From positions 1 to 64,000 of the forward strand of contig DASXVS010000079.1 in NCBI GenBank assembly GCA_036504095.1: a stretch of DNA of 64,000 nt, written 5' to 3'. This DNA comes from Armatimonadota bacterium. Its GTDB lineage: Bacteria; Armatimonadota; DTGP01; JAKQQT01. Shown here in pieces: positions 1-64,000 of the stretch. Positions within the stretch are counted from its first letter, which is position 1. Each line of letters opens with the position of its first letter. Under the pieces are notes generated by a model. That model was not told where the DNA came from and searched no databases. It saw only the letters and a list, made by a program, of their open reading frames with translations. The translations under genes were made by a program, and so were the position numbers.

Positions 1-44
1 GCCACCAGTTCCCGTTTGGTCGCGAGACTCATCATCTGCCTCAT
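1..44 (-). CDS. Probable transposase/integrase N-terminus (partial, runs off left edge)
   Basis: Reading leftward, an open frame begins at an ATG at 44 (or in-frame ATGs at 35 and 32) behind a GGAGGA Shine-Dalgarno sequence at about 47-52. It continues to the window edge with no stop. The visible residues, MSLATKRELV preceded by MRQM, resemble from memory the start of DDE transposases whose N-terminal region continues into a YHRKHA-type motif. That is recollection of a family pattern on about a dozen residues, so the call is weak. What is clear is a translated-looking start on the minus strand. Confidence 0.4.
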   Translation of the reverse strand, partial: MRQMMSLATKRELV

Positions 45-217
45 CTTCCTCCGGCCGGTCCCCTGAAGGACCCCAGCCGGTAAGATTCTTAGATGAGGCA
101 ACCATCCAACTTAGGTAAGCTTTCTGATGATGCAATGCGCCGCTTGGGTTCTCATGCCGCGCGTACGCTACAATCCCATGGCGCATCGGCGCACACTCTC
201 GAGTTACGGAACCTGCC
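45..217. other. Intergenic region between the left-edge gene and the glycosidase
   Basis: About 170 bases between two divergent starts. If the left-edge gene is a transposase, one end of its element should lie here, but I could not identify a terminal inverted repeat because the other end is outside the window. No convincing promoter or terminator is visible. Confidence 0.5.
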
Positions 218-1993
218 ATGAAATGCATTCCTGCCCTGACAATCCTCCTGGCCTTGACAACCCTCACGGCGCCTCTGGCGGCAAAGCCAGCGCCTCTGGA
301 GCCATCCCCGTTCGGCATCGATGCTCTGAAGCCGCGCTTCGGGAAGGACATGCCGAACATCTGGAAGATTGAGGACGAACTGGCCAACTATCTGGTGGAC
401 GCCGGCTTGCGATGGGATCGCGCCTCTATCGACTGGTCCGACGTTCAAACCGCAAAAGACGGCCCTTTCGACTGGACGTTCACGGATCAGATGGTCAAGG
501 TCTATTCTGAGCGGCCGATTTCCGGCTACTGCCTGCTGATGGGGCGCGGACAGTGGCTGACGGCGGAGCCGCATACGGAGGAAGAGCGGGCCGAGTTTGC
601 GAATTACGTGTACGAGGTCGTCAGCCGCTACAAGGACACGTTCAAGGTCTGGGAGATCTGGAATGAGCCCAACATCCCGTCATTCTGGAAGGTTCCCAGC
701 GCCGAAGACTACACATCGCTGCTTAAGGCGGCCTATGCGGCTGCAAAGAAAGCGGACCCAGGCTGCGTCGTTATTGCGGGCGGCACCAGCACGGTGGACA
801 TCGGCTGGGTCAGAAAAGTATTGTTCGCGAACGGCGGGTGGGACTACTGTGATGCCGTCGCGATCCACCCGTACTCCATGGGCGGAAGCCCGGCGTCCCA
901 GGGCTTGGGCGAGCTGATTCGCATGACGCGTGCCGCCGCGACGAAGAGCGGCGTCTCGAAGCCGGTCTGGATCACGGAAGTCGGCTATACGACCAACACG
1001 GAGCCCGATAACGAACTGCGGCAGGCGGAGAACCTGGTGCAGGAGTACGTAATCGCCCTCAGTGAGGGCGTCCGGAAGACCTTCTGGTTTACGCTGGGCG
1101 ACTGGTCGGAGCGTTGGGGTATCATCGCGGGCAAGAACAACCAGCCGGACTGGGGATTCACGAGCACGAAGCGCCCGAAGCCGGCGTTTTATGCGGCCAA
1201 GCATTTGATAGAGGCGCTTTCCCCGAGCGGCCTGCGTCCGTCGTACCTGGGTTACCTGCCGGACACGGGAAAGGTGTCCGCGATCGCTTTTCTGGCCGAC
1301 GGTGATCCGAAGAAGCCTGTTCTGGTGGTTTGGGCGCCGTTCGGCGAGCAGGACAGCCTCGAACTGCCCCGAGGAGCGCCGTTGCACGCGCTGAATGCGC
1401 ACGGCAAGACGGTACCGATTGAGGATTACGTATTGCGCGTCACCGAGGTGCCCGTCATCATCACGGGCTTCAAGCCGGGCGCGCTCAAGGGGGCATCCCC
1501 GAAGAACGATGTGTCCCTGCGGAAGCCGGGCGTGAATTTGCTGATCAACCCGTCCATGGAATTGCCGGACGGCGACACCGTATCCTTCTGGGGGCAGGGG
1601 AGGTTTCCCGACCAGTCGAAGGACGGCGTGATGGAGTGGGCCGATGAGGGCCGAACGGGTAAACACGCGCTCCGAATCGGCGCCTCGAAAGACGCCGCAT
1701 GGAACAACGTCCCCATCCCGGTCTGGGACGGCAAGACTTATACTCTGCACGCATGGGTGAAGCCCTCGGAGGCCACAGGCGCGAACACCATCTCCATCGA
1801 ATGGTACAGCGGCAATATGTGGACCTGGCTGGGCCGGACGGAGTCGGAGAGCGTCACAGGGTCCGGGGGCTGGAGGGAGATCACCGTGAACGGCAAAGCG
1901 CCGGCCGACGCGGTGGTGGCAAGGGTGACGATCTCGGGCAAGAACACAACGGGAAGCGTCCTCTGGGACGACGTCACGTTTTCGGAGGGCTGA
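218..1993 (+). CDS. Secreted clan GH-A glycoside hydrolase with C-terminal carbohydrate-binding-like module
   Basis: 591-residue secreted protein. A signal peptide (about residues 1-22, ending LAA) is followed by a TIM-barrel glycosidase domain. The acid/base is seen in WEIWNEP (Glu150) and the probable nucleophile in WITEVGYTT (Glu254), the spacing of retaining clan GH-A enzymes such as GH39 or GH5. From about residue 435 a second beta-rich module contains NLLINPSMELPDG and ends in WDDVTF, the pattern of CBM4/9/22-like binding modules. The probable role is extracellular hydrolysis of plant or microbial polysaccharide; the substrate cannot be read from sequence. The gene stands alone on the plus strand. 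ATG at 218 is chosen because it begins the signal peptide directly. Confidence 0.85.
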   Translation: MKCIPALTILLALTTLTAPLAAKPAPLEPSPFGIDALKPRFGKDMPNIWKIEDELANYLVDAGLRWDRASIDWSDVQTAKDGPFDWTFTDQMVKVYSERPISGYCLLMGRGQWLTAEPHTEEERAEFANYVYEVVSRYKDTFKVWEIWNEPNIPSFWKVPSAEDYTSLLKAAYAAAKKADPGCVVIAGGTSTVDIGWVRKVLFANGGWDYCDAVAIHPYSMGGSPASQGLGELIRMTRAAATKSGVSKPVWITEVGYTTNTEPDNELRQAENLVQEYVIALSEGVRKTFWFTLGDWSERWGIIAGKNNQPDWGFTSTKRPKPAFYAAKHLIEALSPSGLRPSYLGYLPDTGKVSAIAFLADGDPKKPVLVVWAPFGEQDSLELPRGAPLHALNAHGKTVPIEDYVLRVTEVPVIITGFKPGALKGASPKNDVSLRKPGVNLLINPSMELPDGDTVSFWGQGRFPDQSKDGVMEWADEGRTGKHALRIGASKDAAWNNVPIPVWDGKTYTLHAWVKPSEATGANTISIEWYSGNMWTWLGRTESESVTGSGGWREITVNGKAPADAVVARVTISGKNTTGSVLWDDVTFSEG

Positions 1994-2050
1994 GGCACCA
2001 GGCCCGAGGGCTGAGAGCCCGACACCCGGCACCCGAATCTCGGAACCCTT

Positions 2051-2914
2051 ATGATAAACCTTTACTCACCACGCGCCGTTGCCGCTCTGATGAAACGCCA
2101 CGGGCTGCGCACCACGCAGGCCCTCGGGCAGCACTTTCTTCTGGACCGCAATGCGCTTGAGCGCATGGTGAACGCGGCGGAACTCACGGGTGAAGAAGCC
2201 ATTCTGGAGATCGGTCCCGGCCTGGGCGCGATGACCCGCATCCTCTCGGAACGCGCCGCGACCGTGCGCGCCGTGGAAGTGGACGCAGGGTTCATCGGGG
2301 TTCTGAAGGAAACGGTGGGGGACCTGCAGAACGTCCGCGTGGACCACGCAGATTTCCTGAAGCTGGACCTGCCTTCGTGGGTTCCGGCGAACCTCAATCC
2401 GCTGCCGGCCACCATTGTGGCAAACGTTCCGTACAACATCAGCACGCCCATCCTCGCCTCGCTCCTGGCAACCGGAGCGTATTGGCGCGTGATTGTGCTG
2501 CTGGTGCAGAAGGAAGTCGCCGAGCGCATGCGCGCAAAACCGAACACGCCGGAATACGGCAGCCTCAGCGTGTTCGCGCAATTCTATGCGGCCGTTGATA
2601 TCGCCGGCACGGTGGCGGCGCAGTGCTTCTTCCCGCCTCCTAAGGTTGAGTCCAGCATCATCCGACTGCGACCGCTGGCGGAGCCGCCTGTGGCGGTAAA
2701 CGACGTCCCGCTCTTCCACCGCATCGTACGGGCATCATTCGGTCAGCGACGCAAGACGCTTCTGAACGCCTTGAGCGCCATGCCGGAGTGGGGGAAGGAC
2801 GGCGCCCGCGCCGCCCTGGAAACCGCGGGCATTGACTCCAAACGCCGAGGCGAAACCCTCACGATGGCGGAGTTCGCCGCGCTCGCGAATGCGGGTGAAG
2901 ACGAGACACTATGA
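2051..2914 (+). CDS. rsmA: 16S rRNA dimethyladenosine transferase RsmA (KsgA)
   Basis: 287 residues, the usual length for RsmA, which dimethylates two adjacent adenosines near the 3' end of 16S rRNA during small-subunit maturation in the cytoplasm. Visible motifs are the N-terminal LGQHFLLD, the S-adenosylmethionine loop EIGPGLGAMT (about 53-62) and the catalytic NVPYNIST (about 125-132, the NLPY motif of adenine N6-methyltransferases), followed by the FFPPPKVESSIIRL region. The ATG lies just after a region with no clear Shine-Dalgarno. The last 15 or so codons are duplicated about 720 bases downstream, after the SUKH gene. Confidence 0.96.
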   Translation: MINLYSPRAVAALMKRHGLRTTQALGQHFLLDRNALERMVNAAELTGEEAILEIGPGLGAMTRILSERAATVRAVEVDAGFIGVLKETVGDLQNVRVDHADFLKLDLPSWVPANLNPLPATIVANVPYNISTPILASLLATGAYWRVIVLLVQKEVAERMRAKPNTPEYGSLSVFAQFYAAVDIAGTVAAQCFFPPPKVESSIIRLRPLAEPPVAVNDVPLFHRIVRASFGQRRKTLLNALSAMPEWGKDGARAALETAGIDSKRRGETLTMAEFAALANAGEDETL

Positions 2915-2970
2915 GGTAGGTCCGGCGTGAGGCCGAACACGGCCAATGAAGATCGAGTAAGATAGGCGCT

Positions 2971-3549
2971 ATGAACAAACACAACCTGAGCATGGACGCG
3001 CTAATAGACCGGTTCGTCGCAACGATCAACAGGTTCCCCCGAGAACCCAGCATCGAAGGCGAGATTCCACCATCCGTGCGGCACGGTGAGGATTTGCTCG
3101 GCGTTTTCGACTGGCGCATCACGCCGTGGCCAACTGTGGATTGGATCGTACCACTGGAGCAGAGACTGGGCTTGGCATTGCCTCCCTCGTACCGATCGCT
3201 CGTGACGCGGTACGTGTTTCCCGCCTTCGAAGTGGGGCCCTTCCAGATGTCCGCTAACACGCCGGAGGGTACACCATTCTACGAATTCCGAAACAGGGTG
3301 TTTAGCGACCAGGCGTTCGTTGACATCCTGCTCCCAGCCGGATATATACCTCTCGGTAACCCGTTTGCGGGCAATTACGACCAGATCTGCTTCGACACGC
3401 AACGGCGCAAAGGTGCGGCAGGTGAGTGCCCCATAGTCTGGATTGATCACGAGGAAGTACTGTGCAATGAGAGGATCCGTGTGTTGGAGCAGGTGAGTTC
3501 CTCCTTTGAAGCGTTTGCGGAAGGGATTGTACACGCATACGGGTCGTGA
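2971..3549 (+). CDS. SMI1/KNR4 (SUKH) domain protein
   Basis: 192 residues. The SUKH fold is suggested by an N-terminal segment resembling E-x-LGLALPPSYRSLVTRY, a central G-N-PFAGNYDQICFD strand pair and PIVWIDHEEVL near the C-terminus. SUKH proteins often act as immunity proteins of contact-dependent or polymorphic toxin systems, but many are housekeeping or orphan. No toxin gene is adjacent, so the role stays open. By eye its base composition is lower in GC than rsmA. It sits between rsmA and a second partial copy of the rsmA 3' end, which suggests it arrived by insertion. The Shine-Dalgarno is weak (AGATAGG). Confidence 0.7.
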   Translation: MNKHNLSMDALIDRFVATINRFPREPSIEGEIPPSVRHGEDLLGVFDWRITPWPTVDWIVPLEQRLGLALPPSYRSLVTRYVFPAFEVGPFQMSANTPEGTPFYEFRNRVFSDQAFVDILLPAGYIPLGNPFAGNYDQICFDTQRRKGAAGECPIVWIDHEEVLCNERIRVLEQVSSSFEAFAEGIVHAYGS

Positions 3550-3572
3550 GCGGGAGAGGACCCCAGGGCCGC

Positions 3573-3629
3573 GGAGAAACCCTGGCGATGGCGGAGTTCG
3601 CCGCGCTCGCGAACGCGAGAGGTGTGTAG
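3573..3629 (+). pseudogene. Remnant copy of the rsmA 3' end
   Basis: Bases 3573-3617 match rsmA 2849-2893 at 41 of 45 positions, in the same codon phase. They encode GETLAMAEFAALANA against GETLTMAEFAALANA in rsmA, then end RGV and a TAG stop. Weaker similarity extends a further 15 or so bases upstream with a one-base gap. There is no start codon or upstream domain, so this is a non-functional scrap. It marks the far border of the inserted or duplicated segment carrying the SUKH gene. Confidence 0.85.
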
Positions 3630-3640
3630 CTTAACAGAAG

Positions 3641-3668
3641 GGGCGCGGAAGCCATCGGCTCCGCGCCC
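3641..3668. terminator. GC-rich hairpin between convergent SUKH/rsmA region and def
   Basis: GGGCGCGGAAGCC and GGCTCCGCGCCC form a stem of about 12 bp with one bulge and a three-base ATC loop. It lies between convergent transcription units. There is no T-run on the plus strand and only a CTTCTGTT stretch on the minus strand, so it is at best a weak bidirectional terminator. Confidence 0.45.
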
Positions 3669-3710
3669 AAAGGACGTCCGGCGGGACGCCGGAACTACCG
3701 TTCCCTACCT

Positions 3711-3737
3711 GAATGCCGGATGCTGGATGCTGCATCC
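3711..3737. repeat. Short GGATGCTGGATGCT-type intergenic repeat
   Basis: The stretch GCCGGATGCTGGATGCTGCA matches the CATCCAGCATCCAG palindrome found between nfnA and nfnB (29983-30056). It lies next to the end of def. It looks like a member of a small dispersed intergenic repeat family of unknown function. Confidence 0.5.
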
Positions 3738-3741
3738 TGTC

Positions 3742-4275
3742 CTACGCCACCACGGCGTCGGACTCATCGCGCCTGTCCGCGGGCTCCTCGACGTCATCCC
3801 GTTCCCGCGGAACGATATCGACCATATGGAGCGATTCCGGCACGGCCTTGTCCGTGAACAGGACGCCGAAGAGGTGGTCGTACTCGTGCTGGAAGACGCG
3901 GGCGGTGAATCCTTCCAGTGATTTGCGGACCTTGCGCCCGTGCTGGTCCAGCCAGGTGGCGGTCACTTTGGTGGCACGCGGCACGTCCCCGTACAGCCGG
4001 GGGATGCTCAGACAGCCTTCGTTGCCCAGTTCCTCGCCGGATTGGCGGAGGATGCGCGGGTTGATGACCGTATGCGGTCCGTCGCCAACGTCGTAGACGA
4101 AGAGGCGGATCAACTCGCCAATCTGAGGCGCGGCGAGGCCGACACCGTACGCCTCCTCCATCGTCTGGATCATGTCCGCTGCGAGTTGGCGCGTTTCGGG
4201 TGTCACGGCGTCCAACTCCTCGGTTTGGGAGCGAAGCGCCGGATGCTGGTATGTCAGTATCTCTCGGTAAGCCAT
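3742..4275 (-). CDS. def: Peptide deformylase
   Basis: 177 residues. Removes the formyl group from the initiator methionine of nascent proteins; cytoplasmic metalloenzyme. All three family motifs are present: GVGLAAPQIG (about 44-53), EGCLSIP with the metal-ligand Cys88, and QHEYDHL with His130, Glu131 and His134. The C-terminus is a short acidic and basic tail. Translation starts at the ATG at 4275, which follows a TATACT hexamer by only nine bases, so the mRNA is probably leaderless. A hairpin lies downstream of its stop codon. Confidence 0.96.
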   Translation of the reverse strand: MAYREILTYQHPALRSQTEELDAVTPETRQLAADMIQTMEEAYGVGLAAPQIGELIRLFVYDVGDGPHTVINPRILRQSGEELGNEGCLSIPRLYGDVPRATKVTATWLDQHGRKVRKSLEGFTARVFQHEYDHLFGVLFTDKAVPESLHMVDIVPRERDDVEEPADRRDESDAVVA

Positions 4276-4284
4276 ATTACGTTC

Positions 4285-4290
4285 AGTATA
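4285..4290 (-). promoter_or_regulatory. Candidate -10 element of def (leaderless transcript)
   Basis: On the minus strand TATACT is preceded by ATGG, giving an extended -10 pattern (TG-N-TATACT). It is followed after nine bases by the def ATG. Transcription would begin two or three bases before the start codon. No -35 match is visible at the usual distance, which fits an extended -10 promoter. Confidence 0.5.
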
Positions 4291-4317
4291 CCATGACCCG
4301 CGAAGCGGGCGATTCGA

Positions 4318-4362
4318 GTTCCGAGTTTCGAGTTCCGCGTCGCCGAACTCGGAACTCGGAAC
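4318..4362. terminator. 18-bp hairpin downstream of the M29 aminopeptidase; intergenic repeat family
   Basis: Left arm 4318-4335 and right arm 4345-4362 pair over 18 bp with a single G-T wobble, with a nine-base loop. The right arm GAACTCGGAACTCGGAAC nearly repeats at 18102-18119 as GAACTCAGAACTCAGAAC. The hairpin sits just beyond the stop codon of the minus-strand aminopeptidase, so it may serve as its terminator. No T-run follows. Confidence 0.6.
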
Positions 4363-4366
4363 ACCG

Positions 4367-5494
4367 CTATCCGGCTTTCAGATTCTCGGGGTTCAGGCCC
4401 CACAGGTCGGAAGGGACGAACAGGCCGTCTTTGCGAACGGTTTCACCGTCAATGTGGATCTCGCCGCCGCCGTATTGCTTGCTTTGCACTAACACCATGT
4501 CCCAGTGAATCTGGCTGCGGTTCCCGTTGTCGGCGTTCTCGTACGCCTGGCCGGGCGTGAAGTGGATGCTCCCGGCGATTTTCTCGTCGAAGAGAATATC
4601 CCGCATGGGCTTGGTGATGAACGGGTTGAACCCGAAACTGAACTCCCCAACATACCGCGCGCCTTCGTCGCTGTCCAGGATGGCATTCAGTGCAAGGGTG
4701 TCGCTGCCGGTTGCCTCGACGATCTTCCCGTCCTTGAAGACGAGGCGGATATCGTCGAAGGGTTTGCCCTGATACTCGGTGGGCGCGTTGTAGTGCATCA
4801 CGCCGTTGACGCTGTCGCGAACGGGCGCCGTGAAGCATTCCCCGTCCGGGATATTGCGGATTCCGTAGCAGGTTATCGTCGGGATCGCGCGGATGCTGAA
4901 CGTCAGATCCGTATCGCCGGGGCCAAGGATATGAATCTGGTCGGCCCGGTCCATTCGCGCCTTCAACGGTTCCTGGGCGGCGCGCATCTTGTCATAATCC
5001 ACGCCGATGCAGACGTCGAAATAGAAATCCTCGAAAGCCTCGGTGGACATACCCGCCTGCTGTGCCATAGCGGAAGTGGGCCAGCGAAGGACCACCCAGT
5101 TCGTGTTCGGAACGCGGCGGTTGCTGTGGACCTTGCTCCACACGTGCTCGCGATAGAGGCGCATCTTCTCGTCCGGAACGTCGCTCAGTTCGAGCGCGTT
5201 GTGAGAGCCTCGCAGTCCAACATAGGCGTTCATCTGTTCCATCAGCGAGAGTTCCCAATCGCCGATAATCCGCATCTGCTGCTCCGAAGCGTTGCGGTAC
5301 AGGGTTCGCTGGACCCGCTGCTGCCGCGTGATGACAAACGGCAGCGCGTCGGCTCTTGCGATTCGGTTCACCAGCGCGTTTACCATCTCAGGCGGAACGT
5401 CCGATGCCTCAATCAGCGTCTTGTCGCCCGGCTTCAGGGCCGTGCTGTGGCCGACTAGGATATCGGCCAATCTCTCAAATCGCGCGTCACTCAC
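4367..5494 (-). CDS. M29 family aminopeptidase (thermophilic aminopeptidase AmpS/AmpT type)
   Basis: 375 residues, close to the family norm of about 410. A cytoplasmic dinuclear metallo-aminopeptidase that removes N-terminal residues from peptides. The M29 ligand regions are visible: NIPDGECFTAP (Glu), GSIHFTPG (His) and IHWDMVL (His, Asp). The segment YVGEFSFGFNP between them is also characteristic. Translation begins at a GTG at 5494 behind the good Shine-Dalgarno AAGGGGAGGG. Divergent from the metal-uptake operon and upstream of def, but separated from def by the palindrome at 4318-4362. Confidence 0.92.
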   Translation of the reverse strand: MSDARFERLADILVGHSTALKPGDKTLIEASDVPPEMVNALVNRIARADALPFVITRQQRVQRTLYRNASEQQMRIIGDWELSLMEQMNAYVGLRGSHNALELSDVPDEKMRLYREHVWSKVHSNRRVPNTNWVVLRWPTSAMAQQAGMSTEAFEDFYFDVCIGVDYDKMRAAQEPLKARMDRADQIHILGPGDTDLTFSIRAIPTITCYGIRNIPDGECFTAPVRDSVNGVMHYNAPTEYQGKPFDDIRLVFKDGKIVEATGSDTLALNAILDSDEGARYVGEFSFGFNPFITKPMRDILFDEKIAGSIHFTPGQAYENADNGNRSQIHWDMVLVQSKQYGGGEIHIDGETVRKDGLFVPSDLWGLNPENLKAG

Positions 5495-5590
5495 GGATGC
5501 CCTCCCCTTGCTTTAAATCTATACTACATCAGTCTAGCGTTTTGGCATCGACATCATGGAACGCGACGTTCGATAAGGGTGTCTGTTCTA

Positions 5591-5974
5591 ATGGCTGTCC
5601 GGCACAGCCGGGCCGAAACAGTAATGTCTATCAGCAACTTCGAGCGATGGTGTGGATCCCGGTTCGCCGCGATTGTCACGATGATTCTCTTCGTGACGCT
5701 GTCGTTGCTTGCCAGCGGTCCGCACCCGTTTGACGATGACACGCTGGGCTCAGCGAACGGCGGAATGGCCATCTGTGCGCCTTCCACGCACTCGGGTGTT
5801 CCTTGCCCGCTATGCGATTGGGTTGCCAACGCGGTGGCTTCTCCCGCGATCCTCCTGTCGCCGATGCCGGCCCCGTCCGTCGAGACGATGCGCTATTCGT
5901 CCGTCACGGTCGGTGTGCCGCCTTCGGCTCCCGCGCAGCCGGTTGGCCGCGCTCCCCCCGTACGCTTCATTTGA
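5591..5974 (+). CDS. Small membrane-anchored CPLC-motif protein, DUF2946-like, first gene of metal-uptake operon
   Basis: About 127 residues from the ATG at 5591; a GTG at 5579 and an ATG at 5624 are in-frame alternatives. AAGGG at about 5575 favours 5591. One N-terminal hydrophobic segment (IVTMILFVTLSLLAS) is followed by a Cys-containing loop (MAICAP, then CPLCDWV), and the C-terminus carries ARAPP-like GRAPP. A CPxC motif with a C-terminal RGPP-like end is typical of DUF2946 proteins, which often neighbour zinc or copper transport genes. A metal-sensing or periplasmic metal-handling role is inferred from this and from the porin and ABC genes that follow. Confidence 0.6.
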   Translation: MAVRHSRAETVMSISNFERWCGSRFAAIVTMILFVTLSLLASGPHPFDDDTLGSANGGMAICAPSTHSGVPCPLCDWVANAVASPAILLSPMPAPSVETMRYSSVTVGVPPSAPAQPVGRAPPVRFI

Positions 5975-6071
5975 GTTGTTGCACGGCCTTGCGCCGTGAC
6001 CCCTCCGTTTCGGCCTCGATCTGGCCGGCGTGATTTCGCGCGTCCCTTTGGGCGGCGAGGAGGACTCGATA

Positions 6072-7403
6072 ATGAGGCGATTCGCGATTCTCGCGATTCT
6101 GTGCGCGCTCTCGCGCACCACAGCGGCGTGGAGCCAGGATGCTCCACCACCGCCACCGCCCGAGGTAGGCGACGCCACCGTTGCGACGCCGGAAGCACCG
6201 CCTCCGGGCCAGGCACAGGACGACAACGCCAGCCTCCGGGCCGAGGTTGCCGCCCTGAAGGCGCAGGTGGCGGCATTGCAGGCCCGCATGGACCAGATGC
6301 AGGCCGTCGCTCCCGCGCAACCCGGAGCCGAAGTGGCTCCTCCGCCGGAAACGGCGACCGGGTCCGCGCCAACGGGCGGTGGCAGCGCCCTGCTCTTGCC
6401 GGACATTTCGTTCATCGGTACGGCGGTCGGCCACCTGAGCACGGATAAACGTGACCAGGACAGGTCGCGGATATTCCTGGACTCCGCTGAGATCGGAATT
6501 CAGTCGTATGTTTACCCCGGCGTGAAGGCCGATGCCTTCATCACTGCGGGTCGGCCGGATTTCAAGATGGCCGTCGAAGAGGCATACGTCACCGCCTTGA
6601 ATCTCGGCAAGGGACTCAGCGCGCAGGTCGGGAAACGAAAGGTCGCATTCGGGCGAACCAACCAGTTGCACCCGCACTCCTGGCTGTACATCACCCCGCC
6701 CAGCGTGCTGCGCAACCTGGTGGCCGATGAGAGCCTCACGGGTCAGGGCGCTACGCTGAGTTACCTGCTTCCAACGAAGGGCGGCCTGTTCGCGCAATTG
6801 GACGCCGGCCTGTGGAACAGCCCCGATCCCGCGACGATTCAGCCGGCAGCGACAACGGATATCCGCGTGGGGCCGGGCGCTGCGTTCCAGGATCGTTTCA
6901 AGACTCTGCGCCTCTGGACCGGCAGGAATGTAGGCGCTAACGACGAGCTCGAACTTGGCGCCAGCGCCGCCTACGGTAACGGGCAGCCATTCAATCTTGC
7001 CGCGGACACCATCGATCACCCGCAGACAACGCTGGCGGGCGCCGACCTGTCGTACCGCCATTACGGCAAGGGCACGGCACGAACCCTTCTGCGCGGCGAA
7101 TACGTTTGGCGTCGTTCCAAGTCCGACTTGAACACGGATAAAGCCCACGGATTCTACGTCCTGGCGGACCAGCGGGTCAGTCCGTTCCGCGAGTACGGGC
7201 TGCGCTACGACTGGAGCCAGTACCCGTTTGCCCCCGGCCTCCACGAAGCATCCGCTTCCGGGATACTAACGCATCAATTGACCGAGCGGACATATCTTCG
7301 GCTGCAACTGACACATGGGAATCGGCCCGGCAAGGACGCTTACAACGAAGCGTGGCTGCAATGGGTCTGGGGCCTCGGCCCGCATACGCATAACCTCGAA
7401 TAA
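6072..7403 (+). CDS. Porin-like outer-membrane beta-barrel with N-terminal coiled coil, metal operon
   Basis: 443 residues from the ATG at 6072, which has the strong Shine-Dalgarno GAGGAGGA at 6057-6064. A signal peptide (to about residue 22) leads into a Pro-rich stretch and a short heptad coiled coil (LRAEVAALKAQVAALQARM). The rest is an alternating-residue region rich in aromatic and Gly residues, as in beta-barrel porins. The coiled coil before a barrel is a known layout of peptidoglycan-linked porins. It lies directly before the solute-binding protein, so it probably lets metal ions or a chelate cross the outer membrane. The C-terminus is GPHTHNLE, not the usual aromatic end, but with two histidines. 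Confidence 0.7.
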   Translation: MRRFAILAILCALSRTTAAWSQDAPPPPPPEVGDATVATPEAPPPGQAQDDNASLRAEVAALKAQVAALQARMDQMQAVAPAQPGAEVAPPPETATGSAPTGGGSALLLPDISFIGTAVGHLSTDKRDQDRSRIFLDSAEIGIQSYVYPGVKADAFITAGRPDFKMAVEEAYVTALNLGKGLSAQVGKRKVAFGRTNQLHPHSWLYITPPSVLRNLVADESLTGQGATLSYLLPTKGGLFAQLDAGLWNSPDPATIQPAATTDIRVGPGAAFQDRFKTLRLWTGRNVGANDELELGASAAYGNGQPFNLAADTIDHPQTTLAGADLSYRHYGKGTARTLLRGEYVWRRSKSDLNTDKAHGFYVLADQRVSPFREYGLRYDWSQYPFAPGLHEASASGILTHQLTERTYLRLQLTHGNRPGKDAYNEAWLQWVWGLGPHTHNLE

Positions 7404-7416
7404 GGATGGATTGAAG

Positions 7417-8322
7417 ATGAAAATGAAAATCGCGCTTCTGGCGCTCACCGTATCGGCATTTGTACCGGTTCCCGCCCGGGCGGCGATGCGGGTTGTCTGC
7501 ACGCTTCCCGAACTCGCCGCGATTGCGGGCGAGGTGGGCGGGACCCACATATCGGCGATCTCGCTCGCGAAGCCTGATCAGAACTACCACCAGATCGACC
7601 CGCGGCCTAGCGACGTCATCCGTGTTCGCGATGCCGAGATACTTGTTCGCGCAGGCATGGATCTGGATATGTGGGTGGACTCTTTGGTCAACGCGGCGCG
7701 AAACAGCCGCGTTGAGAAGTCGGGCAAGGGGTACGTTGACGCCTCCCGCCTGATCCGCAAGCTGGAAGTCCCCGGAAGCCAGATTACCGGCGCTTCCGGC
7801 GATATCCACGTCTATGGCAACCCCCATTACTGGTTCGATCCGGGCGACGCCAAGGTGATCGCGTACGAAATTGACCTTGCCCTCCGCGAAAATGACCCGA
7901 AGAACGCAAAAGCCTATGACGACAACTACCGCAAGTTTGCGTCGGAAATCGACACCCGAATCGCGGCGTGGAAGGCAGAACTCGCTCCGTATCGCGGCCG
8001 GAGTGTCGTGGCGTACCACGACGAATGGGTCTATTTCCTGGATCGCTTCGGACTCAAAGCGTTTGCCTACCTGGAGCCCAAGCCCGGTATCCCGCCGAGC
8101 GCCAGCCATGTGAACAACCTCATCGGGCGTATGAAAGCGGCGGGCGTGAAAGCTGTCATCGTGCCCAGCATATACCCCGAAGGCTTCTCCGATCTGCTGA
8201 AACGGTCCGCGGGGGCGAACGTCGTTCGCGTGCCGTACTCCGTCGGTTCTATGGGTACGACGAACTATTTCAGCTACATGGACAAGATCGTCAACGGCTT
8301 CAAGCAGGCTCTGTCAAGGTAG
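7417..8322 (+). CDS. Metal ABC transporter solute-binding protein (cluster A-I, ZnuA/TroA type)
   Basis: 301 residues from the ATG at 7417 with Shine-Dalgarno AAGGATGG. Signal peptide to about residue 24. The family's three histidine ligands are visible: His60 in QNYHQIDP, His139 in GNPHYWFDP and His203 in AYHDEWVYF. The EPKPGIPPS linker and the C-terminal VPYSVGSMGTTNYFSYMD segment also fit. It captures Zn2+ or Mn2+ in the periplasm for the ATPase and permease that follow. The His-rich loop usual in high-affinity zinc binders is absent, so manganese or another metal remains possible. Confidence 0.88.
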   Translation: MKMKIALLALTVSAFVPVPARAAMRVVCTLPELAAIAGEVGGTHISAISLAKPDQNYHQIDPRPSDVIRVRDAEILVRAGMDLDMWVDSLVNAARNSRVEKSGKGYVDASRLIRKLEVPGSQITGASGDIHVYGNPHYWFDPGDAKVIAYEIDLALRENDPKNAKAYDDNYRKFASEIDTRIAAWKAELAPYRGRSVVAYHDEWVYFLDRFGLKAFAYLEPKPGIPPSASHVNNLIGRMKAAGVKAVIVPSIYPEGFSDLLKRSAGANVVRVPYSVGSMGTTNYFSYMDKIVNGFKQALSR

Positions 8323-8382
8323 AATCGGAAATCGCGGCAGGGCGGGCGGATACGCTCGCTCTGCCGCGGAGAGGACGCCGAA

Positions 8383-9140
<758 letters not shown>

Positions 9141-9144
<4 letters not shown>

Positions 9145-10364
9145 AAGCTCGATCTGCGTTGGGGTGGTTGCTGGCTGTCTGCTTGATGGCGCCCGGCCTG
9201 TCGTACGCACAGGGGGCGCCGCCTCCGTCTCCGCCACCCTCCGAGGCCGCTTCCGCGCCGGCTTCCACGCCTCCTCCTCCGCCCGCTGAGGCGGCGGCCC
9301 CCACCGCGCCGGTTGCCAAGCCCCAACCCGTGGCCACCCATCCCGCCGCCAAAGTCGCTTTGCCCCGGGACAAGCCCGCCACGCCGGGCCAGTCCTCGCC
9401 GGCACCGTCCGCGAAGCCGGTCGAGATGCCAAAATCCGCGCCCCCGGTTCGCATGTCTCAGCCACCGGCCAACAGCCCAGGCGCCGCGCCGGTTTTAACG
9501 GACGCCGCGGCGGATCAGCCGATAGCGTTGCCCGCGCCGCCGTCCATCGCTTCGGTATTCGCTCCGTCATTCATGCGCTGGGCCCTGCTTGCCGGTCTGC
9601 TTGTCGCAGGTACATGCGCCTACGTCGGTGTTTACGTGGTGCTGAAGCGCATCGTTTTTGTCGGAGTCGCACTGGCGGAAGTCAGTTCGGCGGGAGTCGC
9701 GCTGGCGCTATTGGTGGGTTTCAACCCGTTCATTGGCGCGGTCGCTCTCATGTTCGTGGGAATTGGCCTGTTCTCAGTGCGCTGGTCGCCGCGCAAGGTG
9801 TCGCAGGAAGCGTTCATCGGCATCGGCTGGGCGGTTGCCTCCGCGCTCGGCGTGATCCTGATCGCGAAGAGCGCGCAGGGCGAAGCCCATATGCACGACC
9901 TCCTGTTCGGCAACATCCTCACAGTGGACCCCGTCGATGTCCGCCACACGGCCATCGGAATGGCTGCCGTGCTGCTGATCCATGCCTTGTTCTCAAAGGA
10001 GTTTTTGTTCGTTTCCTTCGATGCGGACACGGCCAACGCGATGGGCTACCGGGCGAGGGCGTGGGACATGCTGCTGTATGCCACCATCGGGCTGGCGATT
10101 GCCTTCTCGATCCATACCGTCGGGGTGTTGCTCGCGTTCAGCGCGCTGGTTCTACCCGCGGTGACGGCGCTGCTTCTCACTCACCGAATGAAAAGCGCGC
10201 TCATCGCTTCCGTGCTCCTGGGCCTTATCCCGGTGCCCATCGGGCTCTATCTATCGTTCGCGAGGGATCTGCCGTCTTCCGCGACCATCGTCGCGATCAT
10301 GTTCGCCTTCCTGCTGGCGCTGGGAGCATTCTCGAGGCTGCGTTCGAGATACGGCGCACACTAG
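9141..10364 (+). CDS. Metal ABC transporter permease (ABC-3 family) with long Pro/Ala-rich N-terminal extension
   Basis: 407 residues against about 270 for ordinary ZnuB/MntC permeases. The first 24 or so residues look like a signal peptide (ending SYAQ). About 110 residues of Pro/Ala/Lys-rich low-complexity sequence follow, with no hydrophobic segment. The ABC-3 domain starts near residue 135 (FMRWALLAGLLVAG). It has the usual membrane helices, the GVALAEVSSAGVALALL segment and the coupling-region motif EAFIGIGWAVASALGV. The extension would lie in the periplasm and could span toward the cell wall or contact the binding protein. The start at 9141 is supported by the ATGA overlap with the ATPase. 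Confidence 0.9.
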
Positions 10365-11149
10365 CGTCGCAAGTGGAACTGGTCTGCGTGCGTCACAGCG
10401 TACCGGTAGTCCTCAACGGTATCGATATCGGCGGCCATCTCGGGCCGCGCATTGCGCACCGCGACGCCACGGCAGCGAAGGATAGCCGTGCATCGCCGCT
10501 CGATGTCTTCAACGCGGAGGCGCCGGGTCAGGTACCGGAGGACGAACAACGGGCCGAGCAGGCGCGCCATGGTGAATTCGCTCTTGCGCGCAGCGAATAC
10601 CTGCCGGATACGGAGATGGTTTCGACGGACGGCATTCGGGTCGAGCAGGAACCCGCACGCCATGGTCCATTGCCCGTCGGCGAGCGGAGCGAATGTGGCG
10701 GGGCTGTCCGGGAAGCGCTCGGTGAACGCTTCACAACGAAGTATGGGGACGCAGATCTCACCGGACGGTGGGCACGCTTCAACAAAGGCTCGGACGGCAT
10801 CGGCCGTCAGAAACGGCAAGTCGGTCGTCACTACGATAACACGCAGTGACGCGCCGCCCTGGGCTTCCAGCCAGTCGATCCCACGCAGGATGTTATCCGG
10901 TCCGCAATCGCCGTCCGGAAGCACTGCGTCGGCGCCCCGTGTGGCCGGATGCAGCGCCAGCTCCGAAGGGCCCACCACCACGATGCGGTCCACGATTCCC
11001 GTGGCTCGGAGGGTCGCCACAGTTCGTTCCAGAACCGTCTGACCACCGATGCGAATCAGCGCTTTGATGGAAACACCCGCTTCATCGGCGAACGCTCCGT
11101 TGAGTCGGCCACCCGCCGGCAGGATGACATCCAGCATTCGGGAGGTCAT
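10361..11149 (-). CDS. Nucleotidyltransferase (MobA/IspD/GlmU-like fold)
   Basis: 262 residues from the ATG at 11149, behind Shine-Dalgarno GAGGGGAGCC. The N-terminus MLDVILPAGGRLNGAF is a variant of the LAAGxGxRxG nucleotide-binding loop of NTP transferases. IVVTTDLPFLTADAVRAFV is the metal-binding Asp region. The C-terminal part (WTMACGFLLDPNAVRRNHLRI and MAADIDTVEDY) also matches this fold. The acceptor substrate cannot be read. The gene is translationally coupled to the upstream 45-residue membrane protein (ATGA overlap), and its stop codon interlocks with that of the convergent metal permease within CTAG. Confidence 0.8.
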   Translation of the reverse strand: MTSRMLDVILPAGGRLNGAFADEAGVSIKALIRIGGQTVLERTVATLRATGIVDRIVVVGPSELALHPATRGADAVLPDGDCGPDNILRGIDWLEAQGGASLRVIVVTTDLPFLTADAVRAFVEACPPSGEICVPILRCEAFTERFPDSPATFAPLADGQWTMACGFLLDPNAVRRNHLRIRQVFAARKSEFTMARLLGPLFVLRYLTRRLRVEDIERRCTAILRCRGVAVRNARPEMAADIDTVEDYRYAVTHADQFHLRR

Positions 11150-11283
11150 ATACGGCTCCCCTCGCGTTTGGCCAAACCGGCAATGTAACAAGCCAGCGTC
11201 CCAAACACCGCCGTGGCCGCGAAGCCGAGGAACCACAACACCAACTGCGCGACATACGGATTCATTTCCAACACGTTTTCCAT
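11146..11283 (-). CDS. 45-residue single-pass membrane protein coupled to nucleotidyltransferase
   Basis: Starts at the ATG at 11283 with the near-perfect Shine-Dalgarno AAGGAGG (about 11290-11297) and ends in a TGA that overlaps the nucleotidyltransferase ATG by four bases. The product begins MENVLEMNPYVAQ, has a hydrophobic stretch of about 20 residues (VLWFLGFAATAVFGTLACYI) and ends in a basic tail (GLAKREGSRI). The N-out/C-in topology follows from the positive-inside rule. Coding is supported by the ribosome-binding site, the overlap and the clean membrane segment. Function unknown; it may anchor or regulate the nucleotidyltransferase. Confidence 0.75.
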   Translation of the reverse strand: MENVLEMNPYVAQLVLWFLGFAATAVFGTLACYIAGLAKREGSRI

Positions 11284-11295
11284 CTCAATCCTCCT

Positions 11296-11325
11296 TCACG
11301 GCGTGCGCCGTTCAACGTCTTCCAT
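11296..11325 (-). CDS. Possible nine-residue leader ORF (MEDVERRTP)
   Basis: ATG at 11325 preceded by the Shine-Dalgarno TAGGAGA with good spacing; nine codons then TGA. Its stop lies 12 bases before the start of the 45-residue membrane protein, and the next Shine-Dalgarno directly follows. It could be a leader that sets translation of the downstream genes, or chance. Confidence 0.3.
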   Translation of the reverse strand: MEDVERRTP

Positions 11326-11389
11326 ATCAATTGTCTCCTATCCGCGCGGCCGCGTCCTGATACCTTGGGCCCGATGCGGAGCGGGGCAA

Positions 11390-11409
11390 GGTACCGGGTT
11401 TGCGGTACC
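11390..11409. other. Small GGTACCG/CGGTACC inverted repeat
   Basis: Seven-base arms with a six-base loop, lying between the divergent small membrane-protein and sigma-factor genes. It could be an operator for either; no direct evidence. Confidence 0.3.
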
Positions 11410-11498
11410 GTGCCGGTTGCCGAAGGCCGGGGGAGGGGGGTAGAATAAGCGCGGCTGCCCGGATGGCTGACAGATTCAGCATCACGCGGACATTTCTC

Positions 11499-11524
11499 GG
11501 AACCCATTGCGCTCCGGCGCGTCC
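11499..11524 (+). promoter_or_regulatory. Candidate ECF sigma promoter (GGAACC-N15-CGTCC)
   Basis: GGAACC at 11499-11504 and CGTCC at 11520-11524 are 15 bases apart. This matches the general form of ECF-recognised promoters (GGAAC-like -35 and CGTC-like -10) and lies about 20 bases before the sigma-factor start. Autoregulation of an ECF operon is common, so the match is meaningful, though short. Confidence 0.5.
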
Positions 11525-11544
11525 CTATACCTAGAAGACTCATC

Positions 11545-12141
11545 TTGCAGACGACCGCATACGGCGATGTAACGGACGCTGAGTTGGTGCGCAGGTGCAA
11601 AGCGGGTGACCATCGAGCCTACGAATTGCTCTTTGGACGCCACCACCGGCGCATCTACTCTATCGTATTTGGCATGCTTCGCAACGACGCAGACGCGTCG
11701 GACGCGACGCAGGAAGCGTTCGTTCGGGCGTTCCGGTCGCTGGACCGCTTGGAGGCGGAGGGAGCATACGGCGGTTGGCTGGCACAGATAGCGGTCAATG
11801 TATGCCGGGACATATTGAAGCGTCCGCGCATCGTGTCGAGGTCTCTCGACGAGCCGATGACGGACACGGAATCCGAGTACAAACTGGAGATTCCGGACTG
11901 GACGGATAGTCCCGAACGGACCTCGATCAACCAGGAACTAAAGGATGTGGTGAACCGTGCAATCGGTACGCTTTCAGACGATCACAGAGCGGTGATCACG
12001 CTGCACCACATTGAAGGGATAGACGTTCTGGAGATCGCCGAGATTTTAGGCGTGAGCGAAGGGACCGTCAAGTCCCGGTTGAGCCGCGCCCGCAGTGAAT
12101 TGCGGCGCAAGTTGGGGCATTACGTGGATTTTGACGATTAG
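11545..12141 (+). CDS. ECF (group IV) RNA polymerase sigma factor
   Basis: 198 residues. Region 2 is seen as YELLFGRHHRRIYSIVFGML with DASDATQEAFVRAF, and region 4 as a helix-turn-helix with LSDDHRAVITLHHIEGIDVLEIAEILGV then EGTVKSRLSRARSELRRKL. There is no region 3, as expected for ECF factors. Translation seems to start at a TTG at 11545 with only a weak AGAAG ribosome-binding site; the first in-frame ATG would remove part of region 2. It directs RNA polymerase to a stress regulon, under control of the anti-sigma factor encoded next. Confidence 0.92.
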   Translation: MQTTAYGDVTDAELVRRCKAGDHRAYELLFGRHHRRIYSIVFGMLRNDADASDATQEAFVRAFRSLDRLEAEGAYGGWLAQIAVNVCRDILKRPRIVSRSLDEPMTDTESEYKLEIPDWTDSPERTSINQELKDVVNRAIGTLSDDHRAVITLHHIEGIDVLEIAEILGVSEGTVKSRLSRARSELRRKLGHYVDFDD

Positions 12142-12209
12142 CGGGGTCCTGCACCCTGCACGGGAAGCCTCCCTAGATAGGGGGCGCTTCCGGAATGGTG
12201 GAACGAACA

Positions 12210-12785
12210 ATGGACTGTGAGCACGTACTGAATTCGATGTCCGATTACTCGGTGGGCCTTCTGGACCCGGTTTCCGCGAACGAGTATGCCGTTCACATTG
12301 CTTCCTGCGCTCAATGCGCCGCTGAAGCGCGGCGTTACGAACGCTGCACGGTCTTGCTGGATCATATGCCCCGCCGCAAAGCTCCCGCTGACCTGTGGCT
12401 CGGCGTGCGGGCCAGGATCGAACTGGAAAGCTCGCTGGCTTCATACTCGATGCCGGTGACCCCGGTTCGCCCCGTTCGCGCGTGGCTTTCGGGCGCTGCG
12501 GCGGCCGTCGGGGGATTCGCATGCGCGCTTGCCCTGCTGTTGAACGCCGGCTCGGTGAGCTCCGTGAGCGGCGCGTCTATCGCGTCCGCATCACCGGCCA
12601 CCGTCTCGGTGAGTATGCGAAACGGGGTTGATAACGAGTCACCGGTCGCCGATGCGGCATCATCTGTAGCCGTGGACGCCGCATCTGTCCGGCCATTGCC
12701 GGATCTCAGCGTTTCGCTGGCGCGTTTCGCACCGGATCACGCCGCGCAGCCCGTATTCCTCTCCACAGGGGATGCCTTGCGGTGA
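12210..12785 (+). CDS. Zinc-type anti-sigma factor with one membrane helix
   Basis: 191 residues from the ATG at 12210 (MDCEHV); an ATG at 12195 is possible but its ribosome-binding site is worse. Cys3 and the H-x3-C-x2-C motif (His29, Cys33, Cys36 in HIASCAQC) define the cytoplasmic ZAS/zf-HC2 domain that holds ECF sigma factors. A single membrane helix spans about 91-113, followed by a low-complexity Ser/Ala/Val-rich periplasmic part. Overlaps the next gene by four bases (GTGA). It likely releases the sigma factor after an envelope or redox signal. Confidence 0.85.
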   Translation: MDCEHVLNSMSDYSVGLLDPVSANEYAVHIASCAQCAAEARRYERCTVLLDHMPRRKAPADLWLGVRARIELESSLASYSMPVTPVRPVRAWLSGAAAAVGGFACALALLLNAGSVSSVSGASIASASPATVSVSMRNGVDNESPVADAASSVAVDAASVRPLPDLSVSLARFAPDHAAQPVFLSTGDALR

Positions 12786-13813
12786 AGTTCGCCCTGCCGG
12801 CGCTCTGCGCGGCTGCGATCGCCGTGGCGGGCTGCTCACGGGTCGCACAACCAGACGGTCTCACTATCCTCGCCCGGTACCACGGCGCCGACGAAACCTC
12901 TTCGTACACCGTCAACGAAATGAACGTTGCGGTCATGGCGATACCGCGACCTGATTTTAATGGTCGTGGCGTTGTCGGTCCCGTCTCCACACTTCTCCAT
13001 CGTACGCACGTTGGCCCCGACCAGTGGCGGTATGATGTAATCAGCACTGAAGGTCCGGCGGCGGCCGGCGGCATGGTGCAGGCGCGCAACGGCCAGACCG
13101 GCTGGCGCTATGTTCCGGCGGCCCACCGCATCGAACTGCTCACTTTTCCATCGAAGGATGTTGGCGCCCTCGATTGGATGGCGCTGATCCTAAACAACTA
13201 CCACGTAGAGGGGGTGCGTTCCGACACGGTGGCAAACACCCCGGCCTGGTATCTGGAAGTGCGGCCGAAGAATCCTGGACGACCGATGAAACGGTTGTGG
13301 GTGGACAAAGAAACCTATCTGCCCCTTCGCCAGGAACTGTGGAGTGCCGACGGACGGCTCGTGAGCGCAACACAGGCCGTAGAGCGACCCCAACCCATCC
13401 CCGCCGGCGACCTCGCGCTACTGAAGCCGCCGGCAGCCAGCGATCTGACCGTTGTCCAGTGGAACAAAGACTATCGCCTCCCCGAAACTGAGATCGCCGC
13501 GGCGCTCGGGTTCCCGTTGGCCCGCCTTCCCCAGGTGCCGCGCGGATTTGCCCCGGTGGGAACGTATCTCTCCATCCTCCCGGACACATTTGGCGCGTGC
13601 GCCAGATGGGAACTAACGGATGGCATCGCGACGCTCAACGTGTTTCAGACGCGGAAGGACCTCGGCGCCTCTATGCAGGAAGACGTTCCGGGCGACGTCA
13701 ACGGGCCGGCGGAATCGGCCGAACGCGGCCCCTATCATTTCCTGGTTGCGGGCAACCTTCGCCGCAAGGAACTCCGGCGCATTGCCGATGATATCAGTGT
13801 TGGACCACGCTGA
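12782..13813 (+). CDS. RseB/MucB- or LolA-like lipoprotein in sigma-factor operon
   Basis: 343 residues from a GTG at 12782 that overlaps the anti-sigma stop. The signal peptide ends in the lipobox VAGC (Cys18), so the protein is a lipoprotein. The N-terminal half resembles the LolA-like fold of RseB (DQWRYDVISTEG, RIELLTFP, RLWVDKETYLPLRQELWSADG). The C-terminal half (from about 225) is a smaller alpha/beta domain ending in the GPYHFLVAGNL segment. RseB-type proteins bind the periplasmic part of the anti-sigma factor and sense mislocalised lipoproteins or envelope damage; that role is inferred from fold and operon. Confidence 0.8.
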   Translation: MKFALPALCAAAIAVAGCSRVAQPDGLTILARYHGADETSSYTVNEMNVAVMAIPRPDFNGRGVVGPVSTLLHRTHVGPDQWRYDVISTEGPAAAGGMVQARNGQTGWRYVPAAHRIELLTFPSKDVGALDWMALILNNYHVEGVRSDTVANTPAWYLEVRPKNPGRPMKRLWVDKETYLPLRQELWSADGRLVSATQAVERPQPIPAGDLALLKPPAASDLTVVQWNKDYRLPETEIAAALGFPLARLPQVPRGFAPVGTYLSILPDTFGACARWELTDGIATLNVFQTRKDLGASMQEDVPGDVNGPAESAERGPYHFLVAGNLRRKELRRIADDISVGPR

Positions 13814-13876
13814 GTTTCACACCTGCCTGAATGCGCGATGGCTTCGCGACGATGCTGCGCTGTCAAATCCGGCTCC

Positions 13877-13906
13877 TTGTCCAACCACCCGAAAGGGTGG
13901 CATAAT
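13877..13906 (+). promoter_or_regulatory. Candidate promoter of hpf with a hairpin in the spacer
   Basis: TTGTCC (13877-13882) and CATAAT (13901-13906) are separated by 18 bases, fitting a housekeeping promoter. Most of the spacer is the perfect palindrome CCACCC-GAAA-GGGTGG (13885-13900). A regulator could bind it, or it may end transcription from the upstream sigma operon. Confidence 0.45.
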
Positions 13907-13956
13907 CTGAAGATACGGCTGTACTACGCTGCCAAATCGGCACAGGAGGTAACGGA

Positions 13957-14508
13957 ATGAACGTGACTGTGAAGGGCCGGGGCGTTGAAGTGACCCCCGC
14001 AATGCGGGACTATGCGCAGAAGAAGCTGAACAAAGTCTCCGAGTTTGATTCCGGGCTCCGAACCGCGGAAGTTACCTACAAGCTGGACCACAGTGTTCAT
14101 AAGGTCGAAGTCATGCTCACGGGCGACGGCGTTCGGCTTCGCGCTGAAGAGCGCCGTCCGGATCTGTACGAGGCGATGGACGTCGTTGTTGAGAAACTGG
14201 AACAACAGGCACGGAAACACCACCGGCGCCTGATAGATCGAAACCGCCACCAACTGGAGAAACCCGCCTCCCATGCCGCCGAACCGGAAGCCGCCGTTGC
14301 CGCGGATGAAGTGGACGGCGCCGGCTCGGGTGTGCGTATCACCCGCAGAAAGCGCTTCGCGATGAAGCCGATGTCCGCCATTGACGCCGCCATCGAAATG
14401 GAGATGATGGGCCACGAGTTCTTCGTCTTCCGCAACACCAGCGGCGACGTGAACGTGGTCTACCGCCGCGACGATACAACCATCGGCCTCATCGAAGTCG
14501 GCGAGTAG
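13957..14508 (+). CDS. hpf: Ribosome hibernation-promoting factor, long form
   Basis: 183 residues, the long HPF type. The N-terminal domain (about 1-95) starts MNVTVKGRGVEVTPAMRDYA and contains the HKVEVMLTGDGVRLRAEE strand pattern that binds the decoding centre. A charged linker joins it to the C-terminal dimerisation domain (from about 128: VRITRRKRFAMKPMSAIDAA, then GHEFFVFRN and VVYRRDDTTIGLIE). It dimerises idle 70S ribosomes to 100S in stationary phase. Shine-Dalgarno CAGGAGGTAA precedes the ATG. A strong terminator follows. Confidence 0.96.
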   Translation: MNVTVKGRGVEVTPAMRDYAQKKLNKVSEFDSGLRTAEVTYKLDHSVHKVEVMLTGDGVRLRAEERRPDLYEAMDVVVEKLEQQARKHHRRLIDRNRHQLEKPASHAAEPEAAVAADEVDGAGSGVRITRRKRFAMKPMSAIDAAIEMEMMGHEFFVFRNTSGDVNVVYRRDDTTIGLIEVGE

Positions 14509-14528
14509 CCGCGGCTGAGGTGATGGGG

Positions 14529-14583
14529 AAATGAGGAAACGGGGAAATGGCCAGGCGCCATTTCCCCGTTTCCTCATTTTTAT
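14529..14583 (+). terminator. Strong rho-independent terminator of hpf
   Basis: A perfect 22-bp stem (14529-14550 with 14558-14579), seven-base loop and a TTTTAT tail. The arms contain the internal repeat GGGGAAATG. The stem symmetry (A-rich on one side, T-rich on the other) would let it act in both directions. Confidence 0.9.
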
Positions 14584-14588
14584 CTGCA

Positions 14589-14647
14589 CCGTGACGTGCC
14601 GCGTCACGGTTGATGTGTGCATTCACACCTCCGCTTTACATCGGAGG
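14589..14647. other. Two further small hairpins upstream of the phosphofructokinase
   Basis: CCGTGACG/CGTCACGG (14589-14609, five-base loop), then CCTCCG/CGGAGG at about 14627-14646 followed by CGTTTTG. They lie between the hpf terminator and the phosphofructokinase start. They may be untranslated-leader structures or a second weak terminator. Confidence 0.4.
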
Positions 14648-14743
14648 CGTTTTGCGCTTAGAATATCGCCGGGAGTATGACGCCTGCTGTTGATGCGCCC
14701 TCGCGTGCCACGGGTGATTCCCTCGCTCCCTAAGGAGATTATC

Positions 14744-15793
14744 ATGCGTGTAGGAGTTTTGACGGGTGGCGGCGACTGCCCCGGCCTGAACCCGGCCATC
14801 CGCGGCGCCGTTGTTCGCGGTTTGTCTTTCGGTTGGGAAATGGTCGGCTTCGAAGAAGGTTGGCGTGGATGGCTGCAGGGCATGCAGATTCCTCTGACCC
14901 TCGAGGTCGTTGATGACATCATCCGCCGTGGTGGAACGATCCTCGGGAGCAGCCGGACCAACCCATACAAGGAAGCCGAAACCGCCCAGCTGGCGGTTGA
15001 ACAGTTCGAGAACCTGGGCATCGACGCGCTCATCGCCATCGGCGGTGACGACACACTAGGCGTTGCCAACAAGCTTTACAAGGCCGGCAAAAAGACCGTC
15101 GGCGTGCCGAAAACGATGGACAATGACCTGTCGGAAACCGACTACACGTTCGGGTTCGACAGCGCCGTCGCCGTCTGCACCGAAAACATCGACCGCCTGC
15201 ATGATACCGCCCTCAGCCATCGCCGCTGCATCGTTGTCGAGGTCATGGGCCGGCACGCGGGCTGGGTTGCCATGTACGCCGGCATCTCCGGCAACGCAGA
15301 CTGGATCCTCATCCCCGAGAAGCAGCCCACCGAAGCCAGCCTCAAGGATATGATCGACCACCTGCTGGCCCAGCGCGCCCGCGGCCGCAAGCACAACATC
15401 GTCGTCGTCTCCGAAGGCGTCAGCCTGCCGCATTGGGACGTCCAGGACAGCAAGGTCGACTCGTTCGGCCATGCGATCCTGAAAGAACGCGGAATCGCCA
15501 GCGCCCTGGAAGACTACATCACAAAGGCCACTAAGGACCGCGGTACGCCCATCGAGACAAAGTCCGTAACATTCGGTCACATCGTCCGCGGCGGCGCCCC
15601 GACTCCGTTCGACCGAATCCTCGGCACCCGCGTTGGTGTGAAGGCGGCCGAAATGGTGAAGGCGGGCGAGTTCGGCAAGATGGCCGCCCTCCATGGCCTC
15701 GACGTTGTCGCGGTGGACCTCGACGCGGCCGTCGGTGTGAACAAACAGGTTCCGCCGGAGTGGTGGGACATGGCTTCGTTGTTCTTCAAGTAA
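14744..15793 (+). CDS. pfp: 6-phosphofructokinase of the PPi-dependent type
   Basis: 349 residues from the ATG at 14744 with Shine-Dalgarno AAGGAG. Phosphorylates fructose 6-phosphate in glycolysis. The glycine-rich loop GGGDCPGLN (8-16), catalytic MDND (Asp126) and substrate motif [10 protein letters not shown] are intact. The residues that set the phosphate donor are Asp103 in GGDDT (Gly in ATP enzymes) and Lys123 in PKTMDND (Gly in ATP enzymes). Both are the pyrophosphate-type residues, so the reaction is probably reversible and PPi-linked. It stands alone, with hpf upstream and folE downstream across a long palindrome. Confidence 0.93.
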
Positions 15794-15804
15794 AAGCAGC
15801 AGAA

Positions 15805-15864
15805 AACCACAAAGGCACAAAGGCACAAAGAGTAATCGCTTTGTGTCTTTGTGCCTTTGTGGTT
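15805..15864. repeat. 26-bp inverted repeat, CCACAAAGGCACAAAG family
   Basis: Arms 15805-15830 and 15839-15864 pair over 26 bp with one mismatch and an eight-base loop. Each arm contains CCACAAAGGCACAAAG. Related single units occur at 18082-18099 and 19095-19112. It lies 12 bases after the phosphofructokinase stop and 25 before folE, so it may also end transcription. Confidence 0.85.
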
Positions 15865-15888
15865 AGCATAAGGAACGGAGATGATGAC

Positions 15889-16431
15889 TTGAACGAACAC
15901 TATCGCGAGATACTGCGCGGGATCGGGGAAGACCCGGACCGCGAAGGATTGCTGAAAACGCCGGAACGCGCGGCGGAGGCGATGGCATTTCTGACGGCCG
16001 GTTACGCTGAGAACCCGGATGCGTTGATCCGTGATGCGGTGATCGAAGAGTCCTCCAACGATCTTGTGCTCGTCCGCTCGATCGAGTTCCACAGCCTCTG
16101 CGAGCACCATCTGCTCCCGTTCTTCGGGCACGCCCACGTAGCCTATCTGCCGCAGGGTCGCATCGTCGGTCTCAGCAAGGTCGCGCGATTGGTGGACGCG
16201 CTGGCCCGTCGCCTGCAGGTCCAGGAGCGGATGACGAGGCAGATCGCCGAGGCGCTGGAGTCGGCGCTTGAACCGCGGGGTGTGGCCGTCGTGGTGGAGG
16301 CGCGTCACCTCTGTATGACGATGCGGGGCGTTCAGAAACACGACGCCTTGATGGTGACCAGCCACCTCTCCGGCGTATTCCGCGACGACGCCAAATCCCT
16401 CGCCGAGTTCTACTCGCTGATAGGCCGCTGA
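15889..16431 (+). CDS. folE: GTP cyclohydrolase I
   Basis: 180 residues if translation starts at the TTG at 15889, behind the Shine-Dalgarno AAGGAACGGAG. The two ATGs just upstream are out of frame. The enzyme opens the GTP ring to make dihydroneopterin triphosphate for folate (or queuosine-type) pathways. Motifs: zinc site in [33 protein letters not shown], and HLCMTMRGV with the second zinc Cys and catalytic region, then TSHLSGVF. Length is slightly under the usual 190-220 because the N-terminal extension is short. The next gene follows after nine bases. Confidence 0.95.
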
Positions 16432-16440
16432 GGAGGCAAC

Positions 16441-17346
16441 GTGAAGATTCACGCCGCTATCTTCGCTTTCGCCATCATTTCGCCGGCATGGACCGCCTTG
16501 CCGCCCGGCGCCTGGGCGCCCCCTCGCGTGCTCTGTAATATCGCGGATGCGCGCATCACCGAGGCCAGCGGAATCGTGGAGAGCCGGCGCAATCCGGGTA
16601 TCGTCTACGTCCACAACGACAGCGGGGATTCCGCGCGCTTTTTCGCCGTTGGCCGGGACGGAAAGACCCGTTTCGTGGTGACGGTTCGCAATGCGGCCAA
16701 TACCGACTGGGAGGACATCGCGGCCACGCGGGATTCCACGGGCGCGCCGGTGGTCTTCCTGGCCGATATCGGGGACAACGAGCAGACCCGCGACGTGCTG
16801 ACTATCTACCAGGTGGTGGACCCGGCGGCGCCGAAAGGCCCGGCGGGCGCCACGGTGGGCGTGGAGGCGCGGGCCATCCGGTTCCGGTATCCGAACGGGC
16901 ATCACGACGCGGAGACGCTCCTCGCGGAACCTGCGGCCAGAGCGCTGTACGTGGTGACGAAGACGCGCAAGCAGGAGCCGTCGGAGATCTTCCGGCTGGA
17001 TCCACGAGCCCCCGGCGTGCAGACGGCCGTTAAGGTCGGCGAACTGCGCTTTTCCGACCCGCTTCCGATCTACACTGGTATGGCGACCGGCGGCGATATC
17101 TCGCCGGACGGCTCGCGCGTGGTGGTGCGTACCTACCAGTGTGCCTACGAGTGGCCGGTCGCGCGTGGGGAGAGCGTTGAGCGGGCATTAAGAGCGAAAC
17201 CACGGGTAACGGTGCTGGCGCTGGAGAATCAGGGGGAAGCCATCTGCTATGGCCTCGGCGGCAAGACCCTGTTCACGACAAGCGAGCAGTGCCCGACCCC
17301 CATCTATGTGTATCAATGGAGAATGGATAAGCGCAATGTACGATGA
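16441..17346 (+). CDS. Secreted protein of unknown function, probable beta-propeller
   Basis: 301 residues from a GTG at 16441 with the excellent Shine-Dalgarno GAGGAGGC. Signal peptide to about residue 19. Repeating strand motifs such as GIVYVHNDSGDSARFFAVG, DWEDIAA and VVFLADIGDNEQTRDVLTIYQV point to a propeller like those in SdiA-regulated or esterase-like phytase families. I do not recognise a specific family. Possibly co-transcribed with folE and the SDR, whose start it overlaps by 11 bases. Confidence 0.7.
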   Translation: MKIHAAIFAFAIISPAWTALPPGAWAPPRVLCNIADARITEASGIVESRRNPGIVYVHNDSGDSARFFAVGRDGKTRFVVTVRNAANTDWEDIAATRDSTGAPVVFLADIGDNEQTRDVLTIYQVVDPAAPKGPAGATVGVEARAIRFRYPNGHHDAETLLAEPAARALYVVTKTRKQEPSEIFRLDPRAPGVQTAVKVGELRFSDPLPIYTGMATGGDISPDGSRVVVRTYQCAYEWPVARGESVERALRAKPRVTVLALENQGEAICYGLGGKTLFTTSEQCPTPIYVYQWRMDKRNVR

Positions 17347-18064
17347 TTCTGATGACCGGGTGGCAATTGTAACTGGAGCGGGACGTGGAATTGGGCGCGC
17401 GACGGCGCTGGCGTTGAGCAAGGCGGGCTTCACGGTCGTGGCGATGGCGCGGACTGATACCGACCTCGTGACGCTGTGCGACGAGGCGCTCGACGGCACG
17501 GTGGTTATGCACGTTGGAAGCGTAACTCACGACCGGGATGTCCACATGGCCTTCAAAACAGCCTCCGTTCTCGGAGACCTGTCGGTGGTCGTGAACGCCG
17601 CCGGATCGGCCTGGTTTGGGCCCACAACCGACTGCGGGCTGGACGATTGGCGCTCGGTCGTTCAGACCAACCTCACCGGCACCTTCTTCTGCTGTCGCGA
17701 GGCGCTTCGGACGATGGGGGACACGGGCCACATCATCAATATCGCGAGCGTGGCCGGGCACCAGGGGCTTCCCAACAGCGCGGCCTACTGCGCCTCCAAA
17801 TGGGGTGTGGTGGGGCTGACGAAATCGCTCGCCGCCGAGGTACGCGCATCGGGCCGCCACGGGATCCATTTCACGCTCTTGAGCCCCGGCAGCACGGATA
17901 CGCCGCTCTGGGACGCGCTGGACGACTCGCCCGACACGGCCGACATGCTGCAACCGGATGACGTCGCCAACGCGATCCTGAGCATCGTCACCCAGCCCCC
18001 GAACATTTCCGTGGACGAAATGATGCTGATGCCCGCCAAAGGCATACTGCCGTTCAAGCGGTGA
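17336..18064 (+). CDS. Short-chain dehydrogenase/reductase (SDR)
   Basis: 242 residues from the ATG at 17336. Classical SDR: cofactor loop TGAGRGIG (13-20), NAAG (87-90), catalytic Ser138 (NIASVAGHQ), Tyr151 and Lys155 in YCASK. The Arg after the glycine-rich loop and ART at residues 38-40 lean toward NADP(H). The C-terminus (DMLQPDDVANAILSIVTQPP) fits the 3-oxoacyl-ACP reductase-like branch. Substrate unknown. The start overlaps the end of the preceding gene by 11 bases, so the two are coupled. Confidence 0.92.
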   Translation: MYDDSDDRVAIVTGAGRGIGRATALALSKAGFTVVAMARTDTDLVTLCDEALDGTVVMHVGSVTHDRDVHMAFKTASVLGDLSVVVNAAGSAWFGPTTDCGLDDWRSVVQTNLTGTFFCCREALRTMGDTGHIINIASVAGHQGLPNSAAYCASKWGVVGLTKSLAAEVRASGRHGIHFTLLSPGSTDTPLWDALDDSPDTADMLQPDDVANAILSIVTQPPNISVDEMMLMPAKGILPFKR

Positions 18065-18081
18065 CCCATCGCTCGCGAATG

Positions 18082-18119
18082 ACCACAAAGGCACAAAGGT
18101 CGAACTCAGAACTCAGAAC
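18082..18119. repeat. Composite intergenic repeat (CCACAAAGGCACAAAG plus GAACTCAGAACTCAGAAC)
   Basis: A unit of the CCACAAAGGCACAAAG family is followed at once by a unit of the GAACTC-repeat family seen as a palindrome at 4318-4362. The two families thus occur side by side here, between convergent genes. Confidence 0.7.
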
Positions 18120-18203
18120 GAGGAATGATGAACGACGGATGACCCGGAAGTAGCGCCGCCGCGCGCCTCATGCGACGTTGGAATCTGGATTCCAGACGTT
18201 GGG

Positions 18204-18896
18204 CTATGGAGTGCGTGAATCCTTCACGTCGATGTGGATCTGCGCCACGGTCCTCCTCGCTACGTGGCCATCACAATACAACACGTTGTCCCGGCCAGTG
18301 CACGTCGACCAGTCATCGGTCGGCAGGTAATGGTCGTGCCAAGGGCGGTCTTCCATGCACAACACGGCCAATGCGGGTTTCCGGACCCTTGGAACCAGAT
18401 CGCCCACGAGGCCGTCGGAAAATCCGCGACCGTAATAGTCGTAACTGGCGATTCGGATGGCATAGAACGGCTTGGAGGTCCGGTGCAATCCAAATGGACC
18501 CTTCGGAAAAGTCTCGCCAATATCGCTTGGGCACTGCCAGATATGCGCGTCACGAACGTAGTCTTGTAGCGCTTCAGGCAGGGATGGGTGAAGGTTATCG
18601 AATACCACTGCGTCAACGCGCCAAGCCCAGGGATAGGCGCCCTCCCAATCGTTCCGGTAACAGTCTACTGCCATGCCAATCTGACGCAGGTTGCCCGCGC
18701 AATATGCCCACCTGGCCTTGGTCCTCGCCTTCGTGAATACGGGCAACAGGAGGCCCGCGATGATGGCGATGATGGCTATCGCCACGAGCAACTCGATAAG
18801 AGTAAATGCCGTCGATCGATGGTGGGACGCAACGCGCAGGGTGATGCGTGTATGCGAAATGCGTCGGACCGATACACGCAAATGTCTGCCCCGCAT
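18204..18896 (-). CDS. Type II secretion/pseudopilin-like protein with N-terminal methylation motif
   Basis: 230 residues from the ATG at 18896 (AAAGGGG upstream). A basic leader of 30 residues precedes the prepilin motif FTLIELLVAIAIIAIIAGLLLPV, with the processing site after Ala30 and Glu35 at the conserved +5 position. The globular part has paired cysteines (YCAGNLRQIGMA, IWQCPSD) and ends with a NVLYCDGHVARR segment, the H-x9-DG-like end common in multi-copy prepilin-like proteins of Armatimonadota and Planctomycetota. It is probably processed by a prepilin peptidase and inserted in a pseudopilus or surface structure. No other pilin gene is nearby. Confidence 0.85.
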   Translation of the reverse strand: MRGRHLRVSVRRISHTRITLRVASHHRSTAFTLIELLVAIAIIAIIAGLLLPVFTKARTKARWAYCAGNLRQIGMAVDCYRNDWEGAYPWAWRVDAVVFDNLHPSLPEALQDYVRDAHIWQCPSDIGETFPKGPFGLHRTSKPFYAIRIASYDYYGRGFSDGLVGDLVPRVRKPALAVLCMEDRPWHDHYLPTDDWSTCTGRDNVLYCDGHVARRTVAQIHIDVKDSRTP

Positions 18897-19094
18897 CGTG
18901 CGAAACCCCTTTGCACTTGAAGACGAGATTGGTCGTTGCCCAGGAAGGTAGTTACGCCGGTTCGCCTTTGAGCCGGTGAATGGGACGAGAACGTGGTCAC
19001 GATCACTCGTCCGCTTGTTGGACGATGTCCGTTCGCTGTGGGTTCCTCGGCGGAGTCCGGATTCTGAATTCTGCACTCCGACTTCTGAATTACG

Positions 19095-19112
19095 CTTTGT
19101 GCCTTCGTGGTT
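19095..19112. repeat. CCACAAAGGCACAAAG-family unit
   Basis: CTTTGTGCCTTCGTGGTT, one base different from the family core. It overlaps the stop codon of the alpha/beta hydrolase by two bases. Just upstream (19062-19091) is a TTCTGAATTCTGCACTCCGA-type stretch that also looks like intergenic repeat material. Confidence 0.6.
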
Positions 19113-19989
19113 ATCGCGTACTTCCCGCCGCCAGGAACCGCGCGAAGTAGTCTTTCTTGGAAACGGTGTCGTTGTGGGCCAGGTCCAGCGTGTGGATGAA
19201 CAGCACGCTCCGCGCCTTGAGGTCGGCATCCTTCCATTCGCCGTCCAACGTCACCTTGTACTTCACCCCGCGGCCCTGGAGCATAGACATCAGAATCACG
19301 TTGGCGGACGCCAGATGCTCCGTGAAGAGGCTGATGAGGCGCCGCCCGTGCCCGCGTTTCGCCCATTCCGCGAAGCCCTCCAGATTGCCGTAGGAGGCGT
19401 CGAACAGAACAACGTCCCTGATGTTGTCCGCCAGGCCCCCGCGCTGCAGGATGGCGCTCGTAACGTTGTACCCGCCGCTGTGAGCGGTGAGGGTGACGCG
19501 GCCAATCTTCTCTGTCGTCAGCTTTCCCGCACCGTGCAGGTAGGCTGCAACCTCGCGCAGCAGCGCCTCGAAACCGCCTGCGTCCAGTTCGAGGTGGCCG
19601 TCGCCGGAATCCGTGGCGTCCTTTGGCCCCTGCGGCACGAGGAGGATCGCGTTCATGCCGCTTTGCACGAATTCCTTCCTCAGGTTGTACTCCTCAAACA
19701 CCTGCGACACGTGGTTCATATGCCCGTGGAAATGGACCACGAAGTCGGTCGCCTCGCCGGGTTTGAGTCCGGCGGGGATGAAGATGCCGACGGTGCTGTC
19801 GGAGTAGTGTGTCGCAGCGTCGAAGGCCTTTCCATTGACCGTATACCCGTTCTCCCGGCTCCTGTGGGGGTAGGGGGCATTTGCGAACGAACGCAGGATG
19901 AGTTCGCCCTCGGGCGTCTTCTGAGCGGCGGCGGGGAGCACGGCCATCAGTCCGAGCGCGGCAACCGCCATTGCGGCAAACGATGTCAT
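19111..19989 (-). CDS. Secreted alpha/beta hydrolase
   Basis: 292 residues from the ATG at 19989 with Shine-Dalgarno AAGGAGA. Signal peptide ends AAAQ near residue 23. The oxyanion-hole strand VVHFHGHMNHV (about 84-94), nucleophile elbow AHSGGY (Ser171) and the late LAHNDT (His) make an alpha/beta hydrolase triad plausible, with Asp in VVLFDASYG. Secreted esterase or peptidase activity is the likely general function; no substrate can be named. It follows ispDF after 16 bases on the same strand, apparently as the last gene of the operon. Confidence 0.82.
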   Translation of the reverse strand: MTSFAAMAVAALGLMAVLPAAAQKTPEGELILRSFANAPYPHRSRENGYTVNGKAFDAATHYSDSTVGIFIPAGLKPGEATDFVVHFHGHMNHVSQVFEEYNLRKEFVQSGMNAILLVPQGPKDATDSGDGHLELDAGGFEALLREVAAYLHGAGKLTTEKIGRVTLTAHSGGYNVTSAILQRGGLADNIRDVVLFDASYGNLEGFAEWAKRGHGRRLISLFTEHLASANVILMSMLQGRGVKYKVTLDGEWKDADLKARSVLFIHTLDLAHNDTVSKKDYFARFLAAGSTR

Positions 19990-20005
19990 AGGGTGTCTCC
20001 TTCGG

Positions 20006-21187
20006 TTATCTCGATATCAGCATCGCTACAGCGTGGGCGGCGAGGCCGGCGCCGGCGCCGAGATCGCCGAGCCCCTCGGCGGTGGTCGCCTTGATGCCGA
20101 CGGCATCCTCCGCGATTCCCAGGACGCGCGCGATGTTGGCTTTCATCGCGGCGGTGTGGGGACCGACTTTCGGGCGTTCCGCGATCACTGTGATATCCAC
20201 GTTGCCGGTGCGGTATCCGGCCGACCCGACGCGCGTCACCACCTCGGCGAGAAGGTCCATGCTGGAAGCCCCCCGCCACTGCTCGTCCGTGTTGGGAAAC
20301 AGGTGGCCGATATCGGGCAGCCCCGCCGCGCCTAGCAGGGCGTCCATCACGGCGTGCAGCACGGCGTCCGCATCCGAATGGCCAAGAAGGCCGTAATCGA
20401 GGCCGAAATCCACGCCGCCCAGGACCATTCTCCGGCCCTGTTCGAACCGGTGCACGTCGTAGCCGTATCCAATGCGAGGTAAATTCAAAGAGCCCCCTCC
20501 CCGCGAACGCAGGATGGCCTCCGCCAGCGCAAGGTCGTCCGGTGTGGTGATTTTCATGTTCAGGGGAGATGCCTTCACGAGGTGCACCGGGTACCCGGCG
20601 CTCTGCAGTAGAGCGGCCTCATCGGTGAACTGCGCGCCGGTACTCGTGGCGGCCTCGTATGCGTGGCGCAGATCGGCCGTACGGCAGCATTGGGGGGTCT
20701 GGGTGGCCCACAGTTGGCTCCGGTCCACCGTCTCATGCACCAACCCGTCCGGAGCGCGCTTCAGCGTATCGGCCACCGGTATCGCGGCGACGCCGGTCCC
20801 GCAATCGACGACGCTGCGAATACACCGGGCGATCGTTCCGGCATCGATCAGTGGCCGCGCCGCATCGTGGACCGCCACGATAGGTGACTCCACGATGGCC
20901 AAGGCGTTTTTCACCGAATCCTGGCGAGTCTCGCCGCCTTCAACGATTCGACAGGGGATCTTCAGGCCGGAGCGGAGTTGCGCGACGCTCTCCATATCGC
21001 TCGGGGAGACTGCCACAACGATGGCTTCAACGCAACCGCTGGCGGCGATGGCATCAAGCGTGCGGCGCAGAATGGGGCGCCCCAGCAAAGGCTCAAGCAC
21101 TTTGTTGCGGGGCGCCCCGAACCGCGAACCACGGCCCGCCGCAGGGACGATAGCCGTAACGCCGGCGCCTATTTCTCCAACGTCAAT
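20006..21187 (-). CDS. ispDF: Bifunctional IspD/IspF (MEP isoprenoid pathway) with a probable ATT start
   Basis: Makes CDP-methylerythritol (IspD, about 1-225) and cyclises it to the 2,4-cyclodiphosphate (IspF, from about 235). IspD motifs: AIVPAAGRGSRFG, EGGETRQDSVKNAL, VAVHDAARPL. IspF motifs: GYDVHRF (metal Asp and His), LLGHSDADAVLHA, DIGHLFPNTD and the C-terminal KATTAEGLGDLGAG. The nucleotide loop lies upstream of the first ATG, GTG or TTG (GTG at 21100), so a canonical start would delete it. The best fit is ATT at 21187, preceded by GGAG at an eight-base spacing and overlapping the end of the upstream gene by 19 bases. That gives 393 residues. A sequencing error is the main alternative. 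Confidence 0.9.
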   Translation of the reverse strand: MDVGEIGAGVTAIVPAAGRGSRFGAPRNKVLEPLLGRPILRRTLDAIAASGCVEAIVVAVSPSDMESVAQLRSGLKIPCRIVEGGETRQDSVKNALAIVESPIVAVHDAARPLIDAGTIARCIRSVVDCGTGVAAIPVADTLKRAPDGLVHETVDRSQLWATQTPQCCRTADLRHAYEAATSTGAQFTDEAALLQSAGYPVHLVKASPLNMKITTPDDLALAEAILRSRGGGSLNLPRIGYGYDVHRFEQGRRMVLGGVDFGLDYGLLGHSDADAVLHAVMDALLGAAGLPDIGHLFPNTDEQWRGASSMDLLAEVVTRVGSAGYRTGNVDITVIAERPKVGPHTAAMKANIARVLGIAEDAVGIKATTAEGLGDLGAGAGLAAHAVAMLISR

Positions 21188-21618
21188 TGCAGCATCTCCA
21201 CGTTTGCGTCTACGTTGTTCGCCATCATGCGCGGATGGGTGTCCACGATGAGTGACTTGCCGGGTGTGAATGTATAGGACAACGTCAGGTTGGTGGTCTC
21301 GTCGTTGCCGTCGGGCAGCGTCCGCTGGCGCTGCGTGAAGACGGTGGCCTTGACCACACCGTTGGCGTCCGGCGCATTGGCCGTGATTGTCACGCTTACC
21401 GTGTCCAGATCTGCCCTGTATCGGAACACCGCCTGATTCTCCTTGCCGGAGATGACAGCCGGTTTCAGTTTGGCGTAAGCGAAGGAGCGCTCGGCGCCGC
21501 TGTTCGTTGTCTTCATCAGCAGGACTTCCGGCTGAAACGTTGTCGGCGTAGCGGCGAGGCAGCCTGCCGCCGCGGCCGCAAGGATCATGGCCGCAAGAAC
21601 GCTGCGGAGTCTTTTCAC
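21169..21618 (-). CDS. Putative lipoprotein of unknown function
   Basis: 149 residues. The hydrophobic N-terminus ends in AAAAGC, an acceptable lipobox. The remaining 130 residues are beta-rich (QAVFRYRADLDTVSVTITANAP, LTLSYTFTPGKSLIVDTHP) and match no family I recognise. It sits between the PqqD-like gene (22 bases upstream) and ispDF (overlap), so it may belong with the PqqD/HprK/peptidase cassette. Confidence 0.7.
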   Translation of the reverse strand: MKRLRSVLAAMILAAAAAGCLAATPTTFQPEVLLMKTTNSGAERSFAYAKLKPAVISGKENQAVFRYRADLDTVSVTITANAPDANGVVKATVFTQRQRTLPDGNDETTNLTLSYTFTPGKSLIVDTHPRMMANNVDANVEMLQLTLEK

Positions 21619-21639
21619 GAATTCTCCTCCCGAATGGCC

Positions 21640-21915
21640 TTACTCGATCGTGAGCATGCCCTTATCTGCCAGGGCGCGGCAGAACCCAAGCACGTCCTGT
21701 TCCGCTTCTTCGCGGTCGACATCGAATTCCTCAACAACGAGGTCAAGAATCTCGCTGACGGTGAGCGTGCCGTCCGCCAGTTCCCAGATACGCGTGCCCA
21801 CGGGGTTCAGCGAGTGCATTACGCTTTCTTGCGGCGTGACGATGACGGCTCCGTCTTCGAAAATGCGCCATGCGGCATCAGGGTCACGGGTGATGTAGCG
21901 ATCAAGGTCAAGCAT
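21640..21915 (-). CDS. PqqD-like peptide-binding (RRE-type) protein
   Basis: 91 residues from the ATG at 21915, which has GGAGG nine bases upstream. The sequence follows the PqqD pattern: DPDAAWRIFEDGAVIVTP, HSLNPVGTRIWELADGTLTVSEIL, then EEAEQDVLGFCRALADKGML. PqqD-type proteins use a winged-helix fold to bind a leader peptide and hand it to a modifying enzyme. Its start overlaps the end of the HprK-like gene by eight bases. No radical-SAM, transglutaminase-like (B2) or obvious precursor gene is adjacent. Confidence 0.85.
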   Translation of the reverse strand: MLDLDRYITRDPDAAWRIFEDGAVIVTPQESVMHSLNPVGTRIWELADGTLTVSEILDLVVEEFDVDREEAEQDVLGFCRALADKGMLTIE

Positions 21916-22696
21916 GTTCAAACAGCCTCCAGAAAGTATTATCGGGCAGGAAATGCATCTTGTTTGCGGGCACGCGGCCCACGATATCGGCAATTCGGTC
22001 AACGGCGGCGTTGACCAGGTGTCTCTCGTGTGCGAAAAACAGAACGCAGGGCATGAGCGCCTTCAGGGCGGTCTTCGGCGTAATGGGCTCCAGATACACG
22101 GTGGAATCCTTCACCAGGTTGTTGAGCCCCGCCAGCAGAGCGCTCACATTATCACCGTTTTTCTGCAATTCTCCCCAGAACGGGGTCCCATAGGCGCGGT
22201 AATTATCACCGTCTTTGCGCAGGATGGTCAACTCGTCGCTGAGTATTTGTCTCGGAGCGGACAGGCGCGCGGTTGTTGTCTTGCCCGCACCCGAAACACC
22301 GAAAAACAAATAAGCGTTTCCATTACTCACAACGGAAGCGCCGTGAATCATGGCGCCCTCCAGGTCCAGCAGGTGGGTGGTGAAGAACACGCGAAGGCAC
22401 GAGTCGAACGAGTACATGTTAGGAGCGCAGGACCCATCGATGGTCCTCGCTTCCTTGCTGACGTCCATATGGAAGTCGCGCCGCTCGTAATGGAAGCCCG
22501 CGTCGGTGGTCGTGACGCGCGGCTGGTCCTCACCGACGGTGGTGATTCCGCGTTCCGTGTCCACCGTCATGGTGAATCCGTCCACCTCGGGCGTCACAAA
22601 ACCTTCGTAGCGGTCGGCGATCTGTGCGATCAGTTCGGGATTCTCGGAGTTTATGGTCAGGCCGACTCCGGCAATTTCAAGATTAATGGTTTGCAT
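21908..22696 (-). CDS. HPr kinase-like P-loop protein (HprK C-terminal fold)
   Basis: 262 residues. The P-loop FGVSGAGKTT (132-141), preceded by GAMIHGASVV and followed by ILSDELTIL (Asp/Glu pair), matches the HprK/PEPCK-like kinase fold found beside PqqD proteins in peptide-modification clusters. The His in the loop of true HPr kinases is not evident, so it probably acts on a peptide or small substrate rather than HPr. The N-terminal 110 residues are a divergent domain (EIAGVGLTINSENPELIAQI). Coupled to pqqD by an eight-base overlap. Confidence 0.82.
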   Translation of the reverse strand: MQTINLEIAGVGLTINSENPELIAQIADRYEGFVTPEVDGFTMTVDTERGITTVGEDQPRVTTTDAGFHYERRDFHMDVSKEARTIDGSCAPNMYSFDSCLRVFFTTHLLDLEGAMIHGASVVSNGNAYLFFGVSGAGKTTTARLSAPRQILSDELTILRKDGDNYRAYGTPFWGELQKNGDNVSALLAGLNNLVKDSTVYLEPITPKTALKALMPCVLFFAHERHLVNAAVDRIADIVGRVPANKMHFLPDNTFWRLFEHA

Positions 22697-22720
22697 AGAA
22701 TATGGCTGTGCTGCTCCTGG

Positions 22721-23770
22721 TTATAGTTCCTTGCGCGTCACCTTGAGCTTGGGGCCGCGCGTCCCCATGCCGGTGTAATGGCTCGCGAAATCCTGCGCCA
22801 CGGAACCGGTGTCTTCCACGAATCCAAGCTTGGCCGCCAACCGCAGTGACGGGGTGTTCTGCTCAAACGCGGCGTATCGGATTTCCTGCACCCCGCGCTT
22901 CGCGGCATCCTCCAGGCCGGCCCGCACCATGCGTTCCGCGAGCCCGCAGCCTCGTGCGGTCATCTTGACGTAAACGCTCATCACCCACCAGCCGGCGGCC
23001 ATTGGGCCGTCGTCACCCAGCGGCCCCACAACGGCGTGCCCTGAAACGAAATCATCGACAACCGCGACCCAGAGAACGGCGCCCGCCTTGCGGGTTCCCT
23101 CCAGCATTTGCCGCGCCTGGCTGCGCACGTGGTCCATGTCGATGCCCCCCATCGGCGAATGGAGCGCCGCCTGTTCGCCGAACAGCATCGCCAGGCCGTC
23201 GATATCGTCCACCGTCGCCTCACGGACGACGATCACGCCCACGCGCGCCCGTCGCCGAGCGCGCCACGCCGGCAGCGCCGCCAATGCCGCAAGCAGCCGT
23301 CTGCGAAACAACAGGGCCCTCACGAAGGCTGTCGAGTACGGCGCCGAAATCCGCGCCATCGCGGCGCCCAGGCGCCTTCGCGCAGGGGTGCGAAGATCGA
23401 TGAATCGCCCGCGGCGGTCCAGCCCGATCACCTGTCCCAGTATGTCTTCGGCCTGAACCGGCGGATCGGGAACGAGCAGCGTATCGCCTTTCACAATCCA
23501 TTGTTTCGCCGGGCCGGAACGAATCGCCAACACCCGGTGCGCGAACAGCCGTGTCTCGCGCGTCGTCAGGATGATGTCGCCCACCTGGATGGAATCGGGA
23601 TCAACGCTCACAACCCGGCACCGGTCTCCCGCACGGATCGAGGGGAACATGGACAGACCGGTGAGATCCAGCGTCATCGGCGCTACGGTCAGCGCTTTTC
23701 GCAAGAGATCGATCTTGGCCGGATTCAGGGATGTGGCGGGGCGTTGAGCCATACATTCAAGCGCGGACAT
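22721..23770 (-). CDS. S26-type signal peptidase domain fused to GNAT acetyltransferase
   Basis: 349 residues. N-terminal domain: DLTGLSMFPSIRAGDRC (Ser40 nucleophile), FAHRVLAI (His78) and WIVKGDTL (Asp96), the Ser-His-Asp arrangement of SipW/ER-type S26 peptidases. It lacks a clear membrane anchor. From about residue 175 a GNAT domain follows: VIVVREATVDDIDGLAMLF, VSVYVKMTARGCGLAERMVRAGL as acetyl-CoA loop, then NTPSLRLAAKLGF. First gene of the HprK/PqqD cassette. The ATG at 23770 follows a TATACT hexamer by 11 bases, suggesting a leaderless transcript; an ATG at 23752 is the alternative. Confidence 0.85.
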   Translation of the reverse strand: MSALECMAQRPATSLNPAKIDLLRKALTVAPMTLDLTGLSMFPSIRAGDRCRVVSVDPDSIQVGDIILTTRETRLFAHRVLAIRSGPAKQWIVKGDTLLVPDPPVQAEDILGQVIGLDRRGRFIDLRTPARRRLGAAMARISAPYSTAFVRALLFRRRLLAALAALPAWRARRRARVGVIVVREATVDDIDGLAMLFGEQAALHSPMGGIDMDHVRSQARQMLEGTRKAGAVLWVAVVDDFVSGHAVVGPLGDDGPMAAGWWVMSVYVKMTARGCGLAERMVRAGLEDAAKRGVQEIRYAAFEQNTPSLRLAAKLGFVEDTGSVAQDFASHYTGMGTRGPKLKVTRKEL

Positions 23771-23781
23771 TGGACGAAAAC

Positions 23782-23787
23782 AGTATA
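23782..23787 (-). promoter_or_regulatory. Candidate -10 of the S26-GNAT/HprK/PqqD operon (leaderless)
   Basis: TATACT on the minus strand, 11 bases before the ATG at 23770. No Shine-Dalgarno lies between, so transcription would start about four bases ahead of the codon. A -35 match is not clear. Confidence 0.45.
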
Positions 23788-23877
23788 TGCGGCAAGGCGG
23801 GCAGGGAGTCTAACCGCCCGCCTCGCGGAAAGGGTCTGATTCTCCACCGCGGGCAGCGCCTCTGGCGGGAATCCGCC

Positions 23878-26187
23878 CTATATCGGGAACGCGTAAAGCC
23901 AACCGTTGGTATTGCCCGCGACGACGACGTCACCCGCGCCCGTCCCGGTGAGGCATGGCGCGGCCGTGAACATGCCCGGCAGCGCCATGGAACCCGCGTC
24001 GAACGTGCGCCACGTGCCCCCTGGATCGGCTGCGCCGCTGCCCCGCTTCAGAGCGTAAAGCCTGCCGTCCGTGCCCCCTATATAGATGACCCCGTTCAGC
24101 GCGATCGGTGACGAAGTAAACTCCTTCACCCCGTACGGTTTGAGGGGAAAATCGCTCAAGGCGGCGCCGGACGAAGCGCTGACGGCCGCAATCGAGTGGT
24201 TGTCCATTCCGAACGAGACGATGCCGGAGTTTCCATCCGCCCACGGCGACGTGCCGATATTGAACGGCATAGCGACGCCGGCGGCGGGCCATCCGTTCGC
24301 AGTGCCGCCGTTGCTGGCGTTCAAGGCCACGACCGAACCGGCCGCGGTGGTCACGTAGACGCTGTTATTGGTGGTCAACACAAAAGGAGCCGATGGGATT
24401 GGGCTGCCGCTGTCCTTCTGCCACAGAACCGTCAGAAGATCGCCTGTTACGCAACGCACTTTGCCGTCCGCGCTGGTCAACCATACATGCCCGTAGTCGG
24501 GCGCCGCCACCTGCGAGGTGATGGCGCCGAACACCGTCGGGAAGGTCCTGAGGAGCTCGCCCGTGCTCTGGCTGTACGAGTAGAGGCGGCCGTTGTCCGA
24601 GCCTATCAGAAGCATTCCATCCGCGGTGGGCGCGGGCGGGCATTGCAGATTGCCGCTGTTTGGCACCGTAACGGTCCATTTCAAAGCGCCGGTCAGGCGG
24701 TCCATGGCCACCATTTTCCCGGCAATGGTGACCGCGTAGACCGTGTCATCGTACACTGACGGACGGGCCTTTACCGCGGCGCCGAGGCCGCCGGAAGGGG
24801 GGTAACGCCATTTCACTACACCGGGCGTAAACCCCGATTGCGCGGTTGCCGGGATGCCGTACACCACTCCCGCGTCCGTTGCCGCATAGACCCACCCGCC
24901 GCTTGAGGACGGCGCCGAGTTGACGGGCGATCCCAATTTGACCGACCAGGTTCGCGGGAGCGGAACCGGCGACCACGTTCCGGAAGGCGCCGCCACAGCT
25001 GTGTTGTAGGTGGGCGTTACGTGGAAGTAATCGCAGATGCCTTCGTAAATCGCCTTCGCCACAAGCATCTTGTAGTTCTCATCGTGGAGCGCGGCGTTGT
25101 CCGGCGTAGGAGTGTCCATAAACGCCGTTTCAACGATACATGCTGGGCCTTTGAAGAAATTGTTCTCACCGTAATTGCCGGCGAATCCCTGAGCGCCGTA
25201 CGAATACCAGTTGCTCAGGTAGTTCGCCCGGAGTTCGGAGATTACGCGGGCGTGAACCTTTTGCCCCAGGTATTGGCTGCCGTACTGGTTGGCGGCGTCC
25301 GTGACCATGTAGCCGTTGCTGGTCTCGTACATCGTGAGCGTGCCGGACGCGGTTCCGCTGTCTCCGTTATTGTGGAGGCTGACCATTATATCCGCACCGC
25401 GCCATATAGCGTACAGAGGGCGCGTGGCGATGTCCCGGTTGGCATCCGTGGTCCTGCCGTTATCGTAGACGCTGCTGGGAGCTCCCTGGCGCACGTTGTG
25501 ATAGAGCGACGCCATCTGCCACCAGGGTTTGTTCGGCGCCGTCCGCGTCAGCCCGGCGAACGTCCACACGGTCGTACATTGGCCGTAGGTCTTGTCGAGT
25601 TCGCGGCAGGGATAGACGGTTGCGCCATTGTTCACGAGGAAGTTGTTGAGATACTGCATGAACTCGGGGTTCAGGAAGTCCTCGATGATACCTTGCCAAT
25701 ACCCGCGCTGCGTCGCCCACCCGGTGCCCGTCGAATTGGAGGTCCAGCCGTGCCCCGGGCTGATGGCGATAGTCTTTCCCGTGAGCGCTCCCACAGCGGG
25801 AGTGTACTGCGGCCCGCGCTGGACGCTCCGTGGTCCGGACTCCGGCACAACCTCCGGGACCGGTGGCAGGTAGGAAGACAGCAAACGGCCGTTGCAGGTG
25901 AAGCGCCATTTGGTGATGCCTTCCGTGCCGTGGAATGCGATTTGCGCGGCGTCCGTCAATGCTTCCAGGGCGCAGTCGTCGATGCCTGCGGCGGTTTCCG
26001 GCGAGAAGTCGATGGCAACGTTCCCGGCGACGAAGGATATGTTGGTGACCCCCGAACCGGATGGGAATCGCAGCGCCTTGAGAGCGGCGTCGATCTGGGC
26101 CTGCTGAGTGGTCATTGGCGCGGCGGCGAAAGCGGGCAGACCAAGCGCCATGCAGGCGCAGATGACCGTAAAACTGAGATGCCTCAT
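23878..26187 (-). CDS. Secreted N-acetylmuramoyl-L-alanine amidase fused to PQQ-type beta-propeller
   Basis: 769 residues from the ATG at 26187 with Shine-Dalgarno GGAGGATATCC. Signal peptide to about 23. Residues 25-105 resemble a GerMN-like domain. An Amidase_3-type domain follows (about 138-420): ISPGHGW with zinc His, DIMVSLHNNGD with the second His, and CIVETAFMDT with the Glu. The final 320 or so residues hold repeated strands (GGWVYAATDAGVVYGIPA, VYVTTAAGSVVALNAS, VIYIGGTDGRLYALK) of a PQQ-like propeller. It cuts peptide stems from peptidoglycan; the propeller may bind a partner or polymer. A TATACT lies about 33 bases upstream. Confidence 0.88.
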   Translation of the reverse strand: MRHLSFTVICACMALGLPAFAAAPMTTQQAQIDAALKALRFPSGSGVTNISFVAGNVAIDFSPETAAGIDDCALEALTDAAQIAFHGTEGITKWRFTCNGRLLSSYLPPVPEVVPESGPRSVQRGPQYTPAVGALTGKTIAISPGHGWTSNSTGTGWATQRGYWQGIIEDFLNPEFMQYLNNFLVNNGATVYPCRELDKTYGQCTTVWTFAGLTRTAPNKPWWQMASLYHNVRQGAPSSVYDNGRTTDANRDIATRPLYAIWRGADIMVSLHNNGDSGTASGTLTMYETSNGYMVTDAANQYGSQYLGQKVHARVISELRANYLSNWYSYGAQGFAGNYGENNFFKGPACIVETAFMDTPTPDNAALHDENYKMLVAKAIYEGICDYFHVTPTYNTAVAAPSGTWSPVPLPRTWSVKLGSPVNSAPSSSGGWVYAATDAGVVYGIPATAQSGFTPGVVKWRYPPSGGLGAAVKARPSVYDDTVYAVTIAGKMVAMDRLTGALKWTVTVPNSGNLQCPPAPTADGMLLIGSDNGRLYSYSQSTGELLRTFPTVFGAITSQVAAPDYGHVWLTSADGKVRCVTGDLLTVLWQKDSGSPIPSAPFVLTTNNSVYVTTAAGSVVALNASNGGTANGWPAAGVAMPFNIGTSPWADGNSGIVSFGMDNHSIAAVSASSGAALSDFPLKPYGVKEFTSSPIALNGVIYIGGTDGRLYALKRGSGAADPGGTWRTFDAGSMALPGMFTAAPCLTGTGAGDVVVAGNTNGWLYAFPI

Positions 26188-26254
26188 GCCTGGATATCCT
26201 CCACGCTCAGTATAACCAAACGGTCGATTCACCGCCAGCATTGCGATGAAGCTG

Positions 26255-27433
26255 TCAGCGCGGTAATGCGCGAGCGGACTGCGCGAGGCGTTCTTCGTAG
26301 AACGCCTGCAATGACGCAACGCTGTTATCGATGTTGAACGGCCCGGCCTGCATCGCTTCGAATGCCTGTGACCGTGTTATAGCAGGCTTATTCGCCGCCA
26401 TCTCCAACAGGTCTCCCGCCCAATCCGCAGCCGAAAGCTGGATGGACAATCGACGCACGAGCTGCGGGACCGCATCCATCTCCGACGTAATAGTGTCCGA
26501 AACGAGCATGGGTAGGCCCGCTGCCTGAGCCTCCATGCCCACCAGGGGCAGACCCTCGTAGAGTGACGGGAGGCAAAACGCGTCCATCGCTCCGGCGATG
26601 AGTCTGGGGGCATCGGCGCGCTGTCCGAGGAAGATGACGCGGTCGCTAAGGCCTCGGTCACTAACCCGGTCCATCATATCGTGCTTCATATCGCCGTCTC
26701 CGAGAAGGAGAAAGCGAAGGTTGTCGCGCCTCCTGCAGGCTTCGGCAGCGATATCGATCAGATACCCGTGGTTTTTCTGGTAGACAAACCGCCCGACGTG
26801 CCCGACGACGAATGCGTCGGCCGGGATGCCAAGCTCAGCTCGAACGGCTATGTCCGGCCGCGCGGCCCGGAACGGTTCGATATCGATGCCGCAGTACACG
26901 AGACGGATACGAGGGTTCTCGCGCCAGCTATCGCCGAATAACTCCTGGGCCGCCGGCATTGAACACGCTATTCCCGCATTCCACAAGCGCGCCAGGTAGC
27001 GGTTGCGCGAGGCAACGCGGATCCTGCGCATTGTGGTGGTATTCCCGACTGGCGCGTTGTGGCTGTGCGCGACCCGAACGGGGATCCCGAAGCGTTTTGC
27101 GAGCTTGAGCACGTAGCCGCGGTTAAACTGGTTGTGGCAGTGTACGATGTCATACGGTCCGCTTCCAAAGACGATGTCACGCAGCGCGCCGGCGAAGGTG
27201 GGCCGGCCGGGCCGACGGGCCAGCGAGTACACTTCGCAGCCCAGCGCCTCGAACTCGTCGACGAGTGGCGTACGTTCGAGATCGCGTACTGCGAGGTTCA
27301 TCTGGAACCGGCTGCGGTCCACGTGGCCGAGCACGTGCAGGAGCCAGCACTCCACGCCCGCCCGCTCTAAGTGTTTGATCACGTGCAGGACGCGGATGGG
27401 CCTATCGGATTCGTAGCGCGCGGGAGTACTCAC
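26255..27433 (-). CDS. Glycosyltransferase family 4-like (GT-B)
   Basis: 392 residues if translation starts at the GTG at 27433; an ATG at 27550 would add an unlikely 39-residue basic extension. GT-B retaining transferase: N-terminal RVLHVIKHLERAGVECWLLHVL, central PRIRLVYCGIDIEPF, then VGHVGRFVYQKNHGYLID and the C-terminal E-x7-E-type motif LPSLYEGLPLVGMEAQAAGLPMLVSD. It transfers a sugar to a lipid or glycan acceptor at the cytoplasmic face. The methyltransferase gene lies upstream and the amidase downstream, both on the same strand, so a cell-envelope glycan is a fair guess. Confidence 0.9.
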   Translation of the reverse strand: MSTPARYESDRPIRVLHVIKHLERAGVECWLLHVLGHVDRSRFQMNLAVRDLERTPLVDEFEALGCEVYSLARRPGRPTFAGALRDIVFGSGPYDIVHCHNQFNRGYVLKLAKRFGIPVRVAHSHNAPVGNTTTMRRIRVASRNRYLARLWNAGIACSMPAAQELFGDSWRENPRIRLVYCGIDIEPFRAARPDIAVRAELGIPADAFVVGHVGRFVYQKNHGYLIDIAAEACRRRDNLRFLLLGDGDMKHDMMDRVSDRGLSDRVIFLGQRADAPRLIAGAMDAFCLPSLYEGLPLVGMEAQAAGLPMLVSDTITSEMDAVPQLVRRLSIQLSAADWAGDLLEMAANKPAITRSQAFEAMQAGPFNIDNSVASLQAFYEERLAQSARALPR

Positions 27434-27559
27434 ATTACAAGTATGTTCGCGTTCACCCGTGCCAAACGAAAGTTCGGCCGCGACAACAACGCAGTCCTTG
27501 AAGCTGTAGCTGTGCGCTCGGCGGCGGGCGGCTTCGCTGCAGCCCGCCATCTGGCGGCG

Positions 27560-28546
27560 CTAGCGGGGTTTTGAGCCGATCATCAGCGAGGTCGCGCCGC
27601 CGGCGAGGTCCGTTCTGCGGATCGCGTCAAATCCCGCCCCGCTCAGCCATTGGGCAGTTTCGGATTCGGTGTACGTGTCCCCGGATTCGGTGCCGACGAG
27701 CATGTTGAGGGCGAACATTGCGCCGCCGGGCGGATTCACCCGCTCGTCGTCCATGAACCAGTCGGCGACCACGATACGTCCGCCGGGATTGAGCGCGCGG
27801 AACGCTTTCGAGAAGAGGAGGCGCGTCTCGTCCGGGCTGTTTGAGTGGATGACCGCTGAGAGGAGCGCGAGGTCGTATCCGCCCGGGAATGCGTCCTGAA
27901 GGTAGTTGCCCCCGTATGTGTTGACGCGGTCTGCCAATCCTGCCCTGTCGATGTAGCCCTGGGTGATCGGGCAGATGTCCGGCAGGTCGAACACCGTGGC
28001 CGTCAGGCCGTTCTTCGCGCGGCAGAACGCCATCGCGTAGTCCGCGCTTCCGCCCCCGATATCCAGGAGGCGGTTGACGCCGGTGAGGTCCAGAGCGCCG
28101 ACGATCAACGGCGCGCGGCTCATTGCGTTGTGGTGCATCGCCGCGATGAAGGCGTCAGCCCGGTTTGCGCTGGTCGCCTCCTCGCGCGCGGGGGTTTTCC
28201 CATTCCGGACCGCTTCCGTAAGGTTGGTCCACGTATGCCACAGGTGCGCGGTATGCATCAGGCCGTCTGCGGCATAGCCCGGCCGGCCGGGTACGAGGCA
28301 TTGCTCGGCAGCCTCGCTGTTGCGGAACAGGCCCCCTTGCTTCAACAGAAGGCCCTGCACGACGAGGGCGTTGAGAAGGCGGTCGGTTGCCCGCGGGTCC
28401 GTTTTCAGCGTGGCTGCAACGTCCTGCGAGGAGCAGGGGCCATTGCCCAACGCCTCGAAGACGCCGATCTCGACGCCTGATAGTATCACGCGGCTGGCCA
28501 TGAAGCCCCGTGCCGTTTCCCAGATGCGATCGGTTGATGAGGGCAT
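27560..28546 (-). CDS. SAM-dependent O-methyltransferase (acetylserotonin/hydroxyneurosporene type)
   Basis: 328 residues. N-terminal winged-helix dimerisation domain (GVFEALGNGPCSSQDVAATLK, LLNALVVQGLLLKQGGLF) and Rossmann domain with motif I LLDIGGGSADYA. The acidic motif TVFDLP and the post-motif RALNPGGRIVVADWF also fit. This is the plant-type O-methyltransferase-like group also found in bacterial secondary metabolism. The substrate is unknown. It starts seven bases after nfnB with Shine-Dalgarno AGGGAAG, so is probably co-transcribed. Confidence 0.88.
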   Translation of the reverse strand: MPSSTDRIWETARGFMASRVILSGVEIGVFEALGNGPCSSQDVAATLKTDPRATDRLLNALVVQGLLLKQGGLFRNSEAAEQCLVPGRPGYAADGLMHTAHLWHTWTNLTEAVRNGKTPAREEATSANRADAFIAAMHHNAMSRAPLIVGALDLTGVNRLLDIGGGSADYAMAFCRAKNGLTATVFDLPDICPITQGYIDRAGLADRVNTYGGNYLQDAFPGGYDLALLSAVIHSNSPDETRLLFSKAFRALNPGGRIVVADWFMDDERVNPPGGAMFALNMLVGTESGDTYTESETAQWLSGAGFDAIRRTDLAGGATSLMIGSKPR

Positions 28547-28553
28547 GCGTGTT

Positions 28554-29969
28554 CTACTTCCCTGCCAGGTACTCAGAAATCGCCTTCGCCGCGCGCCGTC
28601 CGGCGCCCATCGCCTCGATCACCGTTGCCGCACCGGTAACGATGTCGCCGCCGGCGAAAAGGCCGGGCCGCGGCGTGGCGCCGGAGTCGTGATCGGCCAC
28701 GATGGTCCCGTGTGAGGTGATCTCGAGTCCCGGCGTTGTCTGCGGAACCAGTGGCGCGGGCTTGTTGCCGATCGCCACGACAACCGTGTCCGCTTCCACC
28801 ACGAAATCGGAACCCTCGATCTTCACCGGCCGGCGGCGTCCGGAGGCGTCCGGCTCACCGAGTTCCATACGCAGGCACTGGACGCCCTTCACCCAGCGGT
28901 TTTCGTCGCCGATGATGGCGGTCGGCGCGGTGAGATACTCGAAGATAATGCCTTCTTCCTCCGCGTGTTCGATCTCGTCGTGCCGCGCCGGCATCTCGGC
29001 GCGGGTTCGCCGGTACAGAACGGTTACCTTCTCCGGGCCGAGTCGCTTCGCCACGCGCGCCGAGTCCATGGCCACGTTTCCGCCGCCGATGACCACAACG
29101 TGCTTGCCAACGTAGACGGGGGTGTCGTTCGACTCGGCGTCATACGCGCCCATCAGGTTGACGCGCGTGAGGAACTCATTGGCGGAACACACGCCGCACA
29201 GGCTCTCGCCGGGGATGTCCATGAAGACCGGCAGCCCGGCGCCCGTACCAACAAAAACCGCTTCGTAACCGTCCGCGAACAGCTCATCGATGGTGATGGT
29301 GCGTCCGATGACGACGTTCGTTTCGACCTTTACGCCCATCTTTTCGAGCGCGGCGATCTCCTGAGCCACGATGGATTTTGGCAGTCGGAACTCAGGTATG
29401 CCGTATACCAGCACGCCGCCAGGTTTGTGAAGCGCCTCGAAAATGGTGACATCGTGCCCCATCTTGATCAGATCGGCCGAGCACGCCAGCCCGGCGGGAC
29501 CGGACCCGATGATCGCGACCTTCTTTCCGGTCTTCACCACGTTCAGGGGCTCGTCCGCTTGCTCGTGAACGCCGTTCTGCATGGCACGATCCGCAACGAA
29601 CCGCTCGAGCGCTCCAACCGACACCGCCCCGAACTTCTTCGCCAGGGCGCAATGGGACTCGCATTGCGTTTCCTGCGGGCATACGCGGCCGCAGATGGCC
29701 GGAAGCAGATTGGCGTCGTGGATCACGTGGAGCGCGTCGTCGAAATCGCCGCCGGCGATCGATTTGATGAACAGAGGAACGTCGATGCCTACAGGGCAGT
29801 CCGCCACACAACGCGGCTTCCCGCATTGAAGGCAGCGCTGCGCCTCCAGCACCGCGTCTTCGGGCGACAGGTTCAACGACACCTCTGCGAAATCGGCGAC
29901 CCGCTCAACGGACGGGCGTGCCGGCGGCCGGTGACGGGGTATGTTCAGTTTCTTTTGGGTTTCGCTCAT
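28554..29969 (-). CDS. nfnB: NfnB-like large subunit (GltD/glutamate-synthase-small-subunit family flavoprotein)
   Basis: 471 residues from the ATG at 29969; an upstream ATG at 29987 lies inside a repeat and is less likely. The N-terminal cysteines CLQCGKPRCVADCPVG and CGRVCPQETQCESHC bind two 4Fe-4S clusters. FAD (IGSGPAGLACS) and NADPH-type (VIGGGNVAMDSARVAKRLG) Rossmann motifs follow. Alone it could be read as glutamate synthase small subunit, but with the PyrK-like partner next to it the pair matches NfnAB/SudAB, which couples ferredoxin, NADH and NADPH by electron bifurcation. That function is inferred from family and pairing. Confidence 0.88.
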   Translation of the reverse strand: MSETQKKLNIPRHRPPARPSVERVADFAEVSLNLSPEDAVLEAQRCLQCGKPRCVADCPVGIDVPLFIKSIAGGDFDDALHVIHDANLLPAICGRVCPQETQCESHCALAKKFGAVSVGALERFVADRAMQNGVHEQADEPLNVVKTGKKVAIIGSGPAGLACSADLIKMGHDVTIFEALHKPGGVLVYGIPEFRLPKSIVAQEIAALEKMGVKVETNVVIGRTITIDELFADGYEAVFVGTGAGLPVFMDIPGESLCGVCSANEFLTRVNLMGAYDAESNDTPVYVGKHVVVIGGGNVAMDSARVAKRLGPEKVTVLYRRTRAEMPARHDEIEHAEEEGIIFEYLTAPTAIIGDENRWVKGVQCLRMELGEPDASGRRRPVKIEGSDFVVEADTVVVAIGNKPAPLVPQTTPGLEITSHGTIVADHDSGATPRPGLFAGGDIVTGAATVIEAMGAGRRAAKAISEYLAGK

Positions 29970-29982
29970 TTGGTCAGCATCC

Positions 29983-30056
29983 GGCATCCAGCATCCAGCA
30001 TTCAGATCGTGAGGCCGATACTCGGCCTGGATGCTGAATACTGGATGCTGGATGCT
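29983..30056. repeat. Long CATCCAG palindrome between nfnA and nfnB
   Basis: Arms 29983-30005 and 30034-30056 pair at 21 of 23 positions. A smaller AGGCCG/CGGCCT hairpin lies in the loop. The right arm overlaps the nfnA stop codon by two bases and the left arm covers a possible nfnB start. The same unit occurs singly at 3711-3737. In the nfnAB transcript it would form a strong hairpin between the two genes. Confidence 0.8.
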
Positions 30057-30897
30057 ATGAAACGGGGGTCATCTGTTTCTCGCAGTGGCCGGGGCCTCGC
30101 GGCGCCTGTTCCTGGCTGCGGTAGATCGCCAGGCGGGCGCGCAACTCGTCAAAATCGACTTTGTGACCGTCGAACTCTGGCCCGTCCACGCACGCGTACT
30201 TTACTTGGTCTCCTATATGCACGCGGCACCCACCGCACATACCGGTACCGTCGACCATCACCGGATTGAGGCTCACCATCGTTGGCGTGGCGGATGGTCG
30301 TGTCGTCTCGCAGACAGCGCGCATCATCGGAACCGGGCCCGCGGCGATGACCATTTTCACGTTGCCTTCGTCCAGCAACCGCTGAAGGGGCGTTATGACG
30401 AGGGCCTTTTCCCCGACGGATCCATCGTCCGTGGTGAGGTGGAAATGCGTAGATGCAGCGCGCAGTTCGTCTTCCAGGACCAACAGATCCTGGGACCGCG
30501 CTCCGAGAATCACGTCCACTTCGTTGCCCGCCGCCTTCACGGCTTCCGCAATCGGGAGAACAACGGCAGCCCCCACACCGCCCGCAACGCAGACGACGCG
30601 ACCCCAATTCTCAACGTGTGTCGGCACGCCCAGCGGCCCGGCCAGGTCCAGCAGTGTGTCGCCGGCTTCCAGCGCGCACAGGTCGGAAGTTGTTTTGCCG
30701 ACTTTCTGCACCACGAGGGTGATCGTTCCTGCGTCGGGATCAGATCCGGCGATCGTCAGCGGGATGCGCTCACCATGGTCTTTGACGCGGAGGATGACAA
30801 ACTGGCCCGCGAGGCGCTTGCGCGCGGTGAGTGGGGCCTCGACGACAAGCCGCGCCACCGTGGGCGCCAGCCATTCCTTTGAGACGATGCGATTCAA
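30055..30897 (-). CDS. nfnA: NfnA-like small subunit (PyrK/sulfide dehydrogenase-type FAD, 2Fe-2S protein)
   Basis: 280 residues from the TTG at 30897, which has GGGAGA nine bases upstream; this length equals that of known NfnA proteins. An FAD-binding barrel (ERIPLTIAGSDPDAGTITLVVQ) is followed by an NAD-binding domain (VVCVAGGVGAAVVLPIAEA). A 2Fe-2S segment, DGTGMCGGCRVHIGDQVKYACVDGP, completes it. With nfnB it forms a heterodimeric ferredoxin-NAD(P) oxidoreductase in the cytoplasm. The start could also be further upstream, but no in-frame codon has a better ribosome-binding site. Confidence 0.87.
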   Translation of the reverse strand: MNRIVSKEWLAPTVARLVVEAPLTARKRLAGQFVILRVKDHGERIPLTIAGSDPDAGTITLVVQKVGKTTSDLCALEAGDTLLDLAGPLGVPTHVENWGRVVCVAGGVGAAVVLPIAEAVKAAGNEVDVILGARSQDLLVLEDELRAASTHFHLTTDDGSVGEKALVITPLQRLLDEGNVKMVIAAGPVPMMRAVCETTRPSATPTMVSLNPVMVDGTGMCGGCRVHIGDQVKYACVDGPEFDGHKVDFDELRARLAIYRSQEQAPRGPGHCEKQMTPVS

Positions 30898-31138
30898 GCG
30901 GTCTCTCCCTTTCACATCCGGGCGGTGTGTCGCGAGCACGGGCGACGCTGCAAACCGAAGCCGCAATCAGCCTATGTTCCCCCGGTTCATCCTTGCTTTC
31001 AGAATAGCACAGGATGCCATCGCGTGGGGTGTTCCCGATACCGCGCCGGCGACGCTCCAGCCCCAAAACGATGGCAGGAGGCACGTGGCGGGATCCAGGA
31101 TTCGGGAGACCACCCCGCAACCTCTGCATTCCCCGGGG

Positions 31139-31912
31139 TCAGTTGTCTTCCTTGCGGAACGAGATGAGCATGAACATCCCCTGACCGTCTTTTCGTGGCA
31201 CGGGCGAGTAGCTGGCCGAGATGTTCACCCCGGACCCATCCTTGCGATGGATCGTGAAATGGCTGCAACCGCCGATGCGCCCGGCCTGCGAGGAAAAGAC
31301 GCCGAAGCAATCCATGCCGTGGGATACGTCGCCCTCGGCCCCGCACCGGAACAGGTGGTAGCATCGTGCTTCGCCCACGATCTCCCGCGCCTGGAAGCCG
31401 GTCAGCCGTTCCGCGGCGAGGTTCATCGCCAGGATCCGGCGGTGCTGGTCGATAAGCAACATCGCATCGGTAGAGTGCTTGAAAAGAGATCCCAGTGCTG
31501 CGTTGACGTCTTCCGGCGGTGATTCCTCCAACCATCTGCGGTAAGCCCCGGCGTCCAGAAGGTCGCGGAGTTCGGCGGGATCGGACATCTCGATCCGCAG
31601 CAACCAGCCTTCGCCGTAGGGGTCCGAGTTCACGCGGGAGGGGTCGTCCGAGAGTGAATCGTTGACCGCTGCGACGCGGCCCGAAACCGGGGCCATCAGG
31701 TCGCACGGGCCGGCGGTGCCGCATACGAGTTGCCCGAATGCTTCGCCCGACACCAGTTTCGAGCCGGATCTGGGAAGCTGGGCGAAATCGACCTGGCCCC
31801 ACAATCGCTGCGCGGGATCGGACACACCGATGGTCGCGAGAAGGCCGTCGGCCTGTACCCACATATGGGCGAGGTCATAACGCAGGTGTTCGGGCAATCT
31901 GATATCCGACAT
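31139..31912 (-). CDS. GcvH-like domain fused to Cys-rich PAS domain, lipoyl lysine missing
   Basis: 257 residues. Residues 1-130 follow the glycine-cleavage H protein fold (AHMWVQADGLLATIGVSDPAQRLWGQVDFAQLP, then MAPVSGRVAAVNDSLSDDPSRVNSDPYGEGWLLRIE). At the lipoylation site, where H proteins have E-S-V-K-A, this protein reads CGTAGPCD; counting back from PVSG the lysine position is Ala67. It therefore cannot be lipoylated in the usual way. Residues about 139-255 form a PAS domain (GSLFKHSTDAMLLIDQHRRILAMNLAAERLTGF) with Cys184, 190, 202 and 216, which might bind metal or Fe-S. The fusion suggests a sensor that uses an H-protein scaffold. Confidence 0.82.
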   Translation of the reverse strand: MSDIRLPEHLRYDLAHMWVQADGLLATIGVSDPAQRLWGQVDFAQLPRSGSKLVSGEAFGQLVCGTAGPCDLMAPVSGRVAAVNDSLSDDPSRVNSDPYGEGWLLRIEMSDPAELRDLLDAGAYRRWLEESPPEDVNAALGSLFKHSTDAMLLIDQHRRILAMNLAAERLTGFQAREIVGEARCYHLFRCGAEGDVSHGMDCFGVFSSQAGRIGGCSHFTIHRKDGSGVNISASYSPVPRKDGQGMFMLISFRKEDN

Positions 31913-32003
31913 GATTTCTCCGGGAACTGGAATACATGAAGGATAGCATCGCGGGGCGCTTAGCGGGCCACGCGATGCGGCGAGGGGCCCGGCCAGAGTT
32001 GCG

Positions 32004-32714
32004 TTAGTTCTTGGCGCCGGCGAACAGCCGGTTCAGGACGGGCTCGTCGCCAACCAGTTCGCCGTCCTTGAAATGGATGATCCGCTGTGCGTGTTCGGCG
32101 ATATCCTGCTCGTGCGTGACGATGACAACCGTTTTGCCCGCCGCGTGGAATTTCTGGAAGATCGCCATGATCTCCTCGCCGGTGCGGGTGTCCAGATTGC
32201 CGGTTGGTTCGTCGCCAAACAGGATAGCGGGATTGTTGACCAGCGCGCGGGCGATGGCGACTCGTTGCTGCTGGCCGCCGGAGAGTTCATTGGGCTTGTG
32301 GTCCATCCGGTCGGTCAGGCCTACCGCCTCCAGGCATTTCACGGCGATCTCGCGGCGGTTGACCACACCGGAGTAGAACAGTGGCATTTCGACGTTCTGC
32401 AGGGCGGATGTGCGTGCAATCAGGTTGAAGGTCTGGTAAACGAAGCCGATCTTCCGGCTGCGGATTTCGGCCAGCTGATCGTCGTTGAGGCCGGCAACCT
32501 CTTCGCCTTCCAATTGATACGAACCGGACGTCGGGGTATCCAGGCACCCGATGAGGTTCATGAACGTTGATTTACCCGAACCCGAGGGCCCCATGATCGC
32601 TACAAACTCGCCGCGGTCGATGCGCAGGGTCACACCGTGCAGGGCGTGGACTTCCTGTGTGCCCATAATGTACGTCTTCTGAAGGTCTTCAACCTGAATA
32701 AGTGGCTGGCTCAT
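32004..32714 (-). CDS. ABC transporter ATP-binding protein (MacB/LolD family)
   Basis: 236 residues. Walker [12 protein letters not shown]-loop YQTFNLI, signature [15 protein letters not shown], Walker [13 protein letters not shown] and switch His in VTHEQD. The [12 protein letters not shown] region is typical of MacB/LolD/FtsE-type ATPases that energise FtsX-fold permeases. The partner permease is at 33550-34866 in the same operon, with the Gly-rich protein between. Cytoplasmic. Confidence 0.93.
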
Positions 32715-32766
32715 ACGTCTGTCTATCGCCTGTTTCCGTGTGATGCGGCTATCCGTGAGCGCCTCG

Positions 32767-32811
32767 TTCCGAGGGAAGCGCAGGGCAGGGTATCCTCCGC
32801 TTCCCTCGGAA
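32767..32811. repeat. Palindrome TTCCGAGGGAAGCG/CGCTTCCCTCGGAA
   Basis: A perfect 14-bp stem with a 17-base loop between the ATPase and the Gly-rich protein. The sequence resembles a widespread intergenic element containing a TTCCGAG-GAAGCG core. Its position would put a hairpin in the middle of the efflux operon mRNA. Confidence 0.7.
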
Positions 32812-32884
32812 TGACCGGGGTGGGAACCGTCTTGTGATCCCCGTTTGTCCGGTCTGCGTCTCTTCAGCTAGTCTCGGTATTCAA

Positions 32885-33502
32885 TTACTTCGCTGCAGAC
32901 AGCGTCTTAATCAGGCCGTCGATCCGTTCGGTGGCGCGGGCGCGCTGTCGCTCCATCGGGATGCTGCCGGGATTCAGCGGGTTGTATTCCCTGGGAGCCG
33001 GCATCTTGCTCAGGTCGAATCCGCGACCGCCTCCGGGCCTGGCTCCGCCGGGCCTGCCGCCGCCGAATCCGCCGGGTCCACCGGGCCGTGGCCCGCCCTG
33101 TCCGCCGCCGCCAAATCCGCGGCCACCGCCGCGTTGCGGCATCGATGCCAGTTTCTTCAACTGCGCCATCGTAAACGTGCCCGCGAGCTGTTTATTCACC
33201 TTCTGAGCCTGCGCATCCGACATCACAGGCTTGTTCCGCCAGGTCTTCAGGATTCCGAGAACGGTCTTTGCCTGCGCTTTCCTGAAAGCCGTCTTCGGGT
33301 CCTTCTGCATCTCCACAATCGCGCCCACTGTCTGGCTCACCGCGCGGATGTTCTTGTGCGAGTCGTTCCACTTCTGCCAGGCCTTCATTTTCGCCTGAAC
33401 GGCGGGTGTCATCTGCATGCCGCCGGGAGCTTGAGCAAAGGCGCCCGTGGCCAGGATGGCCACGCCGACCGAGGCGATCAGGATGCTGTGCATTCGGTTC
33501 AT
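32885..33502 (-). CDS. Secreted Gly/Arg/Pro-rich protein of efflux operon
   Basis: 205 residues. Signal peptide to about 23 (ATGAFAQ). The N-terminal half is helical and charged (MQMTPAVQAKMKAWQKWNDSHKN and later LKTWRNKPVMSDAQAQKVNKQL), recalling Spy/LTxxQ-type periplasmic proteins. Residues about 123-165 are almost only Gly, Arg and Pro (RGGGRGFGGGGQGG). A short helical end follows. Located between the permease and ATPase genes on the same strand. A periplasmic accessory role in export is inferred from the position only. Confidence 0.7.
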   Translation of the reverse strand: MNRMHSILIASVGVAILATGAFAQAPGGMQMTPAVQAKMKAWQKWNDSHKNIRAVSQTVGAIVEMQKDPKTAFRKAQAKTVLGILKTWRNKPVMSDAQAQKVNKQLAGTFTMAQLKKLASMPQRGGGRGFGGGGQGGPRPGGPGGFGGGRPGGARPGGGRGFDLSKMPAPREYNPLNPGSIPMERQRARATERIDGLIKTLSAAK

Positions 33503-33549
33503 AGGTGTTCTCCTTAAGGGATCGGGCAGGGGATCCAGCCCTTGGGTGT

Positions 33550-34866
33550 CTACTCGTATCGGAGCGCCTCAATCGGGTTCATCTGGGCAGCCTTCCACGC
33601 CGGGTAGAAGCCGAAAAAGGCCCCAACAAGCGCGGAAAAGCTGAATGCCATGATGACCGTTGAAGGCGCGATGACGACGGTCCAGTTGTTGACGGCTTGC
33701 ACGGTCTTGGCCCCGGCGATGCCGAAGCCCACCCCAAGGAGGCCGCCAATCAGCGAGAGGAACAGGGCTTCCAGGAGAAACTGGCTCAGGATATCCTTGC
33801 GCTTGGCGCCGATGGCCTTGCGCACGCCGATCTCCCGCGTTCGCTCGGTAACGGAAACGAGCATGATGTTCATGATGCCTACGCCGCCAACCACCAGCGA
33901 CACGATGGCGAGATACGTGATAAGCGACGAGAAAGTATCCTGCTGCTGATTCTGAGCGTCGGCCAGGTCCGCCTGGTTGAAGATTCGGAAATCATCGTCC
34001 TGGTTGTCGGACAAGTGGTGAAGCCTCCGGAGCGTCTTTGTGATCTCAGCCTGGGCGCGGGTCATCACCGCGTCGGTCCGCGCCTGGCAGTTGATGACCT
34101 GGATGTTCTCCATGCCGAAGAGGCGCCGCATGGCGGTGGTGTAGGGGACATACACACCGTCGTCCGGGCTCCGGAAGCCCGTGCCGCCCTTTCGCTGCAG
34201 TACGCCCACAACGTCAAAACGCTGGCCGGCGATGCGGATCGATTTGCCGACGGCCGACCGCTGCCCGAAAAGGTCCTGGTAAACGGTGTCGCCAACCACG
34301 GCAACGCGGCGTTGTGTCCGGACATCGTCAGCGGTGAGGAATCTGCCGATGCGCACGTGGTGGTTGCTGATATCCGGGTAATCGTTTCCCTGGCCGTAGA
34401 TGGTGGTGCTGCTGTTCTTATCCAAGAACTTCACCTGGGCGTTGCGGTTCACCTGGGGCGATACCCGGCGAATGGTGGGACACTCGCGAAGGATGGCCTG
34501 GGCATCGGAGGGCTTCAACTGCGTGCTCGAACCCATTCCGAATCCGATGCCGCCCTGCCGTTGCTGACCGGCGAATATTGCCAGCACGTTCGTCCCCAGT
34601 TGGCGCAGGCTCTGGGCCACCGCTTCGCGGGACCCCTGGCCGATTGCCACGGCGATAATGACGGCCCCGACGCCGATGATGATGCCCAGCATCGTGAGGA
34701 AGGCGCGGAGCTTGTTCGCGCCAACTCCGTGGAACGCCATGATGATGCTCACAGGATTGAACCCGCGCGCGCGCTCCTGTTCCGGCATATCGAAGGGTGA
34801 GTTCCCGTTGGTATGCGGTTCCGGCGGTGTTCGCACCGGCGTTACTTCGATTGTCTGGTTGGCCAT
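33550..34866 (-). CDS. MacB-type ABC permease (FtsX fold)
   Basis: 438 residues from the ATG at 34866 (GAGA upstream). One N-terminal membrane helix (AFLTMLGIIIGVGAVIIAVAIG), a large periplasmic domain (MacB_PCD, about 80-300) and three C-terminal helices with the FtsX signature VGGVGIMNIMLVSVTERTRE and IGVRKAIGAK. Unlike MacB, the ATPase is a separate gene. With the HlyD-type adaptor and TolC-type channel it forms a tripartite exporter for peptides, lipids or antibiotics. The C-terminal NPIEALRYE is family-typical. Confidence 0.93.
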   Translation of the reverse strand: MANQTIEVTPVRTPPEPHTNGNSPFDMPEQERARGFNPVSIIMAFHGVGANKLRAFLTMLGIIIGVGAVIIAVAIGQGSREAVAQSLRQLGTNVLAIFAGQQRQGGIGFGMGSSTQLKPSDAQAILRECPTIRRVSPQVNRNAQVKFLDKNSSTTIYGQGNDYPDISNHHVRIGRFLTADDVRTQRRVAVVGDTVYQDLFGQRSAVGKSIRIAGQRFDVVGVLQRKGGTGFRSPDDGVYVPYTTAMRRLFGMENIQVINCQARTDAVMTRAQAEITKTLRRLHHLSDNQDDDFRIFNQADLADAQNQQQDTFSSLITYLAIVSLVVGGVGIMNIMLVSVTERTREIGVRKAIGAKRKDILSQFLLEALFLSLIGGLLGVGFGIAGAKTVQAVNNWTVVIAPSTVIMAFSFSALVGAFFGFYPAWKAAQMNPIEALRYE

Positions 34867-34952
34867 ATTCTCGGTCTCTTCTACTGCTTTCGCGCACTCA
34901 GCAGGGCGGTTTCGGCGCCGCCCCGCCACAAGTCTCACGCTGCGCGCCGCTA

Positions 34953-36743
34953 TCAGCGACCGCGGCCGCCGCCGCCGGGTCTCCCGCCGCCGCCCGCGAA
35001 CGGTGTGCTGGCCTGCGGCGTCGTAGTGGCCGGCTCGATGGTCTCGACGACGATGACTTCACCTTCCTTCAGGCCGCTGGTCACTTCCGTCGTATCGTTG
35101 CCAAGCACTCCCACTTCGATGGGCCGGCGCGTTAGCTTCACACCTACAAGCGTGTTGGGATCAACCGTCAGCCCGGATGCGGGATCAACGGGGGCCACGG
35201 TGCCGCCGCTGGCGATCTGCACGTAGCTTCCATTGTCATCTGTCTGCACGGCGCTGTTCGGTACTGCGATCACATTGTCCTTGTTATCGACGACAAAATC
35301 ACACGTGGCGTTCATTCCCGGCTTTAAGAGGCGGAACGTGGGCGACGAGTTGTCAATTTCCACGCGGACGTGGATATTTGTTACGTTCTGAGTGACCACA
35401 GCCTGCGGATCGATGCGGGCCACCTTCCCCTCGAATGGGACGCCGGGGTAGGCGTCGAAGCTCACATCCACTGTCTGTCCGTCATCAACGCTCGCGATAT
35501 CCGTTTCATCCACCGTGACGTCCACGAACATCCGGGTGGTAACGCCAAGCTGGACGATGCTGGAACCTGTCGAGTTCAACGAGAGACCCGACGTGATAAT
35601 GGTACCCTGGTCGACGTACTTGGTTAATACGACGCCTTCGGACGGGGAGCGTACCGTTGTCTGATCCAGCGTGTCCTTCGCGTTTTTCAGCGTGGCCTCG
35701 CTGCGCATCTCCGCGGCCTTCGCGCTCGTAATGTCCAGATTTCGGAGTTGGTTGTTTGCGGCGTTGAGCTTGGCCTGCGTGAGTGCGAGGTCCGCCTGAG
35801 CAACCTGGGCGTTGGCCTGTCGGACGGCATTCTCCGCCTGTCGGTAGGCATCGCGCTGCGCCTGGATGTCATTGCGGTTCACGTTAGCGGTGTTCAGTGC
35901 CGCCTTGGCCTGCGCCACGCGTGATTTCGCCACATCGACATCGGCCTTCAATTCGGCGCCCAATGTGTCCAGTTTTGTCTTCGCGCTGTTCACGCTCGCC
36001 TGCGCAACGTCATTGCTCGCCTGCGCGGCGTCCACCACCTGCTGGGAGACGAAGCCTTTCGCTAGCAGGCTCTGCTGCCGGTTGAGGTTCTTCTCGGAGT
36101 TGTTCGCGTTTGCGACCGCGCTGTCATAGGCGCTCTGGGCGCTGGAACGGGTTTGTGCCTGCGTCGCCTGCAACTGGTCCAAGGATGTCACGGCCTGGTT
36201 GTAGTTCGCCTGCGCTTGTTCAATGGACGCTTTTGTCAGCGCTGTCTGGTTGTCCGCCGTCCGCTTGGCCGCGTCCCGGCGAGACTGCGCGGTGGCGAGG
36301 CTTTCCCTCGCGGAATCAAGCGCGGACTGCGCGTTGGCGATGCTGATCGCTGTCTGTTTCTTAGTGAGCTCGTACGTGGTCTTGCTCTGGGTGGTTCTGG
36401 CGATTGACGACTGCGTATCCGCCTCGGCCTGGCTGTATGCCAGGTTCGTATCCGAGGGGTCGATCCGCGCAATCTCCTGACCGGGGCGCACTTGGGTGCC
36501 TACGTCCACCTTCATCTCCAGCACGCGGCCGCCTGCCTTCGACTTGATGTCCACAACCTTCCACGGCTGGAGTGTCCCTGTCGCGGAGACAGTCTTCTTG
36601 ACGGTTCCCTTCTCTGCCTTGGCGATCTTGTACTGAGTCAACTTCGAGGCATCCGGCGCCTTGTTGCCGAAGGCGTAGTAGAGGATCCCCGCGAGGACCA
36701 CCACAAACAAGGCCGCTACCCAGGATTTTGGCCGCTTCTTCAA
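34953..36743 (-). CDS. HlyD/MacA-type periplasmic adaptor with very long coiled-coil hairpin
   Basis: 596 residues against about 370 in MacA. N-terminal membrane anchor (WVAALFVVVLAGILYYAFG), then the first half of a lipoyl-like domain (GGRVLEMKVDVGTQVRPGQEIARID). About 240 residues of Ala/Gln/Asn-rich heptads follow (about 100-345), with a midpoint near LLAKGFVSQQVVDAAQ. The second lipoyl half (TTVRSPSEGVVLTKYVDQG) and beta-barrel domain complete it, and the C-terminal tail is FAGGGGRPGGGGRGR. The hairpin is two to three times the usual length, so it could bridge a thicker periplasm. Overlaps the TolC gene by four bases (ATGA). Confidence 0.92.
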   Translation of the reverse strand: MKKRPKSWVAALFVVVLAGILYYAFGNKAPDASKLTQYKIAKAEKGTVKKTVSATGTLQPWKVVDIKSKAGGRVLEMKVDVGTQVRPGQEIARIDPSDTNLAYSQAEADTQSSIARTTQSKTTYELTKKQTAISIANAQSALDSARESLATAQSRRDAAKRTADNQTALTKASIEQAQANYNQAVTSLDQLQATQAQTRSSAQSAYDSAVANANNSEKNLNRQQSLLAKGFVSQQVVDAAQASNDVAQASVNSAKTKLDTLGAELKADVDVAKSRVAQAKAALNTANVNRNDIQAQRDAYRQAENAVRQANAQVAQADLALTQAKLNAANNQLRNLDITSAKAAEMRSEATLKNAKDTLDQTTVRSPSEGVVLTKYVDQGTIITSGLSLNSTGSSIVQLGVTTRMFVDVTVDETDIASVDDGQTVDVSFDAYPGVPFEGKVARIDPQAVVTQNVTNIHVRVEIDNSSPTFRLLKPGMNATCDFVVDNKDNVIAVPNSAVQTDDNGSYVQIASGGTVAPVDPASGLTVDPNTLVGVKLTRRPIEVGVLGNDTTEVTSGLKEGEVIVVETIEPATTTPQASTPFAGGGGRPGGGGRGR

Positions 36744-38059
36744 GACTTTCCTCCCGCGCTAACGTAAGTGTCATTGGCGCCGACCGAGCGCTGCAAGAGC
36801 GCATCGGCGCTGTAATAGTCATAAATCGCCTGGACGGTGTTGGTCTCCGCTGTGATGAGCGAGTTCTCCGCCGTGATGACGTCCAGGATGGTTCCCACGC
36901 CCTCGGTCCGCGATTGCGAGGCCGCATCGTAGTTTGATCTTGATGCCGTCAGCGCGCTTTGGGCCGCGGTGATGCGGCTGCGAGCCTCTTCACGGCTCAG
37001 ATAGGCGGATTCCACATCGGCAGCGATTGCCTGACGCGACAATTCCAACTGCGCTTGCGCGCCTCTCAATCCCGCGGACGCCTCCCGGACCCTCGCCCGG
37101 GAAGAGCCGGCGTCGAAAAGCGGATACGTAACGGACACCGCCACGATCTTGTCCAGGCCGGGCGACGGGTGCGCCGAGTATGTGCTGCTCAACGTGGATT
37201 CGAGGGTGGGGCCGGCGTTGATCTTCGCGAGGCGAACACTCCGGCGGCTCGAGTCCACCCCTATCTCCGTCTGCTTCAAGTCGGGCCGGTGTGCCAGCGC
37301 CTGGTCGATGTAGTCCGACGCCACTTTGGTGTCCGGCGTTTCCGATGGCGCGGGCACCGGCTGGTCCGGCGTCACGATATCCTGATTCGATGTGAGACCC
37401 ATCGCCTGCCGAAGGCTGGTCTGGGCAAGCCGCACGTTGTTGCGGGCCTGAATCACCTGGACATCGGCGTTCGAGTAATCCGCCTGCGCCTGCAGGGTAT
37501 CCTTCTTCGCGGAAGAGCCCGCCTCGACAAACGCCTTTGTCGCTTCCAGGGTCGTCCGGGCCCGCTCCAATCCGGACTCCGCCACGCGCACCAGATCCTT
37601 GGTCCGCAGCAATTGGTAGTAACTGGTGGTGACGTTCAGGATAACCGCCTCGCGGGTATTCTGAACACCCAGCGTGGCGCTTCGCACGGAGTTCCGACTC
37701 TGGGCTATGCCGATTTCGCGCCTGCCCGAGTCGAAAATCGTTTGCTGCAGTGATACGGACGTTCCTTGCGTGGTCAGGTCGAAAGACGACTGGTTGTGCT
37801 GGCTGGTGGAATTCCGGTACGAGTACGTGGGCGAAATCTGGGGGTACCAGGCTGATTTGCTCTGAGTAAGTTGTGCCTGGGCGCCCTCAAGCTGGCTCTC
37901 CGCGGAGGTGATCTGCTTGTGGTTGGCCAACGCTGTTTGAATCGCGACGTCCAGCGTCAGCGGTTCGCCGGGTGCGGGCGCCGGCGATTGGGCCCAAGTT
38001 CGTCCCAGCTGGGCGAGCATGGCAACCGCTATCAGTGAATTGAGTGTAAGTTTGCGCAT
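36740..38059 (-). CDS. TolC-family outer-membrane channel protein
   Basis: 439 residues. Signal peptide to about 23. The two-fold OEP repeat is visible: first LDVAIQTALANHKQITSAESQLEGAQAQL with WYPQISPTYSYRN, second YIDQALAHRPDLKQTEIGVDSSRRSVRLAKINAGPTL. Each repeat continues as a long helix. These form the beta-barrel and helical tunnel of a TolC trimer. It is the first gene of the four-gene export unit and its stop overlaps the adaptor start. A 12-bp hairpin lies just upstream. Confidence 0.94.
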   Translation of the reverse strand: MRKLTLNSLIAVAMLAQLGRTWAQSPAPAPGEPLTLDVAIQTALANHKQITSAESQLEGAQAQLTQSKSAWYPQISPTYSYRNSTSQHNQSSFDLTTQGTSVSLQQTIFDSGRREIGIAQSRNSVRSATLGVQNTREAVILNVTTSYYQLLRTKDLVRVAESGLERARTTLEATKAFVEAGSSAKKDTLQAQADYSNADVQVIQARNNVRLAQTSLRQAMGLTSNQDIVTPDQPVPAPSETPDTKVASDYIDQALAHRPDLKQTEIGVDSSRRSVRLAKINAGPTLESTLSSTYSAHPSPGLDKIVAVSVTYPLFDAGSSRARVREASAGLRGAQAQLELSRQAIAADVESAYLSREEARSRITAAQSALTASRSNYDAASQSRTEGVGTILDVITAENSLITAETNTVQAIYDYYSADALLQRSVGANDTYVSAGGKS

Positions 38060-38086
38060 CAGTGTCTGGTATCCGTTGATTCAGTG

Positions 38087-38130
38087 TAAGGGGTCCCCGC
38101 TTGCAGGCGGGGCAATCCGGGGACCCCTTA
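38087..38130. terminator. 12-bp hairpin between the STN-like gene and tolC-like gene
   Basis: TAAGGGGTCCCC (38087-38098) pairs perfectly with GGGGACCCCTTA (38119-38130). An alternative inner stem CCCCGC/GCGGGG (38095-38100 with 38107-38112) competes with it. Mutually exclusive stems between two genes of one strand suggest either a terminator or an attenuator-like switch. Confidence 0.55.
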
Positions 38131-38146
38131 TACCCGGGAATGTCTG

Positions 38147-39058
38147 CTACTGGCCGTTGGCGCCGCCCTGGCCTCCGTTGCCGCCGGCGCCGTTGCCGCC
38201 GCCACCATTACCACCGCCCCGACGGCCGCCGCCGAAACCGCCGAAGCCGCCCCGGCCGCCCATCGTCGCCCGCATCTGGGCCTGTTCCTCAGGGGTCATG
38301 CTGTCCCGAATGCTCTGCGACAAAGCGCGCAGGGTATCAAAACGCTGCTGCAGAGGCATGGCCTGAAGGCTCTTGGCGGTGCTGTCGACGAAGGCCTGGT
38401 TGGCCTGGGAAGGCTGCGGGGGCTGTCCACCCGGCTGTCCACCCGGTCCGCCCGGCTGCCCGCCCGGTCCGCCCGGTCCGCCCGGCTGTCCACCCATGCG
38501 CATCCGGCCGCCAAAGGGCGAGATACGACCGTGCACGAAATAGACAGTCTTGCCGCTGGCCTGTGCCGGTTCAGCGGCGGAGACCATCAGCGTTTTGCCG
38601 GTGGCGGGATCCGAGATCTGCACGCCGGGATTGAGCGTCGACAGGGCGGTGACGTATTGGCCGCCGAGGTCCGGTGTGAAGGTGGCCACACTGGCGTCCG
38701 GAACTACAATCTTCTTCACGGACAGGCCGGCGAGTTTCGCCACTGCGGCGACCGCCGTCTCAGCAGGCTGCGCTTCCACGCTTCCGCTGAATGTCCCAAC
38801 CGCGGAAGGGTCCAGCACAACGTTGATGTTTGCCTTCGTGCCCATATCCTTCAGGGTCGTGCGAACGTCTGCTGCGGCAGTGGCCTGAACTGCAAGGTAC
38901 GGCTTGGCATCCGTGCCGCGCGTGGACAGCGTTACCTTCGCCGGCTCGGAAGAAACGACTACAGTGGTGCGGACGCGCGGGGTGGCTGTCTGAGCCAGGG
39001 CCGCGCTTGCGGCGACCGCGCCGGCGAGCACCGCGAAAACTGGGGTCCGATGTCTCAT
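38147..39058 (-). CDS. Secreted STN-like protein with Gly/Pro-rich tracts
   Basis: 303 residues. Signal peptide to about 22. Residues about 55-115 (DVRTTLKDMGTKANINVVLDPSAVGTFSG then AVAAVAKLAGLSVKKI) have the pattern of the secretin/TonB N-terminal STN fold. A collagen-like GGPGGQPGG tract follows, then a helical segment (QRFDTLRALSQSIRDSMTPEEQAQM), then a Gly/Arg/Asn-rich tail. The helical segment resembles LTxxQ-type periplasmic proteins. It is upstream of the export operon on the same strand; role unknown. Confidence 0.7.
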   Translation of the reverse strand: MRHRTPVFAVLAGAVAASAALAQTATPRVRTTVVVSSEPAKVTLSTRGTDAKPYLAVQATAAADVRTTLKDMGTKANINVVLDPSAVGTFSGSVEAQPAETAVAAVAKLAGLSVKKIVVPDASVATFTPDLGGQYVTALSTLNPGVQISDPATGKTLMVSAAEPAQASGKTVYFVHGRISPFGGRMRMGGQPGGPGGPGGQPGGPGGQPGGQPPQPSQANQAFVDSTAKSLQAMPLQQRFDTLRALSQSIRDSMTPEEQAQMRATMGGRGGFGGFGGGRRGGGNGGGGNGAGGNGGQGGANGQ

Positions 39059-39477
39059 TTTCTTCTCCTTGTCTTGCCGTTACCCGGATTTCCGGCACGG
39101 CCTGGATGACCAAACTGGGGTGAAATTCCTGGCGTTGTAGGCCTGGCGGGAAGTCGCCGTGTCTACGGTGACGGTTTGGTTGCACGGCCTGGCGGATTTA
39201 CACAGGCGGAGCGGGCGTCCATTAACCATCGATGTCTGTAAATACTGCCACTGCATTCGTGTATCATACAGGGGCGACAACCTGAAGGGCTGCCCCGGAG
39301 CATTCGTAAGGAGAGCTCCCATTCTCGTCACCGCTACGTTTGATGGGCCAAACGTTGTTCAGGTTGCATGCGGCCCGGGGCCAAAGGCCCGCCCGGCCAA
39401 TTGCCGGCGAACTGGACGCCCGGGCCCGGTGTTCCGTATAGTGTGGGATACCCGTAACGGATCGAAAGGTAATGCCT
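39059..39477. other. Intergenic region between divergent STN-like and Cys-rich protein genes
   Basis: About 420 bases with no convincing coding frame. A TATAGT hexamer at 39437-39442, 35 bases before the plus-strand gene, could be its -10. GC-rich self-complementary stretches (around 39372-39400) are present. No known RNA motif was recognised. Confidence 0.4.
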
Positions 39478-39753
39478 ATGAAGAAGGTTTTGTTAGCGGC
39501 CGCGATGGTGGCCATGTTCGCATCGAATGGGTTTGCGGCTCCGAAGAGGGTGCCCGCCAAGCCGATAGACGTTTACACCTGTCCGATTACCGGCGAGAAG
39601 TCCAAGGGCGACGCCGGCGGATCGGAAGTGGTTGGGAAATACAAGGTCCATTTCTGTTGCGCGGGCTGCAAGCCTGCGCTCGACAAAATGAGCGCGAAGG
39701 AAAAGACCGCCAAGGTGGAGGCTGCCGCCCGCAAAGACAAGGCCGGCAAGTAA
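39478..39753 (+). CDS. Small exported Cys-rich metal-binding protein (YHS/TRASH-like)
   Basis: 91 residues from the ATG at 39478; an ATG at 39472 is in frame but too close to AAAGG. Signal peptide to about residue 20 (NGFA). The mature part has YTCPITGEKS (Cys35) and VHFCCAGCKPALDKM (Cys60, 61, 64). This is the pattern of YHS or TRASH-type domains that bind Cu, Zn or other soft metals. A Lys/Ala-rich C-terminal tail follows. No partner gene is adjacent. Translated alone on the plus strand. Confidence 0.75.
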   Translation: MKKVLLAAAMVAMFASNGFAAPKRVPAKPIDVYTCPITGEKSKGDAGGSEVVGKYKVHFCCAGCKPALDKMSAKEKTAKVEAAARKDKAGK

Positions 39754-39809
39754 CTCTCGACTCGTGTCACTCGCCGGGCGAGGCTGCTCCAGCCTCGCCC
39801 GGCTCTGCG

Positions 39810-42662
39810 TCAGGGGTTCGGGTCGCGGCCCGCGACCTTCCGCGCGAGGCGGGCGGCGTCTCCAAGGTCCAGCGCAGTCGTGGATGCGCCGGTGTTTTCT
39901 ACATTCAGCCGCGCTACGGTGGCGGGATCCGCCGGCGCCAGCCCGCCCCAAACTCGCAGCGCCGTTAAGACGTCCCCGATCGCGAATTTCGTGGTGAAGA
40001 CCTGATCCCCGCCATACGCCGGGCCTCCGATTGTGGTGGCCTCGAGGCGGTAGTGGTATGTGGTGCCGGATGCGAGCGTCGAGAGTGCCTTACTGACGGT
40101 TAGCGTCGATGTCGATGCGGAGAACGACACAGCGTTCGTGAGTGTCCCATAAGCGGTGGTCAGCCCGTAGTTGAAGACCGCGGTTCCACTGTATCCCCTG
40201 GGATTCACCGTGCCGTTGAGCGTTGCGCCAAGCGCGCTTATCGACGTCGCCGGGCTTGTGGTCGCTGCCGGGGCGGGGGGCGGCGCGGAACCCGTGAGGG
40301 TAAAGGTCCCGCCACCGGAAACGCGCTTGACGACGAGATAGTATACCGCAGTGGAGGTCGGTGTAAAGGTGATTCTTTCCGTGTTGCCGGCTACGGATGA
40401 CGTTGTGGACGAGGCAAGGATGATCGGATTGCCGTTCGCATCGGGCGTGGGCCTGTAAAGGTAAAGGTCGAAATCCGCGCCTGCCGGCACCGCGAGTGTG
40501 AACGTCCTGGACGCCCCCGCCGTCAGATAGACGTTGAAGCCGCTCGCCCGCTTCTCGAACCGCCCGGACAGAAGGCTATCGGATACCGGTCCGGTGACGA
40601 ACGGAGTGCGCCGCAGACACTCGATGGCCGCGTCCACGTTTATCAACCCGTATCCTTCGGCTCCATCCTTCGGGTTCGCTGCCCGTCCCAAAGTGGGATT
40701 GGAAACGCCGGGGCCGCCCACCTCCGGGTCAACTTCCCGTTGCATGTTGGACTCGGTCGCCGTTGCGCAGAGCAGCATCTTCACGAACAGCGGATCGTCG
40801 CTTTTGCCGAACTGCCAGACGTGTCCGTTCTGCTGCCAGGCATCGATGACCAGCGCCGCGCACCCGGCCACGAACGGAGTGGCCATCGACGTGCCGAGGA
40901 TGGGGCGGTAGTCATTCAGGCGCAGGTCTGGGAACGTTCCCGACATGGCATCGGAATCGTTCGAATCGACGGAGAGAATCTGAGTGTGGAAGCGCGAACC
41001 GCCGGGAGCCATAATGTCCGGCTTGATCGTGTCGCCACCCACGTCCGTCCCGCCGGTGAACCCGTCGCTCGTATAAAGGGTGAGCTGGTTGTCGCTGTTT
41101 GAAGCGGCAACCGTCATCACCTTCCCGGCGCGGGCCGGATCGCCGAACGTCCCCGTTGGCCCTTCGTTCATGGCGGCAACCGCGACAAACACGCCGGCAT
41201 CGACCATGGCGTTCGCCTTGTCCCGGTCCGTCTGGAGGGGAGTGAGGGAACCCATCGACATGTTCGCGACCTTGATGCAGTACGTTGAGGCTTTTGCGGC
41301 CAGGTCATCCATCGCCGCCTCCACGGCGCCGGGCGCGCTGCCGGCGACCGATGCGTCCGCGAACACTTTGAACCCTGCCCACTTGCACGCAGGGGCCACG
41401 CCGCTCAGGAGTGGAAACGAATCGCCGGCGGAGAACACATAGCCATTCCTGGGCGAAAGGGTAGTGGCGACCGAGTAGGGCATCGTGCTGGTCCACCCCG
41501 TTCCGGCCCAGGGACCCAGGTAGTTGGAGAACAGGTTCGTGTTAACATCTGCGCCGGACGGCGCCGCGGACCCGTAATGCGCCGTGAACGGCAGCGTTAT
41601 CCCCCCCGAAAAGGACAGGGCTGAACTGGTCGAGAAAGTGGCCGCCTTGCTGATGTAGTTTGCGGTCAACCCGTAGGCCCCGGTGTCATTCGCCGTTGTC
41701 GTTGGTAGGTCGCTACTCTGATAGGCGGCGTAGAACAGGTTGACCTGTTGCGCGGAGTTGCCGGGAATCCACTTGGCGTTGGCGCTCCAGTCGAAGGTCG
41801 CGGGGCCGGTGCTTTCGCTCAACGCGGGCAGTTCCAGATTCGTCCTGATGAAGTACTGAAGTTGAGGGATGAGGTTGTCGGAGTCCGAATACTTGATGGT
41901 GGAAGGATTGATCCCTCCGACTGATCCGCTGCCGGTCGCGATGCCGGTGACGTGACTGCCGTGTTCGCCTTTGTCACGCGGAGTGGGCCACGCGTCCGGC
42001 GAGTAGTCATGCCAGTACGCCATCCGGCCGGCTAGATCGGGGTGGTAACCGACGCCGACCGGGTTGCCGGAACTCGATACGCCGGTATCGATGATGCCGA
42101 TTGTGATGTTCGCGTTTCCCGCGTAGCCCAGCGGCCATTGCTGCCGGACACGGCCGTTACGGGTGGCGGTATACATGCCCAGGCGCGCCGGCCTGGAAAG
42201 CACGGCGCCGTTAAAGCCGGCGCCCATCGAGGCAACCGCAGCCTGCAGGCTGCCGAGCGCGATAGACCCGTTCCAGCCGTAGCCGACGGCGCGATAGACC
42301 CAGGTGACGCGTCCCCCCAGAGCGGTAAACGCGTCTATCTCCCGCTGCGTTACGGGCCGGACGAAGTTGAACTCCACGTCCACGGGTGAAGCGAGGTCGC
42401 CGAGGGACGCGGCGACGTTCCCGCCGGCCTGGCCCGTTCCCAGAATCGCCTCGCGGGCGTTGCGGAGCCTGGCGTCCAGTTCGTCGTCGATGCGGTTGCC
42501 ATCACGATCCACATCCGTGACAGGCAGGATGGCCCGGCGGATCGAGGCCTGTGCCGGCAGAAGCACGCGCGCGCCCGGGCCTGCTGCGGCGGAAAGCGCC
42601 ATCGAACCGAGCCCGAGGCACATCGCGGCGATCCTCCTCGCGGTCGCAATGCGGTCATTCAA
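39810..42662 (-). CDS. Secreted subtilisin-like (S8) protease with large insertion, PPC-type and dockerin-like C-terminus
   Basis: 950 residues. Signal region to about 28, then an EF-hand-like DVDRDGNRIDD and a propeptide. Triad: Asp192 (GIIDTGVSS), His234 (GEHGSHVTG), Ser592 (GTSMATPFVAG). About 170 residues (245-418) of beta-rich sequence are inserted between the His motif and the GVAPACKWAGFKVF strand, where ordinary subtilases have about 30. After the catalytic domain come a PPC-like domain (FTLAVPAGADFDLYLYRP) and a fibronectin-like Pro/Thr-rich module. A pair of dockerin-like helices ends the protein (IGDVLTALRVWGGL, DLGDAARLARKVAG). Extracellular protein degradation is likely. Confidence 0.92.
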   Translation of the reverse strand: MNDRIATARRIAAMCLGLGSMALSAAAGPGARVLLPAQASIRRAILPVTDVDRDGNRIDDELDARLRNAREAILGTGQAGGNVAASLGDLASPVDVEFNFVRPVTQREIDAFTALGGRVTWVYRAVGYGWNGSIALGSLQAAVASMGAGFNGAVLSRPARLGMYTATRNGRVRQQWPLGYAGNANITIGIIDTGVSSSGNPVGVGYHPDLAGRMAYWHDYSPDAWPTPRDKGEHGSHVTGIATGSGSVGGINPSTIKYSDSDNLIPQLQYFIRTNLELPALSESTGPATFDWSANAKWIPGNSAQQVNLFYAAYQSSDLPTTTANDTGAYGLTANYISKAATFSTSSALSFSGGITLPFTAHYGSAAPSGADVNTNLFSNYLGPWAGTGWTSTMPYSVATTLSPRNGYVFSAGDSFPLLSGVAPACKWAGFKVFADASVAGSAPGAVEAAMDDLAAKASTYCIKVANMSMGSLTPLQTDRDKANAMVDAGVFVAVAAMNEGPTGTFGDPARAGKVMTVAASNSDNQLTLYTSDGFTGGTDVGGDTIKPDIMAPGGSRFHTQILSVDSNDSDAMSGTFPDLRLNDYRPILGTSMATPFVAGCAALVIDAWQQNGHVWQFGKSDDPLFVKMLLCATATESNMQREVDPEVGGPGVSNPTLGRAANPKDGAEGYGLINVDAAIECLRRTPFVTGPVSDSLLSGRFEKRASGFNVYLTAGASRTFTLAVPAGADFDLYLYRPTPDANGNPIILASSTTSSVAGNTERITFTPTSTAVYYLVVKRVSGGGTFTLTGSAPPPAPAATTSPATSISALGATLNGTVNPRGYSGTAVFNYGLTTAYGTLTNAVSFSASTSTLTVSKALSTLASGTTYHYRLEATTIGGPAYGGDQVFTTKFAIGDVLTALRVWGGLAPADPATVARLNVENTGASTTALDLGDAARLARKVAGRDPNP

Positions 42663-44121
42663 CGTGCTGCTCCGTGGCTTTTACCGCAACCTCCTGAAGG
42701 GGACGTTCCCACACGCTTGGTTCACTGGCCAGACCGCAACGGTCCACGGCGGTCACCGTGTATATCTCGGCGCCCCCGACGGGCAGGGTTGTTTGTCCGG
42801 CAGGCACGATCTCCGTGGTCCAGGTACCGTTTGTTTTCGAGCGAATCACCCAAAGCCAGCCCGGCCCCTCGGACTTCCACGAGGCGACGCCGGCCTCAAC
42901 CGTCAGTGTCGGTGGCTCGGGGCCGCGCGCTTCGAGCCACGGAGACGGAGGAACCAGCGAAGGCTCCGCGTAGGCCTTTGCGATGGTATCCGCGACGCCG
43001 CCGCGGTTGGTCAGCAATGTCCGGGCGCTGAAAAACACGTTGCCGGTGGCCCCGTTCTGTTTGCGAGTGATCTCAATCTGCCTGCCGATCTCATCCGCCG
43101 GGTGGCTGAGGATATTTCCCGGCCAGATATTGCGATGTTTCCGGTTCTGTTCTACCCACCAGGCAAGCAGTGCGGGGTATGATTGCCGCGGCTTAGTGGA
43201 CGACCAGTATAATTGCGGGGTGAAATAGTCCACCCATCCGTTCTGAAGCCACTTTCTTGAGTCCGCGTACAACTCGGCGTAGGCGTCGAATCCGGAGATT
43301 CCTGGCGGATTCTTCGGACGCCATATTCCGAATGGGCTGACGCCAACCTTCACCCATGGCTTCAGCTCCTTCGTGCCCTTGTACATCCCTTCGATGAATT
43401 GGTTGATGCTGTCTCGGCGCCAATCCGCGCGGCTCAATCTGCCTCCGTCCGCCCGGTACTTCGCCCAACTAGAATTGTCCGGAAAATCGAGGCTGCCTCC
43501 TTGTGGCCCGCGTACCTTGTAGGGGTAGAAGTAGTCGTCAACGTGGATGCCATCGATGTCATAACGCTTCACGACGTCGAGGAACACGGCCAGGGAGTGC
43601 TTCCGGGCGTCGGGCTCGCCGGGGTCCATCCATTGCTGCCGGCCGTAGGGTTTGACGAGTTGGGCGCGGGTGACGCTGATGTGGCTAGGCGCCGGCGTCG
43701 AGCCCGGGGCGTAACTGGCGCGGAACGGGTTGAACCAGGCGTGTAGTTCCAGACCGCGTTTATGGCATTCCTCGATGGCGAACGCGAGCGGATCGTAGAA
43801 AGGCTCGGGCGCTTTACCCATTGTGCCCGTGAGGTAGGCGGACCATGGCTCAAGATCCGATGGGTAGAGCGCATCCGCTGCGGGCCGGACTTGAAAGACG
43901 ACGGCATTCATCCTGAGCGCCGCAGCCTTGTCAAGGATGGCGATGAGCTCCTGCTTCTGCTGGTCCGTTGAAGCGCCCTTTGTGGGCCAGTCTATGTTGC
44001 CGACGGTAGCGACCCACAGACCGCGGAATTCGCGGGTTACGGGCGGCAGGTCCTTCGGAATGTCCGCTGCGCGTGATGCTATCGGAAGCAGCATGGTCCA
44101 TGCAAGCAGAATCCACCTCAT
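42655..44121 (-). CDS. Secreted GHL10-type glycoside hydrolase (DUF187, YngK-like)
   Basis: 488 residues. Signal peptide to about 18. Starts TREFRGLWVATVGNIDWPTKG, the signature of the GHL10 family. RMNAVVFQVRPAADALYPSDLEPWS, LELHAWFNPFRASY, YDIDGIHVDDYFYPY and VKVGVSPFGIWRP also belong to the TIM barrel. Asp and Glu residues in the HVDDYF region are probable catalytic residues. A fibronectin-like module (from about 400) ends the protein. It overlaps the subtilase start by eight bases, so the two secreted enzymes are coupled. Probable target is a cell-wall or exopolysaccharide glycan. Confidence 0.92.
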   Translation of the reverse strand: MRWILLAWTMLLPIASRAADIPKDLPPVTREFRGLWVATVGNIDWPTKGASTDQQKQELIAILDKAAALRMNAVVFQVRPAADALYPSDLEPWSAYLTGTMGKAPEPFYDPLAFAIEECHKRGLELHAWFNPFRASYAPGSTPAPSHISVTRAQLVKPYGRQQWMDPGEPDARKHSLAVFLDVVKRYDIDGIHVDDYFYPYKVRGPQGGSLDFPDNSSWAKYRADGGRLSRADWRRDSINQFIEGMYKGTKELKPWVKVGVSPFGIWRPKNPPGISGFDAYAELYADSRKWLQNGWVDYFTPQLYWSSTKPRQSYPALLAWWVEQNRKHRNIWPGNILSHPADEIGRQIEITRKQNGATGNVFFSARTLLTNRGGVADTIAKAYAEPSLVPPSPWLEARGPEPPTLTVEAGVASWKSEGPGWLWVIRSKTNGTWTTEIVPAGQTTLPVGGAEIYTVTAVDRCGLASEPSVWERPLQEVAVKATEQHVE

Positions 44122-44163
44122 ACCATCACAACCTTATCGGGCGGGGTGGGCGTGCCCAACCCT

Positions 44164-44652
44164 TCAGGAGGCAGCCTTGCCGTGATGCGCCTGGTCTGTT
44201 CGGGCGAGCGCCTCGACTTCCTCCAGCGTGTAGCCCATCTTCTGGACCATGCCGATGAGGATGCTGTTCTGGTATTCCAGGTGGTGAAGGATCACTTCAA
44301 CCTCGCGCTCCGCCTTGATGTTTATCTCGTAGTCATTCTCCGCTCGAAGGTCGGCGGCCCGGCTCTGCAGGTTCTGCCCGACCATGATAAGCGGCAACAG
44401 GATCAACTGAAGATACCCGCTGGAAATATACTGGATCACCGTCATGGACGGCTTGTATATGAGCGGAACCGTGACCAGAATCACGCAGAAGAAGAAGAAA
44501 GCCATCGTGCCAACCCGGTTCGTCATCCATATGGCGAACTTCTCCAGAGGCTTGAGGCTCTCCGCGTGGGCCGTGCGCACGTTGCGAATGGGCTTGCGAT
44601 TCTTACGAATGTCCTCTAGGGTGGGCGGCTTGGGGACTTTGATCTCGATCAT
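44164..44652 (-). CDS. DUF1003 family membrane protein
   Basis: 162 residues from the ATG at 44652 with Shine-Dalgarno AGGAG. Two membrane helices (VGTMAFFFFCVILVTVPLIY and YISSGYLQLILLPLIMVGQ) lie between a basic N-terminus and the conserved charged C-terminal helix AADLRAENDYEINIKAEREVEVI. This is the DUF1003 layout. Function is not established for the family; membrane location is clear. Lies downstream of a 14-bp palindrome. Confidence 0.88.
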   Translation of the reverse strand: MIEIKVPKPPTLEDIRKNRKPIRNVRTAHAESLKPLEKFAIWMTNRVGTMAFFFFCVILVTVPLIYKPSMTVIQYISSGYLQLILLPLIMVGQNLQSRAADLRAENDYEINIKAEREVEVILHHLEYQNSILIGMVQKMGYTLEEVEALARTDQAHHGKAAS

Positions 44653-44712
44653 TTGTGCACTCCTGAAAGATAACACACCGACAACGGGAAGCGTGTCGGC
44701 GTCTAGCGTCAC

Positions 44713-44745
44713 TGTACAGCGCGCCGGTTATCGGCGCGCTGTACA
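44713..44745. promoter_or_regulatory. Perfect 14-bp palindrome TGTACAGCGCGCCG
   Basis: TGTACAGCGCGCCG (44713-44726) and its exact complement (44732-44745) around a five-base loop. It is 60 bases before the DUF1003 start and 36 after the GH127 stop. No T-run follows on either strand, so either an operator or a stem used by RNA polymerase without U-tract. Confidence 0.5.
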
Positions 44746-44781
44746 CCATCGGGATTCGGCGACAGCGGCGCTACCGCTCCG

Positions 44782-47199
44782 CTATTTCACCTTCCACTCC
44801 AGAATGCCGCCGGAGTATCCGTTTCGCAGTTTGACGACAATTTTAAGCCCGGAAGTTGTTACTGGACTGAACGTTACCTCGTTGAAGCGGTCCTTCTCGA
44901 CGCCCGCGGGGGTTGCATCCCCGACCGGTTCCCAGCTCCCGCCGTCCTTGTAGAAGATCTCCCAGGATGCGGGAACGCGGCACCGGCCCTTGGGGACGTC
45001 GTCGAACCAGTAGACCGAGCAGGAGGACACGCTGCGTTCCGCTCCCAGATCGTAGGTGATCCATTCCTCTGTGCCTGTGTGATTCCACCATGTGAAACGC
45101 GGGACGGTTTCGTCGCTGGAAGAAGCAGGCACGATGCCGTCGCTGACGGCGTTGATGTCGTCGAACACGAACGACGCCGTGTGCCGATCCACGGGCGGCG
45201 CGGGCCACTCTGTTGCGTTTCGGTCGGTGGTCACCACGGGCAGCGCAGTCATGCGGAGCCGTGTGCATCCCAGAGGGATCAAGGTGATGTCCTCGACGGG
45301 CTCATCCGACCGCACGGGGCTCTGTTTCAGCGTGTCGACCAACCCGTGCTTCATCGACCAGTTCGGGATGCGGCGTGCCTTCGCCGTGATGGAAATCGGC
45401 GCTGCGCCCGGCGCGAAAGGCTGCGCGGCCAACGGTCCGGGTCTGCTGGTCACCTTGAATGAGGAGATGGCGGTCGAGGCGAAGCCGTAGTTCCACGGCG
45501 ATGTGGGGAAGACTTCGTAACCGGGCCATTTTGGGTCGCCGTATTTGCGCCAGTCTTCGCCGATTTTCAAAGAGTACCACAGCGGCCCGCGCTTGACCGA
45601 AACGGCGTCCTTGTTGGCGGTCCAGGTTTTGACGGACAGGCTCATCGGAAGCGAAAGGACGATCCGGTCGCCCGCCTTCCAGGTTCTATCCAGCACGATC
45701 CACGATTGAGGCCTGGCATCCACCCGTCGGGCCTTGCCGTTCACAGTGACTTTGGCCGCGCTGCACCAGTTCGGTACCCTCAGATAGAGCGGGAAATCGA
45801 CTGTTTTCGCTGGAGAGACGGCGAAATTGATGGATTCGGCAAATGGGTATTTTGTGGTTTGGGTGATGGTAACGTCCGTTCCCTTGCCGGGGCCCACCTT
45901 CGCCGTCACGATCGAAGCGCTGTACAGTGTGGCCGCCAGTCCGCCGTCCAGTGTTCCCATCCAGAGGTGTTCCGCATAATAAGGCCAGCCCATCGCCACA
46001 TTGTGCTGGCAGCAACGGTAATCCATGGGATTGTAGGAGAACATATCTCCGCCGTTCTCGATGCCGGGGGATTTGCTCTCGCGGTCGAGTTGCGGCTGGT
46101 TCGGCGCAGTCAGGTAGTGCAGGCCCTTGGCGTCTGGCGTCATCGTCGCCGGGAACATATTGAACGCGATTTCCTCACAGCGGTCGGAGTACAACGGACT
46201 CCCGGTGATGCCCAACAGCATCTGGAACGAGTGCATGAACTCCACGTGAGAGCACGTTTCAGCGCCCTGACGGGGGTCGCCATAGCCGCGGCGGGCGTTC
46301 TCATCCGCGCCGAACATACCGCCCGGCACCTGGCCGTAAAGGCCCATCACTTCCTGGTAGTTGCGCTCGGCGGCCGCGAGTTGTTTGGGATCGTGCGTTT
46401 GCTGGAAGTAGATCGCCGGTTCGCGATAGCCTTGCGTGATGTTCACGCCGTGCCAGTTCACCACCTTGTCCGACCACTTGGCCGTGCATTCGTGCACCTT
46501 TTTCGCCGCATCCAGCAGCCAGGCTTCACCCGTGCGGTTATAGAGCCAGTAAATGCTGTCGGTATTGTCGCCACCCCGCATTTTGTCCCAGTAGCCCGGC
46601 AGGATATCGCCCGGCAGGCTGAGTTCGTACCGGAAGTACCGGGTCATCAGCTTTATAACGCGTTCGTCGCCGGTGAACTCGTAGTAAGACTGAAGGGCGT
46701 CCAGCATCGGCATGTTGGGCCACAGATCGGGTTTGACCTTGTCATCGTGGGACCCGAAATACCCGTCCGGCTCCTGCGTTGAGATCACGCCATCCAGCCA
46801 CTTCTTTGTCTCGGCGATGATCCGCTTGTCTCCCAGAACGTAACCCAGATCGCCGAAGCCCTTCAGCCAGTAGGGGACCTCTTCCCAGCCGTTGGCGCCC
46901 ACGCCGCCGGGGGTGACCCAGGCGTTACCCTGGAATTTGCACCACGGGCTGACTTCGGTGAGACGGCCCGTGAAGCCGTTCGCCTCCATTATTAACTGCG
47001 TCCGGAGCCAGCCTTCAGGGCGAATGCTGCCGATCGGCAGTTTCAATAAAGGCTTCGGCGCCAGCGGGAGGCGGTTGACAATGTAATGCCCCGTGCCCTT
47101 AGTTGGCGGCGATTTGACTGTATATGTCCGCTCCGCCGCCACCGAGGCAGAAGCTGTCATGGCGATGATCCCCCATACGATTAGCGCTCTGGTATTCAT
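44782..47199 (-). CDS. GH127-family glycosidase (beta-L-arabinofuranosidase-like, DUF1680) with F5/8-type C-terminus
   Basis: 805 residues from the ATG at 47199, giving signal peptide MNTRALIVWGIIAMTASASVA. The alpha/alpha barrel shows EEVPYWLKGFGDLGYVLGD, GGMFGADENARRGY, the zinc and catalytic sites AETCSHVEFMHS (Glu, Cys) and YRCCQHNVAMGWP (Cys pair), all conserved in GH127/146. Residues from about 670 form a discoidin-like domain (FTWWNHTGTEEWITYDLGAERSVSSCSVYWFDD). It removes arabinofuranose from plant cell-wall glycans outside the cell. No PUL partner gene is adjacent; the palindrome at 44713 lies downstream. Confidence 0.92.
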   Translation of the reverse strand: MNTRALIVWGIIAMTASASVAAERTYTVKSPPTKGTGHYIVNRLPLAPKPLLKLPIGSIRPEGWLRTQLIMEANGFTGRLTEVSPWCKFQGNAWVTPGGVGANGWEEVPYWLKGFGDLGYVLGDKRIIAETKKWLDGVISTQEPDGYFGSHDDKVKPDLWPNMPMLDALQSYYEFTGDERVIKLMTRYFRYELSLPGDILPGYWDKMRGGDNTDSIYWLYNRTGEAWLLDAAKKVHECTAKWSDKVVNWHGVNITQGYREPAIYFQQTHDPKQLAAAERNYQEVMGLYGQVPGGMFGADENARRGYGDPRQGAETCSHVEFMHSFQMLLGITGSPLYSDRCEEIAFNMFPATMTPDAKGLHYLTAPNQPQLDRESKSPGIENGGDMFSYNPMDYRCCQHNVAMGWPYYAEHLWMGTLDGGLAATLYSASIVTAKVGPGKGTDVTITQTTKYPFAESINFAVSPAKTVDFPLYLRVPNWCSAAKVTVNGKARRVDARPQSWIVLDRTWKAGDRIVLSLPMSLSVKTWTANKDAVSVKRGPLWYSLKIGEDWRKYGDPKWPGYEVFPTSPWNYGFASTAISSFKVTSRPGPLAAQPFAPGAAPISITAKARRIPNWSMKHGLVDTLKQSPVRSDEPVEDITLIPLGCTRLRMTALPVVTTDRNATEWPAPPVDRHTASFVFDDINAVSDGIVPASSSDETVPRFTWWNHTGTEEWITYDLGAERSVSSCSVYWFDDVPKGRCRVPASWEIFYKDGGSWEPVGDATPAGVEKDRFNEVTFSPVTTSGLKIVVKLRNGYSGGILEWKVK

Positions 47200-47290
47200 A
47201 AGATATCCCATCCGAGGTTTGTATTCGAGAAAGGTCGAACCACCACCAGTATATGCGAAAGGGGCGGTGTGATGACCTGCGGTCACCGGC

Positions 47291-48280
47291 CTATCCCGGG
47301 TCCACCATTTTCATTCCGGATTCGGGGTGGCGTGTTCCGGCGACGGCGCCCGGGGCAACAACCGCTTCCAGGCGGGCGAGTTCATTCGCAACCAGGACGA
47401 TATCCGCGGCCGCGACATTCTGCTCCAGATAGGTCCGCCGCTTGGTGCCGGGGATCGGGATCACGTCGTCGCCCCGTGAGAGGACCCAGGCGATGGCCAG
47501 TTGTGCCGCCGTGCAGCCCTTCTCCCGGGCAATCGCCTCCACGCGCTGGACAAGCGCCATGTTGTGGTCGAAATTCGCTCCCTGCAGCCTCGGCATCGCG
47601 CGGCGGTAATCGTCCGCAGCGAGATCTTCGTAATGCGTGATCCCGCCCGTCAGGAAGCCGCGGCCGAGAGGGCTGTACGCGACGAACGCGATGCCCAACT
47701 CGCGGGCCGTCGGCAGGATCTCGGCCTCCACGTCGCGCGTCCAGAGGGAGTACTCTGTCTGCAGTGCAGTGATGGGGTGAACCGCGTTCGCGCGGCGGAG
47801 AGTGTTCGCCGCCGCCTCGGACATGCCCAGGAACCGCACTTTGCCGGCCTCCACCAGTCCCGCCATCGCGCCGATGGTGTCCTCAATGGGCACCGTCTTG
47901 TCCACACGATGCTGATAGTACAGGTCGATCACGTCCACGCCAAGGCGCTTCAGGCTGGCCTCGCAGCACGCCCGCACGTATTCCGGGCGGCCATTGATGC
48001 CGCGCACCAGAGGATCGCTGGTGCGGACGATGCCGAATTTGGTGGCCAGAACCACCTTGTCACGCCGGCCGCGGATGGCCTTGCCCACGAGTTCCTCGTT
48101 GGCGCCGATCCCGTACATGTCCGCCGTGTCGATGAAGTTGACTCCCAACTCTATGGCCCGGTGGATGGTCGCGATAGATTCGGTTTCATCGGTTTGCCCG
48201 TAGAACTCGGACATGCCCATGCATCCCAGACCCATCTCGGACACCATGACACCGCTCTTGCCAAGCTGCCTTTGTTTCAT
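47291..48280 (-). CDS. Aldo/keto reductase
   Basis: 329 residues from the ATG at 48280, AAGGGGGA upstream. AKR barrel with Asp51 and Tyr56 ([10 protein letters not shown]), Lys81 (LATKFG) and His in YYQHRVD. C-terminal NADPH site [20 protein letters not shown]. This is the IolS/YajO-like group that reduces aldehydes and ketones. It is the last of four oxidoreductase genes on the minus strand, 22 bases after the Old Yellow Enzyme gene. Confidence 0.94.
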
Positions 48281-48302
48281 CTCTGCATTGTCCCCCTTAT
48301 CC

Positions 48303-49382
48303 CTAGAATGCGCGCGCGTATTGAGCCGGAATGGGCGCCTCGTGCCCAAGGCGCTTCGCGGCGTGAATCGGCCAGTATGGATCGCGCAGCGATTCACGCC
48401 CAAGAAGGACGATGTCCGCCTGTCCGTTGCGAATGATCTGGTCCGCCTGCGCAGGCTCCGTAAAGGCACCGACGGCCGCCGTGAGGATGCCCGTTTCCCG
48501 CCGAATTCGCTCCGCGAAGGGCGTTTGATATCCTGGGCCAACCGGGATCCGAACGTTGGGCGCACCGCCGCCGGACGAACAGTCAATCAGGTCCACCCCA
48601 AGCGGCATCAGTTGAGCAGCAAGCGCGACGGAATCGTCAAGAGTCCACCCCCCGTCCACCCAGTCCGTGGCCGATATGCGCACGAAGAGCGGATAGCGCT
48701 CCGGCCAAACACGGCGCACTGCCTCAACGGCTTCGCGCAGCAGTCGCGTCCGGTTGTCGAACGATCCGCCATACGCGTCAGTCCGGAAGTTGCTCAATGG
48801 TGACAGGAACTGGTTCAGCAGGTAGCCGTGCGCGGCGTGCAGTTCCACAAGCTGACCGCCGGCATCGAAAGTGCGCCGCGCTCCGTCCGCGAAGGCCTGC
48901 ACAACTCTTTGAATACCAGCCGGATCAAGCGCGACCGGGATCGGATCCCCCTCGGCAAAGGGAACGGCGCTCGCGGAAAAGATGGGACTCCAGCCGCCCT
49001 GCGCCTCATCGACAGGTCCGCCACCGCCACGAAGCCCGCCGGTACTGGCCTTCCGTCCGGCGTGCGCGAGCTGGGTTCCCGGCACCGCGCCCTGTTCCGA
49101 GATGAACCGGAAAACGCGGTCCAGGTTCTCGACGTGGTCGTCCTTCCAGATGCCCAGGTCGTCCGGGCTGATACGGCCCTCCGGCAGCACGGAAATCGCT
49201 TCGGTCAAGACCGCCCCGGCCCCTCCCACCGCCCGGCAGCCCAGGTGGACCATGTGCCAGTCGTTGGCGAAGCCGTCGGAGCACGAGTACATACACATCG
49301 GCGACACGCCGATCCGGTTCCGAAACGTGATGTCACGAATCTGTATTGGCGAAAATAGATGGCTGGGGGGCGCGGTGTTCAT
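48303..49382 (-). CDS. Old Yellow Enzyme (YqjM-type NADH:flavin oxidoreductase)
   Basis: 359 residues from the ATG at 49382, AAGGAAC Shine-Dalgarno. FMN barrel with the redox-modulating Cys30 ([13 protein letters not shown]), [29 protein letters not shown] (His and Tyr-region active site) and DYG-equivalent [14 protein letters not shown]-terminal [17 protein letters not shown]. Reduces activated double bonds with NADPH. Together with the AKR downstream it could detoxify electrophiles. Confidence 0.94.
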
Positions 49383-49494
49383 ACGAGTTCCTTCCTGAGT
49401 GTCCGTGTGCTTTGATGTATTGTAGAGCGTGGTGTGACAGGAGCGCACGCATGCCTGCCGATGCACCGACATGGATCCCAGCCTGTGGGCAGCG

Positions 49495-50433
49495 CTAGGG
49501 GACCTGGAGGACGATCTTGCCGCGGGCATGCCCGGTCTCGCTCATTTCGTGGGCATTTCGGGCGTCGGCAAGCTGAAAGACCGTTTCGACGATGGATCGG
49601 ATGTGCCCCGTATCGACGAGCTCCGCAATTCGCGTGAGCTGACCGGCATTCGGGTCCAGGAAATGATACGCAGAGCGTACATTGTGTTCCTTCGCCGCAT
49701 CTTCAGACGGTGGACTGACGATGGAAACCAGGATCCCGCCGGGCTTCATAACGCCCCACGACCGCTCCTGCGTGTCGCCCCCGATGGTGTCGAGCACGAC
49801 ATCCACACCTTGGACAGCCGTCTCGAACTGGGTTGCCGTGTAGTCAACGACCTCGTCCGCACCGAGCTCTCGCACCAGATCGACGTTGCGCGCCGATGCC
49901 GTCCCAATGACGAACGCGCCTTTCCATTTCGCCATCTGCACGGCAAACGAGCCTACTCCCCCGGCGGCAGCGTGGACCAGTACGCGCTGACCCGGCTGCA
50001 GGGCGGCTACGTCGAAAAGGGCTTGCCAGGCCGTCATTCCCGCTAACGGGATGCCGGCCGCGTGAATGTGGTCAATCGAGGTTGGTTTGAGCGCGACCAG
50101 GGAGTCGTCGGCGACGATGTACTCCGCGTAGGCGCCATCCCGTGCCAGGTCGGGACGGCTGTAAACTTCATCGCCGGGTCTGAGACGGGTCACCGCAACT
50201 CCCGCCTCCTCGACGATGCCTGAAAGGTCCCAACCCAATATCAGCGGCATCGCGTGGTCGATGTGACCTTTCAGATAACCTTTCCGCACCTTCCAGTCGA
50301 CCGGGTTGATGGCTGCAGCGTGTATACGGATCAGGACCTCGCTGTCATTCGGTACCGGTTTTGGAGCCTCCTCATACTGGAGGACTTCCGGTCCGCCATA
50401 CTCATGGATTCGCACGGCCTTCATTGTCGTCAT
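49495..50433 (-). CDS. Zinc-independent MDR oxidoreductase (quinone reductase-like)
   Basis: 312 residues (ATG at 50433; a second ATG at 50424 is equally good). MDR fold: N-terminal KAVRIHEYGGPEVLQYEE, AAAINPVDWKVRKGYLKG, ILGWDLSGIVEEAGVAV. Nucleotide loop VLVHAAAGGVGSFAVQMAKWKGA. The structural and catalytic zinc cysteines are absent, as in quinone oxidoreductases. Likely NADPH-dependent. No regulator gene is adjacent. Confidence 0.93.
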   Translation of the reverse strand: MTTMKAVRIHEYGGPEVLQYEEAPKPVPNDSEVLIRIHAAAINPVDWKVRKGYLKGHIDHAMPLILGWDLSGIVEEAGVAVTRLRPGDEVYSRPDLARDGAYAEYIVADDSLVALKPTSIDHIHAAGIPLAGMTAWQALFDVAALQPGQRVLVHAAAGGVGSFAVQMAKWKGAFVIGTASARNVDLVRELGADEVVDYTATQFETAVQGVDVVLDTIGGDTQERSWGVMKPGGILVSIVSPPSEDAAKEHNVRSAYHFLDPNAGQLTRIAELVDTGHIRSIVETVFQLADARNAHEMSETGHARGKIVLQVP

Positions 50434-50562
50434 TGGTATCCTCTTTCCTGAAGGAATCCGGGCGCGTCTCCAGCGCCTGGTGTGGGTTTGTGCCCCAACC
50501 TGAAAGTACCCGTAGACTGATGACGCTGAAACCGTGCGGGCGATGCCCTGCAGCAGGCGATT

Positions 50563-51363
50563 TCAGCCCAGTACGAACGACCTCATTCCGATGCTCGCCA
50601 GGTCAATTCCTTCGTTGAAGAAGCGGATTGGGTCGCTCTGTTCGCTCAGGCCGAGCGCCGCCAGTATGGGGCGATAGTGATCGTCCGTTGGGATCGACAT
50701 TCGGGCGGCCTCGCCCAGCTCGCGGTAATGGATCAACGCCTCGTCACTGCGGTTCGCAAGCAACTCGGCGCACTGCTCATCGAATTCTACAGCCCAGTCG
50801 TAAGGTTCGGCGTTCGCGATGAACCGGACGACGCCCAGATTGTGCACGATGTTGCCGCTCGCCACGAAGAGGATTCCGTCATTGCGAAGCGGGCGGAGCG
50901 TCTTCCCCAGTTCGTATTGCAGCTCGGGGCCGCCGGAGACATCCACGCTGACCTGGACCACCGGGATGTCCGCCGCCGGGTACATCCGCTTGAGGACCGA
51001 CCAAGTGCCGTGATCCAACCCCCACTGCAGATCGGGCTGGACAGACTGATTGGCCTGCGACACGCGGGCCGCCACGGCGGGGCTTCCGGGTGCGGGGTAC
51101 TGCACTTCGAACAACTCCTGCGGAAAGCCGTAGAAATCGTGGATGGTGCGCGGCTCTTCCATGGCGGTGGCGAAAGGTCCGTCGGTGAGCCAGTGCGCGC
51201 TGATGCACGCGATCGCCTTCGGCCGAGGGAGGTCCCGTCCAAGCGCCTCCCAATTGCGCGAATAGTCGCTGTCCTCGATAGCGTTCATCGGATTCCCGTG
51301 TCCAATGAACACGACCGGCATGCGCGACGGCTGCCGTGATTCACTCTGGTTCTGATCGTTCAT
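50563..51363 (-). CDS. DODA-type extradiol ring-opening dioxygenase (YgiD-like)
   Basis: 266 residues. Metal-ligand histidines are visible in FIGHGNPM (His22), ISAHW (His57) and later NIVHNLG, with DHGTWSVL matching the LigB/DODA signature. These Fe2+ or Zn2+ enzymes cleave catechol-type rings, for example L-DOPA. The starting ATG at 51363 has no clear Shine-Dalgarno. First of the four oxidoreductase genes in transcription order, 129 bases from the MDR gene. Catechol or quinone handling is a joint inference. Confidence 0.88.
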   Translation of the reverse strand: MNDQNQSESRQPSRMPVVFIGHGNPMNAIEDSDYSRNWEALGRDLPRPKAIACISAHWLTDGPFATAMEEPRTIHDFYGFPQELFEVQYPAPGSPAVAARVSQANQSVQPDLQWGLDHGTWSVLKRMYPAADIPVVQVSVDVSGGPELQYELGKTLRPLRNDGILFVASGNIVHNLGVVRFIANAEPYDWAVEFDEQCAELLANRSDEALIHYRELGEAARMSIPTDDHYRPILAALGLSEQSDPIRFFNEGIDLASIGMRSFVLG

Positions 51364-51475
51364 GGCTTCTGGGTTCCTGATACCTGTAGATACTGTGCGT
51401 ACCCTTTATTCTTGTGTCGCGCGAATACTCGAAGCATATTCTGTATCATCCGTCCGCTTATTTGGGGGGGTGAGA

Positions 51476-52915
51476 GTGGAAAACGCCGAAAACCTGTATC
51501 AGAAGCGCCTTCGCCGCTACGTGACCGCGCTTCGCAATGAGAAGCCGGATCGCGTGCCGATACGGCCTTTCGTAGCGGAGTTTACCGCCACATACGCGGG
51601 CTACTCCTGCCAGGAGGTAACACACGACTATCGCAAGGCGTTCGACGCTGCCGTGAAGTGCGCGACCGATTTCGACTGGGATGCGGTTGTGCCCAACATG
51701 GTCTACGTCTGGACGGGCCTTACTGAGGCAATCGGCCTGCGCTATTACGGCGTTCCCGGCATCGACATCCCGGCGGACAAGGGATTCTGCTATATCGAGC
51801 CGTCCGAGGACAACGCCTTCATGAAGGCGGACGAATACGATGATCTGATTGCCGATCCAACAGCCTTTCTCTACAACGTCTGGCTGCCCCGCGTCTCCAC
51901 CGAAGTCGCCAAACTCGGCGAGCCGTCAACGTACCGGAACAACCTGTCGTTTGTGAAGGGCGCCATGGCGATGCTGACGTACTTCAACGCATTCGGCCCG
52001 CAGGTCCAGCGTCTGCGCGACGAAGCCGGCGTCGTCCCGGCCATCGCCGGCATCTTCAAGGCGCCGTTCGACATCCTGGCGGACAAACTGCGCGGGTACA
52101 TTGGCCTCACTATGGATATGGTCACCCAGCCCGACAAGGTCCGAGCGGCCTGCGACGCGCTGATGCCGCACCTTTGCCACGTGGGGTTGAGCACCGCCGA
52201 CCCTGATAAGCGCGTTCCGATCGGGTTCTGGATGCATCGCGGCTGCGTGCCGTTCATCAACCCGCGCCAGTTCGACTCACACGTCTGGCCGACCCTCAGA
52301 CCGATCATCGAGGAGTTCTGGAAGCACGGGCACCAGACTCTCTTCTATGCCGAGGGCAAATGGGCGCGGCATTTTGACTCCTTCCGCGAGCTGCCGGACC
52401 GAAGCATCGTCTACCATTGCGACAAAGACGATGTCTTTGACGCGCACGAACGGCTACACGACAAATTCGCGATCAGCGGTGGCATCCCGAATACGCTCCT
52501 GAGCTACGGGACTCCCGACGAGGTGCGCGCGTTCTGCCGGCGCGTGTTGGAAGGCGTTGCCGCGGACGGCGGCTACATCATGGACGCCGGAGCGATCATG
52601 CAGGACGACACGCGTATAGACAACGTCCGCGCAATGACGGAGGTCACCCGCGAATACGGGAGCTATCCCGGGGTCGAAAACGCCAGTCTTTCGGATATGC
52701 CGCCGTGCGATGTGCCCGCATCCGTGGCGGATCGTAAACGTATTGCCGGCCTGACTTCAAGCGCCGCGGTACAGGCGGGCGCGTGCTACCCCTGGGAGCA
52801 GCGCGAACGGGAAACCCGGCCGATCGCCGGAGACAAGGACCTCGTCCGCCAGATATGGGACGAGATCGACGGAATGGCCAACTCTTACATCTGGCAGATT
52901 CTTCTCAGTTTCTGA
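51476..52915 (+). CDS. Uroporphyrinogen decarboxylase-like (MtaA/CmuA-family) protein
   Basis: 479 residues from a GTG at 51476 behind GGGGGGTGA (a GTG at 51470 is the alternative). TIM-barrel UroD family: NEKPDRVPIRPFVAEFTATYAGY, AFDAAVKCATDFDWDAVVP, HRGCVPFINPRQFDSHVWP and GHQTLFYAEGKWARHF, then DTRIDNVRAM. The RPxxR heme-pathway arginines of true UroD are lacking, so it is closer to the corrinoid-dependent methyltransferase branch. No corrinoid protein gene is nearby. Possibly linked to the FAD oxidoreductase at 53605. Confidence 0.87.
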   Translation: MENAENLYQKRLRRYVTALRNEKPDRVPIRPFVAEFTATYAGYSCQEVTHDYRKAFDAAVKCATDFDWDAVVPNMVYVWTGLTEAIGLRYYGVPGIDIPADKGFCYIEPSEDNAFMKADEYDDLIADPTAFLYNVWLPRVSTEVAKLGEPSTYRNNLSFVKGAMAMLTYFNAFGPQVQRLRDEAGVVPAIAGIFKAPFDILADKLRGYIGLTMDMVTQPDKVRAACDALMPHLCHVGLSTADPDKRVPIGFWMHRGCVPFINPRQFDSHVWPTLRPIIEEFWKHGHQTLFYAEGKWARHFDSFRELPDRSIVYHCDKDDVFDAHERLHDKFAISGGIPNTLLSYGTPDEVRAFCRRVLEGVAADGGYIMDAGAIMQDDTRIDNVRAMTEVTREYGSYPGVENASLSDMPPCDVPASVADRKRIAGLTSSAAVQAGACYPWEQRERETRPIAGDKDLVRQIWDEIDGMANSYIWQILLSF

Positions 52916-53096
52916 GTTCACCGTCACACTGATCGAAGTTCGCCGCCTCCCGGGATGGCGCGGCCCCGGCCAATCCGCTACACTGGGTTCAACAACCGCG
53001 GAATACGGAATTGGCTTAGGCGCCGGTATCTTCGGGCCTGGGCAACGATTCCAGCGCGGCTGCCTGTGCACGCCGACTTGAAGCGAGGATTATGGA

Positions 53097-53552
53097 ATGG
53101 GCAAAGAACCGACAGCGGGGGACACGGTCCGGAAGAAACGCGGATTCCTGCGTGCAACGTTTGGCCACATATGCATTGGCGCGCTCGTAGCCATCATCGT
53201 GGGATTCAGCGTGTGGGTATCATCGACGCTCTCCGCGAACCGCCAAATCGGTGAAGCGCGCTCCCGTATGGCCACCGTTTCACGGAATGCGGCCATCCGC
53301 GAGGCCCAGGTGCGTCTGTACGAATCGGCCATCGAATTGGAGCGACGCAATTTCGGGACCGCTAACACCCGATTGAAGGATGCCGGAAAAGCGTTGTCCG
53401 CGCTTCCCGACGCTGGCGGAGACGCACGAGTTGCGCGTCTCCAGCAATCCATCGCCGCCCTCGACCTCACGGTTGTCACGGACGTGAGCGCCCAGCGCGA
53501 TCAGGTACTCGCGCTGGCCGAACAGGCGGGACAGCTGGTTTCCAACCCCTGA
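53097..53552 (+). CDS. Small single-pass membrane protein with periplasmic coiled coil
   Basis: 151 residues. A basic cytoplasmic N-terminus precedes one membrane helix (FGHICIGALVAIIVGFSVWVSS, about 22-43). The remaining 105 or so residues are charged helix (EAQVRLYESAIELERRNFGTANTRLKDAGKAL, then LQQSIAALDLTVVTDVSAQRDQVLALAEQA). No family recognised. The gene begins 181 bases after the UroD-like gene and ends 52 bases before the FAD oxidoreductase on the same strand. Confidence 0.7.
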   Translation: MGKEPTAGDTVRKKRGFLRATFGHICIGALVAIIVGFSVWVSSTLSANRQIGEARSRMATVSRNAAIREAQVRLYESAIELERRNFGTANTRLKDAGKALSALPDAGGDARVARLQQSIAALDLTVVTDVSAQRDQVLALAEQAGQLVSNP

Positions 53553-53604
53553 CCGGCATCGAGAAGCTCGCGCGGTGGCGCCCGCGCATGGAAGAGGAGG
53601 CCAG

Positions 53605-54858
53605 ATGGCGATGGCGACGATTCGCGAGCCGGCGAGGGATCTGCACGTCGCGCGCGACGTGGACGTAGTTGTCGTGGGAGGCGGGCCGGCGGGCTTCTGC
53701 GCGGCCATCGCCGCGTCCCGCAACGGAGCCAGCACCACGCTGATCGAGCGGTTCGGCTACCTCGGTGGCACGGCTACCGCCTCGTTGATGGCATGTATCA
53801 ATGGCTTCCGGAACCAGGTCGACCCCGAAACCACGCAGACGGTGCGGGGAATCGCCGAGGAACTCGTCCTGGCTCTGAAGGGTATGGGCGGCCTTGGAAC
53901 AAGTCCGTATGCTCAGAAGGCCTACCCCGATCTGCCCGGACGTCTCGCCTATTCGTACGCCGTCGACCCTGAAATGTTCAAGTACGTGGCGATGCGACTC
54001 TGCCACGAAGCCGGCGTAGACCTTCTTCTGCACACGTGGTTTTCCGCGACGATTATCGAAGATGGTTCCGTGCGGGGAATTGTTGTAGAGAACAAATCCG
54101 GACGGCGGGCGTTGCTGGCGAAGGTTGTGGTGGATGCGAGCGGCGACGGGGACGTTGCGGCCCGCGCCGGCGTGCCGTACCGGCAGGTGAGGGCGGATGA
54201 AGCGCCGCGCCTGACCGATGGCCTGATGTACCGCATCCAGTTCGGCCCGGAGCGGCCCGACGGCCCTTTCGCCTGCGATTTCGGCGGCGGCGCCGTCGTT
54301 TGGGGCCCGGGGTCGGCCGCCCTCAACGGGGTCAACGCCGACGCGTTGTCACGGGCCGAAGTGGACGCGAGGCTGCGGGTCTACGACGATTTCGCCGCAA
54401 AACAGGCGAAGCACCCGGAACTGGCGGGCGCACGTGTCGTGGAAACGCCGCCGCTCCTCGGGATCCGGCAGACGCGCTTTATCGAGGGAGAGTACCGCCT
54501 TACGGCCGACGATGCCATCGCCGGCCGCCGATTCCCGGATTCCATCGCCGTTTCCTCATGCCCGATTATCGCGTACTACGGTTACCGCCGTTACCTTGAG
54601 CACGAAGGTTACGACATCCCGTACCGCTGCCTGGTTCCAAAGGGCATCGACGGCCTTCTGGTCGCGGGCAGGTGCATCTCCAGCGACCAGCAGCCATACG
54701 AATCGCATCGAGCGATGGTGCCGGTGATGGCGATCGGCCAGGCCGCCGGCACAGCCGCCGCGATCTGCTGCCGCACGCACATCGTTCCACGCGCGCTGGA
54801 CGTGCCGCTGCTTCGCACGACGCTCGCCGCGCAGGGCGCGGTGGTTACGCTGCCGTAA
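53605..54858 (+). CDS. FAD-dependent oxidoreductase (FAD_oxidored type)
   Basis: 417 residues from the ATG at 53605, with GAGGAGG just upstream. FAD Rossmann motif DVVVVGGGPAGFCAAIAASRNGAST, FGYLGGTATASLMACINGF and the C-terminal GLLVAGRCISSDQQPYESHRAMVPVMAIGQAAGTAA ring. This family is found in secreted or cytoplasmic sugar-acid and glycan catabolic operons of Planctomycetota and relatives. The substrate is not readable. No Tat signal is present, so cytoplasmic. Confidence 0.88.
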   Translation: MAMATIREPARDLHVARDVDVVVVGGGPAGFCAAIAASRNGASTTLIERFGYLGGTATASLMACINGFRNQVDPETTQTVRGIAEELVLALKGMGGLGTSPYAQKAYPDLPGRLAYSYAVDPEMFKYVAMRLCHEAGVDLLLHTWFSATIIEDGSVRGIVVENKSGRRALLAKVVVDASGDGDVAARAGVPYRQVRADEAPRLTDGLMYRIQFGPERPDGPFACDFGGGAVVWGPGSAALNGVNADALSRAEVDARLRVYDDFAAKQAKHPELAGARVVETPPLLGIRQTRFIEGEYRLTADDAIAGRRFPDSIAVSSCPIIAYYGYRRYLEHEGYDIPYRCLVPKGIDGLLVAGRCISSDQQPYESHRAMVPVMAIGQAAGTAAAICCRTHIVPRALDVPLLRTTLAAQGAVVTLP

Positions 54859-55028
54859 GCGGCGGAGACATCTAGCCTGACTACGCCACTGTGTCTGCGC
54901 TTCACGGATGTTCTATTCTTGTGTGAAAGCATGGACCGCGCGTCGTCCCGCCCGGGGCGGCGAGTGGGGATGAGCCGCCGGGAACAGGATTCTGCCAAGT
55001 GTGGACAGGGCCATCAGAGGAGGCGCGT

Positions 55029-57776
55029 ATGACGCCCGCATCCGGTAATCCCGGACAACCGATAGGGCCGGCGTGGCACAGCCTTTCCGCGGCGGACGTG
55101 CTGGAACGCTGCTCTTCCTCAGCGGCCGGACTGTCGGCGCAGGAAGCGGCGCGTCGGCTCGCGGCGGACGGACCGAACGAGTTGAAGGAGGGCAAACCCA
55201 TCAGCCCCCTCCAGATCCTCCTCGGCCAATTCAAGAGCCTGATTATCTGGATCCTCATCGTTGCCGGAATCCTCTCCGGCATCCTCGGCGAGGGGGTGGA
55301 CGCCATCGCAATCCTCGCCATTGTGGTGCTCAATGCCGTCATCGGCTCTTACCAGGAATTGAAGGGCGAGAAATCGATCGCGGCGCTCAAGAAACTGACC
55401 GCGCCCGAGGCCAAGGTGCGGCGTGATAGCCGGGTTGTCTCCATCCCCGCCTCCGGAATTGTCTCCGGAGACGTCCTCGCCCTGGAAGCCGGCGATCTCG
55501 TTCCGGCGGACGCCCGGCTCCTCGAATCGGCCTCACTGAAGTGCGTCGAGTCCATGCTCACCGGCGAGGCCGAGGCGGTATCCAAGCAGCCGGCGACGCT
55601 GGAGCAGGCGGACATCCCCCTCGGCGATCGCGAAAACATGGTATTCATGGGGACCACCGTCGCGGCGGGCACCGGCAAGGCGGTCGTGGTGGCCACCGCG
55701 ATGAATACAGAACTGGGGCGCATCGCCGGGCTGATCGAAGAGGCGGGGGCTGAGGAGCGAACACCCCTGGAGAGAAAGCTGGAATCCTTCGGGCGCGTTC
55801 TCGTTTGGGGCGCGCTCGGGATCGTGGGGCTGCTCTTCGGTCTGGGGCTGCTTCGAGGGACCGAACCGTTCGAGATGTTCATGACCTCGGTAAGCCTCGC
55901 CGTCGCCGCCGTTCCCGAGGGGCTCCCCGCGGTCGTCACGGTGGCCCTGTCGCTCGGCGTGCTCCGCATGGCCCGCCGCCGCGCGCTCATACGCAAACTG
56001 GCCGCGGTTGAGACCCTGGGCTCAACTACCGTCATCTGCACGGACAAGACCGGCACCCTCACCGTGGGCGAAATGACCGTTCGTGCGCTTTACGTCGCCG
56101 GTCAACGATACGAAGTTACGGGTGAGGGCTACGATCCCGTCGGTGAAGTCCGCTTTGAGGGCGCGAAAGCCGGGGCGCAGCACGCCGAGCCACTGCTCGA
56201 ACTGGCAACCCTTATCGTGGGCAACAACAACGCGCACCTCGTCGAGGAAGATGGGGTGTGGAAGGTGGTCGGCGATCCTACCGAAGGCGCCATGCTCGCC
56301 GCTGGACCCAAAGCCGGCGCGGACCAAGACCGCATCGAAAGGGAATTGCCGAAGCAGCGGGAGATACCGTTCGATTCAGACCGCAAGCGCAGCACGGTTA
56401 TCCGCCGGATGCCGGAAGGTCAGCTTCGCGCGTTCACCAACGGCGCGCCCGGGCCGTTGCTTCGATTGTGCACCAGCGTTTACACGGCGGACGGGGTTCA
56501 GCCCCTCACGGACCCTGATCGAGAGCGCATCCTCGCTGAGACCTCTTCGATGGCGCAGCAATCCCTGCGCGTGCTCGCATCAGCGTATCGGGACCTCACT
56601 GAGGCTGTGTCCGTGGATCCGGCTTCGGAGGAGGTCGAGCGCGACCTCGTGTTCGTAGGGCTGACTGGAATGTACGACCCGCCGCGCAAGGAAGCCAGGG
56701 ACGCCGTGACCACGTGTCGTTCCGCGGGAATTCGCGTCGTAATGATCACGGGAGACCATCCGGAAACCGCGACGGCCATCGCGCGCGAAATAGAGATCGC
56801 CTCCGCCGATGACGTGGCCGTTTCAGGAGGCAGGCTGGACCGGATGTCCGATGCTGAGCTTCGCAGCGCAGTCTCCGGCATCGCCGTTTATGCGCGGGTC
56901 ACCGCTCGGCACAAGCTGCGCATCGTCCGCGCGTGGAAGGCGAACGATGCCGTGGTTGCGATGACGGGCGACGGCGTGAACGATGCGCCGGCCATCAGAG
57001 GCGCCGACATAGGTATCGCCATGGGGCGGGCCGGAACGGAGGTCACCAAGCAGGCGTCGGACATGATCATCACCGACGACAATTTCGCGTCCATTGTGGC
57101 CGCGGTGGAGGAGGGACGCGGCATCTATGACAACATCCGCAAAACCCTTCAGTACCTGTTGGCCGGCAACACGGGCGAATTGCTGCTGATGACCATTTGC
57201 GTGGTCCTTGGGTTACAGTCGCCCTTACTGCCTATCCACCTGCTCTGGATCAACCTCGTCACCGACGGCCTGCCCGCGCTCTGCTTGGCCATCGACCCCA
57301 TCGACCCCGACGTGATGAAGCGCCGGCCGCGCTTGCCGTCGGAACGCATCGCGGACCGCGGGTTCCTCCGCACGATGGCCTTGACCGGCGTTCTCACGGC
57401 GGGGGTGGCGTTCGCGGTTTATCTCTATATGCTGAAGGCGGGAACCGTCGAAATGGCTCGTTCATACGCCTTTCCCGTACTCGTCTTTGCCGAACTCCTG
57501 CGTTCATTTGGCGGCCGGAGCGAAACCAAGCCGGTCTGGCGTATCTCTCTCTTCACAAACGTGAATCTGGTCATCGTCGTTGCCATCTCGTTCGGACTCC
57601 AGGTCTTGAGCCAGCACAATGCGATTCTGGGCGCACTCCTGAGGACATCCTACGTGCCGTTCAGCGCCTGCCTCGTCCTTGTCGCCCTGGGCGCGATCCC
57701 GCTCACCGTTCTGGAGATCGTGAAGCTTGTACGCCACGCCCGCCGGCCGAAATCCGATCCGGCCATCATTGCGTGA
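55029..57776 (+). CDS. P-type ATPase, calcium-transporting (P2A/SERCA-like)
   Basis: 915 residues from the ATG at 55029, GAGGAGG Shine-Dalgarno. Motifs: [13 protein letters not shown] (actuator), [15 protein letters not shown], phosphorylation site [32 protein letters not shown]. Calcium-site residues are present: the Glu of PEGLP, Asn and Glu in [10 protein letters not shown], and Asn-Asp in [11 protein letters not shown]. These match sites I and II of SERCA, so Ca2+ export is likely. Eight to ten membrane helices. Ends before a 14-bp terminator-like hairpin. Confidence 0.94.
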
Positions 57777-57811
57777 GCCCAGCGCCCGTGATGCCGGGGG
57801 TTGCCTGACCA

Positions 57812-57855
57812 AACGGAGGAGCGCAAAGCAAGTTATTCCTCTGCGCTCCTCCGTT
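57812..57855. terminator. Bidirectional terminator-like hairpin after the P-type ATPase
   Basis: AACGGAGGAGCGCA (57812-57825) and TGCGCTCCTCCGTT (57842-57855) form a perfect 14-bp stem with a 16-base loop, followed by a CTCCTCTTG stretch. It sits between convergent genes and could end both. Confidence 0.7.
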
Positions 57856-57877
57856 CTCCTCTTGTCTAGGGGGTGCT

Positions 57878-59095
57878 TTACTGGGCCGGCTTCGGCATCG
57901 GCGCCGGGAAGCCATCAGGCAGCACGAATTTGCCCGGGTCCGGCAGCTTCAGATCGGGAAGGTCCTCATCCGTGTTGGCGATGTAGACCCACCAGTTGTT
58001 GTAGCCATATTTCGTGTAGCCCGGGTACTTGGGTACGCGTTCCAGGAGCCACCGCTGGTAGCCGGCCTGGTTGTTGCACCATTCCTCGCTGCCGATCTCG
58101 CGCGCGGGGCCGCTCACGTCCGGGTAGTTGAACCAGTTGTCCGCGTAGGACATCACCTTGCGCTTGTTGTTGTAGTCGTAGCCGCCCTCGCCGTTCGGCG
58201 GAACGTGGCAGTTGCCGACCATGCTGGGAGTGCCCTTGTGGTCAAGTTCGAGCCAACTGAAGACGTTCCACGGATCGCGTTTGCCGTAGGTTTCCCAGAT
58301 GCCGTCGGCCATCGAAAGGGCAGCCTGGCTCTCGATGCGGTGGGCGTAGGAGTGGATCATATTGTCCGAGCCGACCTCGTAGTTGAAGCCCATCACCCAC
58401 ATCGTGTGGCCGATCTCCGGTGGGATGTCGTAGGGGCGGTAGAACCACGGGTTGTCGGTGGGGCCGAATCGTGCATAACGGTTGGGGATGTAGCCGGCGT
58501 ACTCGTCCCACGCCATTCCGGACGCGCCCCAGACCCACAATTCGGTGATGTTCTCCTTCTTGCAGCGCTCAAGGATTTTGTTCTCCTCGAAGAAGGCCCG
58601 GTAGGAACTGGTCGCCGGCTGCCATTTCTGGGTCTTCCGGTCCGCCAGGAACGTGTCATTCGTGTACCGGAAACCATCAGTCTTGAGGGAATAGCCGTCC
58701 ACCGTGATGACGTCCACGATCTTGTAGTTGATGTACCCCCAACTGGCTTCCCGGATGGTGTCCACCAGGATGTGGCTGTACTCGACCGGGTCATTCGCCT
58801 TGAGCCGCTGGATCAGGGTCTCGCCGGTGGATTTGTCTAGCACCGGGTTATATATGAGGACGATGACTTTCGCTTCCTTGCGTCCGGTAGCTGCCTTCCC
58901 GTTATACACGAATTTCGGCTTCGTCCAAGGGGTCTTCGCGGGGTCTGTTACGTAGGAACCCGTGCTTTCAAGGTCGCCGACAGGCTTCACAACCGGGAGT
59001 GACTTCCACGCCGGGACGACCGGTCCCGCGAACACCTTCACCGCCAGATTGGGCAGCGTGGCGAGCGCGAGGAGCGAGATGAGCAAACGTTTCAC
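57878..59095 (-). CDS. Secreted protein of unknown function
   Basis: 405 residues from a GTG at 59095, GGAGG ten bases upstream. Signal peptide to about 18 (KVFAG). The mature part is Trp/Tyr/Asn-rich (EYAGYIPNRYARFGPTDNPWFYRPYDIPPEIGHTMWVMGFNYEVGS, shown only in part here; key features HTMWVMGFNYEVG and AHRIESQAALSMADGIWETYG). The HxxH-like arrangement and YAHRIE might bind a metal, but no peptidase motif is complete. I do not recognise the family. Lies convergent to the P-type ATPase and upstream of nothing on the same strand but the phosphoesterase. Confidence 0.65.
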   Translation of the reverse strand: MKRLLISLLALATLPNLAVKVFAGPVVPAWKSLPVVKPVGDLESTGSYVTDPAKTPWTKPKFVYNGKAATGRKEAKVIVLIYNPVLDKSTGETLIQRLKANDPVEYSHILVDTIREASWGYINYKIVDVITVDGYSLKTDGFRYTNDTFLADRKTQKWQPATSSYRAFFEENKILERCKKENITELWVWGASGMAWDEYAGYIPNRYARFGPTDNPWFYRPYDIPPEIGHTMWVMGFNYEVGSDNMIHSYAHRIESQAALSMADGIWETYGKRDPWNVFSWLELDHKGTPSMVGNCHVPPNGEGGYDYNNKRKVMSYADNWFNYPDVSGPAREIGSEEWCNNQAGYQRWLLERVPKYPGYTKYGYNNWWVYIANTDEDLPDLKLPDPGKFVLPDGFPAPMPKPAQ

Positions 59096-59153
59096 TAGCT
59101 GTGCCTCCAAAAGCTATTGGGCAGTGGCTATGCCACCGCCCGAAGTGATCTCT

Positions 59154-60158
59154 CTATTCTGTTGTGTTGTCCGAGAATCGCATCCACGTGGTGTACTTCC
59201 ACGGGTCCGATTCCCGGATTTGGAACACCCTGGCTCCGCGGCCACGGGCCACCTTGGGATCGTCATCCTTCCGATTGTACGAGTAATATCCTATCGCGCC
59301 GTCATACCCCAGTTGGATGCCAAGCCAATCGCCAACGTAGTTGTTCACGTGGTCGTGGCCGCAGAATATCCCTTTCACATCGCCCCGCTCAAGTACGGCG
59401 GCCAAGAGGCCGCTATTCACGCGCGCGGGACATTCGTCCTCTCCGCGGTCGCCTTTGATCTTTATGGACTTGGCCATATCCGTGAATTCGCATAGCGGGA
59501 TGTGGAAGAACATCAAGCCCGGGATCTTGTGCCCGTACCGGGCTTCCATCCGCCTCGAAGTCTGCGTGTACCAGGCGATCTGGTCCGAGTGAATCCAGTC
59601 GTAGCCTGCAGCGGGGCCGTCCACGTACTCGTTCGAATCCAGCAGCCAAAGCGAGAATACGGCGTCTTTGCCCGTGTGGTCTTTGACCAGCAGGTTGGCG
59701 TTCCCGACGCCATGGATCGCCCTGGAGCCCCGGACATTGATATTGTACGGGTATGACTGGTAGACCTTGAAAACCTCTTCCTTGCCCATGTGGGTATTCG
59801 GAAAATGCTCCTGATCGTGGTTGCCGAAAACCATCGCCCACGGGATCTTCCGCTCTTCTACGGGGCGGGCAACCCAGGCAATCGCCTGCTTCACGTCTGC
59901 GACGCTCTTGCAGGTGTCACCGGCGATGCAGTCTCCCCCAATGATGACGACGTCCGGCTTTTCGGCGTCCAGGAGACGGCCCATTAGGGCCGTGGCCCGC
60001 GGATCCATCGTTGGGCCATCCTGGATGTCGGAATACATCATCACTTTGAAGGCGCCATACTCCCGGAACTCGAGCTCCGGTTTCGCGGCGCGGGCGGTCT
60101 GTGACATGGCAACGGTCAGCATAAGAGTAATCGCTCTCCGGAATGAGTTCGCTTTCGT
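59154..60158 (-). CDS. Exported metallophosphoesterase with a possible ACG start
   Basis: 334 residues if the start is the ACG at 60158, which has a GGGAGG Shine-Dalgarno five bases upstream and gives a full signal peptide (KANSFRRAITLMLTVAMSQTARA). The first ATG downstream (60122, 322 residues) leaves a short signal peptide and a poor ribosome-binding site. Calcineurin-like motifs: MMYSDIQDG (motif I, His replaced by Gln), GGDCIAG, VFGNHDQEHF, MFFHIPL and FCGHDHVNNY. Dinuclear metal phosphoesterase in the periplasm or outside; substrate unknown. Confidence 0.85.
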   Translation of the reverse strand, partial: TKANSFRRAITLMLTVAMSQTARAAKPELEFREYGAFKVMMYSDIQDGPTMDPRATALMGRLLDAEKPDVVIIGGDCIAGDTCKSVADVKQAIAWVARPVEERKIPWAMVFGNHDQEHFPNTHMGKEEVFKVYQSYPYNINVRGSRAIHGVGNANLLVKDHTGKDAVFSLWLLDSNEYVDGPAAGYDWIHSDQIAWYTQTSRRMEARYGHKIPGLMFFHIPLCEFTDMAKSIKIKGDRGEDECPARVNSGLLAAVLERGDVKGIFCGHDHVNNYVGDWLGIQLGYDGAIGYYSYNRKDDDPKVARGRGARVFQIRESDPWKYTTWMRFSDNTTE

Positions 60159-60429
60159 AACTACCTCCCATCGTCTCGGTCTGCTTCGTGGCGCGCGGAC
60201 AAAGGTTCGAGTATGGCGCAGATGCTCTGCAGTTGACTCAGGATATGAGCGGTTCGCGAGATGTGGCAATGGATGTCACAATCGTCGCTGAAAGGATATG
60301 CGAAGATCTCCCCGAATTGCTCCTTTCACCTGAACCTATGGCACGCTCGTGGAGTACTGTATGGTAGCAGCAGACCATCCTGTCGGCAGATTGTCGGCGC
60401 TGGGGTTGCCGCAACTCAGGATTCAGCGT

Positions 60430-63400
60430 ATGGCGGACATTTGGGAGATCAAGCTCTTCGGGTGGCTTCGGGCAACGAGGGGAAACTGTGTCGTCTCGCG
60501 CTTTCCTACCCGCAAATGTGCCTCGCTGCTGGCCGCGCTCGCCTACAACATCGATCGCCCCCATTCCCGCGAGGTGCTGACCGAAATGCTCTGGCCCGAC
60601 GCGGATCCGCAGGCTGCCCGCAATCGGTTCCGGGTCGCCCTGAGCTCGCTGCGCGCTCTGCTTGAGCCGGATGGAGTGCCCGCCGGAACCGTGCTCATCG
60701 CGGACCGGAGCGCCGTTGGGCTTAGCGCCGCGGAGGTAACCACGGATGTCCGCGAGTTCGAGGCCACCCTGGCCGCCGCCGGCGCCGCCTCCGGCGCAGA
60801 GCGCGAAGCGTGGTTCGCCCGGGCGGAGGCGTTCTATACCGCCGATCTGCTGACCGGCCATTACGACGAATGGATCGTGCCGGAACGGGAGCGCCTCGCG
60901 CTGGCCCGCCTCGAAGCCCTATGCGGACTCGCGATTGTCCGGCAGGAGTTGGGCGATATTGATGGCGCCATCGACGCCTGTCAGCGGGCTGTCGCCGCCG
61001 ATGGACTGCGCGAAGACGCACACCAACGCCTTATGTCGCTCTACCTGGCCAAGGGGGATACAACATCCGCACTTCGCCAGTACCGCGACTTAAGGCGCAA
61101 AACCCGGCGCGGGATCGGCCAACCGCCGTCTCCCGCCGCGCGCGCTTTGGCCGAGAGCATCCGCGCCCGTCTCCGGGACAAATCCCCGCCGCCCGCGCAG
61201 GCGGGCGCCCCCGATCCTATGACGAGGATCCCGCACCAGCCGCCGGCCGGCGCCCCGCCGCGCCTGCCCTCGAGCCTCACCAGTTTCTTCGGCCGAGACG
61301 GCGAGACGGCGCGGCTTGTGGCGCTGCTGTCCGGGGGCGAAACCCGATTGGTCACTCTCTCCGGGTCGGGAGGGTCGGGCAAGACGCGCCTTGCGGTAGA
61401 GGTGGCGAGGCTGCTGGAACCGGCGTATGCGGACGCGGTCTGGTTCGTTCCACTGGCAGAGCGGTTCGACGCGCGCCTTATCATCGACGCGATCTTCGAC
61501 GCCATGCGCTTGCGCCGTCTGCCGGGCACAGACCCCAAGGAACAGGTGATATCGGCGCTGGCCTCCCGGCCATCGCTGATGGTGTTGGACAATTTCGAGC
61601 ATCTGGTCCCCGATGGGGTCGCCGTTGTCCGCGATTTGCTGGAGCGCGCGCCTACGCTGCGCTGTCTCGTGACTTCACAGGTTCGTTTGCAGTTGTCCGG
61701 CGAACGGGAGATTCCACTGGCGCCGCTGGCCATTCCCATCCTGGAGGCGCCACCGGATCGGCTGCTGGACTGCCCCAGCGTCCTGCTATTTGTCGACCGC
61801 GCACAGGCGGTGCTCCCGGGTTTCGAGGTGAACGAGCGAAACGCCAGGGCGGTCAGCGAGATTTGCCGCCGTCTGGAAGGCATACCGCTGGCCATCGAAC
61901 TGGCCGCTGCGTGGGCGCACACCCTCACCCCTACGCAGATGATCGCCCGCCTGTCCAGCCGATTCGACCTGCTGGTCGCCCGTGACCGCGATGTATTCGA
62001 CCGCCATCGGGCGCTTCGGACTACGGTGGATTGGAGTTACGAACTCCTTCCGGTTCCGCTCCGCCGCTTCTTCACGCGGCTCTCCGTGTTCCATAACGGG
62101 TGGACACTTGACGCTGCGGAGTACGTCTGCCAGGAGCCTGACACACTGGATCACATCGCCGCGCTGAAGGAGCGATCGTTCCTGGTGGCGGAGGAACAGT
62201 GCGCCGAGATGGCGTTTTCCATGCTGGCGACGCTGCACGATTATGCCGCCCAGCATTTGCCGGACGCTGAAAGCGCCGTCCTCGCCCGGCGCCACGCTGA
62301 GTACTACCTCGATCTGTCTCTTCAGGCCGAGCCCGCCCTTCGGGGCGATCGGATGGAGGAATGGCTTGAGCGCCTGGAGTGCGCGCACGGGAACATTTTC
62401 GCCGCCCTGGCGTATTCGCTTGGTCCCACGGGAAATCCGGAGGTCGCGGCGAGGCTCGCGGCCGCTCTCGCGATGTTCTGGGAACACCGCGGCCGGCTGA
62501 GGGAGGGGCGGCACTTTCTGACCCGCGCCCTAGCACAAGTGGTCGAACCATCCGTGCGCCTCCGTGCCCTGAACGCCGCATCTCGTCTGGCGGTGGTGCA
62601 GGGCGACGCTATTGTGGGCGCCGACCATGGGGCGGAAGCACTTTGGATCGCGCGGGACCTGGGCGATGAACGTGAACAAGCCCTCGCCCTGCGCAACCTC
62701 GCGTACGTTGACTTCATCCGAGCCGACTACACCCATTCGATCGCGCTGCAAGAGCTCTCACTCGCGCTGTTCCGCAAGATCGATGATAAATGGGGAATGG
62801 CGGCGTCGATGGACGATCTGGGCAGCGTCGTGACTCGGACCGGGGACTACGAGCGGGCGCGCGCCCTGATGGAGGAAGCTCTGGCCCTGTACCGCGAGAT
62901 AGGCCACCGCGAGGGCCAGGGCTCGGCCCTGTACGGTCTTGGAGTGGTCGAGCGTGACCTTCTGGACTACACCTCAGCGCGGGAGTACCTCACTCAGACC
63001 CTCGCCGTGGCGGAGGAACTCAAAGACGTTCAGTGCATTGCGCTCGCCGCGACCGCACTGGGCAGCGTGGCGGCCCTCAGCGGCGATGCGCGGGAGGGCG
63101 GAGAACGGATCTCACAAGGCATTACGCTTTTCCGGGAACTTGGCGATTCGCGAGGCTTGTTCGTAGCGCTATATCACCTGGGCGCGACCGTCGAAAGGCG
63201 GACGGATCCTGAAGCGGCGGTCGCCACCCTGCGCGAGGGATTGCAGTTGGCCAACAAGGGTGGGGACCCCAGATATACGCTTTACAGCCTCGACGCCCTG
63301 GGTCTCGTCGCCGCGGACATGGGCCAGTTGGAGCGCGCGGCGCGCCTCCTGGGGAAGGGTGAAGCCTATCGCGTTGATCTCGGATACCCTTGGCCGCCTT

Positions 63401-63531
63401 ACATTCTGGATGATCGCGAGAGGACGCTCTCCGGGGTCCGGGCCGCGCTGCCCCCGGAAGCTCTGGACAGACAGTGGCGCGAAGGGGCGTCGATGTCCCT
63501 GGAAGATGCCATCCGCTATGCGTCCAGATAG
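60430..63531 (+). CDS. Large BTAD/NB-ARC/TPR regulator (SARP- or AfsR-like)
   Basis: 1033 residues from the ATG at 60430 (MADIWEIKLFG); an ATG at 60349 would add 27 residues. N-terminal DNA-binding winged helix (about 1-95: KCASLLAALAYNIDRPHSREVLTEMLWPD, RNRFRVALSSLRALLE) and BTAD helices (about 100-245). An AAA/NB-ARC domain has Walker A TLSGSGGSGKTRLAVEVARLL and Walker B PSLMVLDNFEHL, then GIPLAIELAAAWAHTL. TPR repeats fill the last third (ALRNLAYVDFIRADYTHSIALQELSLALF and similar). AfsR/LuxR-like ATP-regulated transcription factors have this layout. Target genes unknown; it may act on the divergent phosphoesterase. Confidence 0.9.
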   Translation: MADIWEIKLFGWLRATRGNCVVSRFPTRKCASLLAALAYNIDRPHSREVLTEMLWPDADPQAARNRFRVALSSLRALLEPDGVPAGTVLIADRSAVGLSAAEVTTDVREFEATLAAAGAASGAEREAWFARAEAFYTADLLTGHYDEWIVPERERLALARLEALCGLAIVRQELGDIDGAIDACQRAVAADGLREDAHQRLMSLYLAKGDTTSALRQYRDLRRKTRRGIGQPPSPAARALAESIRARLRDKSPPPAQAGAPDPMTRIPHQPPAGAPPRLPSSLTSFFGRDGETARLVALLSGGETRLVTLSGSGGSGKTRLAVEVARLLEPAYADAVWFVPLAERFDARLIIDAIFDAMRLRRLPGTDPKEQVISALASRPSLMVLDNFEHLVPDGVAVVRDLLERAPTLRCLVTSQVRLQLSGEREIPLAPLAIPILEAPPDRLLDCPSVLLFVDRAQAVLPGFEVNERNARAVSEICRRLEGIPLAIELAAAWAHTLTPTQMIARLSSRFDLLVARDRDVFDRHRALRTTVDWSYELLPVPLRRFFTRLSVFHNGWTLDAAEYVCQEPDTLDHIAALKERSFLVAEEQCAEMAFSMLATLHDYAAQHLPDAESAVLARRHAEYYLDLSLQAEPALRGDRMEEWLERLECAHGNIFAALAYSLGPTGNPEVAARLAAALAMFWEHRGRLREGRHFLTRALAQVVEPSVRLRALNAASRLAVVQGDAIVGADHGAEALWIARDLGDEREQALALRNLAYVDFIRADYTHSIALQELSLALFRKIDDKWGMAASMDDLGSVVTRTGDYERARALMEEALALYREIGHREGQGSALYGLGVVERDLLDYTSAREYLTQTLAVAEELKDVQCIALAATALGSVAALSGDAREGGERISQGITLFRELGDSRGLFVALYHLGATVERRTDPEAAVATLREGLQLANKGGDPRYTLYSLDALGLVAADMGQLERAARLLGKGEAYRVDLGYPWPPYILDDRERTLSGVRAALPPEALDRQWREGASMSLEDAIRYASR

Positions 63532-63587
63532 ATCCGCTCCGGACGGGATTTGTTCCCGCAATTAGCCGGCGATACCGCAATTGCTGA

Positions 63588-63607
63588 GAAAAATCTGTAG
63601 ATTTTTC
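63588..63607 (+). terminator. Short A/T hairpin after the BTAD regulator
   Basis: GAAAAATCT and AGATTTTTC pair with a two-base loop, ending in a run of T in the right arm. Weak terminator. Confidence 0.5.
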
Positions 63608-63688
63608 GTCGCTGCCAGTCTTTAACGCTCCTGCTAATGATGTGTTTGCGGTGGACGGGTATTCTACGTCTGCAGATCATTCACGTCC

Positions 63689-63707
63689 CAGGCGCGTGTG
63701 GCGCCTG
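63689..63707 (+). promoter_or_regulatory. Hairpin directly before the Shine-Dalgarno of the last gene
   Basis: CAGGCGC and GCGCCTG form a seven-base stem with a GTGTG loop. The AAGGAG ribosome-binding site begins at the next base (63708). The stem could set ribosome access, for example as a protein- or temperature-responsive element. Confidence 0.4.
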
Positions 63708-63721
63708 AAGGAGCATCATAA

Positions 63722-64000
63722 ATGGCGGTGTTTGAAAATACTATGGAGAAGGCCGGGCGATCGTTTGGCGCGGCCTCAACGGAGCAGCGCATCATTCCGC
63801 GGCGCCGCAGCCGCCGCGGTATAGGCTTCTGGCTGGACTGGGCCCCGATGATTGGGCTTGGACTGGCAATAGCAGTATCGGGCGTGCATTGCATCGGCGC
63901 CTCCTTATTTGGGAATCCGCCGGCGATGATTGCGCAGACCAATCGCGCCGGGCACAGTGTCAAAACCGCTCAAGCCCCGGACAGTAGCACGGGCATCCCT
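63722..64000 (+). CDS. Membrane protein N-terminus (partial, runs off right edge)
   Basis: ATG at 63722 with Shine-Dalgarno AAGGAG; 93 codons remain open to the window edge. A basic cytoplasmic segment (IIPRRRSRRGIGF) is followed by one hydrophobic helix (WAPMIGLGLAIAVSGVHCIG) and a polar Pro/Ser stretch. This is a single-pass or multi-pass membrane protein whose identity cannot be seen. It was missed by simple gene finding because it lacks a stop in the window. Confidence 0.65.
   Translation, partial: MAVFENTMEKAGRSFGAASTEQRIIPRRRSRRGIGFWLDWAPMIGLGLAIAVSGVHCIGASLFGNPPAMIAQTNRAGHSVKTAQAPDSSTGIP

Follow-up and report, generated by a model that had tools for sequence, protein, structure and literature searches.

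Several described systems resemble, each in part, the locus reported here. Lasso-peptide clusters of Firmicutes (paeninodin with PadeK, and pseudomycoidin with K and N) share with it a PqqD/B1 protein, a YxxP leader, an HprK fold and a C-terminal Ser, as well as a nucleotidyltransferase, which on our side is found in related Armatimonadota loci. Lasso precursors carry a YxxPxL leader motif (PMC10368454), and the HprK homologues of lasso-peptide clusters phosphorylate the C-terminal Ser with little regard to the rest of the peptide (PMC8498205). The SynChlorMet cassette (TIGR04248-04251, ScmC-F) brings an HprK-like protein, a PqqD protein and SPASM radical SAM enzymes together; in PQQ (PqqA/PqqE/PqqD) and mycofactocin a SPASM radical SAM enzyme and a PqqD protein act on a short peptide, and the precursor is conserved; and GeoRSP, other SPASM/PqqD RiPPs, sactipeptides and ranthipeptides combine a radical SAM-SPASM enzyme, PqqD and a Cys-containing precursor.

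We propose, with a probability of roughly three in four, that a cassette in the window (the whole 64,000-nucleotide stretch of Armatimonadota DNA analysed here) encodes, on contig C79, three of the four components needed for maturation in a RiPP-type pathway, whose genes lie at no fewer than five places in the genome and whose steps would follow the order set out below. The evidence comprises the genes present, their conservation and co-occurrence, motif statistics and folds, with all lineages here represented by uncultured assemblies. We class the system as a RiPP-type pathway whose genes are dispersed and which apparently shares its kinase logic with some lasso clusters. The cassette and its surroundings are as follows:

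20006-21100, IspD-IspF fusion gene, downstream of the cassette
21169..21618, minus strand, secreted protein P0004, 149 aa, beginning 21 bp after the PqqD gene
21640..21915, minus strand, PqqD-type leader-binding protein P0003 (RRE fold), 91 aa, ATG at 21915
21908..22696, minus strand, HprK/PEPCK-fold protein P0002, 262 aa
22721..23770, minus strand, S26 peptidase-GNAT fusion P0001, 349 aa, from profile matches and predicted structure
23878..26319, minus strand, secreted amidase_3 + PQQ_2 beta-propeller protein, adjoining the cassette

The genes for P0001 and P0002 are 24 bp apart and those for P0002 and P0003 overlap by 8 bp; coordinates, profile matches and folds confirm the tightly coupled minus-strand trio (S26-GNAT, HprK-like, PqqD) that a preliminary description of this DNA had recognised. 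A longer reading frame for P0003, starting at TTG 22002, is less likely than the ATG start. The IspD-IspF fusion gene is apparently ordinary.

The window genome (G000) is 98.6% complete and holds a single PqqD copy, that of the cassette. The preliminary description had also noted the lack of a B2 transglutaminase-like peptidase, and this extends to the genome, in which PF13471 has no match. We therefore rejected a lasso-peptide pathway with unusual parts, which we regard as extremely improbable: a PqqD protein near lasso B1, a YxxP leader, a C-terminal-Ser kinase and NTP_transf_5 in related clusters all recall the Firmicutes lasso clusters, yet a radical SAM enzyme (described below) is found instead of B2, no lasso cyclase-like (asparagine-synthase-like) gene was noticed beside the loci read, and an S26 peptidase, a Cys core and dispersed genes set the system further apart.

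In a sister genus (G001, an Armatimonadota MAG with contigs JAKQQT; L032) the order S26-GNAT, HprK, PqqD, secreted protein is retained, and in G002, from a different family of the same class (L033), the first three genes are present and the secreted protein is missing; since the three-gene unit is conserved at both distances, it is not a chance grouping. The 149-residue P0004, put forward earlier as a lipoprotein substrate, was rejected as such: the G002 locus lacks it, its Cys does not lie in a lipobox conserved in G001 (where the signal peptide ends AWSA), and its dN/dS of ~0.5 makes it the least constrained and fastest evolving gene of the set. It is probably not the substrate and may be a bystander. 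These observations, together with the lack of a YxxP leader in P0004, weigh against a stand-alone minimal system in which S26-GNAT, HprK and PqqD process this protein without a radical SAM enzyme. That P0004 follows PqqD so closely and keeps its place in the sister genus, and that the genome has no B2 gene, would fit such a system, but the genome also encodes a cognate radical SAM enzyme and three precursors that co-occur with the cassette enzymes, and we judge it highly improbable.

P0001 matches TIGR02228 (archaeal-type signal peptidase I) with E=3.9e-12 and 46.3 bits, just below the cut-off of 51.85, and the GNAT family PF00583 with E=3.5e-10. All 6 fusions compared keep the SEC11-type catalytic residues Ser-His-Asp (S40, H78 and D96), and hydropathy gave no membrane helix that could serve as a SEC11-type anchor. 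In an AlphaFold model (pLDDT 78) the S26 domain spans roughly residues 17-125 and is joined by a helical linker (129-175) to the GNAT domain (180-349); the best matches in a fold search are GNAT N-acetyltransferases. We propose that P0001 is a soluble leader peptidase and N-terminal acetylase; such a fusion predicts a cut-and-cap enzyme, which is directly testable. Full-length fusions number 8 among 291 Armatimonadota genomes (families f1, f2, f10 and f15), and an HprK-like gene adjoins every one of them (window, L032, L033, L047, L048, L058, L149 and L150), so the co-occurrence search suggested in the preliminary description came out in favour of a linked set; in G010 the HprK-like match lies directly upstream of the fusion. 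The same description had the fusion taking the place of a B2 or radical SAM enzyme, an idea that fails because the cognate radical SAM enzyme is encoded in the same genome; the fusion is the pathway's usual S26 peptidase with an extra GNAT domain. Because that domain is confined to some lineages, its role may be accessory or different. The S26-domain tree, in which f1, f2 and f10 group weakly and f15 stands apart, is compatible with either one or several GNAT fusion events. At another locus (L046 5558-10112, in G083) the peptidase is joined instead to the leader binder, as an S26-PqqD fusion, and two radical SAM genes there come near ScmE and ScmF (201 and 274 of 400 bits).

P0002 resembles ScmC, HprK_rel and PEPCK, every score being below cut-off, and its predicted structure (pLDDT 91) matches PEPCK and HPr kinase/phosphatase folds. 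With the Walker A motif GVSGAGKTT and conserved His118 and Asp154, all invariant or nearly so, it has the PEPCK/HprK fold and Walker A motif of a PadeK-like tailoring kinase, and we propose that it may be a kinase for peptides with a C-terminal Ser. P0003 matches PqqD (PF05402, E=3.6e-19), as expected of an RRE leader-recognition protein, and its PDB matches include the lasso B1 proteins TbiB1 (5v1u, E=7e-9) and TfuB1. In NCBIfam, P0002 and P0003 match ScmC and ScmD best, but the SynChlorMet cut-offs are not reached (29.7 of 125 bits for P0002, 45.9 of 100 for P0003 and 96 of 400 for the radical SAM enzyme described below), and the present system has one radical SAM enzyme, not two, and includes S26 and S26-GNAT proteins. 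At L044 (9338-10146, in G043) the HprK-like gene is broken into two overlapping frames, by a frameshift or an assembly error; the genome otherwise retains the radical SAM enzyme, PqqD, S26 and precursor.

The cassette contains no radical SAM gene, and a precursor within it was rejected, as no short ORF with the precursor motif was found nearby. Other Armatimonadota loci (L047, L048, L051 and L056) carry the same enzymes together with a SPASM radical SAM enzyme, NTP_transf_5 (PF14907) and short peptides, for example MRERKRYEKPVLSKVELRADEAVLAACKTMGDAGCQGVGDPPPKSAS; given these fuller clusters in the phylum, matching parts were sought elsewhere in the window genome. (At L047, 12197-12544 in G041, two tandem precursors, related yet different, lie beside a single enzyme set.) Searches with TIGR04085 and PF13186 found several SPASM proteins in G000, and a precursor model found three peptides; the features assigned to the system, all in G000, are:

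C46:59144-60331, orphan SPASM radical SAM enzyme, with orthologues in G001 and G002
C13:70873-71034, precursor
C53:13337-13504, precursor
C17:46011-46163 (L174 8008-8169), precursor

The C46 enzyme has the CxxxCxxC motif and the SPASM cysteines, and its orthologues share 85% identity in G001, 55% in G002 and 45-46% in genus f4/g5. Among the cluster-borne radical SAM enzymes compared, the nearest is one of G006 that adjoins HprK and PqqD; four further SPASM matches in G000 (on C72, C24 and two on C41) were set aside as less like the cassette-type enzymes. Its best NCBIfam match is the mycofactocin enzyme MftC (153 of 265 bits), with PqqE at 97 of 381, both below cut-off, and the system differs from PQQ and mycofactocin by its kinase, S26 peptidase and Cys core, a redox-cofactor role being without support. 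Genus f4/g5 also has full-length relatives of the window HprK, and its set is split over three loci (S26-PqqD-precursor; HprK; radical SAM).

The first precursor model (A1), built from other Armatimonadota clusters, had no significant match in G000-G002; a wider model (A5) that included the f4 precursors found 3 in G000, 2 in G001 and 1 in G002. The three of G000 have 53-56 residues, a YxKP leader motif and a core of the form ALACGKCTSGP..C...S, as in MNRMKSRSEEAKEKKVYSKPTVVSEQMFETAALACGKCTSGPFPQFACGSLPQAS. In the C17 peptide Tyr replaces the final Ser and CGMC stands in place of CGKC; it may be a paralogue that is diverging, and as such a test case for the proposed kinase role. With a tighter profile (E 1e-28 to 1e-30) the family is found in 11 of the 291 genomes and in none besides. 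It has no Pfam or NCBIfam model, one marginal match (E=0.05) being due to chance, and its 29 core precursors, from three phyla, are short encoded peptides with leader and core, as expected of RiPPs. The HprK-like kinase, C-terminal Ser and S26 peptidase distinguish the system from GeoRSP, sactipeptides and ranthipeptides, no family model fits, and the GeoRSP NCBIfam cut-offs are not reached. A radical SAM gene and leader peptides elsewhere in the genome are what the preliminary description had named as decisive against its minimal system without precursor or radical SAM, and G000 contains them, the C46 enzyme and the three peptides. The lack of both was rightly described for the cassette itself and does not hold for the genome; of the overall interpretation, the peptide-modification system and the co-occurrence of S26-GNAT, HprK and PqqD survive, and the minimal system does not.

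A scan of 84,980 species genomes gave 23 precursor loci: 8 in Armatimonadota, 13 in Elusimicrobiota and 2 in Acidobacteriota (some records are titled only 'bacterium', among them L194, which was assigned to Elusimicrobiota by gene content and tree position). All 13 Elusimicrobiota-type loci have the precursor together with PqqD, S26 and a radical SAM enzyme, and 11 also have HprK, the other two beginning close to or at the end of a contig. Most are arranged HprK-PqqD-precursor-S26-rSAM, with L192 and L200 as exceptions. The two Acidobacteriota loci have the order NTP-HprK-PqqD-rSAM-precursor, and S26 was not detected at either. The class-defining modifying enzyme is thus linked to the precursor in one operon in Elusimicrobiota and Acidobacteriota, and is unlinked but co-occurring in Armatimonadota. 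Nothing else argues as strongly as this operon arrangement for joint action of the window genes with the C46 enzyme and the three peptides: because most of the same genes form one operon in two phyla, we read the window as holding part of a real, split-up pathway for a peptide, as yet without a name, and not a cassette without a substrate. At L190, L191, L194 and L201 the Elusimicrobiota operon directly follows pilin-like genes (with a prepilin N-terminal motif); after it come genes for an Rrf2-like regulator and for a secreted protein of very large size, which is fn3-rich in L190.

Like the precursor family, the radical SAM orthologue occurs in 11 of the 291 genomes, 10 being common to both (Fisher p ~1e-16), and full-length HprK against the radical SAM orthologue among 121 relatives gave 12/14 versus 0/107 (p=8e-15), values that treat genomes as independent although related genomes are not, most positives coming from one genus. 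In G031 the radical SAM gene is present and the precursor was not detected; an assembly gap is possible, since the only PqqD of this genome is like the distant one that its sister genomes have as a second copy. The radical SAM and HprK trees both split a group of f1, f2, f4, Elusimicrobiota and Acidobacteriota from the other Armatimonadota clusters. Precursor orthologues of two sister genera have dS of 0.66 and 1.27 and dN of 0.04 and 0.37; their dN/dS of ~0.06 and 0.29 indicates that these peptides are under constraint. The scattered genes, and a C17 peptide with neither a C-terminal Ser nor the Lys of CGKC, could also be read as what is left of a decaying RiPP cluster, with the radical SAM gene and the precursors surviving separately and functionless. 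This is very unlikely, as no piece is broken and all are kept from genus to genus despite high synonymous divergence (dN/dS 0.06-0.37), and the same components are scattered yet retained in genus f4/g5.

The last residue is Ser in 28 of the 29 core precursors and in 8 of the 10 distant ones, whereas among 750 ORFs it is Ser in 5.9%. That position had no part in the search patterns, and the residues before it vary (QAS, SNS, RNS, KFS, RLS, KAS). A YxxP-like leader motif ([YW]xxP or [YW]xP) is present in 39 of 39 precursors. The constancy of ALA before the core Cys in the scanned loci is partly circular, because LACG, or ALA followed by Cys, belonged to the search patterns; in the distant precursors A or S precedes the core Cys in 9 of 10, and ALA is not retained. 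Signal peptidases follow a -3/-1 rule at the cleavage site, and no membrane helix was found in the precursor leader.

From these features we suggest the following route. PqqD would hold the YxKP leader, as the leader motif common to all precursors suggests, and the radical SAM enzyme would modify the Cys-rich core (CGKCTSGP..Q..C), a Cys thioether being a guess at the product. The HprK-like kinase would then phosphorylate the C-terminal Ser, judging from the Ser enrichment and from the lasso HprK homologues. The soluble S26 domain may cut between ALA and Cys, in keeping with the -3/-1 rule and with an enzyme and a leader that both lack a membrane helix, and the fused GNAT domain might acetylate the freed N-terminus, the least certain step, suggested by the fusion. 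For the third step a different role is conceivable, in which the HprK-like protein binds nucleotide and works as a regulator or as a chaperone gated by the nucleotide, the C-terminal Ser being, for example, a recognition tag; the similarity to the HprK family is weak, with all scores below cut-offs, and the nearest solved folds are PEPCKs. We consider this distinctly unlikely, given that the Walker A motif and the His and Asp hardly vary and that the pairing of a C-terminal Ser with an HprK homologue is experimentally known from paeninodin (PMC8498205).

The literature searched on SynChlorMet and on HPr kinase with radical SAM and PqqD (mostly outside subscription journals) does not describe the system, and no paper in it combines a radical SAM RiPP enzyme, a C-terminal-Ser kinase and a signal-peptidase-like leader peptidase. 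On the proposed reading, a precursor family without a Pfam or NCBIfam model extends over three poorly cultured phyla, and the genes of one RiPP pathway can lie scattered at many sites of the chromosome while its enzymes act in trans on several precursors, an arrangement that gene-cluster searches would miss.

Genes for secreted PQQ_2 (BamB-like) beta-propellers adjoin the window cassette and the precursors C13 and C53, as well as the G001 orthologues of these two; others lie near the radical SAM gene of G002, at two genes' distance from the f4 HprK, next to S26-GNAT in f10 and, in one Acidobacteriota genome, downstream of the operon. The genes are:

Window 23878-26319, PQQ_2/BamB-like
L172 8459-9913, PQQ_2/BamB-like
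L173 8540-10567, PQQ_2/BamB-like
L176 4246-6972, PQQ_2/BamB-like
L087 5085-6767, PQQ_2/BamB-like
L035 11248-12999, PQQ_2/BamB-like
L048 9244-11697, PQQ_2/BamB-like
L058 1641-3545, PQQ_2/BamB-like
L202 6939-10328, PQQ_2/BamB-like

G000 has ~13 PQQ_2 genes, and 3 of its 5 system loci lie within 0.5 kb of one (chance about 4e-6 to 1e-5, calculated post hoc); because the family was chosen after the fact, the pattern is a lead and not a result. A similar link in Elusimicrobiota was rejected, the large neighbours there being fn3/Ig proteins, along with pilin-like genes. It is conceivable, if unlikely, that the scattered precursors give rise to one conserved peptide-derived ligand or prosthetic group used by secreted PQQ_2-type propellers; the logic of PQQ, a cofactor from a ribosomal peptide used with a propeller, would then have been reinvented with a kinase and a peptidase-acetyltransferase. 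Since such propellers recur beside the scattered parts, the amidase_3 + PQQ_2 protein next to the cassette is a possible partner of the pathway.
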